NCBI GenBank assembly: GCA_016125155.1
Contig: WGMI01000024.1
Location: 1-64,000 of the forward strand
DNA: 64,000 bases
Direction of reading: 5' to 3'
Source of the DNA: a bacterium
GTDB taxonomy: Bacteria; Bacteroidota; Bacteroidia; Flavobacteriales; Schleiferiaceae
Positions 1 to 64,000 of the stretch are shown here, in pieces (position 1 is the first letter of the stretch; every line of letters begins with the position of its first letter). A model generated the notes under the pieces. It did no database searches. It was not told where the DNA came from and saw only the letters and a program-made list of their open reading frames with translations. Position numbers and translations under genes: made by a program.

Positions 1-84
1 CGAAACTGTGTAACGCTCTTTAAGTGCCTCTAAGACAACCTTTACCTTGAACGCCATCGTCAATTGCCGTCTTTTACTTTTCAT
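1..84 (-). CDS. IS3-family transposase OrfA, N-terminal part (runs off window start)
   Basis: Reverse complement of 1-84 reads MKSKRRQLTMAFKVKVVLEALKERYTVS, typical of the N-terminus of IS3-type OrfA helix-turn-helix proteins. Confidence 0.75.
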   Translation of the reverse strand, partial: MKSKRRQLTMAFKVKVVLEALKERYTVS

Positions 85-139
85 GACAGAGAAATTAAGA
101 AAGTTCAACTTTTCTGTCCAAAAAAGTTAGACCACTACA
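1..139 (-). mobile_element. IS3-like insertion sequence, 5' end with terminal inverted repeat
   Basis: OrfA start preceded by TGTAGTGGTCTAACTTTTTTGGACA (minus strand, 115-139), a TG-starting IS3-type terminal repeat; rest of element lies outside the window. Confidence 0.65.
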
Positions 140-205
140 GAATTTTGCCTTACTTCGCAACGCATTTGTAATGCAACGTATCAACCAATTTAACCGAAAG
201 AAAAA

Positions 206-790
206 GTGAAAACGAAACAGGGTATTTTAACCATGATTGTGTCCGTAGGACTTGGCATAAGCGAACTCCAAGCACAATACCACGAAGTCAAACTCGATGC
301 CGGTGGCCTGATTATGACCAACTTTGGTCTGGGCTATGAGTATTGTATCAACGACGACATGGGGATCAATCTTCGACTCGGATACTTCACCTCTGGCACG
401 TTGATTGAGTCGGACGACGATTATAATACATTCACAATTACAGCAGACTACCGCTACTATCTGGATTATAATGAAGGAGCCGACGGCTCGTTTGTCAGTG
501 GCTACCTGAAATACCGCAACCTTGTGGCAGAAAACTACTTCACGGACTTTGACCCCAATACAGGCGAGTTTTTAGACGCAGCCGACTTCAAGAGCAATGG
601 GGTGGCTTTTGGTCTCACTTATGGCCGAAAGTGGGTGACAAACAGTGGCTTTCTGTTTGAATCCTATGGAGGTGTTGGTCGCTACATCATCGAAAACGAA
701 TCCGTCCCCGAAGGTTATGAAGACCTGGAATATTTGAGCTTTCCATGGGATTTCCGCATCGGCTTGATCGTCGGCTGGCGTTTCGAATAA
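206..790 (+). CDS. Outer membrane beta-barrel family protein
   Basis: 194 aa, signal peptide-like N-terminus, alternating aromatic beta-strand pattern ending in WRFE; GTG start. Confidence 0.55.
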   Translation: MKTKQGILTMIVSVGLGISELQAQYHEVKLDAGGLIMTNFGLGYEYCINDDMGINLRLGYFTSGTLIESDDDYNTFTITADYRYYLDYNEGADGSFVSGYLKYRNLVAENYFTDFDPNTGEFLDAADFKSNGVAFGLTYGRKWVTNSGFLFESYGGVGRYIIENESVPEGYEDLEYLSFPWDFRIGLIVGWRFE

Positions 791-911
791 ATCAAACCCG
801 CTCTCTTTATGAAGTGCCCAACCCACAGAAACTTTCCGGGGGTTGGGTTTTTTTCTGTCATCTTCGCAATAATAAGTCTTGATATTCAGTTGCTCCAACC
901 AACGTAGCCAC

Positions 912-1844
912 ATGAAAATCGTTTGGAAAATTCTTCTGATTCTCTTCGGTGTCGGTGTTGTTGCGGTACTCTCCGCCCTCGCCTACGTCCGCTTTCGGGA
1001 TATGGAAGGAAAACACCCCGTAGAACCGCGCACCCTTGATTTGAGCGCTTCGGATCCCGGCGAAGGTGCCCGAATTGCGGCCATGGTCTGTCAACACTGC
1101 CACCTCGGGAGCGACGGGACGATGAGCGGGGGATTGGTGGCCGACGCCTCGGCTTTTGGTGAAGTATACGCGCCCAACATTACCCAACACCCCGAAAACG
1201 GCATTGGCGACTACACCCCGGGCGAAATTGATTATTTGATTCGAACGGGAATTAAGAGAAATGGAGGCTATGCTCCACCGTGGATGCCCAACAGCCCGTT
1301 GTTGGCCCAAAGCGATATGGCCCATTTGATCGCATGGCTCAAGAGCGATCGTCCCGAAGTACAGCCGAGCGAAGTGGTGCAACCCAAAACCCGTCCCAAC
1401 ATGCTGGCCCGGGCCTTGGCCGCCTTTGCGTTTCAACCGATTCCCTACAACGACAATGCACCCGCTCAGCCCCCGGCATCCAGCGACAAAATTGCTTTTG
1501 GAGGCTACTTGGCCAATGCGCGGTATGGTTGCTATCATTGCCACAGCGCCGATTTTGCCACGAACGACTTGATGGTGCCCGAACGCTCCAAAGGTTTTTA
1601 CCAAGGGGGCAATCAACTGACCGACGAAGCGGGCGAAAAAATAACCGCCCCCAACCTCACCCCGCATCCAGATGGACTCGGAGGGTGGTCGGAGGCGGAC
1701 TTTGCCAAAGCACTGCGGCAAGCCCAGCGCCAAGACGGAACCATGCTGCGCTATCCAATGCGCCCCTATGCCTTGCTTGCGGACGAGGAAATCTCAGCGA
1801 TCTACGCCTACCTGACCCATTTGCCTCAGGCTGCCGGAAACTGA
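912..1844 (+). CDS. Diheme cytochrome c family protein
   Basis: N-terminal TM segment and two CxxCH motifs (CQHCH, CYHCH); start MKIVWK. Confidence 0.8.
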   Translation: MKIVWKILLILFGVGVVAVLSALAYVRFRDMEGKHPVEPRTLDLSASDPGEGARIAAMVCQHCHLGSDGTMSGGLVADASAFGEVYAPNITQHPENGIGDYTPGEIDYLIRTGIKRNGGYAPPWMPNSPLLAQSDMAHLIAWLKSDRPEVQPSEVVQPKTRPNMLARALAAFAFQPIPYNDNAPAQPPASSDKIAFGGYLANARYGCYHCHSADFATNDLMVPERSKGFYQGGNQLTDEAGEKITAPNLTPHPDGLGGWSEADFAKALRQAQRQDGTMLRYPMRPYALLADEEISAIYAYLTHLPQAAGN

Positions 1845-1868
1845 GCCCGTTGGAGGACTGTGGTGCGG

Positions 1869-2396
1869 TTAGACCTTGACGAACTGGGCGTTGACCAGAA
1901 TCTTGACCTCGTCTCCCACCACTACCGATCCGGCCTCGGTCACGGCATTCCACTGAAGACCAAACTCCTTACGGCTGACCGCCCCGCTAATCTCGAAACC
2001 GGCTTTGGTGTTGCCATACGGATCGACAGCCGAACCGTTGAACTCGAGGTCGAGTTCCACCGGGCGGGCTGTACCGCGGATGGTTAAGTCGCCTTTGATC
2101 AGGTGCTTATCGCCTCTTTTTTCGACCGAAGTAGAGCGAAAGGAAATTTTGGGGTGATTGGCGGCATCAAAGAAATCGGCCGACTTCAGGTGGGCATCGC
2201 GATCGGATTGACGGGTGTCGATGCTGTCCACATCGGCTTCAAACGAGAATTGAGCATCGCTGAGATCGTCCGACTGGGTCTGAGCGGTGGCGCTAAAGCT
2301 CTTGAAGTGACCGGTCACATTGCTGACCATCATATGCCGCACTTTGAAGGTGGCTTCGCTGTGCATGGGGTCGAGGTTCCAAAGCGTCTTTTCCAT
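1869..2396 (-). CDS. YceI family protein
   Basis: Opening WNLDPMHSEATFKVRHMMVSNVTGHF and the GDLTIRGTARPVELDLEF motif are characteristic of YceI. Confidence 0.9.
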   Translation of the reverse strand: MEKTLWNLDPMHSEATFKVRHMMVSNVTGHFKSFSATAQTQSDDLSDAQFSFEADVDSIDTRQSDRDAHLKSADFFDAANHPKISFRSTSVEKRGDKHLIKGDLTIRGTARPVELDLEFNGSAVDPYGNTKAGFEISGAVSRKEFGLQWNAVTEAGSVVVGDEVKILVNAQFVKV

Positions 2397-2625
2397 GGGT
2401 ATTGTTTTTAGGCGGTTTGATGTTTGAACATGGCAAAGATATTCTTTTTCGATGTCGTAACATTGATTTGGGTGTCAAAAACCCCACGCACACTTTATTA
2501 ACCTCTCATTCAACGAAATAAAAATTATCGCAATCCAAGTACCCCTTGGAACCATCTCGCGAAAGGGCCTTTTTGCGGAACCTCCACACCAACCATAGGG
2601 GGCGAAAACGGAACTCCGCTTTCGG

Positions 2626-2699
<74 letters not shown>

Positions 2700-2784
2700 G
2701 GAAGTTTCAGACCCCGTGCATCCGAAACGAGGGCTGCAAATATACAAAGGCCGGGGTGGTTCCCGTCAACACCCTCCCCCTGCC

Positions 2785-4821
2785 CTAACGGCGGCGCTTG
2801 GCCGGTTTTTCGCCCCCGAGCAAGAGAATTTGCCCATAGCGGCTCTTGGGCGGGCGGGTATCGAGGCTGTATTGAAGCACGTAGGAATAAAATCCATTCG
2901 GCAGTTCTACATCGCTCAAATTGGTGCCCTTCCACCCCTTGGCTGGCTTCTGGGTTTCAAAGACCAGGGTTCCCCAACGATCGTAGATCTGCCAGTGGAA
3001 AAACGTGAATTCGCATGCCCCCTCTACCCAAATCTGATCGTTGTTCCCATCTCGGTTGGGGGTAAAGGCATCGGGGATAAAAATCAACGCATCGCCCCCA
3101 TCTTCCGTCACTTCAAAACTGTAGGTTCGGGTGCAATTGTTGGTCGGATTTCGCACTACAACGACGTATTCTCCTGCCTCATCCACCGAGGGCGCCGCAG
3201 TTCCTACGCCCGAAACCAAACCCGGTCCGGTCCATTGAAAACGCGCATCGGGATGGTTCGTGCTGATGCGAATATTGCCCACCGGGTTTGCGCAATTGAT
3301 GACAGGGAGCGAATAAGCCACAATGGCCGGGCTGATCGTATCACCCCGCACCAAAATAGAGTCCTCGGTAGAACAACTCCCGCTGGCATCGGTCACCACG
3401 GCGGTATACCAACCGGGAAGCCCCACCAACACCGAAGCACTGTTTTGAGCCGTTACCACATTGGGTCCGGTCCACAAGAAAGAAGCCCCCGGATCGCTCT
3501 GGGCAGTGAGGGTCACCAAAGGATCGTCGCACGAAATTTTGGACGAGACAGACAACGCCAGCGACGGCGCTCCTGTGGCGCCTCCCGTCACGACCACCGT
3601 ATCGGTTTGACCGCAATTGGGATCGGTTACAGTTACGATATAGATCCCCGGCGCATTGACCGTGGCATTGGGGGTATTGGCTCCGTTCACCACGCTCGGA
3701 CCGGTCCAAACGATCGTCGGATTGACCGCGGTGGTCGACACATTCAGGGTAGCCAAACCTGAGACACAATCGAGGGCCACTGGACTGGCAGCCGATACCG
3801 TGAAGTTGCAGCAGGAAGCAATCACAATGGTGTCGCTGAGCAGGCACTGGGCGGCGTCGTGGCAATAATCGCCGATGCAGACATAATACGTACCGGGCGT
3901 ACTGACGGTTATGCTCGAACTGTTCGATCCGTTCGACCAATAATAGCCGTAAAACGTTGGCTGATTGATGACCGGATAGTTGCTCAGATCCAGCGTTACC
4001 GGCCCATTGCACAAATCGGTATCGGGTCCGAGAAAATCGGCCACCTGTCCGTTGGGCGCATAGAGCGGGTTCAGGGGAGTTGTCATACCCTGCAAACAAC
4101 AATTGCCCCCAGCCGAAACCAGAAATGGGGTGGAGGGAAAGCAACTGTAGTCTGTCCAATGCGAAAAGAGGACGCTGCCAGGCCCGAATTCGGTCAGGAA
4201 ATAATCGACAATCTGGTTTGAGCTGTTGCCTCCGCCCGTGGCCAAATTCACGCAGCCTTCGGTCCCCACCATGCAGTTGACCAAGGGAATGCCGATGGGC
4301 GCGAAGACCTCGCCCAGCCTTGGCGTCAAGGCCGTATTGCCTCCGGCGGCATCGTAGACAGTGACCTGCGGAGGAACGAAGCCATTGACCTGAACGCCAC
4401 TGATGATGGGACCTGCACAGGGCGAAGGAGCGGTAGACCCGTATCCCGCATAAATGAGCTCTACCACATTGGCGGCAAATGCCCCGGTAATGTTGACGGC
4501 TACAGCCTCGTAGGTGCACACCCCAATCTTGAGGTTGGGGATGTTCTGATTGACCTCGATGTTCAATACCCCCCCTTCGTAGTTCGAAAACACCACGACG
4601 TTACCCGTCGGATCGCACACCTGTGCCTCCACAACACCCGTGAACAGGATGACCGCTGCTGTGAGCGCGCGCCAAACGCCTCCGGGCTTCGGGCCCCGAG
4701 GCAGAAGAAAATGCTTCTCTTTGGTTGGCTGGGTTTGCACTGTACTCAATTCACTATTAGCTCTTTCCAAAGAAAAGCCCCACATCGAAGCCTTCCTTTT
4801 GTTCAAAATACAAAATATCAA
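2785..4821 (-). CDS. Gliding motility-associated / T9SS type B C-terminal domain protein with Ig/PKD-like repeats
   Basis: Repeated WTGP..V modules, then FIPDAFTPNRDGNNDQ...FTFFHWQIYDRWGTLVFET...GWKG...LPNGFYSYVLQY, the gliding C-terminal signature; start may be internal. Confidence 0.85.
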   Translation of the reverse strand: MIFCILNKRKASMWGFSLERANSELSTVQTQPTKEKHFLLPRGPKPGGVWRALTAAVILFTGVVEAQVCDPTGNVVVFSNYEGGVLNIEVNQNIPNLKIGVCTYEAVAVNITGAFAANVVELIYAGYGSTAPSPCAGPIISGVQVNGFVPPQVTVYDAAGGNTALTPRLGEVFAPIGIPLVNCMVGTEGCVNLATGGGNSSNQIVDYFLTEFGPGSVLFSHWTDYSCFPSTPFLVSAGGNCCLQGMTTPLNPLYAPNGQVADFLGPDTDLCNGPVTLDLSNYPVINQPTFYGYYWSNGSNSSSITVSTPGTYYVCIGDYCHDAAQCLLSDTIVIASCCNFTVSAASPVALDCVSGLATLNVSTTAVNPTIVWTGPSVVNGANTPNATVNAPGIYIVTVTDPNCGQTDTVVVTGGATGAPSLALSVSSKISCDDPLVTLTAQSDPGASFLWTGPNVVTAQNSASVLVGLPGWYTAVVTDASGSCSTEDSILVRGDTISPAIVAYSLPVINCANPVGNIRISTNHPDARFQWTGPGLVSGVGTAAPSVDEAGEYVVVVRNPTNNCTRTYSFEVTEDGGDALIFIPDAFTPNRDGNNDQIWVEGACEFTFFHWQIYDRWGTLVFETQKPAKGWKGTNLSDVELPNGFYSYVLQYSLDTRPPKSRYGQILLLGGEKPAKRRR

Positions 4822-4859
4822 CGCCTTTGTTGACTATGGGTTAAGCCGATTCGAATCTT

Positions 4860-6971
4860 TTGCGAACTCCCAACGCCGTGGGTGGTTGTACTTTCGACAC
4901 ATGCTCGTCTCGGATCCCCATCGGTCTGACCCTGGCGGTTTCCGACGAGGCACTTTCAACACCATCGCTTATGGAAATCGCGGAAGCCCCTGCTTTTGGG
5001 CGCTATACCCCCAAAGAACTGCACACGGCGCTAGAAGAGGCCATTGTGCGTCAACGAGAACGGTGGAAGGCCCTATCGACCGACGTCCACCCTCCAGATT
5101 TCGACAATACCGTGGCGGCCTTGGAACAGAGCAGCGCGGAATTGGACGAATTGAGTTCCTTGCTGTTCAACCTCCATTCGGCCAATACCGACGACGAACT
5201 CGAACGCGTCGTGGAAGTGATCAGCCCCCAACTCGCTGCGCTCTCGAACGATTTGCTCCTCGACCCTGCCATGTTCGAGCGGGTGCGCACCGTGGCGGAA
5301 GGCCCTCATTCAACGGATCCGGTGCGCCAGCGGCTCCTGGACAAGACCTATAAAACCTTTGTGCGCAACGGGGCTCGGCTCGAGGACGCCAAGCGCCCGG
5401 AACTGCGCTCTATCGACCAAAGGCTGGCGTTGGCCACGGTGCAATTCGGTCAAAATGTGCTGAAATCGACCCGGGCTTTTAAGTTGGAATTATCTGAGGA
5501 ACAACTCGATGGGCTCCCAGAAGCCCAACGCGAAGCCGCCCGCACCCGCGCCCAAGAAACGGGTTCGCAAGCCGATGCCGTGCTGACCTTGGACCAACCG
5601 AGCTATCTGCCGGCCATGATGTATCTGAACGACCGCGGATTGCGCGAACAATTGTACCGGGCCTATACCGGTCGGGCGACTTCGGGCGATACCGACAACC
5701 GCCCGCTGGTGCTCGAAATTGCGGGGCTCCGTCGTCATCGCGCCCGTGTGCTCGGCTTTGAACACCATGCCGACTTTGTGTTGAGAGAGCGCATGGTGGA
5801 AAATGAAACCGCGTTGCGGGGCTTTTTGTCTGAACTCCTCGCCAAGGCCCGACCCGCCGCCGAACGCGATGCGCAAGACCTGAAGACACGCGCGCTTCAA
5901 GACGGTGTTAATGACTTAAAGCCTTGGGATACGGCTTATTATGGCGAAAAACTCAAACGAGAGCGCTACGATTTGGATTCAGAACAGCTCAGGCCCTATT
6001 TCGCGCTCCCCAAGGTACTCGATGGGTTATTTCAACTCGTATACCGGCTGTATGGGTTGCATTTCGACCCCCAAACCGAGGTACCCAAATACCACGAAGA
6101 TGTGGTGGCCTATGCCGTCCGCGATGCGGACGACCGTTTTGTGGGGCTGCTCTACCTCGACTTCTTCCCCCGTGCGGGCAAGAGGGCGGGCGCGTGGATG
6201 ACTTCGTATCGAGACGCCCGGGGAACGGGTGCGGACGAACAAAGACCCTGGATCTCGATTGTTTGCAATTTCACGCCACCCGGAGCCCAGCGTCCTTCCC
6301 TGCTCAGTTTCGACGAGGTGACCACCTTATTCCACGAAATGGGACATGCCCTCCATGGTCTCTTGGCCAAAGGGCCTTTTGCCTCGCTCAATGGCACCCA
6401 TGTGTATTGGGATTTCGTCGAATTGCCCTCTCAATTTATGGAGAACTGGTGCTACGAACCCGAGGTGTTGTCCCAATTTGCGCATCATTGGCAGACGGGA
6501 GCCCCTTTGCCTCTGGAATGGGTGGAGCGCATCCGGAATTCAGCGAATCACCTGATCGGGATTCAAACCCTGCGGCAATTGGGATTTGGATTGTTGGACT
6601 TGGCTTGGCACGGGGCCACCGAGGGGGAATATGCTTCTGTGGAAACCGTGGAACGCGCGGCCTTGCAACCCACCCAGTGGCTCGAACCGGTCGAGGGCAG
6701 TTTGGTGTCGACTTCGTTTAGCCATATTTTCCAAGGAGGCTATGCCGCGGGCTACTACAGCTACAAATGGGCCGAAGTACTCGATGCCGATGCCTTTGAA
6801 GCCTTTCGCGAAAACGGATTGTTCGACCCCCAGACTGCGGCAAAGTTTCGCCGATTGCTCGAAACTGGGGGGCAGGCGCATCCCGCCAAAGTGTACCGGG
6901 ATTTTCGGGGCCGAGACGCCGATCCCGAGGCCCTGCTCCGCCGTTCGGGTTTGATTCCGACCCAGGCGTGA
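4860..6971 (+). CDS. M3 family metallopeptidase (peptidyl-dipeptidase Dcp / oligopeptidase-like)
   Basis: HEMGHALHG zinc motif in an M3-type context; start could be 4971 (MEIAEAP). Confidence 0.9.
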   Translation: MRTPNAVGGCTFDTCSSRIPIGLTLAVSDEALSTPSLMEIAEAPAFGRYTPKELHTALEEAIVRQRERWKALSTDVHPPDFDNTVAALEQSSAELDELSSLLFNLHSANTDDELERVVEVISPQLAALSNDLLLDPAMFERVRTVAEGPHSTDPVRQRLLDKTYKTFVRNGARLEDAKRPELRSIDQRLALATVQFGQNVLKSTRAFKLELSEEQLDGLPEAQREAARTRAQETGSQADAVLTLDQPSYLPAMMYLNDRGLREQLYRAYTGRATSGDTDNRPLVLEIAGLRRHRARVLGFEHHADFVLRERMVENETALRGFLSELLAKARPAAERDAQDLKTRALQDGVNDLKPWDTAYYGEKLKRERYDLDSEQLRPYFALPKVLDGLFQLVYRLYGLHFDPQTEVPKYHEDVVAYAVRDADDRFVGLLYLDFFPRAGKRAGAWMTSYRDARGTGADEQRPWISIVCNFTPPGAQRPSLLSFDEVTTLFHEMGHALHGLLAKGPFASLNGTHVYWDFVELPSQFMENWCYEPEVLSQFAHHWQTGAPLPLEWVERIRNSANHLIGIQTLRQLGFGLLDLAWHGATEGEYASVETVERAALQPTQWLEPVEGSLVSTSFSHIFQGGYAAGYYSYKWAEVLDADAFEAFRENGLFDPQTAAKFRRLLETGGQAHPAKVYRDFRGRDADPEALLRRSGLIPTQA

Positions 6972-7795
6972 AGAAAAAGCGTCCGTTTGTCCAACGACCT
7001 CGTTTTCAGGCGGCCGACCCGGTACGGGCCAAAAAAGAACTCGGTCAGCACTTTCTCGAAGACGCCTCGGCCGCCGAGCGGCTTGCCGATGCCCTGGGCG
7101 ATCTCTCGGGGCAACGGATCCTCGAAATTGGTCCGGGAATGGGGGTTTTAACCCGTCCGCTCCTTGAACGCAAAGCCGATCTCAAGGTGGTGGAACTCGA
7201 TGGAGAATCGGTGCGCTATTTGGAGGCGCACTTTCCCGATCTCCAAGGGCGGATTGTCCCCGCGGATTTTCTCCACTGGCCTCTGGAACAGGCCTTTGAC
7301 GGGCAGTCCTTTTCGATTGTCGGGAACTTCCCGTACAACATCAGCTCGCAAATACTTTTCAAAACACTGGAAAACAAGAGCTTAATACCCTCTTTTGCCG
7401 GTATGTTTCAGCTCGAAGTGGCCCAGCGCATCGGCTCCCGAGAGGGCAACAAAGACTACGGAATCTTGAGCGTATTGACCCAAGCGTACTACGACGTAGA
7501 ATTCCTGTTCGAACTGGGTCCCGAGGTGTTCAACCCGCCTCCCAAGGTGCGCTCCGGGGTGATTCGCATGTTCCGCCGGGCTGCGGAACCCGAAGGCGTG
7601 CTCGAAAAAGACCTGAGGCTCATCGTCAAAACCGCCTTCAACCAAAGGCGAAAAACCCTGCGCAATGCCCTATCGCCGTTGGGCGCCGAGCATTCGGCGG
7701 TCCTCAAACTCGAAGCCGAAGGTTGGAGTGGTCTCCGGGCCGAACAACTCAGCGTGGAGCAATTCTGCGAACTTGCGCGTCGTCCGGCGGTCTAA
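6968..7795 (+). CDS. rsmA: 16S rRNA (adenine(1518)-N(6)/adenine(1519)-N(6))-dimethyltransferase
   Basis: KKELGQHFLED, ILEIGPGMGVLT, VGNFPYNISSQILFK motifs; overlaps upstream stop by GTGA. Confidence 0.95.
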   Translation: MKKKRPFVQRPRFQAADPVRAKKELGQHFLEDASAAERLADALGDLSGQRILEIGPGMGVLTRPLLERKADLKVVELDGESVRYLEAHFPDLQGRIVPADFLHWPLEQAFDGQSFSIVGNFPYNISSQILFKTLENKSLIPSFAGMFQLEVAQRIGSREGNKDYGILSVLTQAYYDVEFLFELGPEVFNPPPKVRSGVIRMFRRAAEPEGVLEKDLRLIVKTAFNQRRKTLRNALSPLGAEHSAVLKLEAEGWSGLRAEQLSVEQFCELARRPAV

Positions 7796-7857
7796 CGAAA
7801 ACGCGTTTGGCACGATTTCGGCTAGTGCCTCGTTACACGCTAAAAAAACTCCGACCC

Positions 7858-9765
7858 ATGCATCAACGAATTCTGTGGATCTTCTTTGGGCTCTCGATCG
7901 GCCTTTTGCGACTCGAGGCGCAAACCGTCGAAACCCGGGTGCGCGAAGTCCAGTTCTTTCAGGGCGAAGCGGAGGTAACCCGCACGGGCAACCTCGCCTT
8001 GGGGGCGGGCGAAAAAACCGTGCGCTTGGTGGATTTGCCCGCCGAAATGGACGACGCCAGCGTGCAATTGACCTTTGACCCCTCGGTCAAGGTGCTCGAC
8101 TTCAAGGTCTTGCGGACAACACAGGAACACGACAGCCTCAAACAACGCGCCATTGCGCTCGAAAAAAGCTACAAAAACCTGGTCGAAGAACACAAGACCA
8201 AGAGTGAAGAAATCGAGCGCTGGCGCATCGAAGAACAATTCTTGATGGCCAATCAGAACTTCGGGGGAACCGGAGGGCTTACTTCAAGTCAGTTTCAACA
8301 AAACCTCGATTTGGTCCGCAACCGCCTCGCGGATTTGCGCTCCAAAATCAAAACGGCCGAACTCCGCAAGCAGGCGCTCGACATCGAGGCCAACCAGACC
8401 CAAGCCCGGCTCAACGCGGTGCGGAGCAAGCGGCAAAAAACGGTCAAAGAAGTCGAGGCGGTGCTCGAAGTCAAAACCACCGGCACCTATATGGTGCGCT
8501 TGAGCTACCTGTGTCCGGGTGTCGACTGGCGGCCTTTTTACGAGGTGCGGGTGCAGCGGCTCAACCAACCCTTGCTGTTGGGGGTCAAGGCCCTCGTGCA
8601 ACAGCAAACCGGAGAAGACTGGAGCGGGGTCAAAATGGGTCTTTCGAATGCCGAACCGAGCCGGGGCAACGAACTCCAACCGCTCAATCCGTTTGAGCTG
8701 CAGTTTGGGGTGCCGTATCGCCCCCAATATCAACACAATAACAAGTCCTCAATGGGCATCACGGGCACCGTGCGAGGAAGGGTTTTCGATGTCAATACCC
8801 GCGAATCGATACCCTTTGCATCGATTCGGTTTTACAACGGCAACGAAATTGTCGGCAATGGGGTGAGCGACGTAGATGGCAGTTTTGCTGTACAACTCAA
8901 ACGTGCTGCCCTTCGATTTGAAGTACAATACATTGGATATGAATCACAATGGCTGTCCTTGTCCTATAAACAATTGTTCTATGAAGTGCCCCTCCAGAGC
9001 GGTGGCGCTCAATTGAGTGAAGTGAATATCATGTCTTCCCCTGCGGCCATGGGTGAAAGGAACTATACTTCGACTGGAAAACGAGAATCCATGCAATCCC
9101 TAGCCCTGGAAGCGAATGCGATGGACGGCGGGCTCTCTTTGATCGAACGCGCCCCGACCCAGTTGCGGTACGAAGTGAAACGCTCCCAGGACCTGTTGAG
9201 CGATGGGCAGGAAAAATCGGTTCCGATCCGCGAAATCGAAGTACCCGCGATCTACCGCTATCGGGCGCATCCGGGCATCGAAGAAAAGGTCTATCTATTT
9301 GCCTCGCTCGTCGACTGGAAAGGGCTGGAACTCCTCGACGGAGAGGCCGGACTGTACATCGGCGACCGCTATTTGGGCCGGAGTTCGATCGACGCCAAAA
9401 CGGTTTCCGATACGCTCGATATTGCCTTGGGCCGGGACGAAGCCGTACAGATCAAGCGGCAGCCAGTGGCCAACGCGGTCACCAAAACCCAGCTGGGCAG
9501 CAAGGTCAAGGAGACCCGCGCCTATACGATCGAGGTGCGCAATACGCGTCCCGATTCGATCAAAATCACCGTGGTCGATCGGTATCCCGTGAGCCGCAAC
9601 CCCGAAATAGAAGTAAAACTCACCCAACCGGGCGAGGCTAAGGCGAACGAGGCGGAAGGCACGCTCGAGTGGGAGCTCGAAATTCCAGGCAACAGCAACC
9701 GAACCCTAGAATTCGGTTTCGAGGTGCGCTATCCCAAAGGGCGTTCGATCAACCTGCCCGACTGA
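7858..9765 (+). CDS. DUF4139 domain protein (mucoidy-inhibitor MuiA-like) with inserted carboxypeptidase-regulatory-like domain
   Basis: N-terminal VREVQFFQGEAEVTRTGNLALGAGEKTVRLVDLPAEMDDASVQ; C-terminal DUF4139-like region; central GTVRGRVFDVNTRESIPFASIRFYNG...VSDVDGSF insertion. Confidence 0.8.
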   Translation: MHQRILWIFFGLSIGLLRLEAQTVETRVREVQFFQGEAEVTRTGNLALGAGEKTVRLVDLPAEMDDASVQLTFDPSVKVLDFKVLRTTQEHDSLKQRAIALEKSYKNLVEEHKTKSEEIERWRIEEQFLMANQNFGGTGGLTSSQFQQNLDLVRNRLADLRSKIKTAELRKQALDIEANQTQARLNAVRSKRQKTVKEVEAVLEVKTTGTYMVRLSYLCPGVDWRPFYEVRVQRLNQPLLLGVKALVQQQTGEDWSGVKMGLSNAEPSRGNELQPLNPFELQFGVPYRPQYQHNNKSSMGITGTVRGRVFDVNTRESIPFASIRFYNGNEIVGNGVSDVDGSFAVQLKRAALRFEVQYIGYESQWLSLSYKQLFYEVPLQSGGAQLSEVNIMSSPAAMGERNYTSTGKRESMQSLALEANAMDGGLSLIERAPTQLRYEVKRSQDLLSDGQEKSVPIREIEVPAIYRYRAHPGIEEKVYLFASLVDWKGLELLDGEAGLYIGDRYLGRSSIDAKTVSDTLDIALGRDEAVQIKRQPVANAVTKTQLGSKVKETRAYTIEVRNTRPDSIKITVVDRYPVSRNPEIEVKLTQPGEAKANEAEGTLEWELEIPGNSNRTLEFGFEVRYPKGRSINLPD

Positions 9766-9770
9766 GCCCG

Positions 9771-10727
9771 ATGAACCCTCGTTGCGTAGCCGTTTTTGAC
9801 CCCATCGATGGAATCTTGCGGCAGGGTTTGGTCGATTTGGGGTGGGATGTGGTGGACGCCCTCGATCAAACCCCTCAGACCTTGTCGCAGCCCGAGCGCT
9901 TTGTGGGCTGGGTGCTCAGGTCGCGGCTGCGGTTGGGTGCGGCCGATTTTGACTATGGTCCGGGCTTGCGTTTTGTGGCCCGGCTGGGGGCGGGAATGGA
10001 GAACATTGACGTGAACGCCGCCGCGGCCCGGGGCATTGCGTGTCTGCGCTCTCCCGAAGGGAATCGGGATGCCGTCGCCGAGCATTGCTTGATGGCACTC
10101 TTGATGCTGATGAACCGCATTCGATCGGCCGATGCCCGGCTCCGGGCGGGGTTCTGGGAACGCGAGCCGCATCGAGGGACCGAACTCCGGGGCAAAACCG
10201 TGGGGATTTTGGGGTATGGATTTATGGGTGAGGCGTTTGCGAGCAAACTGTCGGGAATGGATTGCCGGGTATTGGCTTGCGACAAATACCGAAGCGGATT
10301 TGGTGCATCCTTCGTGGAAGAAGTGGGGCTGGAAACCTTGTTCGAACAGACCGATGTGCTCTCGCTTCACCTTCCGCTGACGGACGAAACCCGGCAGTGG
10401 GTTGATGCGGACTTTTTATCGCGTTTTCGCAAGCCGATTTACCTGCTCAACACGGCCCGAGGACCGATCGTAAACCAAAGCGATTTGGTGGCTGCGCTGG
10501 CATCGGGCAAGGTGCTAGGAGCGGGGCTGGATGTGTTTGAAGAGGAAGAATTGGGGTTTGAGGGCATGGACCTCAAAAATCCGACGCCTGCATTGAACGC
10601 CTTGATGGAATCGGACAAAACGGTGTTGAGTCCGCATATTGCGGGCTGGACGGTGGAGAGCAGAACGCGGTTGAGTGCGGTGTTGCTGGAGAAAATTGCG
10701 GGACTGTTTCGATCTGCCGGGCAATAG
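9771..10727 (+). CDS. D-isomer specific 2-hydroxyacid dehydrogenase (phosphoglycerate dehydrogenase-like)
   Basis: GKTVGILGYGFMGEAFA Rossmann motif, LLNTARGPIVNQSDL, and LSPHIAGWT. Confidence 0.88.
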   Translation: MNPRCVAVFDPIDGILRQGLVDLGWDVVDALDQTPQTLSQPERFVGWVLRSRLRLGAADFDYGPGLRFVARLGAGMENIDVNAAAARGIACLRSPEGNRDAVAEHCLMALLMLMNRIRSADARLRAGFWEREPHRGTELRGKTVGILGYGFMGEAFASKLSGMDCRVLACDKYRSGFGASFVEEVGLETLFEQTDVLSLHLPLTDETRQWVDADFLSRFRKPIYLLNTARGPIVNQSDLVAALASGKVLGAGLDVFEEEELGFEGMDLKNPTPALNALMESDKTVLSPHIAGWTVESRTRLSAVLLEKIAGLFRSAGQ

Positions 10728-10728
10728 A

Positions 10729-11721
10729 TTAAGGGTTCAGTGAAATTTCTGCGGGATCTTGAGCAATGTTGAGCACCACATTGCCCACCTTTTGTCCGGT
10801 TTCTACATAGCGATAAGCCTCGACGATTTGATCGAGGGGATAAACGCGGTCGATTAGGGGGGTAAACTCACCTTGTTCGGCCCATTGGGCGATGGCTTTT
10901 ACATCGCCCAGCGATATGAACGGTATCGGGAATTTGACCTTGGGGCCTTTGGTGAACCAGCCCAAAACGGCCAGCCCAATGTTCTCGGCGTTCTGGCCGA
11001 GCTCGGTGGAGATGTATACCCCGTTGGGGGTGAGCAGGGGCTTGAGTTCGCTGAACGAGCGTTTGCCCACGGCGTCGAGGATCAAAGAAAAGCGCTGTGG
11101 GGTGGCGAGAAAGTCTTCGGTCTGATAATCGTACACGCGCTCGAATCCCATGGCCCTAAAGCGCTCGGCCTGGGCGGTGTTGACTACGGCGGTTACTTTG
11201 ACGCCCAGGGGGTTGAGCAATTGCACGGCAGCGGATCCGATGGCTCCGGTGGCTCCGTACACCAGGGCGTGCTGGTGGTTGTCAATGCCCGACGACCGAA
11301 TGGCGCTGAGGGCATAGTGGGCGCCTTCGCACAGGGGGGCAGCCTGTTGGAAGCTCCATCCGTGGGGTATGCGTGTCATGGCCGCTTTTTGGGGCAAGAC
11401 CATGTATTCGGCGTGGGCGCCAAAGCGGGTGTCGTTGAAGCCAAAGACCCGGTCTCCAACCTTGTGAAGGGTTACGCCGGGGCCTACGGCTTCTATGATT
11501 CCGGCAAATTCGCAACCGAGGGTAGTTTGTCGGGGGCGGAACAGTCCGCTAAAGAGGCGGGAGATGGCGTATTCGGCGGTGCGAAACCCACTGTCGGTGC
11601 GGTTTACGGTGGAGGCCATGACCCGAATCAGGACTTCGCCTTTGCGTGGAAAGGGGATCGGGATGTCCTGGATCTCGACGACTTCGGGTGCTCCATAGCG
11701 GGTGTGGACGGCGGCTTTCAT
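10729..11721 (-). CDS. NAD(P)-dependent alcohol dehydrogenase / quinone oxidoreductase family (MDR)
   Basis: MKAAVHTRYGAPEVVEIQDIPIPFPRKGEVLIRV, LGCEFAGIIEAVG, VYGATGAIGSAAVQL. Confidence 0.88.
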   Translation of the reverse strand: MKAAVHTRYGAPEVVEIQDIPIPFPRKGEVLIRVMASTVNRTDSGFRTAEYAISRLFSGLFRPRQTTLGCEFAGIIEAVGPGVTLHKVGDRVFGFNDTRFGAHAEYMVLPQKAAMTRIPHGWSFQQAAPLCEGAHYALSAIRSSGIDNHQHALVYGATGAIGSAAVQLLNPLGVKVTAVVNTAQAERFRAMGFERVYDYQTEDFLATPQRFSLILDAVGKRSFSELKPLLTPNGVYISTELGQNAENIGLAVLGWFTKGPKVKFPIPFISLGDVKAIAQWAEQGEFTPLIDRVYPLDQIVEAYRYVETGQKVGNVVLNIAQDPAEISLNP

Positions 11722-11792
11722 GGGGGGAAATTAGGGGTTCTCGGTGGGTGCAGAAGTGCCGTGATCCGTTGCGCGCATTGTACCTTTGCGGT

Positions 11793-11987
11793 ATGAGTGT
11801 ATTTCTCTTTACGCTGGCCTTGCTCGGATTGGGCTTTGCGGGCATTGCGATCAAAATCTGGGGCAAAAAAGACGGTCAATTTGCGGGCACTTGTGCCAGC
11901 CAAAGCCCGTTCTTGAACAAAGAGGGCGAGGCCTGCAGCTTCTGCGGGGCCCAGCCGGCGGAGCAGTGTAAGAAGGAGGGGGAGTAG
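11793..11987 (+). CDS. Small membrane-anchored Cys-rich protein
   Basis: 64 aa: one TM helix then CASQSPFLNKEGEACSFCGAQPAEQCKKEGE; 3' part is duplicated at 13239-13326. Confidence 0.65.
   Translation: MSVFLFTLALLGLGFAGIAIKIWGKKDGQFAGTCASQSPFLNKEGEACSFCGAQPAEQCKKEGE
11892..11979 (+). repeat. 88-bp direct repeat, copy A (3' half of the small Cys-rich gene)
   Basis: Matches 13239-13326 with 4 mismatches in 88 bp (manual alignment). Confidence 0.95.
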
Positions 11988-12429
11988 AAAAGACTTGGTT
12001 GGGTGAATATAGTGAGGGGGAGATTTTGGTGCGCTTCACGGCCGCTTCCCTGACCCAATCAGGGTGTTTTTGGAATACGAGCATCCCAACATAACTGACT
12101 TACAGCCCCGTATAGAAAGTTGAGAATAACGTATGGCTCACCCTGTATCGAAGGGTGATTCTTTGGAGCGTGGGTATGGGAATTGTCTATACAGCACGGC
12201 CTATGAGATTCGTTCATAGCGTATTCAACGCATAGGATGCGTTACAGAAAGGGGATTAATTCCCTATGTAATGACTTGATCTTGAAGGAATCCAGAAGGA
12301 CAGAGTGGGATTATAGGTATTGGCATATAAAACCTTCGTTATACATCTGTTGGGCTTCGGATCCAAAGCTCCGGAAATTTGGATTTGACTATAGTTACAC
12401 GTAGCTTTAATCAACATAATACACGTGCA

Positions 12430-12678
12430 ATGAACACGAAACTCACCTTAACCATTGATGACGCTGTAATTTCAGTGGCAAAGAAGTATGCGAAAAGCAA
12501 GGGCAAAAGTCTTTCAGACCTTGTGGAGAATTACCTTAAGACAATAGCTGCAAATGAAGGTACAGATGAAGCCATTTCCCCGCGGATTTTGAAATTAATG
12601 GGAGTCATTGAGCTGCCCGAAGATTTTGATTACAAAAGTGCGCTAACAGACGGTTTGGCCAAAAAGTACCCGTTGTGA
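12430..12678 (+). CDS. Antitoxin-like protein (DUF6364-like), partner of PIN toxin
   Basis: MNTKLTLTIDDAVISVAKKYAKSKGKSLSDLVENYL ribbon-helix-helix-like N-terminus; overlaps downstream PIN gene by 4 bp. Confidence 0.8.
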   Translation: MNTKLTLTIDDAVISVAKKYAKSKGKSLSDLVENYLKTIAANEGTDEAISPRILKLMGVIELPEDFDYKSALTDGLAKKYPL

Positions 12679-13103
12679 AACACCTTTTCCTGGACACCAA
12701 TGTGCTCTTCGATTTTCTGGCCAATCGAAAACCATTCTCGTTAGAAGCGGCTCAACTTTTCGACTTTTCGTTGAAAAAGAAGGTGACGTTGTATGTTGCC
12801 TCGGTGTCCTACAACAACATTTACTATATTATTAGACAGTCTCTTACCCATGCAGAATCCATCAATATTCTCACTGAACTCGAGGATTGGACGAATACCA
12901 TTGATGTGTCAAAAGAAGTCATCAGAGAAGCATTAAAATCAGAGTTCAAAGACTTTGAAGACGCTATTCAATACCATTGTGCCCAATCCGTCCAAAAAAT
13001 CGACTGCATTGTTACCCGCGACACCCGGGATTTTAAGAGAAGTTTGCTCCCGACACTGACTCCGAAGGAGGCCTTGACGTTGCTCAACAGCACGGACCTC
13101 TAA
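12675..13103 (+). CDS. PIN domain-containing toxin
   Basis: FLDTNVLFDFLANR start, FEDAIQYHCA and IVTRDTRDF acidic motifs of PIN RNases. Confidence 0.88.
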   Translation: MKHLFLDTNVLFDFLANRKPFSLEAAQLFDFSLKKKVTLYVASVSYNNIYYIIRQSLTHAESINILTELEDWTNTIDVSKEVIREALKSEFKDFEDAIQYHCAQSVQKIDCIVTRDTRDFKRSLLPTLTPKEALTLLNSTDL

Positions 13104-13238
13104 ATGGCCAAAATGCGCCCAATAGGGCTTTTCCCGTTGCGGGGTGTAAAGAATGCTTGAGGCAGCGCAACAACCGCGCTAGTATAAACTTCCTTGGGCT
13201 CGAAGCAGAAACAGGACGATTCGTTTCCAGTCCCCCCC

Positions 13239-13334
13239 TGCGCCAGCCAAAGCCCGTTCTTGAACAAAGAGGACGAGGCCTGCAGCTTCTCCGGGGCCCT
13301 GCCGGCGGAGCAGTGTAAGAAGGAGGAATCCTAA
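13239..13334 (+). pseudogene. Truncated duplicate of the 11793-11987 small Cys-rich protein gene (direct repeat copy B)
   Basis: Frame reads CASQSPFLNKEDEACSFSGALPAEQCKKEES* without the N-terminal TM part; 3 of 4 substitutions are nonsynonymous, one removing a Cys. Confidence 0.85.
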
Positions 13335-13699
13335 AAACGGCTTGACTTTGGTGTCGGTATTTCGGGCGGGCTTCTAAGGGCTCGCTCAGTGGTACGGTGT
13401 ACCCTCCTGCCGTTCTCGACTGCGCTTGGTGCGCCAACTTCCTGCTGGACCGCTCCTTGCTGTATCCTGATTTTATGAAACTTGCGTTTCGCTTAGAGTG
13501 GCTTTCGGCCAGAATAATATTCTATGGATTGTCTTTATCTTACCCCTGCTCCTGCAAACCTATACTGTTTCTTGTGGGTGCGGGGATGCTGTAAACGACA
13601 AAGGTTCTTTGATTCGTGTCCTAATGAACGGGGAAGGAAAACTAGACCTATACGACAGCGGGGTGCGTCTAGGGATGAGAAAACTGCGCCTATAAGTAA

Positions 13700-13712
13700 G
13701 TTATAGCCAACC
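13700..13712. repeat. 13-bp inverted repeat, left copy (GTTATAGCCAACC)
   Basis: 12/13 match to reverse complement of 15374-15386 (GGCTGGCTATAAC). Confidence 0.6.
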
Positions 13713-13786
13713 TTAAAATGACACTTGTCACACTTTTTAAGAACTGTAATCTAATGGGTATTACAAACCTTTAAAAAGTAAAAATT

Positions 13787-14050
13787 ATGAGTAAAAAGCT
13801 GTTTCAAAGAAATCTTGGTCGGACTGACAGGATTATTCGTCTGATTATTGGTGTCCTTGCTCTTGGAGCATGGTACTTTGGTGTCGTTGCGGGGACAATT
13901 GCCATAGTAATTGGAGTAGCGGCTATTATGTTAATTGGCACTTCCGCTGCTGCAAGTTGCCCACTAAATTCTGTGGCCAACATCAACACGATGAGCCAGA
14001 AAGAAAGAGAAGAAAACGATGCGAAAGGAATTTCATACCAAAAAAAGTGA
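13787..14050 (+). CDS. DUF2892 (YgaP-like) membrane protein
   Basis: MSKKLFQRNLGRTDRIIRLIIGVLALGAWYFG...ASCPLNSVANIN is the typical DUF2892 pattern. Confidence 0.85.
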   Translation: MSKKLFQRNLGRTDRIIRLIIGVLALGAWYFGVVAGTIAIVIGVAAIMLIGTSAAASCPLNSVANINTMSQKEREENDAKGISYQKK

Positions 14051-14060
14051 TAGTGAAGCT

Positions 14061-14393
14061 ATGGGACAAGAAAAGAAAATTATTCTGGGAAAAATTCTTG
14101 GGGTATTGTCTATTTTATCAGCCATACCCAAAGCCATTGGTTTACAAATGGCGGTAAATAATTTCAATAAGTGGCTCTTGGGTGACGAGTGGCGATATTT
14201 AGTCGCACTCGTAGAAATAGTCGCAGGTTTACTTATGTTTAGCAAATGGGAAAGATATGGCACAATAATCTTGCTTGGAATTACGCCTGCCGCAACATTA
14301 GTACATATACAATTCCAAGAATGGGTAATGCTACCAATGCCGATTATTTTTGGGATTCTACTTCTTTATTATGATAAAAAGATGCGGCCGTGA
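14061..14393 (+). CDS. DoxX-like small integral membrane protein
   Basis: About four hydrophobic segments, LGVLSILSAIPKAIGL and VALVEIVAGLLMF; an alternative start at 14019 would overlap the upstream gene. Confidence 0.6.
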   Translation: MGQEKKIILGKILGVLSILSAIPKAIGLQMAVNNFNKWLLGDEWRYLVALVEIVAGLLMFSKWERYGTIILLGITPAATLVHIQFQEWVMLPMPIIFGILLLYYDKKMRP

Positions 14394-14405
14394 CAAATTC
14401 ATAAA

Positions 14406-14434
14406 AAGTGCCGTTCAAAAATCGAACGGCACTT
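14406..14434. terminator. Perfect 11-bp hairpin, possible terminator
   Basis: AAGTGCCGTTC-aaaaatc-GAACGGCACTT; U-tract (5 T) only on the minus strand. Confidence 0.5.
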
Positions 14435-14447
14435 AATAAATCATGTA

Positions 14448-15161
14448 ATGGAGAATCCGTTTTCCTCAGATTATCGAGATAAATCAGATAACGAGCTTAT
14501 TGACAGTGCGGTAAATGGCTCTAAGGCTGCCTTAGAAGCATTAATCTACAGGCACCAGCATTTTATATATAACATAGCCTTAAAAATGATAGGTAATGTT
14601 CAGGATGCTCAAGATACTACGCAAGAAGTTCTAATCAAAATAATTACCAAGCTATCACAGTTCAAAAACGAGAGCAACTTCAGAACTTGGCTGTATCGGA
14701 TTACTTTTAATCACTTTCTGAAAATGAAAAAGACGTCATCTGAATTGGCGACTGAATCATTTGAAACCGTAGGAAACCAATTAGACATAATTCCCTACCA
14801 AGCTTTGTCTGAATTGGAAGAAGCCGAGATGAGTGCACAAATTGAAGAAACCAAATTAACTTGCATGAGTGGAATGTTGTTGTGTTTAGAAAGGGAACAG
14901 AGACTGATTTTCATACTTGGCGAAGTATTCAATGCCAATCATAGTTTAGGAGCGAGTTTATTGAACATTTCAAAGGACAATTTCAGGCAGAAGTTATCAA
15001 GGGCCAGAAAAGACCTTTACAATTTTATGAATAATAAATGCGGGCTTATAAGAAAGGATAATCCTTGCAGGTGTTCAGGTAAGACAAAGGGATTCATTAA
15101 AGCAGGAAAAGTGAATCCTGAGAATATGCAATTTAAAAGTGACTATCTTAAAACCATATAG
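14448..15161 (+). CDS. RNA polymerase sigma-70 family (ECF-like) factor, likely truncated by an in-frame TAG
   Basis: ALIYRHQHFIYNIALKMIGNVQDAQDTTQEVLIKIITKLSQF...FRTWLYRITFNHFL sigma region 2; C-terminal CGLIRKDNPCRC; frame continues after TAG to TGA at 15354-15356. Confidence 0.85.
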   Translation: MENPFSSDYRDKSDNELIDSAVNGSKAALEALIYRHQHFIYNIALKMIGNVQDAQDTTQEVLIKIITKLSQFKNESNFRTWLYRITFNHFLKMKKTSSELATESFETVGNQLDIIPYQALSELEEAEMSAQIEETKLTCMSGMLLCLEREQRLIFILGEVFNANHSLGASLLNISKDNFRQKLSRARKDLYNFMNNKCGLIRKDNPCRCSGKTKGFIKAGKVNPENMQFKSDYLKTI

Positions 15162-15356
15162 GAAGTCATCGGACAAAAAAAGGATGAATATGATGATTTT
15201 ATGACTGAGAATTATGCCGTCATTTTCGCTAAACATCCTTTTCAAGAAAAAGATCACAAGCAAATCATATTTAACCGATTAATCAATAATGAATCATTGA
15301 GCAATATTTTTGATATTGGAGATAATGATAGCATAAATAATGAGTGCGAACTATGA
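15162..15356 (+). pseudogene. In-frame continuation of the sigma-factor C-terminus after TAG
   Basis: Same frame reads EVIGQKKDEYDDFMTENYAVIFAKHPFQEKDHKQIIFNRLINNESLSNIFDIGDNDSINNECEL* with no further stop until 15354. Confidence 0.6.
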
Positions 15357-15373
15357 CTATTATAAATAAGAAA

Positions 15374-15513
15374 GGCTGGCTATAACAGCAGTTTGGCAAA
15401 AGTGGCGGTTCAGTACTCCGCAGATACATTTGTGGTTCATTAAAGTTTAGTTCTCCGCTTCAACATTTGTGGTGAAAATCGCCACCTTCGCCAAGCTGCC
15501 AACCGTTAACACC
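15374..15513. repeat. Long imperfect palindrome with internal direct repeats (attC-like in general form)
   Basis: Arms CAGTTTGGCAAAAGTGGCGGTT and reverse complement of AATCGCCACCTTCGCCAAGCTG; outer TAAC/GTTA; internal repeats CTCCGC...ACATTTGTGGT at 15416 and 15453. Confidence 0.65.
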
Positions 15514-15594
15514 AAAACTCAGCCAGACGCATTTTCATAAAAGACTCAAAATAAACTACAGAAACACTCAGACGCAAAGACTAGGCCACTTCCA

Positions 15595-15897
15595 ATGGAT
15601 TTTCAGGTTGTTTTATTCATCATTGTAGCCTTATTGTCATGGTTATACCAGCGTTGGGCTTTCGAAGTAAAACGAACAAAAAGGCGGGATTACTACAGAA
15701 ACGTATATCTAAAATCAGACGATTGGCAACGAAAGCGGTATGTTGTGCTTCAGAGAGACCACTGGAAATGTATCTATTGTGGTGCGCGTGCAACACAGGT
15801 TCATCACAAAAGATATGCGAAAAAGAACATTGGAAAAGAACCCATTGATTGGCTCGTTTCCGTTTGCGCTTCGTGCCATGATAAACTACATCAATAA
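15595..15897 (+). CDS. HNH endonuclease domain protein with N-terminal hydrophobic segment
   Basis: VVLQRDHWKCIYCGARATQVHHKRYAKKNIGKEPIDWLVSVCASCHDKLH is a canonical HNH motif. Confidence 0.88.
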   Translation: MDFQVVLFIIVALLSWLYQRWAFEVKRTKRRDYYRNVYLKSDDWQRKRYVVLQRDHWKCIYCGARATQVHHKRYAKKNIGKEPIDWLVSVCASCHDKLHQ

Positions 15898-15973
15898 AGC
15901 CACACGTCCTCCCGCATTTTCAGAAAGAGGAGAAATTCGAAAGGACTCCATCCGAAAAGAGATACATTCCCTC

Positions 15974-17020
15974 CTATTCCTCGAGTTCAAACCCCGGCGT
16001 TTCCCAGGTTTCGAATTCGCCTTTGGGGTTGAGGAAAATCAGGTAGACCTCCAGCCCCGGCTCGGTCAAGGCCAGGCGCTTGGCCTCGTCTAGGCCCGCC
16101 ACCATCAGCGCCGTGGCCCAGGCATCTGCCTTGGTGCAGTTGCCTACCACCACTGAAGCACTGAGCAACACCGTTTCCTTCGGATAGCCGCTTTCCGGAT
16201 CGATGCTGTGCCCGTAGCGCTTGCGTGTAGCCGGATCGTACCGAAAATTCCGGTAGTTGCCCGAGGTCGCCAACGCCCGCCCCGACATCGGGAAAATGCG
16301 CTGCAGCACCCGCTCGGCAGGTTGGTCTGGCCGCCCAGGGTCTGGCTGCACCGGCCGGTCGATCCCAATGCTCCACACCCGACCATCGATCGTCTGCCCC
16401 GACGTACGCAGCTCTCCCCCCACCTCGACAAAGTAGTCGCGGATGCCGCGCCTTTCGAGGAGCGCACAGAGCACATCGACCGTATAGCCTTGGGCAATCC
16501 CGTTGACATCGAGGGAAGAACCCGGCTTCAAGACCCAGTGGCCATCCACTACGCTCAATCGGTTGGGCCCACACAGGGCGCGGACCGAATCGACCGCCGC
16601 AGAATCCGGAAAAGCCCCCGGGTTCTTTTGGTAAAAGCCCCACAAGCGCACCAGCGGCCCCACAGCCAAGTTGAACCGCCCCCCCGTGGGCTTGAAATAA
16701 ACTGCCGCGCTGTCCAACACCGCCTTGAGCAGAGGATGCTCTTCGGGCTTGAGCGATTCGCCCCGATTGAGCCTGCTCAAGGACGAAGTTGGATTCCAAG
16801 CCGAGAGCTCGGCATCGATGGCCAGAAACACACTGTCTACCGAACGCTGAACATCCCGCTGAGGCGGGGCCGTGTAGCGAATCGAATAGGTCGTGCCTTG
16901 GGCGGGCCCTTCGAGTTGGTACTCCAACAGCTTGGGCTCTTCGGGCCCACAGGAAGCCAGAGCCAAACTCAAGACAACTCCCGATGCGATGAGGCCGGAA
17001 ACAACGCCCCGGCGCGGCAT
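15974..17020 (-). CDS. apbE: FAD:protein FMN transferase (ApbE)
   Basis: GTTYSIRY, LSAWNPTSSLSRLNRG, LDVNGIAQGYTVD, VEVGGELRTSG, DAWATALMVAG; lipoprotein-type start MPRRGVVSGLIASGVVLSLALASC. Confidence 0.93.
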   Translation of the reverse strand: MPRRGVVSGLIASGVVLSLALASCGPEEPKLLEYQLEGPAQGTTYSIRYTAPPQRDVQRSVDSVFLAIDAELSAWNPTSSLSRLNRGESLKPEEHPLLKAVLDSAAVYFKPTGGRFNLAVGPLVRLWGFYQKNPGAFPDSAAVDSVRALCGPNRLSVVDGHWVLKPGSSLDVNGIAQGYTVDVLCALLERRGIRDYFVEVGGELRTSGQTIDGRVWSIGIDRPVQPDPGRPDQPAERVLQRIFPMSGRALATSGNYRNFRYDPATRKRYGHSIDPESGYPKETVLLSASVVVGNCTKADAWATALMVAGLDEAKRLALTEPGLEVYLIFLNPKGEFETWETPGFELEE

Positions 17021-17079
17021 AAAAAAACGCCCCGAACCCAAGTTCGAAGCGCTGTGGTTGTAGGAAGGACCGAGCACGA

Positions 17080-18387
17080 TCAGCCCCCGAAATCGTCGAA
17101 GGCCACGTTTTCCGGGGGAACCCCCCATTCGTCGACCATTTTGAGTACCGCCGCATTCATCATAGGAGGCCCGCAGAAATAGAACTCGATGTCTTCTGGA
17201 GCCGAATGTTTGCTCAGGTAGTTGTCGATAAACGCTTGATGGACAAAACCAAGGAAACCATCCGCATTGCGGTCTTCGAGCCCTTCGGCCACCTTCCAGT
17301 TGTCTTCGGGCATGGGCTCGCTCAGCACCACATGGAAGCGGAAATTGGGAAACTGCTTTTCGATTTCCCGGAAGTGCTCCACATAGAACAATTCGCGCTT
17401 GGAGCGTCCTCCATACCAATAGCTCACCTTGCGACCGGTTCTCAACGTGTGGAACAGGTGGAAAATATGCGCGCGCAACGGGGCCATACCGGCACCCCCG
17501 CCCACATAGACCATTTCGTTTTGGGTATCCTTGATATGGAATTCTCCGTACGGACCCGATACCGTCACCTTGTCGCCCGGCTTGAGACCGAAGATGTACG
17601 AAGAGCACACCCCAGGGTTGACGTCCATCCAACCGTTCTTGGCGCGGTCCCAGGGCGGAGTGGCAATCCGGATGTTGAGCATCACAATATTGCCCTCGGC
17701 AGGGTGATTGGCCATCGAATAAGCACGGAACTGGGGCTCGTCGTTCTTCATGGTCAAGGCCCACAAATTGAACTTGTCCCAATCGGGTTTGAACTTATCG
17801 GGACCCGCCGGATCGTCCGGAGCCGGGCTGATGTCCATGTCTTTGAAGTTCACGGTAATCTTGGGTACATCGATCTGGATGTAGCCCCCCGCCTCGAAGT
17901 GCATGTTTTCGCCTTCGGGCAACCTCACGACAAACTCCTTAATAAACGTGGCCACGTTGTAGTTTGACACGACCTCGCACTCCCATTTCTTGATGCCGAA
18001 GATTTCTTCCGGCACCTTGATGGTCATGTCGTTCTTGATCTTGACCTGGCAACCCAAACGCCAGTTGTCCTGGATTTCCTTCCGGCTAAAGAAACCCGTT
18101 TCGGTGGGGAGAATGTCGCCTCCACCCTCCATCACCTGGCATTTGCACATGCCGCAGGTACCGCCCCCACCACAGGCCGAGGGCAAAAAGATCTTTTGGT
18201 TCGACAAGGTGCCCAAAATGGTACCGCCCGATTCTACCTCCACCAACTCCCCGTTGATGCTGAGTTTGACCGGACCCGAGGGACTCAGTTTGGCCTTGGC
18301 GGTGAGCAAGAGGCCCACGAGCAGCAAGATGACGGCAAAAAAGACGACAATGCTGACCAGGACAATCGAAGGGGCTGCAAGTAGCAT
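17080..18387 (-). CDS. nqrF: Na+-translocating NADH:quinone reductase subunit F
   Basis: 2Fe-2S motif [19 protein letters not shown] domain ([21 protein letters not shown]); order in operon. Confidence 0.96.
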
Positions 18388-18395
18388 AGCGATGA

Positions 18396-19010
18396 TTAGA
18401 GTTTAATCCCCATAAAGCTCATGAAGGCCATCCCCATGAGACCGGTGAGAATAAAGGTGATGCCCAAACCGCGCAGAGGTGCGGGAACGTTGCTGTAGCG
18501 CATTTTTTCGCGGATGGCAGCAATGGCGACTATGGCGAGAAACCACCCCACTCCGCTGCCTACGGCATAGACCACGGATTCGGCCGTATTGTACTGACGC
18601 TCTTGCATAAACAAAGCCGCGCCCAAAATGGAGCAGTTTACGGCGATGAGCGGAAGGAAGATGCCCAAAGCACCATACAGCGCCGGAGCAAACTTCTCGA
18701 CAATCATCTCCACCAATTGGACCACCGATGCCACCACTGCGATAAACATGATAAAACTCAAGAAGCTCAAGTCGACCCCGGCAAAATCAGCACCCATCCA
18801 CGCCAAGGCGCCTGGTTGTAAAACATAGCGGTCGAGGAGTTGGTTCAGCGGGACCGTAACCGCGAGGACAAAAATGACCGCAGCACCCAATCCCACAGCG
18901 GTTTCTACCTTTTTGGACACCGCCAAATAAGAGCACATTCCGAGGAAGTAGGCGAAGATCATGTTCTCGACGAAGATGCTCTTCACAAAAAGGCTCAGCA
19001 GTTCTTGCAT
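18396..19010 (-). CDS. nqrE: Na+-translocating NADH:quinone reductase subunit E
   Basis: [35 protein letters not shown]; operon position. Confidence 0.96.
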
Positions 19011-19014
19011 GGCG

Positions 19015-19692
19015 TTAGGCGTTTTCGATGAGTTTGGTGTTCTTGGCGCGTTGCAGCCAAATGATCAGTCCTACGGTAATCAATGCCATGGGAGGCAAGA
19101 GCATCATGCCGTTGTTGGCATAAAACCCACCATTGGCGATGTACCAGGAATCGGGAATAATCTTGTAGCCGAACAAAGCGCCGCTCCCGAACAGCTCGCG
19201 GAAAAAGGCCACCGCCACCAAAATCGCCGCATAGCCCAGGCCGTTGCCGATGCCATCGAGAAACGACTTCCAAGGGGTATTGGCCAGGGCAAAGGCCTCG
19301 AGACGGCCCATCACAATGCAGTTGGTGATGATGAGCCCCACAAACACCGAGAGTTGCTTGCTGACGTCGTAGACAAATGCCTTGAGCACCTGGTCCACCA
19401 AAATGACCAAGGCAGCTACCACTACCAGTTGTACAATGATGCGAATCCGCGACGGAATAAAATTCCGCATCAACGATACGATCACATTGCCCAACGCCAG
19501 AACCGCAATGACACTGATCGACATCACAATGGCCGGCTTGAGTTGAACGGTGATGGCGAGGGCCGAACAGATGCCCAACACCTGTACCGTAATCGGGTTG
19601 TTGTCGTTGAGCGGATCGGTGAGCAGTTTGCGGTTCTTCTTGCTGAAGAGCGGCTCGCTGACTTTTTCGATGGTTTGCACTTCTTGACTCAT
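19015..19692 (-). CDS. nqrD: Na+-translocating NADH:quinone reductase subunit D
   Basis: [41 protein letters not shown]; operon position. Confidence 0.96.
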
Positions 19693-19701
19693 GGGGATCG
19701 T

Positions 19702-20469
19702 TTAGAATTGAATGGCCGCTACGGTCGCGCTGTCTATTGCGGTGCGAACGGTATCGACAACCGGAGCCGATTTGGGGGCGGCCGACGTCATAAAGTAGGC
19801 ATGGTAGGCCGAAAGGCAGTCTTTCAACATCGCATCAACGCCGTTGGACGTAATGGTGCCTCCGGAGATGCCATCGACCACGTACTCACCCGTTCCTTTT
19901 CCGGGTTTTTGAACGGTCAAAGCAACAGATTCACCACTGTACACTTTTTTCTCGGGGAACTGCGCTTGCCAGGCAACAGTACTGATTTCCGCACCCAACC
20001 CGGGCGTTTCGCTCTTGTGGTCGAACGTGGCTCCATACACCGTATTCCCATCGGATGCCAAGGCCATATAGCCCCAAATCGGACCCCACAGCCCCTTGCC
20101 GCGCATGGGAACGATGTAAAACGACTTGCCCTCCACAAGGGCCTTAAACAGCGGGTAGCGCCGCTCTTCCGCCGATTTTTTCAACTCTTCGGCCAAATCG
20201 AGCACAAAGGCACACTCTTTGGCACTGTCGACCACCATGCCTTTTTGAAGCACCACCTCAGACTGGATGTACTCTTCATAGGCTGCGCCCGCTTCGTCGC
20301 GCTCTACGGCGACCCCGATCGAACTCAGAATGCTCTGCTTCTTTTCGAGCACCACATTGGCATCTTGCTTCGATTTCAAACTCGTCGCGGCCACCGAGAG
20401 AATGGCGGCCACAATGATCACCATGCCCGAAGCAAAGGCAAAAGTGTATCCGTTGCTGTTGATGTTCAT
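19702..20469 (-). CDS. nqrC: Na+-translocating NADH:quinone reductase subunit C
   Basis: GKGLWGPIWGYMAL, ETPGLGAEI, flavinylation-type motif SGGTITSNGV; start MNINSNGYTF. Confidence 0.95.
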   Translation of the reverse strand: MNINSNGYTFAFASGMVIIVAAILSVAATSLKSKQDANVVLEKKQSILSSIGVAVERDEAGAAYEEYIQSEVVLQKGMVVDSAKECAFVLDLAEELKKSAEERRYPLFKALVEGKSFYIVPMRGKGLWGPIWGYMALASDGNTVYGATFDHKSETPGLGAEISTVAWQAQFPEKKVYSGESVALTVQKPGKGTGEYVVDGISGGTITSNGVDAMLKDCLSAYHAYFMTSAAPKSAPVVDTVRTAIDSATVAAIQF

Positions 20470-20479
20470 AGGGGGGAAA

Positions 20480-21679
20480 TCAGGCTTTGGCAGGAACAGG
20501 TTGAACGCGCTTGAGGCGCTTGCGGACATTGGCCTCGATCACATAATGGTCAATGAGGGGGGCGAAGACGTTCATGAGCAAAATGGCGAGCATCATGCCC
20601 TCTGGATAGGCCGGGTTGAACACCCGAATCATGATTCCAAAAAAGCCGATCAAAAACCCGTACCAGAGCTTGCCTGTATTGGTCTGGGCCCCACTAACCG
20701 GGTCGGTGGCCATAAACACAGTGGCAAACGCCCAGCTTCCGATTATGAGGTGCTGCCAGAACGGGATGCCGAGGTATCCCTGCATTTCGGGCGAAGGCAC
20801 AATACCACTAAAGGCGTTGAATATGAGACCCATACTCAAAGCGCCCAACGCCGACATCAACATGATGCGCCAACTGGCAATGCCCGTCCACAACAAAATG
20901 AACGCCCCAATGGCCACAGCAATTTTCGACGTTTCTCCAATCGAGCCGGGGATGGTACCGATGACCATTTCAGCCATGCTCCAATCGGCATATCCCACAC
21001 CTGCTTTGCCGGTTACCGCGAGGTTGCCGAGAATGGTCGAACCCGAGTAGCCATCGACCACGGTTCCCCCCGAAGTATTGACCCATACTTTGTCTCCGCT
21101 CATCCAACTCGGATACGCAAAAAAGGCAAAGGCCCGGGCGGTAAGCGCAGGGTTCAGGATGTTCATGCCCGTACCCCCGAACACTTCTTTGCCGATTACG
21201 ACCGCAAACACGGTCGATACGGCGACCATCCACAAGGGAATGTCGACGGGCATAATCAACGGAATCAACATCCCGCTCACGAGATAGCCTTCGTTGATCG
21301 AGTGCTTTTTGACGATGGCAAAGGCAAATTCGATGCCCAAGCCCACGGCGTAGCTGACCACCACCATGGGCATCACCTTGAGCGCCCCGAACAGGAACAT
21401 GTCCAAAAAGGCGGCATCGGGCTGTCCCAGCGCCCGGAAGTGCTGCAATCCGACGTTGTACATCCCGAAGAGCAAGCAGGGAATCATGGCGAAAATCACC
21501 GTGACCATGGTGCGCTTCAAGTCGATGGCATCGCGGACGTGGGCTCCGCTGTGGGCCGTATGACCGGGCACAAAAGCGAAGGTTTCGAAGGCGTCGTAGG
21601 CCGGGTAAAACTTCTCCCATTTTCCACCTTTTTCAAAGTGCGGACGGACGGAGTCGAAGAAGGAACGGGCTGCTTTCAT
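20480..21679 (-). CDS. nqrB: Na+-translocating NADH:quinone reductase subunit B
   Basis: AHSGAHVRDAIDLKRTM, ILNPALTARAFAFFAYP, flavinylation-type motif DGYSGSTILGN. Confidence 0.96.
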   Translation of the reverse strand: MKAARSFFDSVRPHFEKGGKWEKFYPAYDAFETFAFVPGHTAHSGAHVRDAIDLKRTMVTVIFAMIPCLLFGMYNVGLQHFRALGQPDAAFLDMFLFGALKVMPMVVVSYAVGLGIEFAFAIVKKHSINEGYLVSGMLIPLIMPVDIPLWMVAVSTVFAVVIGKEVFGGTGMNILNPALTARAFAFFAYPSWMSGDKVWVNTSGGTVVDGYSGSTILGNLAVTGKAGVGYADWSMAEMVIGTIPGSIGETSKIAVAIGAFILLWTGIASWRIMLMSALGALSMGLIFNAFSGIVPSPEMQGYLGIPFWQHLIIGSWAFATVFMATDPVSGAQTNTGKLWYGFLIGFFGIMIRVFNPAYPEGMMLAILLMNVFAPLIDHYVIEANVRKRLKRVQPVPAKA

Positions 21680-21715
21680 AGGGCGTTTAACTCGGGGGAA
21701 TTCAAGCGCTGTGTC

Positions 21716-23065
21716 TTACATCATCTCTTTGCGCACCAGGTCGAGACCGTGGCGAACGGTTTCCTGGAGCGGCAACTTGGAGGTGCAGACGACTTCGCAG
21801 AGCGCAAAGTCTTCTTCGGCCACCTCGTAAATGCCGAGTCGTTCCATGCGGTCGATGTCTTCGGCCATAATGGCCTTGATCAAGGGCACGGGATAGAGGT
21901 CGAAGGGGAAGACCTTTTCGTATTCGCCGCTCACGACAAAGGCGCGCTCTTCACCGTGCATATTGGTGTCAAGTTCGTATTCCTTGTTGGGGTTGAGCCA
22001 GGCAAACAAGGTTCGTGAAATGCTGAACTTTTTGGGATCCAACGACAACCATCCGAAGAACTCGGGCTGATCGCCTTCGGGAATAACGGTGACCTGGGCG
22101 TGGTAGGTCCCGAGAAAGCCTTCCGAGCCAGCCTTGCGCCCCGTCAAAACATCTCCGCTGATGACCCGCTGCTTGCCGGGCTTCAGGTTGTTGTGGAGGA
22201 GTGGGAGGAGCTGAGCCCCGATGCGGGCTTTGACGTAGTGCGGCTTGTCGACCCCTGAACCGCAGACCGCCGCGGTGCGCTCAGTTTCGTACCGGTGCTC
22301 GTTGGCCAGGCGACCGATGAGCACAACGTCCTGAGGCTGAACATACCAAACAACTTCTCCCTTGTTGAGTGGATCGAGGTGGTGGATCTGCACCCCGATG
22401 TTGGATGCCGGATGCGGTCCAAAAAACCGATTGACCTCCACCCCTTTGGTTTCCGAGATAAATCGGGGGGTAGCCTCAGAACCGTCAACGTTCAAGTGGA
22501 TTTTACCCGGGGTTAGTTTCTTGAGAACCTCCACCCCTGCGGCAAAGAGCCCCTCCATACTATGGAGGGCAAACTCCAAATCGGCCGCCAAAGGGGCCGA
22601 GTTGAAGCAGGAAATGTGGATCGATTTGGGCGTCTGGGCGGGGTCTGCCACCACCGCATAGGGCCGCTGGCGCACAAAAGGCCACGCCCCACAGGCCATG
22701 AGCCACTGCTGGACCTCTTCTTTTTTGCCTTGAGCGGGCCAGTTCGGAACCTCTTCATATTTCTGCTCGGAATCCGGCAGAATGCGCACGGCTTCGATGA
22801 TCCGCTTGGGACCTCGATCGATGGATGCCACTTCTCCGCTGACCGGGGCGCAATAGACAATGCGCTCGTCGCGTTTGTCGCAAAACACGGGCTGACCCGC
22901 GCGAACTTCGTCTCCTTCTTTGACCAACATCTTCGGGGTGAGTCCCGGAAAGTCGATCGGAAGAAGGGCATAGACGGAGGGAGCGCCGATGGAGTGGATC
23001 TGCTTCTCTGCTTTCCCCTTGAGCTTGAGGTTCAAACCGCGCTTGATGCGGACTTCTTTGGACAT
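21716..23065 (-). CDS. nqrA: Na+-translocating NADH:quinone reductase subunit A
   Basis: MSKEVRIKRGLNLKLKGKAEK, DFPGLTPKMLVKEGDEVRAGQPVF; first gene of the operon. Confidence 0.95.
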   Translation of the reverse strand: MSKEVRIKRGLNLKLKGKAEKQIHSIGAPSVYALLPIDFPGLTPKMLVKEGDEVRAGQPVFCDKRDERIVYCAPVSGEVASIDRGPKRIIEAVRILPDSEQKYEEVPNWPAQGKKEEVQQWLMACGAWPFVRQRPYAVVADPAQTPKSIHISCFNSAPLAADLEFALHSMEGLFAAGVEVLKKLTPGKIHLNVDGSEATPRFISETKGVEVNRFFGPHPASNIGVQIHHLDPLNKGEVVWYVQPQDVVLIGRLANEHRYETERTAAVCGSGVDKPHYVKARIGAQLLPLLHNNLKPGKQRVISGDVLTGRKAGSEGFLGTYHAQVTVIPEGDQPEFFGWLSLDPKKFSISRTLFAWLNPNKEYELDTNMHGEERAFVVSGEYEKVFPFDLYPVPLIKAIMAEDIDRMERLGIYEVAEEDFALCEVVCTSKLPLQETVRHGLDLVRKEMM

Positions 23066-23171
23066 GGTGTGGAAATCCAGATTTTTCGGGGCCAAAAGTA
23101 GACATTTGTACGGCTACACTTGCCCACGGCTTGGCAAAATAAACAACCCATCTAAGGCCGCAAACCAAACC

Positions 23172-24506
23172 ATGAGCACTCTTTTTGCGCTGAACTGTCA
23201 ACAATTTTGGATTCAGAAGGGTTCACGGGGGCTTTTGTTTTTTGGGATGGCCCTCTTCGGGCAAGAAACGGCACGGGCTCAATACGCCGATCGCTGGGAC
23301 GACATCGCGCTGCGCTACGAAGACCACGTCTACGATCCCGACATCCACACTGTCTTGCTTCACCCCGTGGGCAACGAACTCGGCTTTCCCGCCCTGCCCT
23401 TGGGCCGGGGGGAACAATTGGAACTGCGCTTTGACGATTTGAGCTCGGGCGGTGGGCAGTGGAACTACACCTTTGTGCATTGCAACGCCAAATGGGAGCC
23501 CTCCGATCTGCAGGTTTCCCAATACCTCAGCGGCTACCGCAGCCAGTTTATCTCAGACATCCGCTATTCGTTCAACACATTCGTACCGTATTCGCACTAC
23601 CGGTTGCGCTTTCCCAATCGCGACATGAATTTGCTGCTCTCGGGCAACTATGTGTTGATTGTATACGATCAAAGCCCCGACCAACCCCTGTTGACGCGGC
23701 GTTTTATGGTCTACGAAGACTTGGCCACGTTTTCCGGTCGGGTAACGCGTTCGGCCAAGGTCGACTGGATCGACACCCACCACGAGGTCGACTTTGCACT
23801 TCAGCACGCCCAATATCCTATTCCCCAGCCCTTTGAGGATCTCGATGTCTTCGTGCTCCAAAACGGTCGCTGGGACAATGCCATAGCCGGTCTCAAGCCG
23901 CGCTTTGTCCGCAACCTGGTCCTCGACTACAACTACGACGGTCCGAACAACTTTCCTGCGGGCAACGAATGGCGCAACTTCGATACCAAAAATGACCAAT
24001 CGCTCTCGCTCAACGTGCGCCGTATCGAATTAAAGGATGTATTCACCTTTTATTTGTCCGAGGACGTACCCCGGAACATCGGCGTGTACTCGTTTTTGGA
24101 CGACATCGATGGAAGGAGGGTGGTGCGCAAATCGGGCTCGAGCGATCCCCATATCGAAGCCGATTATGCCTGGGTCGATTTCGCGCTCCGGCCCCAAGTC
24201 AATTGGACAGGCGGGTCGATCTACGTCTATGGTGCCTTGAGCGATTGGATGCTCGACGAACGGTTTCGCCTTGAATTCGACCCTAAAAATGGGCTGTATC
24301 GGGCCAAGATTCTGCTGAAACAGGGATACTGTGATTATCAATACGCCGTGGCTGGGGCGGGACCCGGGGCTTCTACTTCCGAAATTGAAGGCGATCGCTG
24401 GGAGACCCGCAACAGCTATCAGTTGCTGGCTTATTACCGCGAAGTGGGTTTGCGTTACGATCGTCTGATCGCGTTCAGTCAATGGAGCAGTGCCGTTGGA
24501 CTTTGA
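23172..24506 (+). CDS. DUF5103-like protein (type IX secretion system plug-type protein)
   Basis: YEDHVYDPDIHTVLLHPVGNELGFPALPLGRGEQLELRFDDLSSGGGQWNYTFVHCNAKWEPSDLQVSQYLSGY matches my recollection of the family. Confidence 0.8.
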   Translation: MSTLFALNCQQFWIQKGSRGLLFFGMALFGQETARAQYADRWDDIALRYEDHVYDPDIHTVLLHPVGNELGFPALPLGRGEQLELRFDDLSSGGGQWNYTFVHCNAKWEPSDLQVSQYLSGYRSQFISDIRYSFNTFVPYSHYRLRFPNRDMNLLLSGNYVLIVYDQSPDQPLLTRRFMVYEDLATFSGRVTRSAKVDWIDTHHEVDFALQHAQYPIPQPFEDLDVFVLQNGRWDNAIAGLKPRFVRNLVLDYNYDGPNNFPAGNEWRNFDTKNDQSLSLNVRRIELKDVFTFYLSEDVPRNIGVYSFLDDIDGRRVVRKSGSSDPHIEADYAWVDFALRPQVNWTGGSIYVYGALSDWMLDERFRLEFDPKNGLYRAKILLKQGYCDYQYAVAGAGPGASTSEIEGDRWETRNSYQLLAYYREVGLRYDRLIAFSQWSSAVGL

Positions 24507-24540
24507 AATGCCTTTCACAGGACTTTAAAGTGCTTTTCCC

Positions 24541-25542
24541 GTGATCGAGGAGACCGAAGAAACCGATCATCTGTCCGAGCTCCCCTTGGGGGAAGAGCCC
24601 GAGGCGCCCAAAGCCGATGAGACGGGAACCGAGTCTCAATCGTCCCACCCTTGCCTCGATTGCGGATTTGTGCTCGAATGGGAGCGCTTTTGCCCGAATT
24701 GCGGGCAGGCAACACCCATCCGACGCCTGACGCTCAGGGAGTTTCTGTACGAAACCCTGGCCAACTTCTTCGCCTTCGACGGGCGCTGGTGGCTTACCGT
24801 ACAAACCCTGGTACTGCGCCCCGGAAAACTCGCGAGGGAATACGTCGACGGGCGCCGAACGCGCTACGCCCCTCCGCTTCGGGTGTTTCTATGGAGCGTG
24901 ATTCTCGCCCTTTTGCTCGACGATTCTCGCTTTGTCGTTAGCCCTGCGAACGAAGGTGCCCAAGGGTTTATGGAGGGGATGCAAGGCGACTCTCTGGACC
25001 CATCACTCGAAACCGATACCCTCGATTTACCCAGCCATGCCATGGCCAATCCTACCCTGGATCCCATGTCCGGGCTCAAGAGATTGGGCAAAGAGGCCAG
25101 CTGGTGGAACCAACGTTCTTATGTGTTTTTTCAAAATCTTCAAAAACAAGGAGGAGACGGATTCTCCCAGTTCATCAAACGGAATCTGGTGCCCATGCTT
25201 TTGCTGTTCGTTCCATTCTTGGCCCTTTGGCTAAAATTGTTGTACTGGCGACACCCCATTTATTTTCTAGAGCATTCCACCTTTGTGTTTTACGCCCATT
25301 CGCTGCTCTTTCTGGCGCTCTGCATCGCTGAAATTGTACACAGGCTCAGTGGATGGGATGGGGCGGAGCTTTTCTTTTTCCTGTACCTCGGTCATTTGTA
25401 CCTTTCGTTTCGAGGATTCTACGGTCAATCCTGGGGCAGGAGCGCTGTTAAAATGGTCCTGAGCTCGGTGGGATTTGTGGTTTTGGTGGTTTTGTTCTTC
25501 ATTGGAGGCCTGATCGCCTCCGCTATTAGCATGAGTTTGTGA
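24541..25542 (+). CDS. DUF3667-like membrane protein with N-terminal zinc ribbon
   Basis: CLDCGFVLEWERFCPNCGQ zinc ribbon, RLTLREFLYETLANFFAFDGRWWLTVQTLVLRPGKLAREYVDGRRTRYAPPLRVFLW, then TM segments. Confidence 0.75.
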   Translation: MIEETEETDHLSELPLGEEPEAPKADETGTESQSSHPCLDCGFVLEWERFCPNCGQATPIRRLTLREFLYETLANFFAFDGRWWLTVQTLVLRPGKLAREYVDGRRTRYAPPLRVFLWSVILALLLDDSRFVVSPANEGAQGFMEGMQGDSLDPSLETDTLDLPSHAMANPTLDPMSGLKRLGKEASWWNQRSYVFFQNLQKQGGDGFSQFIKRNLVPMLLLFVPFLALWLKLLYWRHPIYFLEHSTFVFYAHSLLFLALCIAEIVHRLSGWDGAELFFFLYLGHLYLSFRGFYGQSWGRSAVKMVLSSVGFVVLVVLFFIGGLIASAISMSL

Positions 25543-25949
25543 AATACACCTCTGTTGCCACATCGGGAATACGCCTCAGCGTAGAAACCTTCGACCGGGG
25601 AATCCGGCAGTCGGATTCCGAAGGAATGGCGTGCGATTTTGGCTACCGCATCGAGATGGAAAACCTTCGGGACGAGCCCGTGCGGCTTGTGCGCAGGCAC
25701 TGGACCATATTCGATTCCCTGGCTCCACGGCATAGGGTGAGCGGAGAAGGGGTGGTGGGAGAAAAGCCCATTTTGCGCCCTTTTGAGCGCTACAGCTACA
25801 CCAGTGGATGCCGATTGGTGTCGGGCATTGGGTCGATGGAAGGCCACTATGTCTTTGTGTGCGTCGAAGAAGACGGACGACCTACTGGCGCTCCCTTTTC
25901 GGCGGACATTCCCCGATTTCAGTTGTTTTCGGCTGTATTGTGGAATTGA
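25539..25949 (+). CDS. apaG: ApaG domain protein
   Basis: FGYRIEMENLRDEPVRLVRRHWTIFDS...VVGEKPILRPFERYSYTSGCRL...GSMEGHYVF. Confidence 0.93.
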   Translation: MKYTSVATSGIRLSVETFDRGIRQSDSEGMACDFGYRIEMENLRDEPVRLVRRHWTIFDSLAPRHRVSGEGVVGEKPILRPFERYSYTSGCRLVSGIGSMEGHYVFVCVEEDGRPTGAPFSADIPRFQLFSAVLWN

Positions 25950-26902
25950 GCCGTTTGGGCACCGATCTGGACCGGGCGGTGCGCGCCATCCAAGAGGGAA
26001 AGTTGGTGGGTATGCCCACCGAGACAGTCTATGGACTGGCCGCCAACGCTTTCGACGAAGCGGCGGTAGAACGGATTTTCCGGGCCAAAGGGCGTCCGGC
26101 ATTTGACCCGCTGATTGTCCATACGCCTTCAATCGAAGGTGCCGAGCCGGCAATAGCCCATTGGCCGGAATCGGCTTTGAAGTTGGCCGAGCGCTTTTGG
26201 CCAGGCCCGCTTACCCTATTGCTCCCCAAAAGCCCGAACCTGCCTGATTTGGTCACCTCGGGTTTGCCCCAGGTGGGTTTGCGCTGTCCCAATCACCCGT
26301 TGGCCTTGGCTCTGCTGGAGGCCTCGGGGTGTTTGCTCGCAGCACCCAGCGCCAATCGCTTTGGACGCACCAGCCCCACGCGACCGGAAGAAGTGCTCGA
26401 CGAATTGGGAAACGAGGTGGACTATGTACTCGATGGAGGGCCTTGTGCGGTGGGAATCGAATCGACGGTGCTCGAAATCGACCCGGACGGCTCGGCTCGG
26501 GTATTGAGGCTGGGTGGGTTGCCGGTCGAAGCCCTCGAAGAAGCTTTGGGAAGTGCAGTACCCAGCCAGCTGTCGAGCTCTCGACCCTCGGCCCCAGGGA
26601 TGCTCTACGCGCATTATTCTCCGGGCATTCCCGTGCGTTTGATGCGACCCGAAGACGATCCGGATTTTGAAGAACCCAGCGGATTTATTGCCTACCAAAA
26701 CCCCAGCGCCCGTGTGCGTGCCACCCATACGCGCATTTTGAGTCCAGATGGCTCGCTCGAACGGGCCGCCTCAGGGTTGTTTCGCGCGTTGCGGGAACTC
26801 GGACAGCATCCACTCCGCGTCATTTATGCCGATACTTTGCCCGATTGGGGGTTGGGGCCAGCCATCAACGACCGGCTTCGGAGGGCAGCGGCGGCTCGCT
26901 AG
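25946..26902 (+). CDS. L-threonylcarbamoyladenylate synthase (Sua5/YwlC type)
   Basis: GKLVGMPTETVYGLAANAFDEAAVERIFRAKGRPAFDPLIVH; SANRFGRTSPT; C-terminal Sua5 domain (APGMLYAHYSP); TTG start assumed. Confidence 0.92.
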   Translation: MSRLGTDLDRAVRAIQEGKLVGMPTETVYGLAANAFDEAAVERIFRAKGRPAFDPLIVHTPSIEGAEPAIAHWPESALKLAERFWPGPLTLLLPKSPNLPDLVTSGLPQVGLRCPNHPLALALLEASGCLLAAPSANRFGRTSPTRPEEVLDELGNEVDYVLDGGPCAVGIESTVLEIDPDGSARVLRLGGLPVEALEEALGSAVPSQLSSSRPSAPGMLYAHYSPGIPVRLMRPEDDPDFEEPSGFIAYQNPSARVRATHTRILSPDGSLERAASGLFRALRELGQHPLRVIYADTLPDWGLGPAINDRLRRAAAAR

Positions 26903-26920
26903 CCAAGACGGGAGTCTAGG

Positions 26921-29086
26921 CTAGTTGCCGACTTCGCTCAGGAATTTGAGCCGGACCAATCGCAGAATTTCTTCGTCGTAATCACCGTCCAAGGCTTCGT
27001 ATGCCTCGCGCAAATCATCGGACTCGGCCGCCATAAACCACTCAAAAATGGCTTCGATGTCTTCTTCGTCGATCAGTTCGTTGAGGTGGTAGTCGATGTT
27101 GATCCGGGTTCCGCTGTGCACAATGTGCTCCATTTCGGAGATCAACTCGTCACGGCTCATTCCTTTGGAACGTGCAATGTCGTCCATGGGCAGTTTCCGG
27201 TCGGTGCCCTGGATAATAAAGACCTTGTTGCCCGAACGGTTCACCACACTCTTGACCACCGATTCGTGGTCTTTTTCGATGCCATTGTCGGCTACATACT
27301 GAGCGATAACCCGGACAAAATCGTCTCCGAATTTGCGGGCTTTTCCTTCTCCTACTCCTTGAATTTGTTTGAGCTCGTCAAGGGTGGTGGGATAGTGAAA
27401 ACACATCTCGCTCAACGACGCCTCGGAAAACACCGCAAAGGGGGGTACCCCTTTCTTTTTGGCCACGCTGCGGTTGAGTTCTTTGAGAATCCGGAACAAT
27501 CCCTCGTCCATAACCGCCGCACCCGCCGCCCGATCTTCGTCGATTTCCATTTGTTGGTAGTCCCGGTCTTCGCGCATCGAAAACGGGGTGGGGTTGGCCA
27601 AATACTGGAGTGCTTTTTCGTTGAGTCTCAGCAATCCATAGCTCTCGATGTCCTTGACAAGGAAACCGCGAACCACGGCCTGGCGCACCACACTCAGCCA
27701 GTGCAACTCTGAGTTGGATTGTCCCTTTCCATAATGGAGCGCCTCAGACACCTTATGCGCTTTGAGGAAGGCATTCGTCTCCCCCCGAAGCGCATCCGCC
27801 AGGTGTTGCGCCTTGAGCCGCTGACCGGTTTGCTGAACCAATTCGAGCACCATGGTCAAATCGCTTTGAGCGTCGTAGTGCTGGATCGGATTGCGGCAGT
27901 TGTCGCACATTTCTCCGCACCCCGCCTCGTCGAATACCTCGCCGAAATAGTGCAGTAAAAACACCCTGCGGCAACAGCTGGTCTCGACATAACCCACGGT
28001 ATCCTGGAGCAACTGCCGTCCGATTTCCTGTTCGGAAACCGGTTTGTTGTTCATGAATTTTTCGAGCTTCTCGATGTCTTTGTGGCTGTAGAAGGCCAAA
28101 CAATGTCCTTCTCCCCCGTCGCGCCCAGCGCGGCCTGTTTCTTGGTAATAGCTTTCGAGGCTCTTCGGAATGTCGTAGTGCACGACAAAGCGCACATCGG
28201 GTTTGTCGATGCCCATGCCAAAGGCGATGGTGGCCACGATGACGTCCACTTCTTCCCGTAAAAAGGCATCTTGATGGCGCACCCGGCTGTGGGCATCGAG
28301 ACCCGCGTGATAGGGGAGCGCTTTGATGCCATTGGTCCGCAGCGTTTCGGCCACTTCTTCGACCTTTTTGCGGCTCAAGCAATACACAATTCCACTCTTG
28401 CCCTCGAACCGTTTGACAAAGCGCACCAATTCTTTTTCGACCTGGTGCTTGGGGCGCACCTCGTAGAAAAGATTAGGCCGGTTGAAGGAGGATTTAAACA
28501 CCCGCGCTACTTCCATGCCCAGGTTCTTCTGAATGTCGCTTTGTACCTTGGGCGTAGCCGTGGCCGTCAGGGCTATGACCGGTTTGCGGTCGATGCGGTT
28601 CATTATCGAGCGCAGGTTGCGGTACTCAGGGCGGAAGTCGTGGCCCCATTCCGAGATGCAGTGCGCCTCGTCTATCGCATAAAACGAAATCGGGATGCTG
28701 CGGAGCAGTTCGATGTTCTCGTCCTTGGTAAGCGATTCGGGTGCCACGTAGAGCAGCCGGGTAACGCCTTCGTGCAGATCGCTGTGTACCTGCAGCACCT
28801 CTTTGCGGCTCAAGGAAGAATTCAACACATGCGCAATGCCGTTTTCGGTCGAAAAGCCGCGGAGCGAGTCCACTTGGTTCTTCATCAGCGCAATTAAGGG
28901 CGAAACGACTACGGCCGTCCCTTCCAGCACCAGGGCTGGCAACTGATAACACAGCGACTTGCCCGCCCCTGTGGGCATGATGACAAACGTGTCGTGCCCT
29001 TCGAGCAAACTATTGACCACGGCTTCCTGATTGCCCTTAAACGCATCGAAGCCAAAGAACTTTTTGAGTTGATCGGCCGCACTCAT
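26921..29086 (-). CDS. recQ: ATP-dependent DNA helicase RecQ
   Basis: MPTGAGKSLCYQLPAL, DEAHCISEWGHDFRPEY, YYQETGRAGRDG, zinc-binding CCRR..C..CDNC, HRDC region. Confidence 0.96.
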   Translation of the reverse strand: MSAADQLKKFFGFDAFKGNQEAVVNSLLEGHDTFVIMPTGAGKSLCYQLPALVLEGTAVVVSPLIALMKNQVDSLRGFSTENGIAHVLNSSLSRKEVLQVHSDLHEGVTRLLYVAPESLTKDENIELLRSIPISFYAIDEAHCISEWGHDFRPEYRNLRSIMNRIDRKPVIALTATATPKVQSDIQKNLGMEVARVFKSSFNRPNLFYEVRPKHQVEKELVRFVKRFEGKSGIVYCLSRKKVEEVAETLRTNGIKALPYHAGLDAHSRVRHQDAFLREEVDVIVATIAFGMGIDKPDVRFVVHYDIPKSLESYYQETGRAGRDGGEGHCLAFYSHKDIEKLEKFMNNKPVSEQEIGRQLLQDTVGYVETSCCRRVFLLHYFGEVFDEAGCGEMCDNCRNPIQHYDAQSDLTMVLELVQQTGQRLKAQHLADALRGETNAFLKAHKVSEALHYGKGQSNSELHWLSVVRQAVVRGFLVKDIESYGLLRLNEKALQYLANPTPFSMREDRDYQQMEIDEDRAAGAAVMDEGLFRILKELNRSVAKKKGVPPFAVFSEASLSEMCFHYPTTLDELKQIQGVGEGKARKFGDDFVRVIAQYVADNGIEKDHESVVKSVVNRSGNKVFIIQGTDRKLPMDDIARSKGMSRDELISEMEHIVHSGTRINIDYHLNELIDEEDIEAIFEWFMAAESDDLREAYEALDGDYDEEILRLVRLKFLSEVGN

Positions 29087-29276
29087 GGTGTGCTTAATTC
29101 CCTGTGCGGCAATACCCCGTTGGAGTTGTTCCAATCCATTTCAACCTTTGCGATTCAACGAGGGAAGATAACCCAAAGCAGGCTTTTCTTCCTAAGGTCT
29201 ACCCAACAGAAGTGGATCGGGCGAAACCGACGAACTTTGCGGTCCGGACAGCCCTTTTTGGCTCTCCGGGGTCTGC

Positions 29277-30101
29277 ATGTCTTCTGAAAAGCCCTCCCCC
29301 CCAGACACCATGAGCTTTTTGGGCCACCTCGAAGCCTTGAGGGGGCATTTGTTTCGTTCGTCCATGGCGCTCTTGGTGGGGGCTATTGCAGCCTTTGCCT
29401 ATCCCCATTGGGTCTTTGACCGGGTGTTGCTCTTTCCACTCAATCCCGATTTTCCGACCTATCAAGCGATCTGCGCTCTGATGCAGTCGTTCGGAATGGG
29501 ATCTACTTTTTGCCTCGAGGCCATGCCGTTTGAATTGCTCAACACCCAGTTGTCGGGTCAATTCAATATGCATTTGTGGGTCTCGTTTTGTGCGGGATTG
29601 GTCCTGAGTTTTCCCTACATCGCCTGGGAAATCTGGCGGTTTGTCGGGCCGGGATTGCACGCATCTGAAAAAAAGGCCGCTCGGGGCATGGTCGGTTTTG
29701 TCAGCCTGCTTTTTGGTTTGGGCATCGGTTTTGGATACTTTTTGTTGGTTCCATTTTCGGTTCAATTTTTCGGGGGGTATAAGGTCAGCGCGGCCGTGGT
29801 CAATTACATCGATTTGACCTCGTTTGTCGGCTCTTTGACCGCCATGACCCTCGCCTGCGGGCTGTTGTTCCAGTTGCCCGTGGCCATCTACTTTTTGAGC
29901 CGAGCGGGGATGGTGGGGCCCGAATGGCTCAAGCGCTACCGCAAGCACGCCCTCGTGCTGATCCTGGTGGCCGCCGCGGTCATTACGCCCCCGGATTTGT
30001 TTAGCCAGATCGTCCTGTCCATACCCCTATTTTTGCTCTACGAGCTGAGTATTTTCATCAGCGCTTCCCAAACCTCCAAGTCCGAAGTTTCCGCCCGATG
30101 A
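29277..30101 (+). CDS. tatC: Twin-arginine translocase subunit TatC
   Basis: [55 protein letters not shown]. Confidence 0.95.
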
Positions 30102-30856
30102 GAATGCTCAAAGCCGTCGAACTGGTCAAGCGCTACCGCAAGCGCAGCGTCGTGAACGGGGTTTCGTTTGAAGTGCGCCAAGGCGAAATCGTGGGTTTGC
30201 TCGGACCCAATGGAGCGGGCAAGACCACTTCGTTTTACATGACCGTAGGGCTGGTGCGCCCCGACGAAGGACGCATCGAACTGGACGGAGAAGACATCAC
30301 GAAAGATCCAATGTATCGACGCGCGCAGCGAGGCATTGGCTATTTGGCTCAAGAGGCCTCGGTGTTTCGCAAATTGAGCGTGGAGGACAATATTCGCGGG
30401 GTGCTCGAAATGACCCGAATGAGCAAGAATGAGCAGAGAGACAAGCTCGAATCCCTGCTCGAAGAATTCAGCCTCAACCACATTCGCACCAACCGGGGCG
30501 ATTTGCTCAGTGGGGGCGAGCGCCGGCGAACCGAGATTGCGCGGGCTTTAGCCGTAGATCCCAGTTTTATTTTACTCGACGAGCCCTTTGCCGGTGTCGA
30601 TCCCATCGCGGTGGAAGACATTCAGAGCATTGTGGCCAAACTCAAAGACCGCAACATCGGGATTCTCATCACCGACCACAATGTGCAGGAAACGCTCGCC
30701 ATTACCGACCGCACCTACTTGATGTTCGAGGGCCGCATTCTCAAGTCCGGCTCGGCAGAAGAGCTTGCCTCGGACGAAACCGTCCGCAAGGTGTATCTCG
30801 GCAAGAATTTCGAGCTCCGCAAAAAAGCGGTACATACAGACCATCCCCCTTCCTAG
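30098..30856 (+). CDS. lptB: LPS export ABC transporter ATP-binding protein
   Basis: [72 protein letters not shown]. Confidence 0.95.
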
Positions 30857-30863
30857 GCCCCCC

Positions 30864-30898
30864 AAAAAAAAGACCCCGCATCCGATAAGAGGGGGTCT
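30864..30898 (-). terminator. Rho-independent terminator for the minus-strand sigma-factor unit
   Basis: Minus strand AGACCCCCTCTTATCGGATGCGGGGTCTTTTTTTT. Confidence 0.75.
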
Positions 30899-30922
30899 GA
30901 GGAGGCCGTGCCCAGAGGCACT

Positions 30923-31084
30923 TTAGTTTTGATCGAGCAACCACCGCTTGCCCCCCGCCTTGTAGGGCTGGAGCGAGGCCGAATAGGCCAAGATGGATTG
31001 TATGCTCGATGACTTCGGCAAGTGCTCTGCTGGAGCGGTGGGATGAACGACCACAGGGTCTTGGGTAACGTGCTTCAAAGGCAT
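30923..31084 (-). CDS. Un-called small ORF, 53 aa, downstream of ECF sigma factor
   Basis: Read manually: MPLKHVTQDPVVVHPTAPAEHLPKSSSIQSILAYSASLQPYKAGGKRWLLDQN*; lies between the sigma gene and its terminator; below the ORF track length cutoff. Confidence 0.55.
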   Translation of the reverse strand: MPLKHVTQDPVVVHPTAPAEHLPKSSSIQSILAYSASLQPYKAGGKRWLLDQN

Positions 31085-31164
31085 GGTTTTGGGTGAATAA
31101 AAGAACTACTCCCCTTGAACGCCCTGCCTGGGGGGGTTATTGTATCACCCCCTCGACGCCCGCT

Positions 31165-31857
31165 TTACACGTCGAGGATGATGCCGTGCTTCTCGATGAG
31201 CTTGCGCAAATTGATGAGGGCATAGCGCATCCGGCCCAGCGCAGTATTGATGCTCACCCCCGTTTGTTCGGCGATTTCTTTGAAGCTCAGGTCCTCGTAG
31301 ATCCGCATGCGCAGCACCGATTGTTGCTCTTCGGGCAAATGATTGATGAGCCGACCAGCGTCGGCCAGAATCCGCTCCCGGATCAGGTCGTCTTCTCGGT
31401 TGAGTTCGGAAGCCGCCATAGTACCAAACACGTCGAAATCGTCTTTGGAACGGGACAGGGGGTGGCGTTTTTCGCGACGGAAGTGGTCGATGGCCAGGTT
31501 GTGTGCTATCCGAAGTACCCAGGGTAAAAACTTGCCCTCTTCGCTGTAGCGATCGGTCTTGATGGTGCGCACTACCTTTATAAACACCTCTTGAAACAGG
31601 TCGTTGGCGAGCTCTTCGTCCCGGAGTTTTTGCATCAAAAACCCAAAGACGCGCTGTTGGTGGCGCACGATGAGCACCTCGAGCGCCGCTTCGCAGCCAG
31701 CTCCGTACACTTCGACGAGTTGCTGATCGGACCAAGTACGCAGCGCAACGACACCGGGAAACGGAGTGCCGGCGGCAGCCTGGTTGGCGTAGACACTTTC
31801 GGGGGGGGTGCTCGGCACGCCTTTCGGCTCTAGGCCGACTACGGGGGACTTTTTCAT
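31165..31857 (-). CDS. RNA polymerase sigma-70 (ECF) factor
   Basis: VLIVRHQQRVFGFLMQKLRDEELANDLFQEVFIKVVRTI, FLPWVLRIAHNLAIDHFRREKR, LSFKEIAEQTGVSINTALGRMRYAL. Confidence 0.93.
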   Translation of the reverse strand: MKKSPVVGLEPKGVPSTPPESVYANQAAAGTPFPGVVALRTWSDQQLVEVYGAGCEAALEVLIVRHQQRVFGFLMQKLRDEELANDLFQEVFIKVVRTIKTDRYSEEGKFLPWVLRIAHNLAIDHFRREKRHPLSRSKDDFDVFGTMAASELNREDDLIRERILADAGRLINHLPEEQQSVLRMRIYEDLSFKEIAEQTGVSINTALGRMRYALINLRKLIEKHGIILDV

Positions 31858-32062
31858 GGCTTGAATCGTTTCGGAGGCGCGTCTTGAGCGCGTGCTCAAG
31901 GGCGGCCACCGGGGGGTTAGAACAACGAAATCAGCGTAGAAGTCCCTTCGATGCAGTGCGTGAATTAAATGATCTGAATCCGAGCGATTCACGGTAAAGA
32001 TACACTTTTCCTCAAAACCCCGCTCAGGGTTCTGGGTTACCTTCGCAATCCAACGCCGACGA

Positions 32063-34861
32063 ATGGGTGTACCCGCCACAATAGAACCGTCTACGCGCAC
32101 GCTTTCCATACGGGGCGCTCGTCAACACAACCTCAAAAACATCGATCTCGACCTGCCGCTGGGCCGCTTCATCGTGGTGACGGGGTTGAGCGGTTCGGGC
32201 AAGTCGAGCCTGGCCTTCGACACCCTCTACGCGGAAGGACAGAGGCGGTATGTCGAGAGTCTTTCGGCCTATGCGCGGCAATTTCTGGGACGCCTCGACA
32301 AGCCCGAAGTGGATCAAATTGTCGGCTTGTCTCCCGCTGTAGCACTGGAACAGAAAGTAAGCTCGCGCAACCCCCGCTCTACGGTGGGCACGGTGACGGA
32401 AATCTACGACTACCTCAAATTGCTCTTTGCCCGCGTAGGGACCATCTACTCCCCTGTTTCGGGCAAGGCCGTAAAGCGCCACCAGGTGGCGGATGTGCTG
32501 AATGCCCTGTCGACTGCACCCCCCGATCGGCGGTTGCTCGTGCTCTCGCCCCTTGCCCCGGTAGCCGATGCGCAGTCGTTCCATGATCGATTGGGCCTAT
32601 TGCTCTCTCAGGGTTTTGCCCGGGTGTGGTTTGAAGAGGAAGTGCACCTGATCACCGACGCCCTCGAAGCCAACGCCCGGGGAGGCAAACCGGTGCCCAA
32701 AGCGTGGTGGTTGGTCGTAGATAGAGCCGTGGCGAATGTGCAGGACGAAGACGAACGCAACCGGTTGGCCGACTCCATTCAAACCGCTTTCTACGAGGGT
32801 CGTGGCAGCCTGCTCATCCGCTGGGCCGACACGGGCGAAACCCTCGAGTTCAGCGATCGGCTCGAAGCCGATGGAATGGAATTCATGGAGAACCACCCCA
32901 ATCTGTTCAGCTTCAACAACCCGGTGGGCGCCTGTCCTCGCTGCGAAGGTTTTGGTTCGGTGATTGGAATCGACCCCGATTTGGTGGTGCCCGACCCCAC
33001 TCGTTCGATTTACGAAGATGCGGTGGTGGCCTGGAAAGGCGAAAAGATGCAAGCGTGGAAACTCGACTTTATTGCCGACGCCCACAAACACGACTTTCCG
33101 GTCCACAAGCCCTATGCTGAACTGAGCGAAGAGCAATTGAACCTGCTCTGGAACGGCAAGGGCCGCACCAAGGGAATCCGTTCGTTCTTCGAATTCGTCG
33201 AAAAGAACAGCTACAAAATCCAGTATCGGGTCATGCTGGCCCGCTACCGCGGCAAGACGTTGTGCCCGGAATGTCAGGGAAGCCGGATGCGCAAAGAAGC
33301 GTCGTACGTCCGCATTGGAGGACGGAGCCTGCCCGAATTGGTGCAGGAGTCGGTCCATTCATTGCAGGCCTTTTTCTCAGGGTTGACCCTGACCCCTGGA
33401 GAGGAGGCGATTGGGGCTCGGTTGTTGGAAGAAATCCGCAGCCGCCTCGACTATTTGATGCGGGTGGGGTTGGGTTATCTGAGTCTCAACCGGGTCAGTT
33501 CGAGTTTGAGCGGGGGCGAATCCCAGCGAATCCATCTGGCCACGGCCCTCGGGAGCAGTTTGGTCGGGAGCATGTACATCCTAGACGAACCCTCGATCGG
33601 GCTGCACCCCCGAGATACCGAGCAACTGATCGAGGTGCTGAAGCGTCTGCGCGATTTGGGCAATACGGTCATTGTCGTCGAACACGACGAAGAAATCATG
33701 CGCTCGGCCGATTGGATTGTCGACATCGGACCCGAAGCGGGCACGGGTGGAGGGCACGTGTTGTACAGCGGTCCTCCCGAAGGGCTTATCGAACGCGCCC
33801 AAGGGCATACGGCTCGGTATCTGGCCGGGCTGGAACAGCTCCAGATGCCCGGGGGACCGAGGGTTCCAAAAGGGTTGATTCGGCTGTTCGGCGCTCGGGA
33901 AAACAACCTAAAATCGGTCGATATCGACTTGCCTCTGGGCGTTCTGACGGTGGTGAGCGGCGTGAGCGGATCGGGCAAGAGCAGCTTGATTCGCTCGATT
34001 TTGTTTCCGGCACTCAAACGGGCCCTTACCGGTCAAGGCGAAAAACCGGGGCGTTATTCCCGGCTCGAAGGCGATCTGGACCAATTGTCGGGGATTGAGT
34101 TTATCGATCAAAATCCCATCGGACGGAGCTCGCGCAGCAACCCGGTCACCTACGTCAAGGCCTTTGACGAAATTCGGAATTTGTTTGCCGCGCAACCGCT
34201 GTCAAAACAGCGTCAATACAAGGCCAAACACTTTTCGTTCAACGTGGCGGGGGGGCGGTGCGAAACCTGCGAGGGAGAGGGGAATGTTACGGTCGAGATG
34301 CAGTTTATGGCCGACTTGCACCTGGTCTGCGAAACCTGCAATGGCAAAAAATTCAAGGACGAGATCCTCGAAGTCAAGGTGGGCGGCTTGAACATCAGCG
34401 AGGTACTCGAGCTGACCGTAGACGATGCGCTGCAGTTCTTCAAAAGGTTGGGCGAAAAAGGAGTGGAGCGCATGATTGCCCCGCTGGCCGAAGTAGGATT
34501 GGGGTATGTGCGCTTGGGTCAAAGTTCGAGTACGCTGTCTGGAGGCGAGGCACAACGGATCAAATTGGCTTCGTTCTTGTTGCGGGGGCAGAACGAAGGC
34601 AAATCGCTCTTTTTGTTCGACGAACCCAGCACAGGGCTGCACTTTCACGACATCGGCAAATTGCTCATGGCCTTCTCCGCCTTGCTCGACCGCGGGCACA
34701 GCATCGTGGTCATCGAACACCACCCCGATTTAATTCGACAGGCGGACTGGATTATCGATCTCGGCCCGGGTGGCGGATCCGATGGCGGACGGTTGGTATA
34801 TCAGGGGGGGCTGCGGGGGTTGATGGCGAGCACCGATTCGGTAACAGCCCGGTATTTGTAA
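32063..34861 (+). CDS. uvrA: Excinuclease ABC subunit UvrA
   Basis: IRGARQHNLKNIDLDLPLGRFIVVTGLSGSGKSSLAFDTLYAEGQRRYVESLSAYARQF; second ABC domain and zinc motifs. Confidence 0.97.
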   Translation: MGVPATIEPSTRTLSIRGARQHNLKNIDLDLPLGRFIVVTGLSGSGKSSLAFDTLYAEGQRRYVESLSAYARQFLGRLDKPEVDQIVGLSPAVALEQKVSSRNPRSTVGTVTEIYDYLKLLFARVGTIYSPVSGKAVKRHQVADVLNALSTAPPDRRLLVLSPLAPVADAQSFHDRLGLLLSQGFARVWFEEEVHLITDALEANARGGKPVPKAWWLVVDRAVANVQDEDERNRLADSIQTAFYEGRGSLLIRWADTGETLEFSDRLEADGMEFMENHPNLFSFNNPVGACPRCEGFGSVIGIDPDLVVPDPTRSIYEDAVVAWKGEKMQAWKLDFIADAHKHDFPVHKPYAELSEEQLNLLWNGKGRTKGIRSFFEFVEKNSYKIQYRVMLARYRGKTLCPECQGSRMRKEASYVRIGGRSLPELVQESVHSLQAFFSGLTLTPGEEAIGARLLEEIRSRLDYLMRVGLGYLSLNRVSSSLSGGESQRIHLATALGSSLVGSMYILDEPSIGLHPRDTEQLIEVLKRLRDLGNTVIVVEHDEEIMRSADWIVDIGPEAGTGGGHVLYSGPPEGLIERAQGHTARYLAGLEQLQMPGGPRVPKGLIRLFGARENNLKSVDIDLPLGVLTVVSGVSGSGKSSLIRSILFPALKRALTGQGEKPGRYSRLEGDLDQLSGIEFIDQNPIGRSSRSNPVTYVKAFDEIRNLFAAQPLSKQRQYKAKHFSFNVAGGRCETCEGEGNVTVEMQFMADLHLVCETCNGKKFKDEILEVKVGGLNISEVLELTVDDALQFFKRLGEKGVERMIAPLAEVGLGYVRLGQSSSTLSGGEAQRIKLASFLLRGQNEGKSLFLFDEPSTGLHFHDIGKLLMAFSALLDRGHSIVVIEHHPDLIRQADWIIDLGPGGGSDGGRLVYQGGLRGLMASTDSVTARYL

Positions 34862-35446
34862 GATTTATTATTACGATTGTGTTTCTCGTCTCCTTCGACG
34901 CATGGAACATTCCTTGACGGCCGAAATTGCCACGGATTCCACGGAACGGTTTCAAAATCGATATCGAATTCGTTCGAGCAGAGCGCCTTTCTGGGATTAT
35001 GGAAGGAAGGCGTCCATTTCGCGACCCCGGGCACCTAGGGGTGCGTGCGCTGGTTTGGTGCGGTGGTTGACGGGAACAGGGAGCCATTGTACGACCCCAT
35101 TGCCTCAATCGAAAATCGCTCGACCCGCAATCGAATCGGAGCCCAATCGCTCAATTTGGAACCGATCGTCCGCGGATTCTAAAATGGTGTTATCCAAGGC
35201 GCCCGGACCCTACAACCCGAATTCCGACGGCAGGCCTGTTACCACGCATTGTACGCGATGAAGTGGTCTATCGACGGACGGACAATATTTCGTCAACAAT
35301 CCTGCAAATAGGGAACGGGATATGCGAAAACGGATCGAAAAACCGCATGAACCTTATGTTCATCGGCGACATCCGACCATCTTCCCGAAACGCATCCCAA
35401 GTCCCGGACGGCCCCATATTCGGGAGGTGATCCGTTGTGGGATCGA

Positions 35447-36130
35447 TTAAAAAATCATCCAGGTATACCCGACGTTGAAGCTCGCCATCATGTCGTTTCC
35501 GGTGTTGTTCTTCTTGTATTCCCAACCCTCGAGGTTGTCGAACAACAACAAATGTCCGGTGGCGTCTATCGAAACAAAACTGCTGTAGCCGGTGCGGATT
35601 TTAAACCCGCCGCCGCCGTACATCTGCATCCCCGTATAGGCATTGGGATAGAGAATGATGTTGCTGCCGTAACGCGCATCTTCGCGCAACTCCGGATCGT
35701 AAAAAACCAAACCGCCCCCGCCTTTGACAAAAAAGGTCCAGGAATTCTGGCGTTGATATTTGCCGAATTTCTTAAAGCTCAACTCAATAAACCCGTTCAA
35801 CTGCAACACATCGGTGTCGACTTGGTAGTTCCGCTTAGGGTTGCCGTGATTGGAGTCCTCAGCGAACACTTTTCCGTAGCTTCCTTCAACCCCCAAGCCA
35901 AACCACGGTTTAAAGTGATAGCGGTACATCAACCCAAATTTGGGACGCAACTCCTTGATGACCGCCGCCGGGTCGCCCCCGGCCACATCGCCCACATGCG
36001 TCAAGGTGCCAATCTGCACACCGAAGTCACGGTAGCGCAGTTGCTTTTGTGCCTTCAGTTCCGCACCAGCGAAACACAAGAGCATACCCAGCACTGAGAA
36101 TAATTTGCCTTTCAAATCGGGCATCTTCAT
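35447..36130 (-). CDS. DUF6089-like outer membrane beta-barrel protein
   Basis: YRDFGVQIGTLTHVGDVAG...MYRYHFKPWFGLGVEGSYGKV; signal peptide, aromatic C-terminus (YTWMIF). Confidence 0.7.
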   Translation of the reverse strand: MKMPDLKGKLFSVLGMLLCFAGAELKAQKQLRYRDFGVQIGTLTHVGDVAGGDPAAVIKELRPKFGLMYRYHFKPWFGLGVEGSYGKVFAEDSNHGNPKRNYQVDTDVLQLNGFIELSFKKFGKYQRQNSWTFFVKGGGGLVFYDPELREDARYGSNIILYPNAYTGMQMYGGGGFKIRTGYSSFVSIDATGHLLLFDNLEGWEYKKNNTGNDMMASFNVGYTWMIF

Positions 36131-36885
36131 TGATTCCTCAAAAATACCATATTCCCCGGTTTTGAAAGCAATGGACTAAACCGATATCCATCTTCTTGAA
36201 ATGCCTCAAAATCAGTGGGGGTTTGAGCTCCGGTTTCGAGAATCCACCGCGCCATGGTCCCCCGGGCCTGCTTGAAATAGACCTGAACCGGCCGGGGCCC
36301 CTTGGGACCGTCTTCCAAAAAATCCATCGACACTTTCTTCTGAAATCCTTTGGGATAGCGCAACACGCCTCCGTATTCGGCCGAAGAGAGATCGACCACC
36401 CAATCTCTGCCCGCCTCTCGTTTCAAACGCGCGCTCAGCGGCTCGGACCACCATTTGCCCAACCGCTTTCCCGGCTCGATTTCGAGTGCCGTGCCCATTT
36501 CCAGCCGATACGGCTCGATTCCATCGTCTGGGCGAAGCCATCCATACAGCCCCGAAAGAATCCGCAAATGCCCTTGAGCTCTTTGCCGTGCGCTTTCGCT
36601 CCAACGAGCCACCGCCAAACCCCGATACACCTCTCCATCGAACAACTCCACGGCCCGATAGCGACGCGCCCCCTTCCAGCTCTGGTTGCGTTCCACATTT
36701 TCTCGGGCCAGTTCAGGGCTGATGGACTGCATTTGGACCAAGTCGTGGATCCCGAGGGGCTTGAGTTGCCCCATCACTTTTTTGGCCTGCGCCAAAAACA
36801 CTGGTTTTGTCAAGGAATCAACCGATGGGCGTTCTTTCGGAAGCCGGAGCCGCTTGGCAGGTGATAAGAGGAGAATTAAGGCCAT
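36127..36885 (-). CDS. yaaA: Peroxide stress protein YaaA
   Basis: MALILLLSPAKRL, FDGEVYRGL, LRILSGLYGWLRPDDGIEPYRLEMGT. Confidence 0.93.
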   Translation of the reverse strand: MALILLLSPAKRLRLPKERPSVDSLTKPVFLAQAKKVMGQLKPLGIHDLVQMQSISPELARENVERNQSWKGARRYRAVELFDGEVYRGLAVARWSESARQRAQGHLRILSGLYGWLRPDDGIEPYRLEMGTALEIEPGKRLGKWWSEPLSARLKREAGRDWVVDLSSAEYGGVLRYPKGFQKKVSMDFLEDGPKGPRPVQVYFKQARGTMARWILETGAQTPTDFEAFQEDGYRFSPLLSKPGNMVFLRNQ

Positions 36886-37047
36886 GATAAGGAGGGCGTA
36901 TAAGAAGACTACCAAAATAATACCCGCCCAGCCCGCTTGCGTTCACAACCCGAATGGTATTTGTTCACCCCCTGTTCTTGGCATTGTTTTTGGAGCCGAC
37001 GAAGGGAAACCTGAACTTCGCATCCATCTCCCAAAGACCCCGCAACG

Positions 37048-38445
37048 GTGAGCAAACCCTACCCACGGATTCGTACTACCCTGTTCTGGGGGCTTTTACT
37101 GTTGGTTTTCACGGCCTGCAGCGGCTCCAAAGGGCTCTACAAGAAAGGCGAAAAACTGGCCGAAGCCGGTTCGTATGCCGAGGCCAGCGAGTATTACTTC
37201 CAGGCGTTGATGCGCAAGCGCGACAACATTGACGCGCAAATTGCCCTGAAAAAATCGGGAGGACGGGTGCTCGAAGACAAGCTCTCTGCCTTTTATCAAG
37301 CCCATGCCGCGGGCAACCACGCCAAGGCTGTAGAGCATTATTCCGAGGCTGTGGTTTATGTCCAACGCGCCCAAGCCGTGGGCGTTGTACTCGACATTCC
37401 CGATCACTACGAACCTTTGTATCAAGAATCGCGCGATGCCTATTCGCTTGTGCTGTACGAAGAGGCCCGGGAATTTTTGCGTCAAGAGCAATTCGCCAAA
37501 GCAGAACAGTCTTTTGCCAAAGTCAATGCCCTGAATCCCAATTTTAAGGATGCCGGAGCCCTCAAGACATTGTCGCGGAATGAGCCCTTGTATCGGGAAG
37601 GGATAGACCTCTATGACGCGGGCCGCTACCGCGAAGCCTATTTCAAGTTTGACGCCATTGAATCTCAGGGAGGCTACAAGGACAGCCGGGACCTGAGGTC
37701 CATTTGTTTGGAAAATGGTCGCTATCCGATTGCCATGCTGCCCTTTGAGAACAAATCGGGCATTTCGGGCATCGAATCGGCTGTAGCCGGCGCCATTGCT
37801 TCGTCGGTGCTCAAGAGCAACGATCCCTTTGTCCAGCTTGTGGATCGCACCCAATACGAACGATTGCTCGAAGAGCAAATTCGGCAAATGAAAGGCGAAG
37901 TCTCTGGCAATTCTGCTGTCAAAATTGGTGAGCTCACCGGGGCCAAGTCGCTCCTTTCCGGTACCGTTTCTTCGGCTGTGCGCTACGATTCCGGGCTAAA
38001 ATCGGAGACGCGTACCGGTTTCTCTGCCCGACCGGTCAAGCGGAAAGACCCCAAGACGGGCGAAATGAAAACGGTCTACGAATACGATTTGGTCACCTAT
38101 CGGGTCTATTCCCGAGAGGTTCGTTTTAGTGTGGCCTATTCCTATCAACTTACTTCGACTCAGACCGGGCGCATTCTCGCCGCCGACCAATTGAGCGCCG
38201 AAGACAGCGACCGCATCGCCTACACGGACTACAGTGGCAATCCACGACAGTTTTACCCCGGATCTCGGGGCACCGGAGGCAAATGGGTTGTCGATTTCAA
38301 CAGCGCCGCCAAACGAGAACTCGACCAACTCGTAGGGGGTCGGCAGAGCATCCGCAGCCCCGAGAGCATGTCCGAACAGGCCCTCTCGAAATTGGCCGCC
38401 AAGGTGAGCGCAGAACTGGTGCGCCAAAGCCGCATCGAATCATGA
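37048..38445 (+). CDS. CsgG/HfaB-like lipoprotein with TPR-like N-terminal region
   Basis: Lipobox LVFTACSG; repeats of AEAGSYAEASEYYFQAL type; IAMLPFENKSGISGIESAVAGAIASSVLK...VQLVDRTQYERLLEEQ...GELTGAKSLLSGTV. Confidence 0.75.
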   Translation: MSKPYPRIRTTLFWGLLLLVFTACSGSKGLYKKGEKLAEAGSYAEASEYYFQALMRKRDNIDAQIALKKSGGRVLEDKLSAFYQAHAAGNHAKAVEHYSEAVVYVQRAQAVGVVLDIPDHYEPLYQESRDAYSLVLYEEAREFLRQEQFAKAEQSFAKVNALNPNFKDAGALKTLSRNEPLYREGIDLYDAGRYREAYFKFDAIESQGGYKDSRDLRSICLENGRYPIAMLPFENKSGISGIESAVAGAIASSVLKSNDPFVQLVDRTQYERLLEEQIRQMKGEVSGNSAVKIGELTGAKSLLSGTVSSAVRYDSGLKSETRTGFSARPVKRKDPKTGEMKTVYEYDLVTYRVYSREVRFSVAYSYQLTSTQTGRILAADQLSAEDSDRIAYTDYSGNPRQFYPGSRGTGGKWVVDFNSAAKRELDQLVGGRQSIRSPESMSEQALSKLAAKVSAELVRQSRIES

Positions 38446-39857
38446 AGCATTCTCTTCCCGCTTTCCGTCTGAAGCCCTTGATCGGGTTGTTGCTCCAGGT
38501 GCTCGTTGTGGGCCTTTTGTCGGCCGGATGCGGCTCGGGCAAAGACAAGGCCGAAAAAACGGCTCCGGTCGACCTGCGGCCCGATTGGATTCGGACCCGT
38601 CCGCTCAAATCGGGGGTGTATTTGGCCATCGGTTCCTCGCCCAAGCGCAGCGGAGTAGACCACGTGGGGAATGCGCGAACCCAGGCGCTCAACGACATCG
38701 CCGCTCAAATTTCCATCGAGGTTTCGGGCAATTCGCTCCTCCACCAACTCGAAACCAACGATCGCTACCGGGAAGACTTCCAAAGCACGGTGCGCAGTTC
38801 GACCATGGCGCGGCTCGAGGGCTACGAATTGACCGATCAGTACGAGACGGAGACCGAGTATTGGGCGCTGTACGAGCTCAACAAAGAAACCCATCGGATT
38901 CTGAGTGAGAAGCGACGGGCCAAAGCCGTAGCGAATGCACTGGACTTGAGGGCGAGGGCCAAGACAGAACTCGAGCGGGGAGAAGATTTGCTCGCGCTCA
39001 ACACCTACATCCGCTCGATGGAAGCGGTCTCTGAATTTTGGGCCCAAAGCGTAGAAGCCGAGGTCGATGGACGCACAGTATTTCTGTCCAATCAATTGTA
39101 TGCGGAATTCGGACAAGCGGTGGCCAACATTAAAATTCGCCCCCTCCCTCCCCGTATCGAACTGATTCGCGGCTTGCCGCTCTCGAACACCGATCTCGCT
39201 TTTGTGGTCGAAAACGGACAAGGACGAGTCCTCGCACAAGCACCTGTCTTTTTGCATTATTCCGGGGACGTCCTCCTCGACCGCGAGGTGATGAGTGGTT
39301 CCGACGGTCGAGTCCACATGGGGCTGAACCGGGTACAAGGCAAAAAACCGCGCGAAACCTTGACCGCTACCTTCAACCTTGTGGCGCTGGCACGGCTTTC
39401 AAGTTCCAGCACCACTGCTCTGATTGCCAACTCGGTACGCCCTTCAGAAGCCGTGATGCAGCTCGATATTGTCGAACCGAAAGTGGCCGTTGAAGGCGTT
39501 GAAATGGCCGAAGGAATAAGCCGTACCCCGCCCCGACTGCAAAAAAACTTTGAACGCCTTTTTGTCCAAAGGGGGAGCACCCTCGTTTCCGCGAACAAGG
39601 CCGATCTGCGGCTGCGATACACTGCCACTGCCAGCCGCACACACCAAAGTGCCGGCACTACCGTAGGCTACACCGTTCAACTGGAGGCCGAACTCTACGA
39701 CCGCAATGGCCAATTGATTCACAGCCGGAAACTGGGCGAGGTGGTGGGGCAGCACCTCGAGGCCGACAAAGCCATCGAACGCGCTTTTGAGCGCATGGGC
39801 GAGGAAATCGACCGTCGCTATTTCCGGGATTTGCTGCGCTCTGCGGGAATCGACTGA
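38442..39857 (+). CDS. LPP20-like lipoprotein
   Basis: Lipobox GLLSAGCGS; RPDWIRTRPLKSGVYLAIGSSPK...ARTQALNDIAAQISIEVSGNS; ATGA overlap with upstream gene. Confidence 0.7.
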   Translation: MKHSLPAFRLKPLIGLLLQVLVVGLLSAGCGSGKDKAEKTAPVDLRPDWIRTRPLKSGVYLAIGSSPKRSGVDHVGNARTQALNDIAAQISIEVSGNSLLHQLETNDRYREDFQSTVRSSTMARLEGYELTDQYETETEYWALYELNKETHRILSEKRRAKAVANALDLRARAKTELERGEDLLALNTYIRSMEAVSEFWAQSVEAEVDGRTVFLSNQLYAEFGQAVANIKIRPLPPRIELIRGLPLSNTDLAFVVENGQGRVLAQAPVFLHYSGDVLLDREVMSGSDGRVHMGLNRVQGKKPRETLTATFNLVALARLSSSSTTALIANSVRPSEAVMQLDIVEPKVAVEGVEMAEGISRTPPRLQKNFERLFVQRGSTLVSANKADLRLRYTATASRTHQSAGTTVGYTVQLEAELYDRNGQLIHSRKLGEVVGQHLEADKAIERAFERMGEEIDRRYFRDLLRSAGID

Positions 39858-39937
39858 GTGCGGAGCGACTTCCCTGCGTACTTTTCGCACCGCTGCGAAT
39901 GCACCATTTCGGTGCGGAAATATCATCGACCCGTTCC

Positions 39938-40888
39938 ATGCCCTACCTCTGGATTGGTTTTACGGTTCTTGTATTCGGGTCGCTGCTGGCAGACCTCTTC
40001 CTGCTCCACGGGCGAAATGCCCAACCGAGCACCCGAAAAGCGGCCTACGAAACTCTGTTTTGGGTCGTTCTCGGATTGTCCTTCGGGGTTCTTTTGTGGT
40101 ATTCGTACGGGCACGGTTGGGCCGACAACCCCCTCAACCTCAGTCCGAATGAAGTACTAACGACCTATATCACCGCCTATTTGGTCGAGCTGTCGCTCAG
40201 CGTCGACAATTTGTTCGTCATAGCGCTCATTTTTGCTTCGTTCCGGATTCCCCTCCACCAACAGCCCAAAGCCTTGTTTTGGGGCATCCTCGGCGCCATT
40301 GTATTTCGGGGGTTGATGATTGCGGCGGGCATTGCGCTCGTAGAGCGCTTCCACTGGATGTTTTACCTCTTCGGGGCCCTGTTGTTGTTCACCGCCCTCC
40401 GAATGCTGCGCGACAAAGACGAAACCGAGGAGCTCGAACACCCGGAACCCCCCAGACAGCGGTTCGCTTATGTGTATCGGTATTTCCGCATCAGCGACAC
40501 CCCGGACGGCGATCGGTTTTTTACCCGGCTCGCGGGCAAACGCATGGCCACGCCTCTGTTTGCTTCGGTAGCCGTCATTGAAGTCACCGACCTGCTCTTT
40601 GCCCTCGACTCGATTCCCGCCATTTTGGGCATCACCACTGACCCGTTGATTGTGTGGAGTTCGAATGTGTTTGCCATTCTCGGTTTGCGCTCGATGTATT
40701 TCTTTTTGGCGCATATGCTCAAGCGATTCCGCTACCTGAAACAAAGCGTGGTGGCCATATTGCTGTTCATCGCAGCCAAAATGCTGAGCGCCTCATTCTT
40801 CCCACTCCCGGACGGGTTCTCGCTGTTGTTTATCGGTCTGGCACTGGCGGGAGGCATCGTGGTTTCCTTGATCAAACAGGAGGCTTGA
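39938..40888 (+). CDS. TerC family membrane protein
   Basis: VELSLSVDNLFVIALIF, VIEVTDLLFALDSIPAILGIT, FAILGLRSMYFFLAHM. Confidence 0.94.
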   Translation: MPYLWIGFTVLVFGSLLADLFLLHGRNAQPSTRKAAYETLFWVVLGLSFGVLLWYSYGHGWADNPLNLSPNEVLTTYITAYLVELSLSVDNLFVIALIFASFRIPLHQQPKALFWGILGAIVFRGLMIAAGIALVERFHWMFYLFGALLLFTALRMLRDKDETEELEHPEPPRQRFAYVYRYFRISDTPDGDRFFTRLAGKRMATPLFASVAVIEVTDLLFALDSIPAILGITTDPLIVWSSNVFAILGLRSMYFFLAHMLKRFRYLKQSVVAILLFIAAKMLSASFFPLPDGFSLLFIGLALAGGIVVSLIKQEA

Positions 40889-40936
40889 TGGGGTTGCGCC
40901 CTAACTTTGGCGCCCAACGCATTCTTACGCCCATCC

Positions 40937-43189
40937 ATGGATTCCATCTCGGCCCTTCCGAACGTCACTGTTGAAACCGCCCGCGAACTCGGCCTGCTTC
41001 CCGAAGAATTTGACCGCATTGTCCAGGTGCTCGGTCGCGTGCCGAACTACACTGAATTGGCCATTTATTCCGCGATGTGGAGCGAACACTGCTCCTACAA
41101 AAACTCGATCGTCTGGCTCAAAACCCTGCCCAAAGACGGACCGCATATGCTGGTCAAGGCGGGCGAAGAAAACGCTGGTTTGGTCGATTTGGGCGATGGA
41201 ATGGGCTGCGCCTTTAAAATTGAATCGCACAACCACCCCAGCGCCCTCGAGCCTTTTCAAGGGGCGGCCACGGGGGTAGGCGGCATCAACCGCGACATTT
41301 TCACGATGGGCGCCCGTCCCATTGCCCAACTCAACTCGCTGCGGTTTGGCCTGCCCCAAGAGGCGCGCACCCAATGGCTGATCGATGGAGTGGTCAAGGG
41401 CATCGGTTCATACGGCAACTCGTTTGGCATTCCGACCGTAGGCGGAGAGGTGTATTTCGACGCCTGCTACAGTCAAAATCCGCTGGTCAACGCTTTTTCA
41501 GCGGGGATTGTCAAGACCGACGGCATTATCCGCGCCAAGGCTGAAGGCGAAGGGAACCCGGTGTACATCATCGGTTCTTCAACGGGCAAAGACGGCATTC
41601 ACGGAGCATCGTTTGCCTCGAAAGATCTGAGCGAAGACAGCGCCAACGACATTCCCGCGGTCCAGGTGGGCGATCCGTTTATGGAAAAGCTCTTGCTCGA
41701 AGCCACGCTCGAACTCGCGGCCACCGACGCCTTGGTGGGGATGCAAGACATGGGTGCGGCGGGCATCACCTGCTCGACCTCCGAGATGAGCGCTTCGGGC
41801 GGGGTCGGTATGCGCATCGACCTCGACAAAGTCCCGTTGCGCCAAGAAGGCATGGCGCCTTGGGAAATCTTGCTGAGCGAATCACAGGAGCGGATGTTGG
41901 CTGTGGTGAAAAAAGGTCGGGAGCGCGAAGTAGAGGCCATTTTCGAAAAATGGGACATCCACTGTGTGCCGATTGGCACCGTGACCGAAGGAGGGCAATT
42001 GGAGTTTTTCTGGAAGGGAGAACGGGTGGCCTCGGTACCTGCGGAGAGCCTTGTTTTGGGAGGAGGTGCCCCGGTCTATTACCGAGAATTCCGCGAGCCA
42101 GAGTACTTCCGTGAATACCAAGCTTTTGACCTCGACTCTGTCCCCCAGGGCACCGATCTGAAATCGGAGGCCTTGCGCTTGATCGGCCTGCCCAACATCG
42201 CCTCCAAGGCCTGGGTGTATCGGCAGTACGACAGCATGGTGGGCACGGTCAATATGAGCACCAATCGCCCTACCGACGCAGCCGTGGTCGATTTGCGCGG
42301 CACCCCCAAGGCCCTCGCCATGACGGTGGATTGCAATTCGCGCTATGTTCATGCCGATCCCGAAACCGGGGCCATGATCGCCGTGGCCGAAGCGGCGCGC
42401 AACATCAGCTGCAGTGGAGGCGTCCCCTCGGCGGTGACCAACTGCCTCAACTTTGGCAATCCGTATCAGCCCGAAGTGTATTGGCAATTCGTCGGCGCCA
42501 TAAAAGGCATGAGCAAGGCCTGCGAGCGTTTTGCGACCCCCGTAACCGGAGGCAACGTGAGCTTCTACAACCAAACCGTGCTCAAAGACCGCACCGAGCC
42601 CGTATTTCCGACGCCCACCATCGGGATGATCGGGGTGGTGGAAGACAAGAAATTCATCACCCCCCTCGGATTCAAAACCAAGGGCGATTTGATTTATCTG
42701 ATCGGCGAATCGAGAAACGACCTGGCTTCGAGTCAATATTTAGTCTACCTCAAGGGCATAGAGGCTTCTCCAGCCCCTGCCTTTAGCCTCGAAGAAGAGT
42801 TTGCCCTGTGCAACCAACTGCAGATGCTCATCCGCAAAGGGCTCATTCAAAGCGCGCACGACATCAGCGAAGGCGGTCTGTTCGCCAATTTGATCGAGAA
42901 ATCTTTGCCCGGAGGATTGGGCTTTGACCTAACCACCGATGCGGCCCTGCGCAAGGACTGTTATTTATTCGGGGAATCTCAGGGCAGAGCCGTGGTGAGC
43001 GTCCGCCCCGAAGACGAGGACGCCTTTATCGACGCCATGATGCTGAACGGGGTTGGTTTCGACCTGCTCGGACACGTCACCAAAGGGTCCATCCGCATCG
43101 ACGACGAAGACTGGGGCCATATCGACGACTACCGAGCGGTGTACGACTCGGCCCTGGCCAAAGCACTCGGCAAGGACAACCACGCCTGA
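40937..43189 (+). CDS. purL: Phosphoribosylformylglycinamidine synthase subunit PurL
   Basis: MWSEHCSYKNS, FKIESHNHPSALEPFQGAATGVGGINRDIFTMGARP, LVGMQDMGAAGITCS. Confidence 0.97.
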   Translation: MDSISALPNVTVETARELGLLPEEFDRIVQVLGRVPNYTELAIYSAMWSEHCSYKNSIVWLKTLPKDGPHMLVKAGEENAGLVDLGDGMGCAFKIESHNHPSALEPFQGAATGVGGINRDIFTMGARPIAQLNSLRFGLPQEARTQWLIDGVVKGIGSYGNSFGIPTVGGEVYFDACYSQNPLVNAFSAGIVKTDGIIRAKAEGEGNPVYIIGSSTGKDGIHGASFASKDLSEDSANDIPAVQVGDPFMEKLLLEATLELAATDALVGMQDMGAAGITCSTSEMSASGGVGMRIDLDKVPLRQEGMAPWEILLSESQERMLAVVKKGREREVEAIFEKWDIHCVPIGTVTEGGQLEFFWKGERVASVPAESLVLGGGAPVYYREFREPEYFREYQAFDLDSVPQGTDLKSEALRLIGLPNIASKAWVYRQYDSMVGTVNMSTNRPTDAAVVDLRGTPKALAMTVDCNSRYVHADPETGAMIAVAEAARNISCSGGVPSAVTNCLNFGNPYQPEVYWQFVGAIKGMSKACERFATPVTGGNVSFYNQTVLKDRTEPVFPTPTIGMIGVVEDKKFITPLGFKTKGDLIYLIGESRNDLASSQYLVYLKGIEASPAPAFSLEEEFALCNQLQMLIRKGLIQSAHDISEGGLFANLIEKSLPGGLGFDLTTDAALRKDCYLFGESQGRAVVSVRPEDEDAFIDAMMLNGVGFDLLGHVTKGSIRIDDEDWGHIDDYRAVYDSALAKALGKDNHA

Positions 43190-43214
43190 ATCCAGGCCCA
43201 TTGATGGGCGTCTC

Positions 43215-44369
43215 TCAGGCATATTGCCGCACCTCTTCGGCCGAAATCTCCGCGCTGCCCAAAATCAACAACCGCTCCACGAGATTGCGGAGTTGGCGGA
43301 TGTTTCCGGTATAGTCGAGTTCCGCCAAAGCGGACAAAGCCCTGGTGGAGAACGACTTGGGAGGGAGTTTCTGCTCTCCCTGAATCTGGGCCGAAAAGTG
43401 CGCCACCAAATCGGGGATGTCTTCTTTGCGCTTGTTGAGCGAGGGAACCTCGATGCGGATCACACTCAGTCGGTGATAGAGATCTTCTCGAAACCGTCCT
43501 TCGGCGATCTCTTTGGTTAAGTCCTTGTTGGTGGCCGCCAAAACGCGGGCGTTGACCGCGATGCTCTTTTCTCCGCCCACCGGACTGATGCGGTTTTCCT
43601 GCAAGGCGCGCAGCACCTTGGCCTGGGCGCTCAGACTCATATCGCCGATTTCGTCGAGAAACAAGGTACCCCCTTCGGCTTGTTCGAACTTGCCCTTGCG
43701 GTCTTTGACCGCCGAAGTAAAGGCTCCTTTGACATGCCCGAACAATTCGCTTTCGATGAGCTCGGCCGGAATGGCTGCGCAGTTCACTTCGACAAAGGCC
43801 GACTTGGAACGCGCGCTTGCTTGGTGAATTCCATGCGCCACCAGTTCCTTACCGCTCCCGTTGGGACCGGTTATCAACACGCGGGCGTCGGTGGGTGCCA
43901 CCTTTTCGATGAGGGTTCGGATGGACTGGATGGCCGGGCCGGAGCCGATCATTTGGTGCTGTCGGTCGACTTTTTTGCGCAGGTGCTGCAACTGCTGTAC
44001 CAAGGCCGTCCGATCGAGGGCATTGCGCACGGTTTGCAGCAAGCGATTGAGCTCCATGGGTTTGGAAATAAAATCGTAGGCCCCCATCCGCATACACTGC
44101 ACGGCCAGCTCCAAATCGCCGTGCCCAGAAATCATCACCATGGCCGTCTCCGGAGCCGTTTTTCGGTAGTGCTCGAGCACCTCGACCCCATCGGCCAAGG
44201 GCATTTTGATGTCGCAGAGCACCAAATCGAACCCCTCGGACGCTTTGCGCATGGCCTCCTGACCATCGGCGGCTTCCGAAAGTTCATAACCGGCGTTTTC
44301 TTCGGTTAAAATGCGCATAAGCACCCGTCTTATGCTGGCTTCGTCTTCTGCAATGAGGATTTTGGACAT
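43215..44369 (-). CDS. Sigma-54-dependent NtrC-family response regulator
   Basis: Receiver domain (LVLCDIKMPLADGVEVL), AAA+ ESELFGHVKGAFTSAVKDRKGKFEQAEGGTLFLDEIGD; short C-terminus after the AAA+ domain. Confidence 0.93.
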   Translation of the reverse strand: MSKILIAEDEASIRRVLMRILTEENAGYELSEAADGQEAMRKASEGFDLVLCDIKMPLADGVEVLEHYRKTAPETAMVMISGHGDLELAVQCMRMGAYDFISKPMELNRLLQTVRNALDRTALVQQLQHLRKKVDRQHQMIGSGPAIQSIRTLIEKVAPTDARVLITGPNGSGKELVAHGIHQASARSKSAFVEVNCAAIPAELIESELFGHVKGAFTSAVKDRKGKFEQAEGGTLFLDEIGDMSLSAQAKVLRALQENRISPVGGEKSIAVNARVLAATNKDLTKEIAEGRFREDLYHRLSVIRIEVPSLNKRKEDIPDLVAHFSAQIQGEQKLPPKSFSTRALSALAELDYTGNIRQLRNLVERLLILGSAEISAEEVRQYA

Positions 44370-44390
44370 GGCAACAACAAGAGTAGTGGA

Positions 44391-45314
44391 CTAAAGGACG
44401 CGGTAGGCGGCCCACCGAGAAAAGTATACGCCCTCTTTGAGGGCATACCGAGACAGGATAAAGTGTTGGAACGGGTGCATCTCAAGCAAATGTTGGACCA
44501 ACAAAGCGCTGATCCCCATCAACTCTGCCCGAAAAGCAGCCATTCCGGGCAAGCGCAACCGCTCTTCTAAGCGCAATTGCTGGAGCAAGGCACACATCGA
44601 CAAGGCCGCGTCGTAGGCAATCGGCTCCGATGGTGACCATACCTCTGGGGTTCCCGGAGGCACGCGGACCAAATCCGCCAGGGTGTCGAACGAACCCGAG
44701 GAACCGATCAGCCAGCGGGGTTGATATTGACGCAATTCGTCTTTCAACCCTTTGAAGTGCATAGCGCAATGTTCGTGTAGACGGGCTTGGTCGTCGATGC
44801 TCAGGGGATCGGATGGGCAAAAGAGCTCTTTGAGCCGCGACACCCCCAGCGGAAAACTCTTCATCCACAGGGTTTCGGCACCCTTGGCCACCAAAACTTC
44901 CGTGCTCCCCCCTCCGATGTCGACCACGAGTACGGGATCGGCGGGCAAGTCGAGGGCATGGCGCACCCCTTCGAGGATGTACTGCGCTTCCCGGATCCCG
45001 TCGATGACCTCGATGTGCAAACCAAGGGTGCGCTGGGCCCAATCGACCAGCTCCCCTCCGTTGGACGCATCGCGAATGGCCGAGGTGGCCAGCGCCTCTA
45101 TCCGAACAGCTCCCTGATTTTTCGCCATTTCCATCAGCGACGATAAGGCCCCTTGGGCACGCTCAACTGCGGCCTCCGAGAGGCGCCCCGTCCCAAAACC
45201 ACCCTCGCCCAAGCGGACGGGAATCTTGTCGCTGAATTCAAATTCGGGATTGCCCGGATCGCGCACCAAGACATTGAACGTATTGGTGCCCATGTCGATG
45301 ATGGCCATGCGCAT
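44391..45314 (-). CDS. Ppx/GppA phosphatase family protein
   Basis: MRMAIIDMGTNTFNVLV, VLVVDIGGGSTEVLV, SFPLGVSRLKELF. Confidence 0.92.
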   Translation of the reverse strand: MRMAIIDMGTNTFNVLVRDPGNPEFEFSDKIPVRLGEGGFGTGRLSEAAVERAQGALSSLMEMAKNQGAVRIEALATSAIRDASNGGELVDWAQRTLGLHIEVIDGIREAQYILEGVRHALDLPADPVLVVDIGGGSTEVLVAKGAETLWMKSFPLGVSRLKELFCPSDPLSIDDQARLHEHCAMHFKGLKDELRQYQPRWLIGSSGSFDTLADLVRVPPGTPEVWSPSEPIAYDAALSMCALLQQLRLEERLRLPGMAAFRAELMGISALLVQHLLEMHPFQHFILSRYALKEGVYFSRWAAYRVL

Positions 45315-45467
45315 TGGGGAAAGATAGACAGTGCGCCACAAACGACAGGCGATCTTATCGGAATTGAAATTCAAATTCCGTTGATACAGCTCTGGGAATT
45401 CAACCCGGAGCCGCCACCTTGGATCGAAAACGGCCGCAACCGGGATTGCCGTTTAACTTCGCTTCCC

Positions 45468-47171
45468 ATGAATGCCTTCCGTTTTCGGGGAGTCGGAATG
45501 GGCGCCTTGTTGGGGTGCTGGCTCTCCGGGGTTCTCACCTCTTGCGAACCCGAGCCCACGGCCGATGTCCTGCTGTTCAACGGCCATTTCACCACCCTCG
45601 ACAGCCTCTATCCCAGCGTCAACGCGCTCGCCATTTCCGAGGGACGCATCCTGGCCCTGGGCGATCCCGACGAACTCCGCGAGCAATACCGATTTGCCCG
45701 GGAACAAGACCTCGAAGGTCAATGGGTCTATCCCGGGTTTATCGACGCGCATTGCCATGTTGTAGCCTTCGCCAAAAGCCTGCGCACGGTCGATCTCACC
45801 AACGCCCGCAGCGAGGTGGAAGCCATCGAACTGCTCGTCCAAAAAGTGCGCGAATTCGATTCGGCTTCGGGATCGATCGACGTCGTTGAAGGATGGGGTT
45901 GGGACAACACCAGATGGCCCGGCGGATCCCTTCCGGTTTCGGAACAACTCAACACTGCTTTTCCACACCGCGAGGTCCGGTTGCGCCGGGTCGATGGGCA
46001 CGCGCTTTGGGTCAATCAAGCGGTTTTGGATCGCTATGAAATTGGCCCGGGCACAGTGGTCGAAGGGGGGGAAATCCGATGGTGCACCGGGGGATCTGGA
46101 GCCGTACTGATCGACCGAGCTCAGGATCTGGTTCCCGAGGTCGAATGGACGGTGGACGCGCTGAGTACCGCTCTGATAGACGCTGAACAGCGGTTGCTGG
46201 CCTCGGGCTTGACCGGTTTGAACGATGCAGGATTGGACACGGCCCAGCTCTTTTTGCTCCGCAGGCTGTACCGCAAAGGCCGGCTACACATTCCGCTCAA
46301 TGCCATGGCCTCAGACGATTCGGCATCGTTCGCGTACTTCCTCGAACATGGACCCATAGAAGAAGACCGATTCCGTGTGCGTTCGTTCAAGTTCTACGCC
46401 GATGGTGCCCTCGGATCTCACGGGGCCTTGCTCCTCGAGCCTTATACCGATCGTCCAGAACACCAAGGACTCAGTCTGAGGCGCAGAGCGTTTCTCAAAA
46501 CCCGATTCGCCCAACTCAAGGAAGCCGGATTCCAGGTGTGTACCCATGCCATTGGCGATTCGGCCAACCGCCAGGTGCTCCGTCTTTATGCCGAGCTTTT
46601 GGGCGATGGGGGCAACCCGAGGCGATGGAGAATCGAGCACGCCCAGGTGGTACACCCCTGGGACTGGGCGCTGTTTGGAAAGCATCGGATTCTGCCCTCG
46701 GTCCAACCCACCCATGCCGTATCGGACGCCGATTGGGTTCTCGAGCGCTTGGGCACAGAGCGCCTCGAACGCGCCTATGCCTACCGAAGCTTGTGGGAAC
46801 AAAACAAGCGGTTGCCCTTGGGCACCGATTTTCCCATCGAGTCCATCGATCCGCTGCGGACCTTCCGTGCTGCCGTATTTCGGAGCGATTCTCCTGAAGG
46901 GCGCCATCCCAGCTTGACCGCGGGCGAAGCCCTGAGCCCGGAGCAGGCGCTGAGGGGCATGACGCTCGATGCCGCTTACGCCCAATACCGCGACACCCAA
47001 ACGGGCAGTCTTTCGGTGGGCAAATACGCCGATTTGGTGGTATTGGATGTGGATTTGCTGCATTGTACCTTGGAGGAATCGCTGCGCACCCGGGTTCTTC
47101 AAACATGGCTACGGGGCGTAAAGGCCTACGACCATCGGAGCGCAGCCCCATCAAAACCTACCCATCAATGA
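45468..47171 (+). CDS. Amidohydrolase family protein (YtcJ-like)
   Basis: WVYPGFIDAHCHVVAFAKSL, VEGWGWDNTRW, FYADGALGSHGALL, HAIGDSANRQVL, GTDFPIE; lipoprotein-like N-terminus. Confidence 0.9.
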   Translation: MNAFRFRGVGMGALLGCWLSGVLTSCEPEPTADVLLFNGHFTTLDSLYPSVNALAISEGRILALGDPDELREQYRFAREQDLEGQWVYPGFIDAHCHVVAFAKSLRTVDLTNARSEVEAIELLVQKVREFDSASGSIDVVEGWGWDNTRWPGGSLPVSEQLNTAFPHREVRLRRVDGHALWVNQAVLDRYEIGPGTVVEGGEIRWCTGGSGAVLIDRAQDLVPEVEWTVDALSTALIDAEQRLLASGLTGLNDAGLDTAQLFLLRRLYRKGRLHIPLNAMASDDSASFAYFLEHGPIEEDRFRVRSFKFYADGALGSHGALLLEPYTDRPEHQGLSLRRRAFLKTRFAQLKEAGFQVCTHAIGDSANRQVLRLYAELLGDGGNPRRWRIEHAQVVHPWDWALFGKHRILPSVQPTHAVSDADWVLERLGTERLERAYAYRSLWEQNKRLPLGTDFPIESIDPLRTFRAAVFRSDSPEGRHPSLTAGEALSPEQALRGMTLDAAYAQYRDTQTGSLSVGKYADLVVLDVDLLHCTLEESLRTRVLQTWLRGVKAYDHRSAAPSKPTHQ

Positions 47172-48979
47172 GTTCAGCCTCTGCCGACACCCGTTTTGAC
47201 GCGCTTGCCCGACTGTTCGACTTCCCTCGTTATCAACTGACCCACTGCCCTTTAGAAGTTTCTCTTTCGACCAAAATCGACGGGAAATGGGTCTCTTTAT
47301 CCAGCGCAGAATTTGTAGCCCAATCAGAGCTATTGAGCTTGGGTTTGATGGAATTGGGGTTGCAACCCGGCGATAAAGTGGCGCTCATCAGCCACAACAA
47401 TCGCTACGAGTGGAACGTAACCGACATCGGCGTGCTCCAAGCGGGTGGGGTCGATGTGCCCATCTATGCGACCCTTTCCGACGAAGACGTGGCCTACATT
47501 CTGAACCACAGCGAAAGCCGATGGTGTTTTGTCTCGAACGACGAATTGTGGCGCAAGGTGATGCGCATCAAACACCAATGCCCCCAGCTCGAAGCGGTCT
47601 ACTGTTATTTGCCCGTCGAAGGCGGAATGTCGTGGACCCAGGTGCTCGAACGAGGGCGGAGGAGCGAGCGCAGAACAGAGTTTGAGGAGCGCATGGCCGC
47701 CGTTCGACCCAGCGACCTTGCGACCATTATCTATACCTCCGGAACCACCGGGGTTCCCAAAGGGGTGATGCTGAGTCATTCCAATTTGGCCACCAACTCC
47801 ACCCACTGCCACGACCGGATCCCCGTGACAGACGGCGCCATTGCACTGAGCTTTTTGCCCGTTTGCCATGTGTACGAACGCATGCTGACGTATTTGTACT
47901 GTTGGAAGGGCATTCCGGTGTACCACGGAGAATCGCTCGACACGGTGGGCGACAACATCCGAGAAATCAAGCCCCACATTTTTACCGCCGTTCCCCGCTT
48001 GCTCGAAAAGGTCTTTGACCGCATTATGCTCAAGGGATCGGAGTTGACAGGCGTAAAACGGGCTTTGTTCTTCTGGGCCGTGGGACTGGCCGAGCGCTAC
48101 GACACCTTAGACCGTTCTGCCCTGTACAATGTCCAATTGGGCATTGCGCGCAAGCTGATTTTCTCGAAGTGGCTCGAGGCGCTTGGCGGACGTGTAGTGG
48201 CTGTGGTATCGGGAAGTGCTGCACTCAACCCGCGACTGGCGCGTATTTTTCTCGCTGCCGGCGTCAATATTCAAGAGGGGTATGGGCTGACCGAAACCTC
48301 TCCCGTAATCAGCGTCAACGGCAAAACGGAATCCGACAAGCGCATCGGCTGTGTAGGACGGCCTATTGCCAATGTGGAAGTGCGGATTGCCGAAGACGGC
48401 GAAATCCTCTGCAAAGGGCCGAACGTGATGATGGGCTACTACAAAAACCCCGAACTCACAGCCGAAATTATCGATGCCGAGGGTTGGTTCCACACCGGCG
48501 ACATCGGCACCCTACACCCCGATGGGCATCTGCAGATTACCGATCGGAAGAAAGAGATCTTCAAGACCTCAGGAGGCAAATACGTCGCGCCCCAAATGCT
48601 TGAAAACGCTTTGAAAGAATCGCGGTTCATCGAGCAAATTATGGTCATCGGCGAAGGAGAAAAGCATCCTGCCGCGTTGGTCCAGCCCGACTTTGCCTTC
48701 CTGAAAGACTGGTGTGACCGGAAAAAAATCCCCTACACCACCCCAGAACAAATCATTGCGGAACCCAGGGTCAAGGCGAGGATTGAGCGCGAGGTGAACG
48801 AAATCAACAAGCGTTTTGGTCAGTGGGAACAGATCAAAAAAATTGAACTAACCCCCGATGTGTGGAGCATCGACTCAGGACACCTCACCCCGACCCTGAA
48901 ACTCAAGCGCCGCAATATCCTTAAGCGCTATACCGGTCTATACGAGCGGATCTATGAAAAACCCTATCCGGGCAAATAA
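47168..48979 (+). CDS. Long-chain acyl-CoA synthetase (AMP-dependent)
   Basis: ATIIYTSGTTGVPKGVMLSHSNL, EGYGLTETSPVIS, GWFHTGDIGTLHPDGHLQITDRKKEIFKTSGGKYVAP. Confidence 0.95.
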   Translation: MSSASADTRFDALARLFDFPRYQLTHCPLEVSLSTKIDGKWVSLSSAEFVAQSELLSLGLMELGLQPGDKVALISHNNRYEWNVTDIGVLQAGGVDVPIYATLSDEDVAYILNHSESRWCFVSNDELWRKVMRIKHQCPQLEAVYCYLPVEGGMSWTQVLERGRRSERRTEFEERMAAVRPSDLATIIYTSGTTGVPKGVMLSHSNLATNSTHCHDRIPVTDGAIALSFLPVCHVYERMLTYLYCWKGIPVYHGESLDTVGDNIREIKPHIFTAVPRLLEKVFDRIMLKGSELTGVKRALFFWAVGLAERYDTLDRSALYNVQLGIARKLIFSKWLEALGGRVVAVVSGSAALNPRLARIFLAAGVNIQEGYGLTETSPVISVNGKTESDKRIGCVGRPIANVEVRIAEDGEILCKGPNVMMGYYKNPELTAEIIDAEGWFHTGDIGTLHPDGHLQITDRKKEIFKTSGGKYVAPQMLENALKESRFIEQIMVIGEGEKHPAALVQPDFAFLKDWCDRKKIPYTTPEQIIAEPRVKARIEREVNEINKRFGQWEQIKKIELTPDVWSIDSGHLTPTLKLKRRNILKRYTGLYERIYEKPYPGK

Positions 48980-48991
48980 GCCTGATCTGGA

Positions 48992-49384
48992 TTAGCGCAA
49001 CTGCCCCATGGCTTCGCTCAGCCTCTGGATGAGGTGGGTCAAAGGCTTTTCCACCATCATGCGGAGCATGGGGTTGAGGTCGCCATCGAACACGAGTTGG
49101 GCCGTGGAATGCGTTTCATCCGTGGGTTGAACCGTACACACCAAGCGAAAATCGATCATCCCCCCCCTCGATTTCAGCGCGATGGTCCCCGGGGCGGCGT
49201 CATCGGCCCTCATCAACTTGACCGCGGGAAAGCCTTTGAGGCCAAACGTAAAACCATCTTCGTAGGCCTCGAACTGCACCACTTCTTCGGGCATGAGCGA
49301 TTCGAAATTCGAAAATTGGCCCATATAGGCGAGCAGTTCATCGGCCGGCTTGGCCACAGCCACTTCGGGTCCGGTAATGTTCAT
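48992..49384 (-). CDS. SRPBCC family protein
   Basis: 130 aa with SRPBCC-like pattern (VAKPADELLAYMGQFSNFESLMPEEV, THLIQRLSEAMGQ). Confidence 0.6.
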   Translation of the reverse strand: MNITGPEVAVAKPADELLAYMGQFSNFESLMPEEVVQFEAYEDGFTFGLKGFPAVKLMRADDAAPGTIALKSRGGMIDFRLVCTVQPTDETHSTAQLVFDGDLNPMLRMMVEKPLTHLIQRLSEAMGQLR

Positions 49385-49397
49385 AGCGATTTGTCCT

Positions 49398-50048
49398 TTA
49401 ATTGAGCGCTCCAGACCATTCCGAAGGCGCCTTGCGCCAGGTACCGAGCAATTCGAGTTCGTCGGGTCGAACAAACCCCGTTTGAACCGCTTGCTCGAGC
49501 AAGTGAGCGTAGTCGCTCAGGGTCTCCAATCGGCAATCTGCTTGTGCAAAGGCCTGTTCGGCCTGGGGAAAACCGTACGTGAAAATGGCCACCATGCCTT
49601 CGACCTGGGCCCCGGCTTCTCTCAAAGCCCCCACAGCGCGCAGACTGCTGTTGCCCGTGCTCACCAGATCTTCGACGACCACGGTGCGCATTCCCTGGCC
49701 CAAATGGCCTTCCACCTGATTTTTGCGACCGTGTTCTTTGGCTTCGGGCCGTACGTAGACAAAGGGCAGCCCGAGGAAATCGGCGACCAGCGCCCCGATG
49801 GCAACGGCGCCCGTGGCCACGCCGGCAATGAGTTCAGGACGTCCGTAGTGGCGTTCAATGACTGCGGCCAATTGTTCTCGGACATAGCTTCGGTGCTCCG
49901 GATACGACAACAAAACGCGGTTGTCGCAATAAATGGGCGACTTCCATCCAGAAGCCCACGTAAAAGGGGTCTCGGGTTGCAGTTGGATCGCCTTAATTTG
50001 AAGCAGAATTTCGGCCGTCTTCCATGCCGATGCTCGATCGATTGCCAT
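49398..50048 (-). CDS. pyrE: Orotate phosphoribosyltransferase
   Basis: LQPETPFTWASGWKSPIYCDNR, ELIAGVATGAVAIGALVADFLGLPFVYVRPEAKEHGRKNQVEG, VVVEDLVSTGNS. Confidence 0.96.
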   Translation of the reverse strand: MAIDRASAWKTAEILLQIKAIQLQPETPFTWASGWKSPIYCDNRVLLSYPEHRSYVREQLAAVIERHYGRPELIAGVATGAVAIGALVADFLGLPFVYVRPEAKEHGRKNQVEGHLGQGMRTVVVEDLVSTGNSSLRAVGALREAGAQVEGMVAIFTYGFPQAEQAFAQADCRLETLSDYAHLLEQAVQTGFVRPDELELLGTWRKAPSEWSGALN

Positions 50049-50664
50049 GCGCCAAAACTACGAACTCTATTTGCCCTCCGGACGCTTGATTTGGTCGGCC
50101 AATCCGCCCGCATTTCCGCACCGAGCCCTGAGCGCCCCGGAACAAGACCTCTTGGTGGCCGACTTCGAGGAATTTATGAGCCCCCCTCGGGTGGGCGCAC
50201 TTTGGATCTCCACGGCGGACCCCGATGCAGATTCCCAGACCCTTTTGACCCAACACCATCCGATAGAAGCGGCAGGGGGGCTGGTACAAAACCCTTCGGG
50301 CGATGTCCTGCTCATTCACCGCCTCGGACATTGGGACCTGCCCAAAGGCAAACTCGAAGATGGAGAACACCCCGAAGACGCCGCTTTGCGCGAGGTCGAA
50401 GAAGAGTGCGGGTTGTCCGGGCTGCAGTTGATCCGGGCGCTCCCCAAAACCTGGCATACCTATATTCAAGACGGGCACTGGAGGGTCAAAACCACGCATT
50501 GGTATCACCTGTTTACCGCAGACCCCCGAACCCCCCAGCCCCAAGAATCGGAGGGCATCGACCGCGTGGAGTGGATGGCCGAAGCCGAACTCCTCAACCA
50601 CCTACCGGAAGCCTGGCCGGCGATTCGCGCTTTGCTCGAACAATTCCTCGACGAAGCAGAGTAA
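50047..50664 (+). CDS. NUDIX hydrolase
   Basis: GHWDLPKGKLEDGEHPEDAALREVEEECGL Nudix box. Confidence 0.95.
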   Translation: MRQNYELYLPSGRLIWSANPPAFPHRALSAPEQDLLVADFEEFMSPPRVGALWISTADPDADSQTLLTQHHPIEAAGGLVQNPSGDVLLIHRLGHWDLPKGKLEDGEHPEDAALREVEEECGLSGLQLIRALPKTWHTYIQDGHWRVKTTHWYHLFTADPRTPQPQESEGIDRVEWMAEAELLNHLPEAWPAIRALLEQFLDEAE

Positions 50665-50672
50665 AGGGCGTC

Positions 50673-51131
50673 TTATCCCTTCAAACGAACAGCGTCTGGA
50701 ACAAAAAGGGTATAGTCTCCCCCGTTTCGAATGACATCTCGGACTATGCTGCTCGAAACGTACGACAGCCCCGAACTGGTCAGAAAAAACACTGTCTCCA
50801 TGCTCGGCATCAGTTTGCGGTTGGCGTGGGCAATCGCCTTTTCGAACTCAAAATCGGCGGGGTTTCGCAGCCCCCTGAGCAGAAACTGAACCCCTTTGTG
50901 CTTCATATAATCGGCGGTCAAACCGCTATAGGGCTCCACCTGCACCCGGGGTTCGTCGGCAAAGGTGTCTCGGATAAAGCCGAGGCGCTGGGCCTCCGTA
51001 AACATATACTGCTTGTTGGCGTTGGTGCCCACGGCCACCCAAACCGTGTCGAACAGGGCCACAGCCCTGCGAATGACGTCTTCATGTCCTTTGGTGATGG
51101 GATCGAAAGAACCCGGAAATACTGCGGTCAT
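50673..51131 (-). CDS. coaD: Pantetheine-phosphate adenylyltransferase
   Basis: MTAVFPGSFDPITKGHEDVIRRA, LLRGLRNPADFEFE, YVSSSIVRDV. Confidence 0.96.
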   Translation of the reverse strand: MTAVFPGSFDPITKGHEDVIRRAVALFDTVWVAVGTNANKQYMFTEAQRLGFIRDTFADEPRVQVEPYSGLTADYMKHKGVQFLLRGLRNPADFEFEKAIAHANRKLMPSMETVFFLTSSGLSYVSSSIVRDVIRNGGDYTLFVPDAVRLKG

Positions 51132-52114
51132 ACGGTGCGGTTGTGGAGACTGCGCTCGATGAGGGCGCCAAACAACGAGCCGGCGTCGAGGCCTGAGGCG
51201 CGGATTTGCTTGGGCACAATGCTCTCGGGACCCAAACCAGGAACGGCATTGATCTCGATGATGTACGGCCCCTCTTCGGGGTGTACGATAAAATCGACCC
51301 GGGCTATTCCCTTTAAATTCAGCCGGGTATAGGCCTCTAGGGCGATGAACTTCAAGCGGTCGGCCAGGGTGGATTCGATGCGGGCCGGGGTAATTTCCTG
51401 AGAGGCCCCTTCGTATTTTGAAGCATAGTCGAAAAACTCGTGGTCGGGCACGATCTCGGTGATGCCGAGCAGTTCGGGCGTTCCCCGGTGGTCGGTAATC
51501 CCACAGCCCAGCTCCATCCCGGGCACAAAACGCTCGACCACCACCTGATCTCCGTGTTCAAAGGCTTTGTTGAGCGCGGCCTCCCAATCTTCGGGTCCTT
51601 TGACCTTGCTCACCCCAAAACTGCTCCCCGAGCGGTTGGGTTTGACAAAAACCGGCCAGCCGAGTTGTTCTCCGACCGAGGCCGCACTGGGAACCCGATT
51701 TCGAAAAACGAGTATAGAGGGAGAAACTGGCAGACTGTAGTCCCTCAAAACACTATTGCACTGCGATTTGCTAAAAGTCAAACCCATCTCGAACTGTCCG
51801 GAACCGGTGTAGGGGATGCCCATCAAATCCAAGTAACCTTGAAGAGGGCCGTCTTCTCCGGGGCTGCCGTGAATGGCGTTGAACACCACATCGATCGCAT
51901 TCTCTTTTCCGCTGGAATCGGTCCAAACTCCGCGAGAACGGTCGAATTCGAAGGCCTCTCCATCGTCGATGACGTACCAAGCATCCCGGGACACATCGAG
52001 GGCATAGACCTCGAAACGCGACCGGTCGAGCGACTCAGCCACCGCCTTTCCGCTCATCAACGAAATTTCCCGCTCGGGCGAAAAGCCGCCCATGGCCACC
52101 GCTACGCGTATCAT
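51128..52114 (-). CDS. ddl: D-alanine--D-alanine ligase
   Basis: VAMGGFSPEREISLMSG, FNAIHGSPGEDGPLQGYLDLMGIPYTGS, ARVDFIVHPEEGPYIIEINAVPGL. Confidence 0.95.
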   Translation of the reverse strand: MIRVAVAMGGFSPEREISLMSGKAVAESLDRSRFEVYALDVSRDAWYVIDDGEAFEFDRSRGVWTDSSGKENAIDVVFNAIHGSPGEDGPLQGYLDLMGIPYTGSGQFEMGLTFSKSQCNSVLRDYSLPVSPSILVFRNRVPSAASVGEQLGWPVFVKPNRSGSSFGVSKVKGPEDWEAALNKAFEHGDQVVVERFVPGMELGCGITDHRGTPELLGITEIVPDHEFFDYASKYEGASQEITPARIESTLADRLKFIALEAYTRLNLKGIARVDFIVHPEEGPYIIEINAVPGLGPESIVPKQIRASGLDAGSLFGALIERSLHNRTV

Positions 52115-52324
52115 GAAGGTGATTCTATCGAATCAAATGTAGGGTTAGGCGCGGCATGCCCTTCAAGGTCCTTTCGGAAAATAAAAAACCGGGGGCCTGT
52201 CCTATGTGGGGCCACTTCGAAACGCCATCTGCCTCGGCTCCCCGAATTTCGCCGGTCCGTATCCCGGCACAAACCCTTGACCTCGTGGAATGCACCGCGC
52301 CTATCTTTGTGGCCCATAGTATCG

Positions 52325-53152
52325 ATGCGGAACCTCCTCCTCTTTCTCCGAAGCAAGACATTTTTAGCCAATCTGGCCGTGGCCCTTTTGGGTTTGTTGC
52401 TGTTGGTGGGATTGGTTCAAGGCGCGTTGAATGTGTACACCCGCCACGGACGCTACAAGGTCGTTCCCAAAGTGGAAGGGATGAGTATGGAAGCGGCCAT
52501 TGCCTTGTTGAAAGAAAACGGACTGAATTACGAAATCATCGACAGTGCCCGCTTCAACAGCGAATTCGAAGGCCATCAGGTGGTCATTCAGTTTCCCCCT
52601 CCCGAGGCTGAAGTAAAACGCAATCGGGCCATCAAACTCACGGTCAACCCCATCCGTCAACCCAGGGTGGCCATGCCCGACTTGATCGAAAAGACCGAGC
52701 GCCGCGCCAAACACGATTTGGAATCGAGGGGATTGATGATCGGGAAAATCCGCTACGTGCCCAATATTGCCAAAGACGTGGTACTCGATGTGCGCTACAA
52801 AGGGCAATCGATCAAGCCGGGCACCTTGCTCGATCCGGGCTCCTCGCTCGAATTGGTCTTGGGCCAGGGATTGGGGGATGTTCACCAACCCACCCCCGTG
52901 CTCTTCGGGTTGGGGTATAACGAGAGCCTCGACCGACTCAAACAATTGGGCATCAACATTGGCGTGGTGGTCTTCGACACGGCTTCGACCGACACGCCCG
53001 CGTTCAAGCTGTACCGTCAAATTCCCGATCCGCGCTACGAAATCGATCTGGCCGAAGGGGCCGAAATGGACCTGTGGTTTACCCAAGACCTCAATAAAAT
53101 ACCGACCGATACGTTACCTGTTGTGGTCCCCGATAGCGCCTTAATCGAATGA
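52325..53152 (+). CDS. PASTA domain protein
   Basis: N-terminal TM; PASTA-type repeats (VVPKVEGMSMEAAIALLKENGLNYEIID; MPDLIEKTERRAKHDLESRGLMIGKI). Confidence 0.88.
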   Translation: MRNLLLFLRSKTFLANLAVALLGLLLLVGLVQGALNVYTRHGRYKVVPKVEGMSMEAAIALLKENGLNYEIIDSARFNSEFEGHQVVIQFPPPEAEVKRNRAIKLTVNPIRQPRVAMPDLIEKTERRAKHDLESRGLMIGKIRYVPNIAKDVVLDVRYKGQSIKPGTLLDPGSSLELVLGQGLGDVHQPTPVLFGLGYNESLDRLKQLGINIGVVVFDTASTDTPAFKLYRQIPDPRYEIDLAEGAEMDLWFTQDLNKIPTDTLPVVVPDSALIE

Positions 53153-54990
53153 ATGCCAAGCGACTTTCGTTTTTCGCCGGGCTGCTGTTCCTCGGTTTTT
53201 TCTGTGCTCCAGCACTTTGGGCGCAAAAGCCCACCGAACACCTGCTCGATGCCATCGCTTTTCCGCAACGAGCCGCTCAAGGCTCAGGATCAGCAGAATA
53301 CATCGCAACGGTCGACACCCTCAACCTGCCGTTTGCCGATGACTTTAGCGATCGGGAGGGCCCTCCCAATGCCCAGAGATGGGTTGACGCCAAGGTGTGG
53401 ATCAACAACACCTACGGACGAGACATCCCCACCCTAGGCGTGGCCAGTTTTGACGGATTGGACGAAAATGGGCTCGCCTACGACCTGGCCGACAACAGCA
53501 GCGACACCTTGGCCGATGTGCTCACCAGCGCCCCGATTCGCCTCAACCCTGCGATGGCCAACGTCCGGCTCAGTTTTGAATTCCAAGCCGGGGGTCGTGG
53601 AGAAGCCCCGGAAGCCAACGACCGATTGGTCGTCGAATTCTACGCCCCTTCCGACAGCAGTTGGACCGAGGTGTGGAGCGCCAACGGCCCGGGGTTTGAC
53701 GGTTTTAAATCCGCCATCGTGGAGGTCGACTCGGCGATCTGGCGCGTGCCTGGATTTCAATTCCGCTTCGGTGCCTACGGAGCGCGTTCGGGTTCATTCG
53801 ATGTATGGAATCTCGATTATGTGCAGCTCGGCACCAACCGCCCGGCCGACGACACCCTGTTTGTCGATGCGGGATTTACACGGGAACACCCGAGCCTCAT
53901 CAATGGCTACCACGAAGTGCCTTGGGACCACATATCGAGTGGGCCAAATCGCTTTGTATCTCAGTTTGGGCTGCACTACCGCAAAAACGGCCCTCCCGGT
54001 TCGGCTTCAATCAACCTCGGGCGGTACGTCATCGAACAGGACGGAGGGGTGTTGGCCACGAAAAACGGGAACCCCGACAACGCCCCGCCCTACAATGTCG
54101 AGAACCTGCGCACAGTTTTGGTCGATCCTTTCGCAATCAACCCACCGACCGGGCCTTTCACGCTCACCATTCGCTCGATTATGGACGGGGCCAACGACGG
54201 CTTCCGAACCAACGATACCGTCGAAAAAATCCATCGCTTCGAGCGGCACTATGCCCTCGACGATGGGAGCGCCGAACGGGTCTACGGACTGAGCAACACT
54301 CCGGGAGCGCGCACGGCGGTGGCCTTTGCCCCCTTTCGCGCCGACAGCCTCAAAGGTCTTCAAATCTTGTTTGTACCCACCCAGTTCGATGCCCGTCTCA
54401 ATTCGTTCCGCATCGGCATTTGGGAATACAATGCAGGGGTTCCCGGCAATTTGATCTATCTCAGCGATTCGCTGTACAAGCCCGCTTATTACGGTCAGGA
54501 ACGCCCCATCAGCTACGCTTTAGACACTTCAGCACTGTTTATTTCGGGCCCCTTCTTTGCCGGCGTTGTCCAGACAACCGTCAACCCGCTCAACATCGGG
54601 CTCGATGTCAACCAGCCCGATTCGGACACCACGTCCTCGATTTTTTATGGCGATGCCGCCAATTGGTACAGCTCTTTGTTTCCCGGCCGACTCATTCTGA
54701 GACCCTACTTTGCCGAACAACCCGCCGATTTGGGCGCCGAACCTCTTCGATCCCGACAGGTCCTGCAGATCTATCCGAACCCTGCCACCTACCGCACAAG
54801 GCTCGAGCTGCCGTTTGAAGGCGAATGGCAAATTGATTGGATCGACCTCCAAGGGCGGATTTTGGATCAAGGCGTTCTCCGAACAGCCGAGGACTGGGAC
54901 GTTTCCCGACTCTCTCGGGGATTGTACTTCGTTCGGGCCATTGAGCTACACACCGGGCAAATTTGGTCGACTTCCTTGATCAAAAATTGA
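53149..54990 (+). CDS. T9SS type A sorting domain-containing protein
   Basis: Signal peptide; C-terminal LQIYPNPATYRTRLELPFEGEWQIDWIDLQGRILDQGVL...LSRGLYFVRA; ATGA overlap with upstream gene. Confidence 0.88.
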   Translation: MNAKRLSFFAGLLFLGFFCAPALWAQKPTEHLLDAIAFPQRAAQGSGSAEYIATVDTLNLPFADDFSDREGPPNAQRWVDAKVWINNTYGRDIPTLGVASFDGLDENGLAYDLADNSSDTLADVLTSAPIRLNPAMANVRLSFEFQAGGRGEAPEANDRLVVEFYAPSDSSWTEVWSANGPGFDGFKSAIVEVDSAIWRVPGFQFRFGAYGARSGSFDVWNLDYVQLGTNRPADDTLFVDAGFTREHPSLINGYHEVPWDHISSGPNRFVSQFGLHYRKNGPPGSASINLGRYVIEQDGGVLATKNGNPDNAPPYNVENLRTVLVDPFAINPPTGPFTLTIRSIMDGANDGFRTNDTVEKIHRFERHYALDDGSAERVYGLSNTPGARTAVAFAPFRADSLKGLQILFVPTQFDARLNSFRIGIWEYNAGVPGNLIYLSDSLYKPAYYGQERPISYALDTSALFISGPFFAGVVQTTVNPLNIGLDVNQPDSDTTSSIFYGDAANWYSSLFPGRLILRPYFAEQPADLGAEPLRSRQVLQIYPNPATYRTRLELPFEGEWQIDWIDLQGRILDQGVLRTAEDWDVSRLSRGLYFVRAIELHTGQIWSTSLIKN

Positions 54991-56054
54991 TGCAGGTCGA
55001 ACGCGGACGCATCGAGCCCGAATTCGATCCCTTGGCCGAAGGTTTTGACGAAGGCGAGGAATTCTTCGAGCACTTTCGGTTTACGCCAGACCCCGGCCAG
55101 CAGTTGCTGAGGATCGACAAATACCTCTTCAACCTCCTCCCCCAGACTTCGAGAAACCGCATTCAGCAAGCCGCCAAAGCGGGTTCGATTTGGGTCAACG
55201 GCAAACCGGTCAAACAAAACCACCGGGTCAAGCCCGGAGAGCTCATTCAGGTGGTACTGTCAAAACCGCCCCGGCACACCGAGCTCTTAGCGGAAGACCT
55301 GCCCCTCGACATCCTGTTTCAGGACGAGCACCTGATGATTATCGACAAAAAGCCTGGCATGGTGGTCCACCCGGCCCATGGGCACCATTCGGGTACCTTG
55401 GTCAATGGCGTTTTGCACCTCATTCGACAACTGCCGCCGGGTACGGCCTCTGAGCGACCCGGGCTGGTGCACCGAATCGACAAAAACACCAGCGGCATTC
55501 TCGTGATTGCCCTCAACGAATACGCCATGGCGCATTTGTCGAAGCAGTTCTTTGAACGCACCACCCACCGCCTCTACGAAGCCTTGGTTTGGGGCGAACT
55601 CAAGGAGGACCGGGGTACAGTGGTGGCCCACGTTGGCCGCCACCTCAAAGAGCGAAAACTCTACGCAGCCTTTCCCGACGGGAGCCACGGCAAACACGCA
55701 GTAACCCATTACACCGTCTTGGAACGGCTCGGGTACCTGAGCCGGATCGAATGCAAACTCGAGACTGGCCGCACGCACCAAATCCGCGTCCATATGCAGT
55801 CGATCGGCCACCCGCTGTTTGCAGACGACTTTTACGGAGGCGATAAGGTGGTGTATGGACCCAAGACCGGCAGCTACGCGCATTTTGTCGAAAACACCTT
55901 TAAAGTCCTCCCGCGTCAGTCTCTGCATGCCAAGGTGTTGGGTTTTCAACACCCGGTCTCGGGAACGTGGATGGAATTCGAAAGTCCCTTGCCCGAAGAC
56001 ATGGCTTTGGGGCTGGATCGCTGGCGGAACTATGCCGCGGGTTCATCGGTATAA
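54990..56054 (+). CDS. RluA/RluD family pseudouridine synthase
   Basis: S4-like RIDKYLFNLLPQTSRNRIQQAAKAGSIWVNGK, IIDKKPGMVVHPAHGH, GLVHRIDKNTSGILVIA, GRTHQIRVHMQSIGHP. Confidence 0.96.
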   Translation: MQVERGRIEPEFDPLAEGFDEGEEFFEHFRFTPDPGQQLLRIDKYLFNLLPQTSRNRIQQAAKAGSIWVNGKPVKQNHRVKPGELIQVVLSKPPRHTELLAEDLPLDILFQDEHLMIIDKKPGMVVHPAHGHHSGTLVNGVLHLIRQLPPGTASERPGLVHRIDKNTSGILVIALNEYAMAHLSKQFFERTTHRLYEALVWGELKEDRGTVVAHVGRHLKERKLYAAFPDGSHGKHAVTHYTVLERLGYLSRIECKLETGRTHQIRVHMQSIGHPLFADDFYGGDKVVYGPKTGSYAHFVENTFKVLPRQSLHAKVLGFQHPVSGTWMEFESPLPEDMALGLDRWRNYAAGSSV

Positions 56055-56090
56055 AACAAACACGTCTTTGCAGCGTATTTTTAACAGGAG

Positions 56091-57182
56091 ATGAAACGCC
56101 CACGTTGGACATATCCTTTCCGCGCTGCACTGTGGGTCGCCATCGGTTTGTGGCTGCACGGGTGCGAACCCGATTCCAGCGATGTTCCACCCCCTTCGGC
56201 TACGCCTTATCCCTGGCAAACACCCCGGGGTTTTGTTCAGCCCACCTTCCCCCCCGACAACCCCCTGACCGTAGAAGGCGTGATGCTCGGGCGCCGCTTG
56301 TTTTACGACAAGCGCCTGTCGGGCGACAACACCCAGAGCTGTGCGAGTTGCCATCTGCAGGACGCTGGATTTTCCGACCCCGAGCGCTTTAGCACCGGTA
56401 TTGACGGGGTGCAGGGAAACCGCAATGCCATGGCGCTCGTCAATCTGGCTTGGCAGGACTTTTTGTTTTGGGACGGGCGGGAAAACAGCCTCGAATCCCA
56501 GGCCATTCAGCCCGTGATCGACCCGATCGAAATGCACACCACCTGGCCCGAGGTCGAGGCCAAACTGCGCGCAGATCCGTTGTATCCCGCTCTATTTCAG
56601 AAGGCCTTTGGAAGCGATCAGATCAGCCAAGACCGCATTACCAAAGCCCTCGCCCAATTCGAGCGCAGCCTGGTTTCGGCCAACAGCAAGTTCGATCGTT
56701 GGTTCCGGGGAGAAGAAACGTTTACCGAAGAAGAATTGAAGGGTTATGAGCTCTTCAACAGCGAGCGGGGCGACTGTTTTCACTGCCATGGAGACCTCAA
56801 TACGGGGCTCACTTTTGGGGCCTTTGGCAATGTTCAGTTCAGCAACAACGGGCTCGATTCGGTCTTGGTGCCCTGGTCGGGATACGAACGGGTGACGGGG
56901 AATCCGGCCGATCGGGCCAAGTTCAAAATTCCAACCTTGCGCAATGTTGAATACACCGCGCCCTATATGCACGACGGGCGTTTGGCTACCCTGAGGCAGG
57001 TGATCGAGCACTACAACTTTGGAGGGCATCCGAGCGCCACCCTAGACCCCAATATGAAAGCTGCGGGGACAGGGCGAAACTGGAGTGTGGAAGAAAAAGA
57101 CGCGCTACTGGCCTTTATGTTGACGCTCTCTGATCCGGGCTTTTTGACCGATTCGAGCTTTGCCGATCCCGAGGCACCCTAA
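56091..57182 (+). CDS. Diheme cytochrome c peroxidase / MauG-type protein
   Basis: CASCHLQDAGFSDPERFSTG, FHCHGDLN, PTLRNVEYTAPYMHDGRLATLRQVIEHYN. Confidence 0.93.
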   Translation: MKRPRWTYPFRAALWVAIGLWLHGCEPDSSDVPPPSATPYPWQTPRGFVQPTFPPDNPLTVEGVMLGRRLFYDKRLSGDNTQSCASCHLQDAGFSDPERFSTGIDGVQGNRNAMALVNLAWQDFLFWDGRENSLESQAIQPVIDPIEMHTTWPEVEAKLRADPLYPALFQKAFGSDQISQDRITKALAQFERSLVSANSKFDRWFRGEETFTEEELKGYELFNSERGDCFHCHGDLNTGLTFGAFGNVQFSNNGLDSVLVPWSGYERVTGNPADRAKFKIPTLRNVEYTAPYMHDGRLATLRQVIEHYNFGGHPSATLDPNMKAAGTGRNWSVEEKDALLAFMLTLSDPGFLTDSSFADPEAP

Positions 57183-57250
57183 AATCCCCCTCAACAATCT
57201 GGCACGGGCTTTGTAGATTCGGCTTCGTAGAACAACAATCCTACTTCCTC

Positions 57251-57823
57251 ATGAAAACAAACACCCTCGCCTCCGTCGCCTTCATCGCCCTGTTGGCGGT
57301 GGGTACCTCCTGCAAGAGCAAGAAAAAAGCCGTTGAACCCCCCAAGGGTGAGGTGGAAATGGTCCTGCCCTGCTCAGAGTACAAACCCGACTCCAAGCAC
57401 TTCCGGGCCTATTCTTTCGGTGAGAGCACCGATGCCAACGTCGCCAAAAAGAAAGCCCTGAGCAATGCCCGGGCCGAGCTTGCAGGTCAGATTTCGACGG
57501 TGATGAAGGTGGTTGGGGACAACTACATCAAGAGCTCGGAATTCAACAACCAGGAGGAATTGCTCGAGCGCTTTGAGGAAAATGCCCGCACCATTATCAA
57601 CGAACGCCTCGACAAAGTGGCTCCGATTTGCGACAAGCTGACCCAGGTTACGGCTACGGGCAAATTCAAGTACTATGTGGCCCTCGAAATCAACGCAGAC
57701 GATTTGCGCGAAGCCGCCGCCCAAACCCTGAGCCGCGAACAGACGCTTAAAATCGATTACAACTACGAAAAGTTCAAGCAGACGTTTGACGAAGAGATGA
57801 AAAAACTCGAACAGCAGCGCTAA
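57251..57823 (+). CDS. LPP20-like lipoprotein (short)
   Basis: Lipobox AVGTSC; YSFGESTDANVAKKKALSNARAELAGQISTVMK pattern. Confidence 0.6.
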   Translation: MKTNTLASVAFIALLAVGTSCKSKKKAVEPPKGEVEMVLPCSEYKPDSKHFRAYSFGESTDANVAKKKALSNARAELAGQISTVMKVVGDNYIKSSEFNNQEELLERFEENARTIINERLDKVAPICDKLTQVTATGKFKYYVALEINADDLREAAAQTLSREQTLKIDYNYEKFKQTFDEEMKKLEQQR

Positions 57824-57842
57824 TTCGAGTCCATCGAATAGG

Positions 57843-57871
57843 ACCGCCTTCGGGCGGTTTTTTTTTTTTTT
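57843..57871 (+). terminator. Rho-independent terminator
   Basis: ACCGCC-TTCG-GGCGGT followed by long T tract. Confidence 0.93.
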
Positions 57872-57907
57872 GCATCAGCGCTCAATATGCTATGCGTGCA
57901 TAGAAAA

Positions 57908-58372
57908 ATGCACTACCTTCGGAGGGTGAAGCCCGAAGAAACCATCGACTTTCAGCTCAAGACAACCTGGCAAATGGTGGCCCGGATGTACAACGAACTC
58001 GCGTCGTCCTACGGATCGACCATGGTCTCGGGCTATGTCCTGCTGAACATTGAACCCGACGGAAATCCTTCGACCTCCCTCGGCCCCAAAATGGGGCTGG
58101 AACCCACCGGACTGAGCCGCATCCTCCGGCAACTCGAGGAGCGCGGTCTGATTGTACGCCGCAAAAACCGCCTCGACGGGCGGGTCGTGATGATTCACCT
58201 GACTCCGGAAGGACTGATTTATCGAGAAAAAGCGCGCAAAGCCGTCCTCGAATTCAACGAACGACTGCGCCGACAACTCACCCCAGAACACTGGAACATT
58301 TTTTTTACGCTGATGAAGACCATCCGCCAAACCGCCGAAGAGACGGCCACCGAAACCCCACCTGCCCTATGA
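57908..58372 (+). CDS. MarR family transcriptional regulator
   Basis: Winged-helix pattern GLEPTGLSRILRQLEERGLIVRRKNRLDGRVVMIHLTPEG; heads a fatty-acid degradation cluster; start 57887 also possible. Confidence 0.88.
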   Translation: MHYLRRVKPEETIDFQLKTTWQMVARMYNELASSYGSTMVSGYVLLNIEPDGNPSTSLGPKMGLEPTGLSRILRQLEERGLIVRRKNRLDGRVVMIHLTPEGLIYREKARKAVLEFNERLRRQLTPEHWNIFFTLMKTIRQTAEETATETPPAL

Positions 58373-60720
58373 ACCGCATCCTGAAAAAAACCGCCGTGCT
58401 CGGATCGGGGGTCATGGGCTCCCAGATTGCCTGCCACCTGGCCAATGTGGGGTTTGAAGTGCTCCTGCTCGATCTGCCCGGGGGCGAGTCCGGCACCCCA
58501 GATCGGAACAAAACCGCTGCCGAGGCCCTGGCTAAGGCCATCAAAATGAACCCAGCCCCGCTGCACGACCTCCGCTTTGCCGAGCGCATTCGCTGCGGAA
58601 ACTTCGAAGACGATTTGCCCCAGCTCAAGGACGTCGATTGGATTGTAGAGGCCATTGTGGAGCGCATAGAACCTAAGCAATCGCTCTACGAGCGCGTAGA
58701 GGTGTTTCGCAAACCGGGCAGTTTGATTACCACCAACACTTCGGGCATTCCCATTTCCCTGCTGTCGGCAGGCCGCAGCCCCGATTTTGCCGCCCACTTT
58801 TGCGGGACCCACTTCTTCAATCCGCCTCGCTATTTGCGGTTGTTCGAGCTGATTCCGGGTCCCCATACCCAGCCCGAGGTCCTTTCGTTTTTCGAAGATT
58901 TTGGCGCGCGCATATTGGGGAAAGAGGTAGTCTTGGCCAAGGACACCCCAGCCTTTATTGCCAACCGCATCGGGGTTTTTTCCATGGTCGACTTGTTCCA
59001 CGACCTGCGCACCAGTGGGTTGAGCATCGAGGATGTGGACGGACTTACTGGCACGCTGATGGGCCGTCCCAAATCGGCCACCTTCCGCACCTGCGATGTG
59101 GTTGGGCTCGACACCCTGGTGCACGTAGCCCGCGGACTGGAACAGCACTGTCCGAACGACGAGCAACATTCGCGCTTTGTCCTGCCCGAATACATCGGAC
59201 AAATGATGGCCAAAAACCGATTGGGAAGCAAGACCGGGGCAGGTTTTTACCGAAAAAACGACCGTGGAGACATCGAAGTACTCGACCTCGAAACCCTCGA
59301 ATATCGGCCCTCGGTGCGCAAGCGGTTTGCATTGGTCGACAAGCTCAAATCGACCGAACGCATCCTCGATCGATGGGCGCTGGCGATCGAAGGAGACGAC
59401 GAAGCGGCGGCCTTTTTCCGCCGGATGTTGGGAGGGTTGTTTGCCTACGCCAGCCACCGGATTCCCGAAATTGCCGAAGAGCCGATTCAGATCGACCGAG
59501 CGCTCAAGGCGGGCTTTGGATGGGAGCACGGTCCCTTCGAACTCTGGGACCGCATCGGGGTACAAAAAGGCCGTCAACTGGCCGAGGCCTTGGGCCGCAG
59601 CGTTCCCGAATGGATTCTCGAGCTCGAACGCAGCGGAAAGGGCTTTTATCAACTCGAGAGCGAACAATTGTCTGGATATGTGCCTCAACTGCGCACCTAC
59701 CGTCCGGATGCGGCTGCGCAAGGGTTGATCAAACTCGACTGGATTCGGGGTTCCCGGACGCTATGGACCAACGGCGACTGCTCGATCCTCGATTTGGGCG
59801 ATGGCATCCTCGACTTCGAGATCCACAGCAAGATGAACACCCTGGGGGCCTCGGTTTTGTCAGGACTCCACCGGGCGCTCGACCTCGCAGAACAGCAATT
59901 CCGGGGGCTCGTAATTGGAAACGAAGGCGCACACTTTTCGGTGGGCGCCAATTTGGCGATGGTGTTGATGATGGCCGCCGAAGAAGACTGGGACGAACTC
60001 GGATTCGCCGTGAAGTACTTCCAGGACACCACCATGAGGCTGCGCTATTCGGCCATTCCAACCGTCGTTGCCGTGCACGGAATGACCTTTGGCGGGGGGT
60101 GCGAAATGAGCCTCCATGCCGATGCGGTCCAAGCCGCCGCCGAGACCTATATCGGACTGGTCGAATTCGGGGTCGGGTTGATTCCGGGAGGTGGCGGAAC
60201 CAAGGAACTGACGGCCCGTGCATCAGAGCGCTACCTCAAGGACGATGTGGAGCTCAATGCCTTGCGCGAATACTACCTCACCATCGCCATGGCCAAGGTA
60301 GCCACTTCGGCCCACGAAGCCTTTGCCCACAAATTGCTCCTCTCTGGCCGCGACCGCGTCAGCATCAACAAAGACCGCTTGATCGCGGATGCCAAGCGCA
60401 AGGCCTTGTTGCTGGCCGAAGAAGGCTATGTGCAGCCCGCCCCGAAGAAAATCAAAGTGTTGGGTCGGACGGCGCTGGGCATGTTCGCCGCGGGTTCGTT
60501 TGCGATGCTCGAAGGTGGCTACATCAGCGAACACGACCGGCTCATCAGCCAGAAACTGGGCTGGATTATGGCCGGGGGCGATCTGTCCGAACCCACCGAG
60601 GTCAGCGAGGCCTATTTGCTCGAATTGGAGCGCGAAGCGTTCCTGAGTTTGTGCGGAGAACGCAAAACCCTCGAGCGCATTCAACACATGCTCAAAACCG
60701 GCAAACCCCTGCGCAACTAA
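58369..60720 (+). CDS. 3-hydroxyacyl-CoA dehydrogenase / enoyl-CoA hydratase fusion
   Basis: AVLGSGVMGSQIACHLANVGFEVLLLD, IVEAIVERIEPKQSLY, GTHFFNPP, and hydratase part MTFGGGCEMSLHADAVQAAAETYIGLVEFGVGLIPGGGGTKEL. Confidence 0.95.
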   Translation: MNRILKKTAVLGSGVMGSQIACHLANVGFEVLLLDLPGGESGTPDRNKTAAEALAKAIKMNPAPLHDLRFAERIRCGNFEDDLPQLKDVDWIVEAIVERIEPKQSLYERVEVFRKPGSLITTNTSGIPISLLSAGRSPDFAAHFCGTHFFNPPRYLRLFELIPGPHTQPEVLSFFEDFGARILGKEVVLAKDTPAFIANRIGVFSMVDLFHDLRTSGLSIEDVDGLTGTLMGRPKSATFRTCDVVGLDTLVHVARGLEQHCPNDEQHSRFVLPEYIGQMMAKNRLGSKTGAGFYRKNDRGDIEVLDLETLEYRPSVRKRFALVDKLKSTERILDRWALAIEGDDEAAAFFRRMLGGLFAYASHRIPEIAEEPIQIDRALKAGFGWEHGPFELWDRIGVQKGRQLAEALGRSVPEWILELERSGKGFYQLESEQLSGYVPQLRTYRPDAAAQGLIKLDWIRGSRTLWTNGDCSILDLGDGILDFEIHSKMNTLGASVLSGLHRALDLAEQQFRGLVIGNEGAHFSVGANLAMVLMMAAEEDWDELGFAVKYFQDTTMRLRYSAIPTVVAVHGMTFGGGCEMSLHADAVQAAAETYIGLVEFGVGLIPGGGGTKELTARASERYLKDDVELNALREYYLTIAMAKVATSAHEAFAHKLLLSGRDRVSINKDRLIADAKRKALLLAEEGYVQPAPKKIKVLGRTALGMFAAGSFAMLEGGYISEHDRLISQKLGWIMAGGDLSEPTEVSEAYLLELEREAFLSLCGERKTLERIQHMLKTGKPLRN

Positions 60721-60722
60721 CC

Positions 60723-61907
60723 ATGAGTCAAGAAGCCTATATCGTAGCCGCCAAGCGGAGTCCCGTGGGCAAAGCCCCCCGAGGTACCCTGCGCTTTTAC
60801 CGTCCGGACGACCTCGCCGCCCAAGTGATTCGAGCGGTGTTGGCCGAAGTGCCCCAACTCGATCCCCAGCGCATCGACGACGTGCTCGTGGGCAATGCCA
60901 TGCCCGAGGCCGAACAAGGGCTGAACGTGGGACGCCTTATCGCCTTGCTCGGGCTGGACACGGTAGAAGTGCCTGGGGTAACGGTCAACCGCTATTGCGC
61001 CAGCGGTTTGGAAACCATCGCCATGGCGGTGGCCAAAATCCGCTCGGGCATGGCCGATTGCCTGCTCGCCGGGGGAGCTGAATCCATGAGCTACATCCCG
61101 ATGGGGGGCTGGAAGGTCAGCCCGAACTACGCCGTTGCCCAAACCCATCCCGACTGGTACAACAATATGGGGCTTACGGCCGAAGCCGTGGCGCAACAGT
61201 ATTCGGTTTCCCGAGAAGACCAGGATGCCTTTGCCCTCGAATCGCACCGCAAAGCCCTGAATGCCCTGGCTGAAAACCGCTTTGCCGAGCACACCGTTCC
61301 GCTCGAAGTGGCCCAGGTGGTGCTGAACGAAAAAAACAAGCGCATTACCCAGACCCGGACGTTTGCCCAAGACGAAGGACCGCGCGCCGATACCACCCCC
61401 GAAGCCCTCGCCCGGCTCAAGCCTGTATTTGCCGCCAAAGGCAGCGTTACGGCAGGCAATTCGTCCCAAACCAGCGACGGGGCAGCCTTTGTTTTGGTGA
61501 TGAGCGAGCGCATGGTGAACGAACTCGGTCTCAAACCCATCGCGCGATTGGTGAGCTATGCCGCGGCGGGGGTCGAACCCCGGATTATGGGCATTGGACC
61601 CGTAGCCGCGGTGCCCAAGGCGCTGCGCCAGGCTCAGCTCCGCCTTGGACAAATCGACCGCATCGAATTGAACGAGGCCTTTGCTTCCCAATCGCTGGCG
61701 GTGATCCGAGAACTCGACCTTGACCCTGCCAAGGTCAACCCCAATGGAGGCGCCATTGCCTTGGGCCATCCACTGGGATGCACGGGCGCCAAACTCAGCG
61801 TACAACTGTTCAGCGAACTCCGGCGCACCCAATCGCGCTACGGACTGGTCACCATGTGCGTTGGAACTGGTCAAGGCGCGGCGGGCATTTTTGAGCGATT
61901 GGACTAA
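60723..61907 (+). CDS. Acetyl-CoA C-acyltransferase (thiolase)
   Basis: VNRYCASGLETIAMAVAKIRSGMADCLLAGGAESMS, ELNEAFASQSLAVI, NPNGGAIALGHPLGCTGAKL, CVGTGQGAAGIFE. Confidence 0.96.
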   Translation: MSQEAYIVAAKRSPVGKAPRGTLRFYRPDDLAAQVIRAVLAEVPQLDPQRIDDVLVGNAMPEAEQGLNVGRLIALLGLDTVEVPGVTVNRYCASGLETIAMAVAKIRSGMADCLLAGGAESMSYIPMGGWKVSPNYAVAQTHPDWYNNMGLTAEAVAQQYSVSREDQDAFALESHRKALNALAENRFAEHTVPLEVAQVVLNEKNKRITQTRTFAQDEGPRADTTPEALARLKPVFAAKGSVTAGNSSQTSDGAAFVLVMSERMVNELGLKPIARLVSYAAAGVEPRIMGIGPVAAVPKALRQAQLRLGQIDRIELNEAFASQSLAVIRELDLDPAKVNPNGGAIALGHPLGCTGAKLSVQLFSELRRTQSRYGLVTMCVGTGQGAAGIFERLD

Positions 61908-61943
61908 ACGCACTTCCCACACCCTTTTTATCCCATCTTTCCC

Positions 61944-63734
61944 ATGAACCCCTCGACTTCAAGAACCCAGCGCGGCAGCGCCTTTTTAATCGAAGATCTC
62001 GACCCCCAGCGCATATTCGTTCCCGAGGACTTTTCCGACGATCAAAAGATGATGGCCGATTCCACGACCGAATTCGTCGATCGCGAAGTGTGGCCCCAGA
62101 AACACCGATTCGAAGCCCACGACTACGACTTCACGTTCGATTTGATGCGCAAAGCCGGAGAAATGGGGCTTTTGGGCATCTACGTCCCCGAGGCCTACGG
62201 CGGTCTCGGCATGGGTTTCAATACCTCCATGCTGGTCTGCGACCGAATTAGCGGGGCGAGTGGATCGCTTTCAACGGCCTATGGCGCGCACACGGGCATC
62301 GGCATTTTGCCGGTTCTGCTCTATGGAAACGAGGAGCAAAAAGCCTACTACTTGCCCAAGCTCGCGAGCGGGGAATGGATCGGCGCTTATTGCCTGACAG
62401 AGCCGGGAGCAGGGAGCGATGCCAACAGCGGCAAGACCCGGGCCGTGCCCTCGTCCGATGGGTCGTCTTATTCGATCACAGGACAAAAAATGTGGATTTC
62501 GAATGCAGGCTATGCACAGTTGTTTATTGTCTTTGCCAAGATCGAAGACGACAAAAACCTGACCGCCTTTCTGGTAGAGCGCGACAATCCGGGGCTGAGT
62601 CTGGGCGAAGAGGAACATAAAATGGGCATCCGCGCCAGTTCGACCCGGCAGGTGTTCTTTACCGATTGTGTCGTTCGCGCCGACCGCATGTTGGGCGAGC
62701 GCAACGGGGGATTCAAAATTGCCATGAACGCTTTGAACGTGGGCCGCATCAAGCTGGCAGCGGCCTGTCTCGATGCCAACCGACGCATTCTCCGAGCCTC
62801 GGCAGAGTACGCCCAGCAACGGCACCAATTCGGACAGCCGATTGCCCAATTTGGGGCCATCCAGCAGAAACTGGCCACCATGGCCATGCTCCATTTTGCG
62901 AGCGAGAGCGCGACCTACCGGGCCGGACAGGACATCGAAAACACCATTGGCGCGCTCGAGGCCTCGGGTATGGATCCCCAACAGGCCAAGCTCAAAGGGG
63001 TCGAAGAGTTTGCCGTAGAGTGCGCTCTGCTCAAGGTACACGCGTCAGAAGCCGGCAGTTGGATCGTCGACCAAGGGGTTCAGATTTACGGAGGAATGGG
63101 CTATTCCGCCGATGCCCCCATGGACAGTGCTTATCGCGATATGCGCATTGCCCGCATCTACGAAGGCACCAACGAAATCAACCGCATGCTGAGTGTGGGG
63201 ATGTTGTTGAAGAAGGCTTTAAAGGGCGAATTGGAATTGATGGGACCGGCCATGAAGGTCGGAGCAGAACTGCTCGAATTGCCATCGTTTGACGGACCCG
63301 ACCCCGAGGAGCTCTTGAGCGAGGAGCGGGAAAGCCTCGCTCAACTGAAGAAAGCCTTCCTGATGGTGGCTGGCAAAGCCGTGGAACAATTTGGACCGGG
63401 CATCGAAGAAGAACAAGAGATCTTAATGGCGGCCTCCGATGTGCTGATCCAGATCTACGTCTTTGAATCCGTCCTTGGCCGGGCGCTCAAATTGGCCGCG
63501 GCCAAGGGAACCCAAGCCGCGGCTCAGGAAATCGATCTGGCCCGCCTGTACCGATACGAAGCGGTCGAAGTGGCCCAGCGCAGTGCCCGAGAAGCGATTT
63601 CGAGTTTTGCCGATGGCGACGTGCAGCGCATGCTGTTGATGGGGCTCAAGCGGTTTACCAAAATCCGCACTCTGCACAATCTCAAAGAATTGCGCAGACG
63701 TGTAGCCCAGCGAGTTTTGGCAGGGGTTGCGTAG
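61944..63734 (+). CDS. Acyl-CoA dehydrogenase family protein
   Basis: GLLGIYVPEAYGGLGMGF, AYCLTEPGAGSDANSGKTRA, RQFGQPIAQF-like region (HQFGQPIAQFGAIQ), ARIYEGTNEINRML. Confidence 0.96.
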   Translation: MNPSTSRTQRGSAFLIEDLDPQRIFVPEDFSDDQKMMADSTTEFVDREVWPQKHRFEAHDYDFTFDLMRKAGEMGLLGIYVPEAYGGLGMGFNTSMLVCDRISGASGSLSTAYGAHTGIGILPVLLYGNEEQKAYYLPKLASGEWIGAYCLTEPGAGSDANSGKTRAVPSSDGSSYSITGQKMWISNAGYAQLFIVFAKIEDDKNLTAFLVERDNPGLSLGEEEHKMGIRASSTRQVFFTDCVVRADRMLGERNGGFKIAMNALNVGRIKLAAACLDANRRILRASAEYAQQRHQFGQPIAQFGAIQQKLATMAMLHFASESATYRAGQDIENTIGALEASGMDPQQAKLKGVEEFAVECALLKVHASEAGSWIVDQGVQIYGGMGYSADAPMDSAYRDMRIARIYEGTNEINRMLSVGMLLKKALKGELELMGPAMKVGAELLELPSFDGPDPEELLSEERESLAQLKKAFLMVAGKAVEQFGPGIEEEQEILMAASDVLIQIYVFESVLGRALKLAAAKGTQAAAQEIDLARLYRYEAVEVAQRSAREAISSFADGDVQRMLLMGLKRFTKIRTLHNLKELRRRVAQRVLAGVA

Positions 63735-63759
63735 GCGTTCGCCGCTTGGGGCACAACCC

Positions 63760-64000
63760 TCAAACCGAAGCAGCCAATTCCAGACTGCGGGTGCACAGCG
63801 CGATTTCCTCGGGAACGTGGTTGGAACCGACCACCAGACTGCGTCCGTCGAGGTGATCGGCCAGCAGTTGCCGGTACCAGTCGCGCCCTGTGGTATCGAG
63901 GTTTGAGCAGGGTTCGTCGAGCAGGAGCAAATCGACTTCGCTGAGCACCGCCAGCGCGAGCTTCAGCCGTTGTTTCATCCCTGAACTCAAACTCGAAACG
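63760..64000 (-). CDS. ABC transporter ATP-binding protein, C-terminal part (runs off window end)
   Basis: LSSGMKQRLKLALAVLSEVDLLLLDEPCSNLDTTG signature plus Walker B. Confidence 0.85.
   Translation of the reverse strand, partial: VSSLSSGMKQRLKLALAVLSEVDLLLLDEPCSNLDTTGRDWYRQLLADHLDGRSLVVGSNHVPEEIALCTRSLELAASV

Follow-up and report, generated by a model that had tools for sequence, protein, structure and literature searches.

The window, by which we refer to the whole stretch of 64,000 nucleotides analysed here, contained a cassette of three genes at positions 13701-15505, which was shown computationally, from its sequence, to be inserted at a putative attI-like site at positions 13638-13699. 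The third gene was followed by a long palindrome at positions 15372-15519, which the first-pass annotation had placed at 15374-15513. The features are listed below, where the arm rule states that a cassette begins with 15 nt equal to the reverse complement of the left arm (15 nt) of the site that ends it, apart from a nearly fixed A/G difference at position 11.

13638-13699, plus strand: attI-like site, ending in CGCCTATAAGTAA and then GTT, at which the cassette was inserted
13700-13714, plus strand: cassette start arm GTTATAGCCAACCTT, with the crossover within GTT (arm rule, 14 of 14 positions)
13701-15505, plus strand: gene cassette of about 1.8 kb (two arms, with GTT at each end)
13787-14050, plus strand: cassette gene 1, YgaP-like transmembrane protein (PF11127, E = 1e-13)
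14019-14393, plus strand: cassette gene 2, DoxX-like membrane protein (PF13564, E = 0.001, below the family cut-off)
14448-15161, plus strand: cassette gene 3, ECF-type sigma factor (PF04542, E = 8e-13)
15372-15386, plus strand: left arm R'' (AAGGCTGGCTATAAC) of the attC-like site (arm rule; TAAC agrees with the family model)
15389-15407, plus strand: left stem arm CAGTTTGGC-A-AA-A-GTGGCG (covarying stem)
15408-15479, plus strand: terminal loop region with two direct repeats, 15408-15436 and 15445-15473
15480-15498, plus strand: right stem arm CGCCAC-C-TT-C-GCCAAGCTG (RNAalifold and covariation)
15505-15519, plus strand: crossover GTT and the first sequence past the cassette (GTTAACACCAAAACT)

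The palindrome, its outer TAAC and GTTA ends and its two direct repeats, all of which had been described in the first-pass annotation, were recovered from the window sequence. The ends stood as described and their positions were corrected, with TAAC at 15383-15386, GTTA at 15505-15508 and the left arm proper at 15372-15386. The direct repeats were spaced by 37 nt and were 79% identical, and the other half of the palindrome, the start arm, was located 1.7 kb away at position 13700. The RNA fold of the site was far below that of shuffled sequences (z = -4.3, 0 of 200 shuffles), and the DNA fold was mildly below and not exceptional (z = -1.3 and -1.6). A riboregulator inside a conserved transcript had been named as another reading of the stretch; the palindrome matched no family in an Rfam search of the window, in which a tRNA was the only match.

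We also noted a direct repeat of 106 nt at positions 11892-11997 and 13239-13344 of the window, the copies of which were 89% identical and flanked a DUF6364/PIN toxin-antitoxin pair (12379-13103). Short stretches related to this repeat, with 75% to 91% identity, occurred in a small number of genomes from the same family. On the minus strand, the ORF translations at positions 15974-23095 resembled a Na+-translocating NADH:quinone reductase operon with an ApbE-like gene, and this cluster directly followed the accessory stretch of the window.

A plain DNA search of the genome to which the window belongs gave one convincing copy of the palindrome, and a covariance model of the site family later found more, which showed that the site is not unique in its genome. 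A literature search with the sequence string of the site gave no match, and a search of a phage record collection with the DNA site gave chance matches only. The exact core pattern matched 3 IMG/VR contigs and had 2 matches over 396 genomes, and was too strict. A more distant BLAST search with the site identified plasmids of Riemerella, Empedobacter, Myroides, Bacteroides, Sphingobacterium, and Proteus, and the tet(X) gene directly preceded the site in all 5 plasmid records inspected. Sites of the same design were located in the intergenic spaces of the same Bacteroidota plasmids after catB, ere(D), aadS, lnu(I), and other genes. The site after tet(X) was identical in the 5 records through GTTA, after which all of them diverged into 5 different junctions, and the junction was therefore placed there.

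A cassette-type site in identical context was also observed in the 3 viral contigs L005 (4422-4560), L006 (3285-3423), and L007 (2166-2304). This suggests that such cassettes may be carried by phages; the cassette start of the phage copy is uncertain because the arm match is weak, at 12 of 14 positions versus 11 for the runner-up.

An alignment of 10 sites was used to define the family. RNAalifold predicted 24 pairs in these sites, 17 of which had changes on both sides, and in the named structure of 23 pairs the sequence had changed on both sides of 16; for the left and right stem arms alone the corresponding number was 13 of 17 pairs. In the named structure, 95.6% of the cells were paired, compared to 33% to 39% when the structure was slid by 1 to 3 columns. 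With the covariance model, sites were identified at E <= 0.01, a rough value for this model, in at least 162 of the 396 Bacteroidota genomes scanned and in at least 92 of 172 genera, which are lower bounds because 6 candidates per genome were scored. The sites are thus spread across the phylum and not confined to this genome, and the mention in the first-pass annotation of similar palindromes in accessory regions of Bacteroidota was borne out both by these matches and by a scan of named genomes.

Within 20 fetched loci, the model gave 121 matches, which were organized in long head-to-tail arrays on essentially one strand per locus; the few weak matches on the opposite strand were mirror images of strong ones. 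The total length of most sites was near-fixed at 138 to 142 nt (about 140 nt), and direct repeats were present inside the loop, where the count of TTTGTG was too uneven to assign a function to the repeats. A promoter role for these repeats, through the Bacteroidetes -7 box TAnnTTTG, was also considered. The R' consensus of attC sites, GTTRRRY, was present in only 3% of 120 sites, which agrees with the earlier remark that the palindrome does not strictly match the attC R'/R'' consensus. The stems contained A/C mismatches at preferred positions, such as stem position 14 in 134 of 189 sites, and extrahelical bases of the attC type were not seen as a fixed feature of the family sites. The bottom strand was predicted to be more stable than the top strand in 182 of 235 sites, as expected if the A/C mismatches of the top strand correspond to G/T pairs when the bottom strand folds.

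Circulation of the cassettes would imply that each cassette start can pair with the left arm of the site at its own end. For 89 consecutive pairs, the cassette start matched its own R'' at 6.81 of 9 positions on average. Shuffled pairings gave 3.35 +- 0.14, a comparison inside one and the same site gave 3.37, and skipping one cassette gave 3.26. A second, independent set, of 78 pairs taken from named genomes, gave 6.37 of 9, compared to 3.37 +- 0.15 for shuffled pairings. Complementary cassette ends, as expected of a circular intermediate, were thus found in both pair sets. For the 51 best pairs, the match spanned positions 1 to 15 and then fell to background level; position 10 matched in 67% of these pairs, whereas position 11 never matched and was an A/G difference in 46 of the 51. 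The resistance cassettes obeyed the arm rule at 13 to 14 of 14 positions. The median length of 115 verified cassettes was 971 bp, and their longest ORF was oriented along the array in 106 and against it in 5. In integrated sites, the R' and R'' arms paired at GTT(R)/(Y)AAC only, so that excision must work with a short arm. Since the integrated arms no longer match, insertion is predicted to be easier than excision.

These boundaries bear on 2 other explanations of the palindrome. It could be a repeat element of the REP or MITE type that inserts as a unit after genes, and the palindromes are indeed dispersed in intergenic space. However, the moving unit consists of a gene plus a palindrome, the left end of the cassette bears the 15-nt arm only, the junctions change only after GTTA, and the ends need no target duplication. 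Moreover, the enzyme linked to the sites is a tyrosine recombinase (PF00589 with the residues R-H-R-H-Y) and not the HUH (Y1) transposase of REP and IS200/IS605 elements, contrary to the REP/TnpA alternative of the first-pass annotation, and we give this explanation hardly any credence. Equally improbable is a transcribed RNA structure, a terminator or riboregulator, conserved downstream of genes: the strong RNA fold and the location of the sites close behind stop codons are consistent with it, whereas the lack of an Rfam match speaks against it, and it predicts neither a 15-nt arm at the opposite (5') extremity of the cassette nor the strand-specific linkage to a recombinase. As the sole function of the sites it is refuted by the arm rule; the sites may have a secondary role as terminators.

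For the cassette in the window, GTTATAGCCAACCTT at position 13700 and GTTATAGCCAGCCTT, the reverse complement of positions 15372-15386, were identical at all 14 scored positions, and the runner-up place in the window for the reverse complement of the left arm had a score of 10 versus 14. The window arms also carried the A/G difference of the site family at position 11. With a 20-nt attI matrix derived from 32 attI sites that lie beside integrases in other genomes, the start of the window cassette was the best of 127,960 window positions, and a full-length nhmmer profile of attI gave a weak match to the window site (E = 0.16). The 62 bp before the cassette start recurred at 84% identity in the same genome (G000:C14:94323-94395), where the attI-like copy also preceded a cassette-type start, GTTATGGGC, 1.8 kb before the contig end. 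This copy surfaced in a search for an empty insertion site in 60 relatives from the same family, none of which contained one. A second cassette in the same genome, on contig C17 with 986 nt between the arms, had an arm match of 14 of 14.

No matching R'' was identified within 20 kb downstream of the window site by arm scan and pattern search, and the window therefore contains a lone cassette rather than an array. No recombinase was present within reach in the window, and the only strong candidate in the genome was cut by a contig end at C21, which leaves the window with an attI-like site and one cassette without the enzyme.

In other genomes, genes for tyrosine recombinases were located directly upstream of the arrays and on the same strand. 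Searching named genomes with the recombinase alignment identified 80 loci, nearly all in Bacteroidota, including Flavobacterium, Algoriphagus, Cyclobacterium, Pedobacter, Chryseobacterium, and Polaribacter; the exceptions were one Ignavibacteria bin and one bin labelled Azoarcus. All of the sites at these loci shared the strand of the recombinase gene, with 123 located downstream of it and 1 upstream, and 36 of the 40 loci with at least 1.5 kb of downstream sequence contained sites. By hand count, 59 genomes had a strong match to the recombinase (E <= 1e-109), 53 of which contained sites, compared to 109 of the 337 other genomes; arrays without a nearby recombinase also exist. At most loci, an attI-like junction that ended in C-G-C-N-TATAAAC-N-A followed by GTT was located 70 to 125 bp past the recombinase gene and preceded by repeats. 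The order of recombinase, attI-like site and head-to-tail cassette array is that of an integron, a bacterial system for the capture of genes.

Three individual loci were also noted. A complete system with a recombinase, an attI-like sequence and 6 sites was located on the Chryseobacterium plasmid NZ_CP041688 (L183, 13001-27041). In genome G376 (C2:150830-151869), the recombinase gene was broken by a stop codon ahead of an array of about 19 sites, as if arrays may outlive their enzyme. In L055 (10775-12544), the recombinase frame contained HARP-like segments that were apparently repeated before the catalytic part, and the nearest detected site was about 11 kb away.

The linked recombinases belong to PF00589 and have kept the catalytic residues R-H-R-H-Y. 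A C-terminal SP(L/F)D motif was common to them and IntI only, and was not found in XerA, XerC, or XerD. They lack about 41 residues between the halves of the catalytic domain, which correspond to the additional domain of IntI, and residues 186-242 of IntI4 (2a3v) have no counterpart in them. This domain has been reported to be necessary for IntI activity (Messier and Roy 2001, as cited in PMC2426708) and has been described as essential, yet not fully conserved in an integron-like group (PMC8138268). In the phylogeny, the new recombinases formed one group with 88/87 support beside IntI, and Xer split off with 100/99 support; long branches meet there, and the exact branching is unsure. By sequence, the recombinase thus groups with the integron integrases rather than with Xer. 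The AlphaFold model had a mean pLDDT of 83 and a pTM of 0.56, with XerA and IntI4 as its nearest structures; the best PDB match was XerA (5hxy).

The first 60 to 70 residues of the recombinase form an extra N-terminal domain. A profile of this domain had one clear match among PDB chains, the HARP domain of SMARCAL1 (4o66, E = 6e-4, the next being 0.18), and the Pfam HARP family matched 5 of 25 recombinases with a best E-value of 6e-6. HARP domains help SMARCAL1 engage branched DNA, and by analogy it is a reasonable inference that the HARP-like domain may have a role in reading folded sites.

The enzymes also bear on whether the sites are canonical attC sites, used by an IntI and merely diverged. 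The layout is the same, with an array, an adjacent recombinase, an attI and a crossover at GTT. However, the recombinases lack the additional domain and scored 192 to 212 bits against the IntI model TIGR02249, under its cut-off of 265, and GTTRRRY is rare in the sites. Furthermore, genome G016 contained a true IntI (432 bits), within 6 kb of which no family site was found, and we consider a diverged canonical system very unlikely. It is less likely still that XerC and XerD move the cassettes at dif-like sites, as in pdif modules. Xer-type recombinases are also present in the array-bearing genomes, and the gene beside tet(X3) has been named xerD in the literature (PMC7473080). However, this protein falls in the new clade and not in Xer, the sites are palindromes of about 140 nt with a GTT junction rather than 28-bp dif sites, and they follow the new recombinase on one strand.

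The authors of PMC7473080 left the role of xerD beside tet(X3) open, and the usual tools gave no integron. We found that this protein, encoded upstream of tet(X3) on Acinetobacter plasmids, was 49% identical to the family over the matched part and nested inside the new recombinase clade. Its gene was shortened at the 5' end and ended 171 bp before the start of the tet(X) cassette, GTTATGTGCC; the site downstream of tet(X3) was partial. The xerD (tpnF)-tet(X3) unit has been moved on by ISCR2-type elements. The system appears to have packaged tet(X), the gene for resistance to the last-resort antibiotic tigecycline.

For natural transformation in Riemerella anatipestifer, a 2026 report (PMC13148043) describes transformants in which, without homology, aph(3')-IVb was always accompanied by 27 bp on its 5' side and 140 bp on its 3' side, and it notes an attC-like fold, leaving the mechanism open and identifying no enzyme. 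The stem-loop after aph(3')-IVb is the same site as in our family, and its boundaries are those of the transferred segment. On the RCAD0416 plasmid, from a strain named in that report, the family model matched the site after the APH(3') gene with 80.6 bits. By the arm rule, the cassette starts at GTT 5530, with the gene at 5559, and ends at GTT 6486, with the stop codon at 6347; within the ambiguity of GTT, these limits equal the reported segment. The report treats one gene, and neither an enzyme nor an attI, an array, a family across the phylum or an arm rule is given in the section consulted.

The site family with its covariation, arrays, arm rule, enzyme linkage, attI position and cassette boundaries were established computationally. 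They argue for the palindrome being the attC-like site at a cassette end of a Bacteroidota integron, the recombinase of which would act at attI-like and cassette sites (probability about 0.88). The suggestion of an attC-like or folded recombination site in the first-pass annotation was right in kind, and we regard it as supported. From the sequences, we infer that the new recombinase performs the reaction, with a circle as its substrate and a folded single strand as the form used. The recombinase, with a HARP-like domain and without the additional domain of IntI, would insert circular cassettes into the attI-like site past its own gene, or join them to the cassette sites of an existing array, with the crossover within GTT. 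In the circle, the first 15 nt of the cassette would pair with the 15 nt before the stem to form the full palindrome, which is probably recognised as a folded bottom strand.

We lean, with less confidence, towards a broader reading, in which a phylum-wide lineage of integrons, with HARP-type recombinases that lack the domain considered essential in IntI, reads the folded, cassette-specific arms by shape and not by sequence, and first mobilised tet(X) and further resistance genes of Bacteroidota. If so, the lineage would be a source of resistance genes that are now present in Acinetobacter and Enterobacterales. Standard integron finders identify almost none in Bacteroidota, with one complete integron in Salinibacter (PMC9024848), because they seek IntI and canonical attC. 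Cassette sites of a different design were present in about 40% of the Bacteroidota species sampled here. This widespread version of the integron has apparently gone unrecognised in the open-licence literature that was searched, and may be described elsewhere. It offers testable answers to whether xerD beside tet(X) mobilises this gene (PMC7473080) and to how Riemerella gains resistance genes without homology (PMC13148043), both of which had been left open. It also lends itself to comparative work on how folded DNA is read by integrases, because a domain thought to be essential is absent and a HARP-like domain is present.

Compared to XerA, XerC, and XerD, the new recombinase has the same fold and catalytic residues, but belongs to a different clade, contains SP(L/F)D and is tied to cassette arrays. 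The likeness to integrons extends to the cassette arrays, an adjacent tyrosine recombinase followed by attI, palindromic sites at the cassette ends, the GTT crossover, a mostly uniform gene orientation (106 of 111 cassettes with an ORF), and IntI as the nearest recombinase in the tree. In contrast to integrons, the recombinase has the extra HARP-like domain and lacks the additional domain, and its gene is located upstream of the array and points the same way. The sites differ in the absence of GTTRRRY, the positions of the A/C mismatches in the stem, the near-fixed length of 140 nt, the internal direct repeats, and the cassette-specific arms of 15 nt with a fixed mismatch at position 11, and the system belongs to the phylum Bacteroidota. 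Since 3 of the defining canonical features examined, namely the additional domain, a score above the IntI cut-off and GTTRRRY, are lacking in a system that otherwise works like an integron and is related to one, we classify the system as a variant of the integron rather than as a member of the class.
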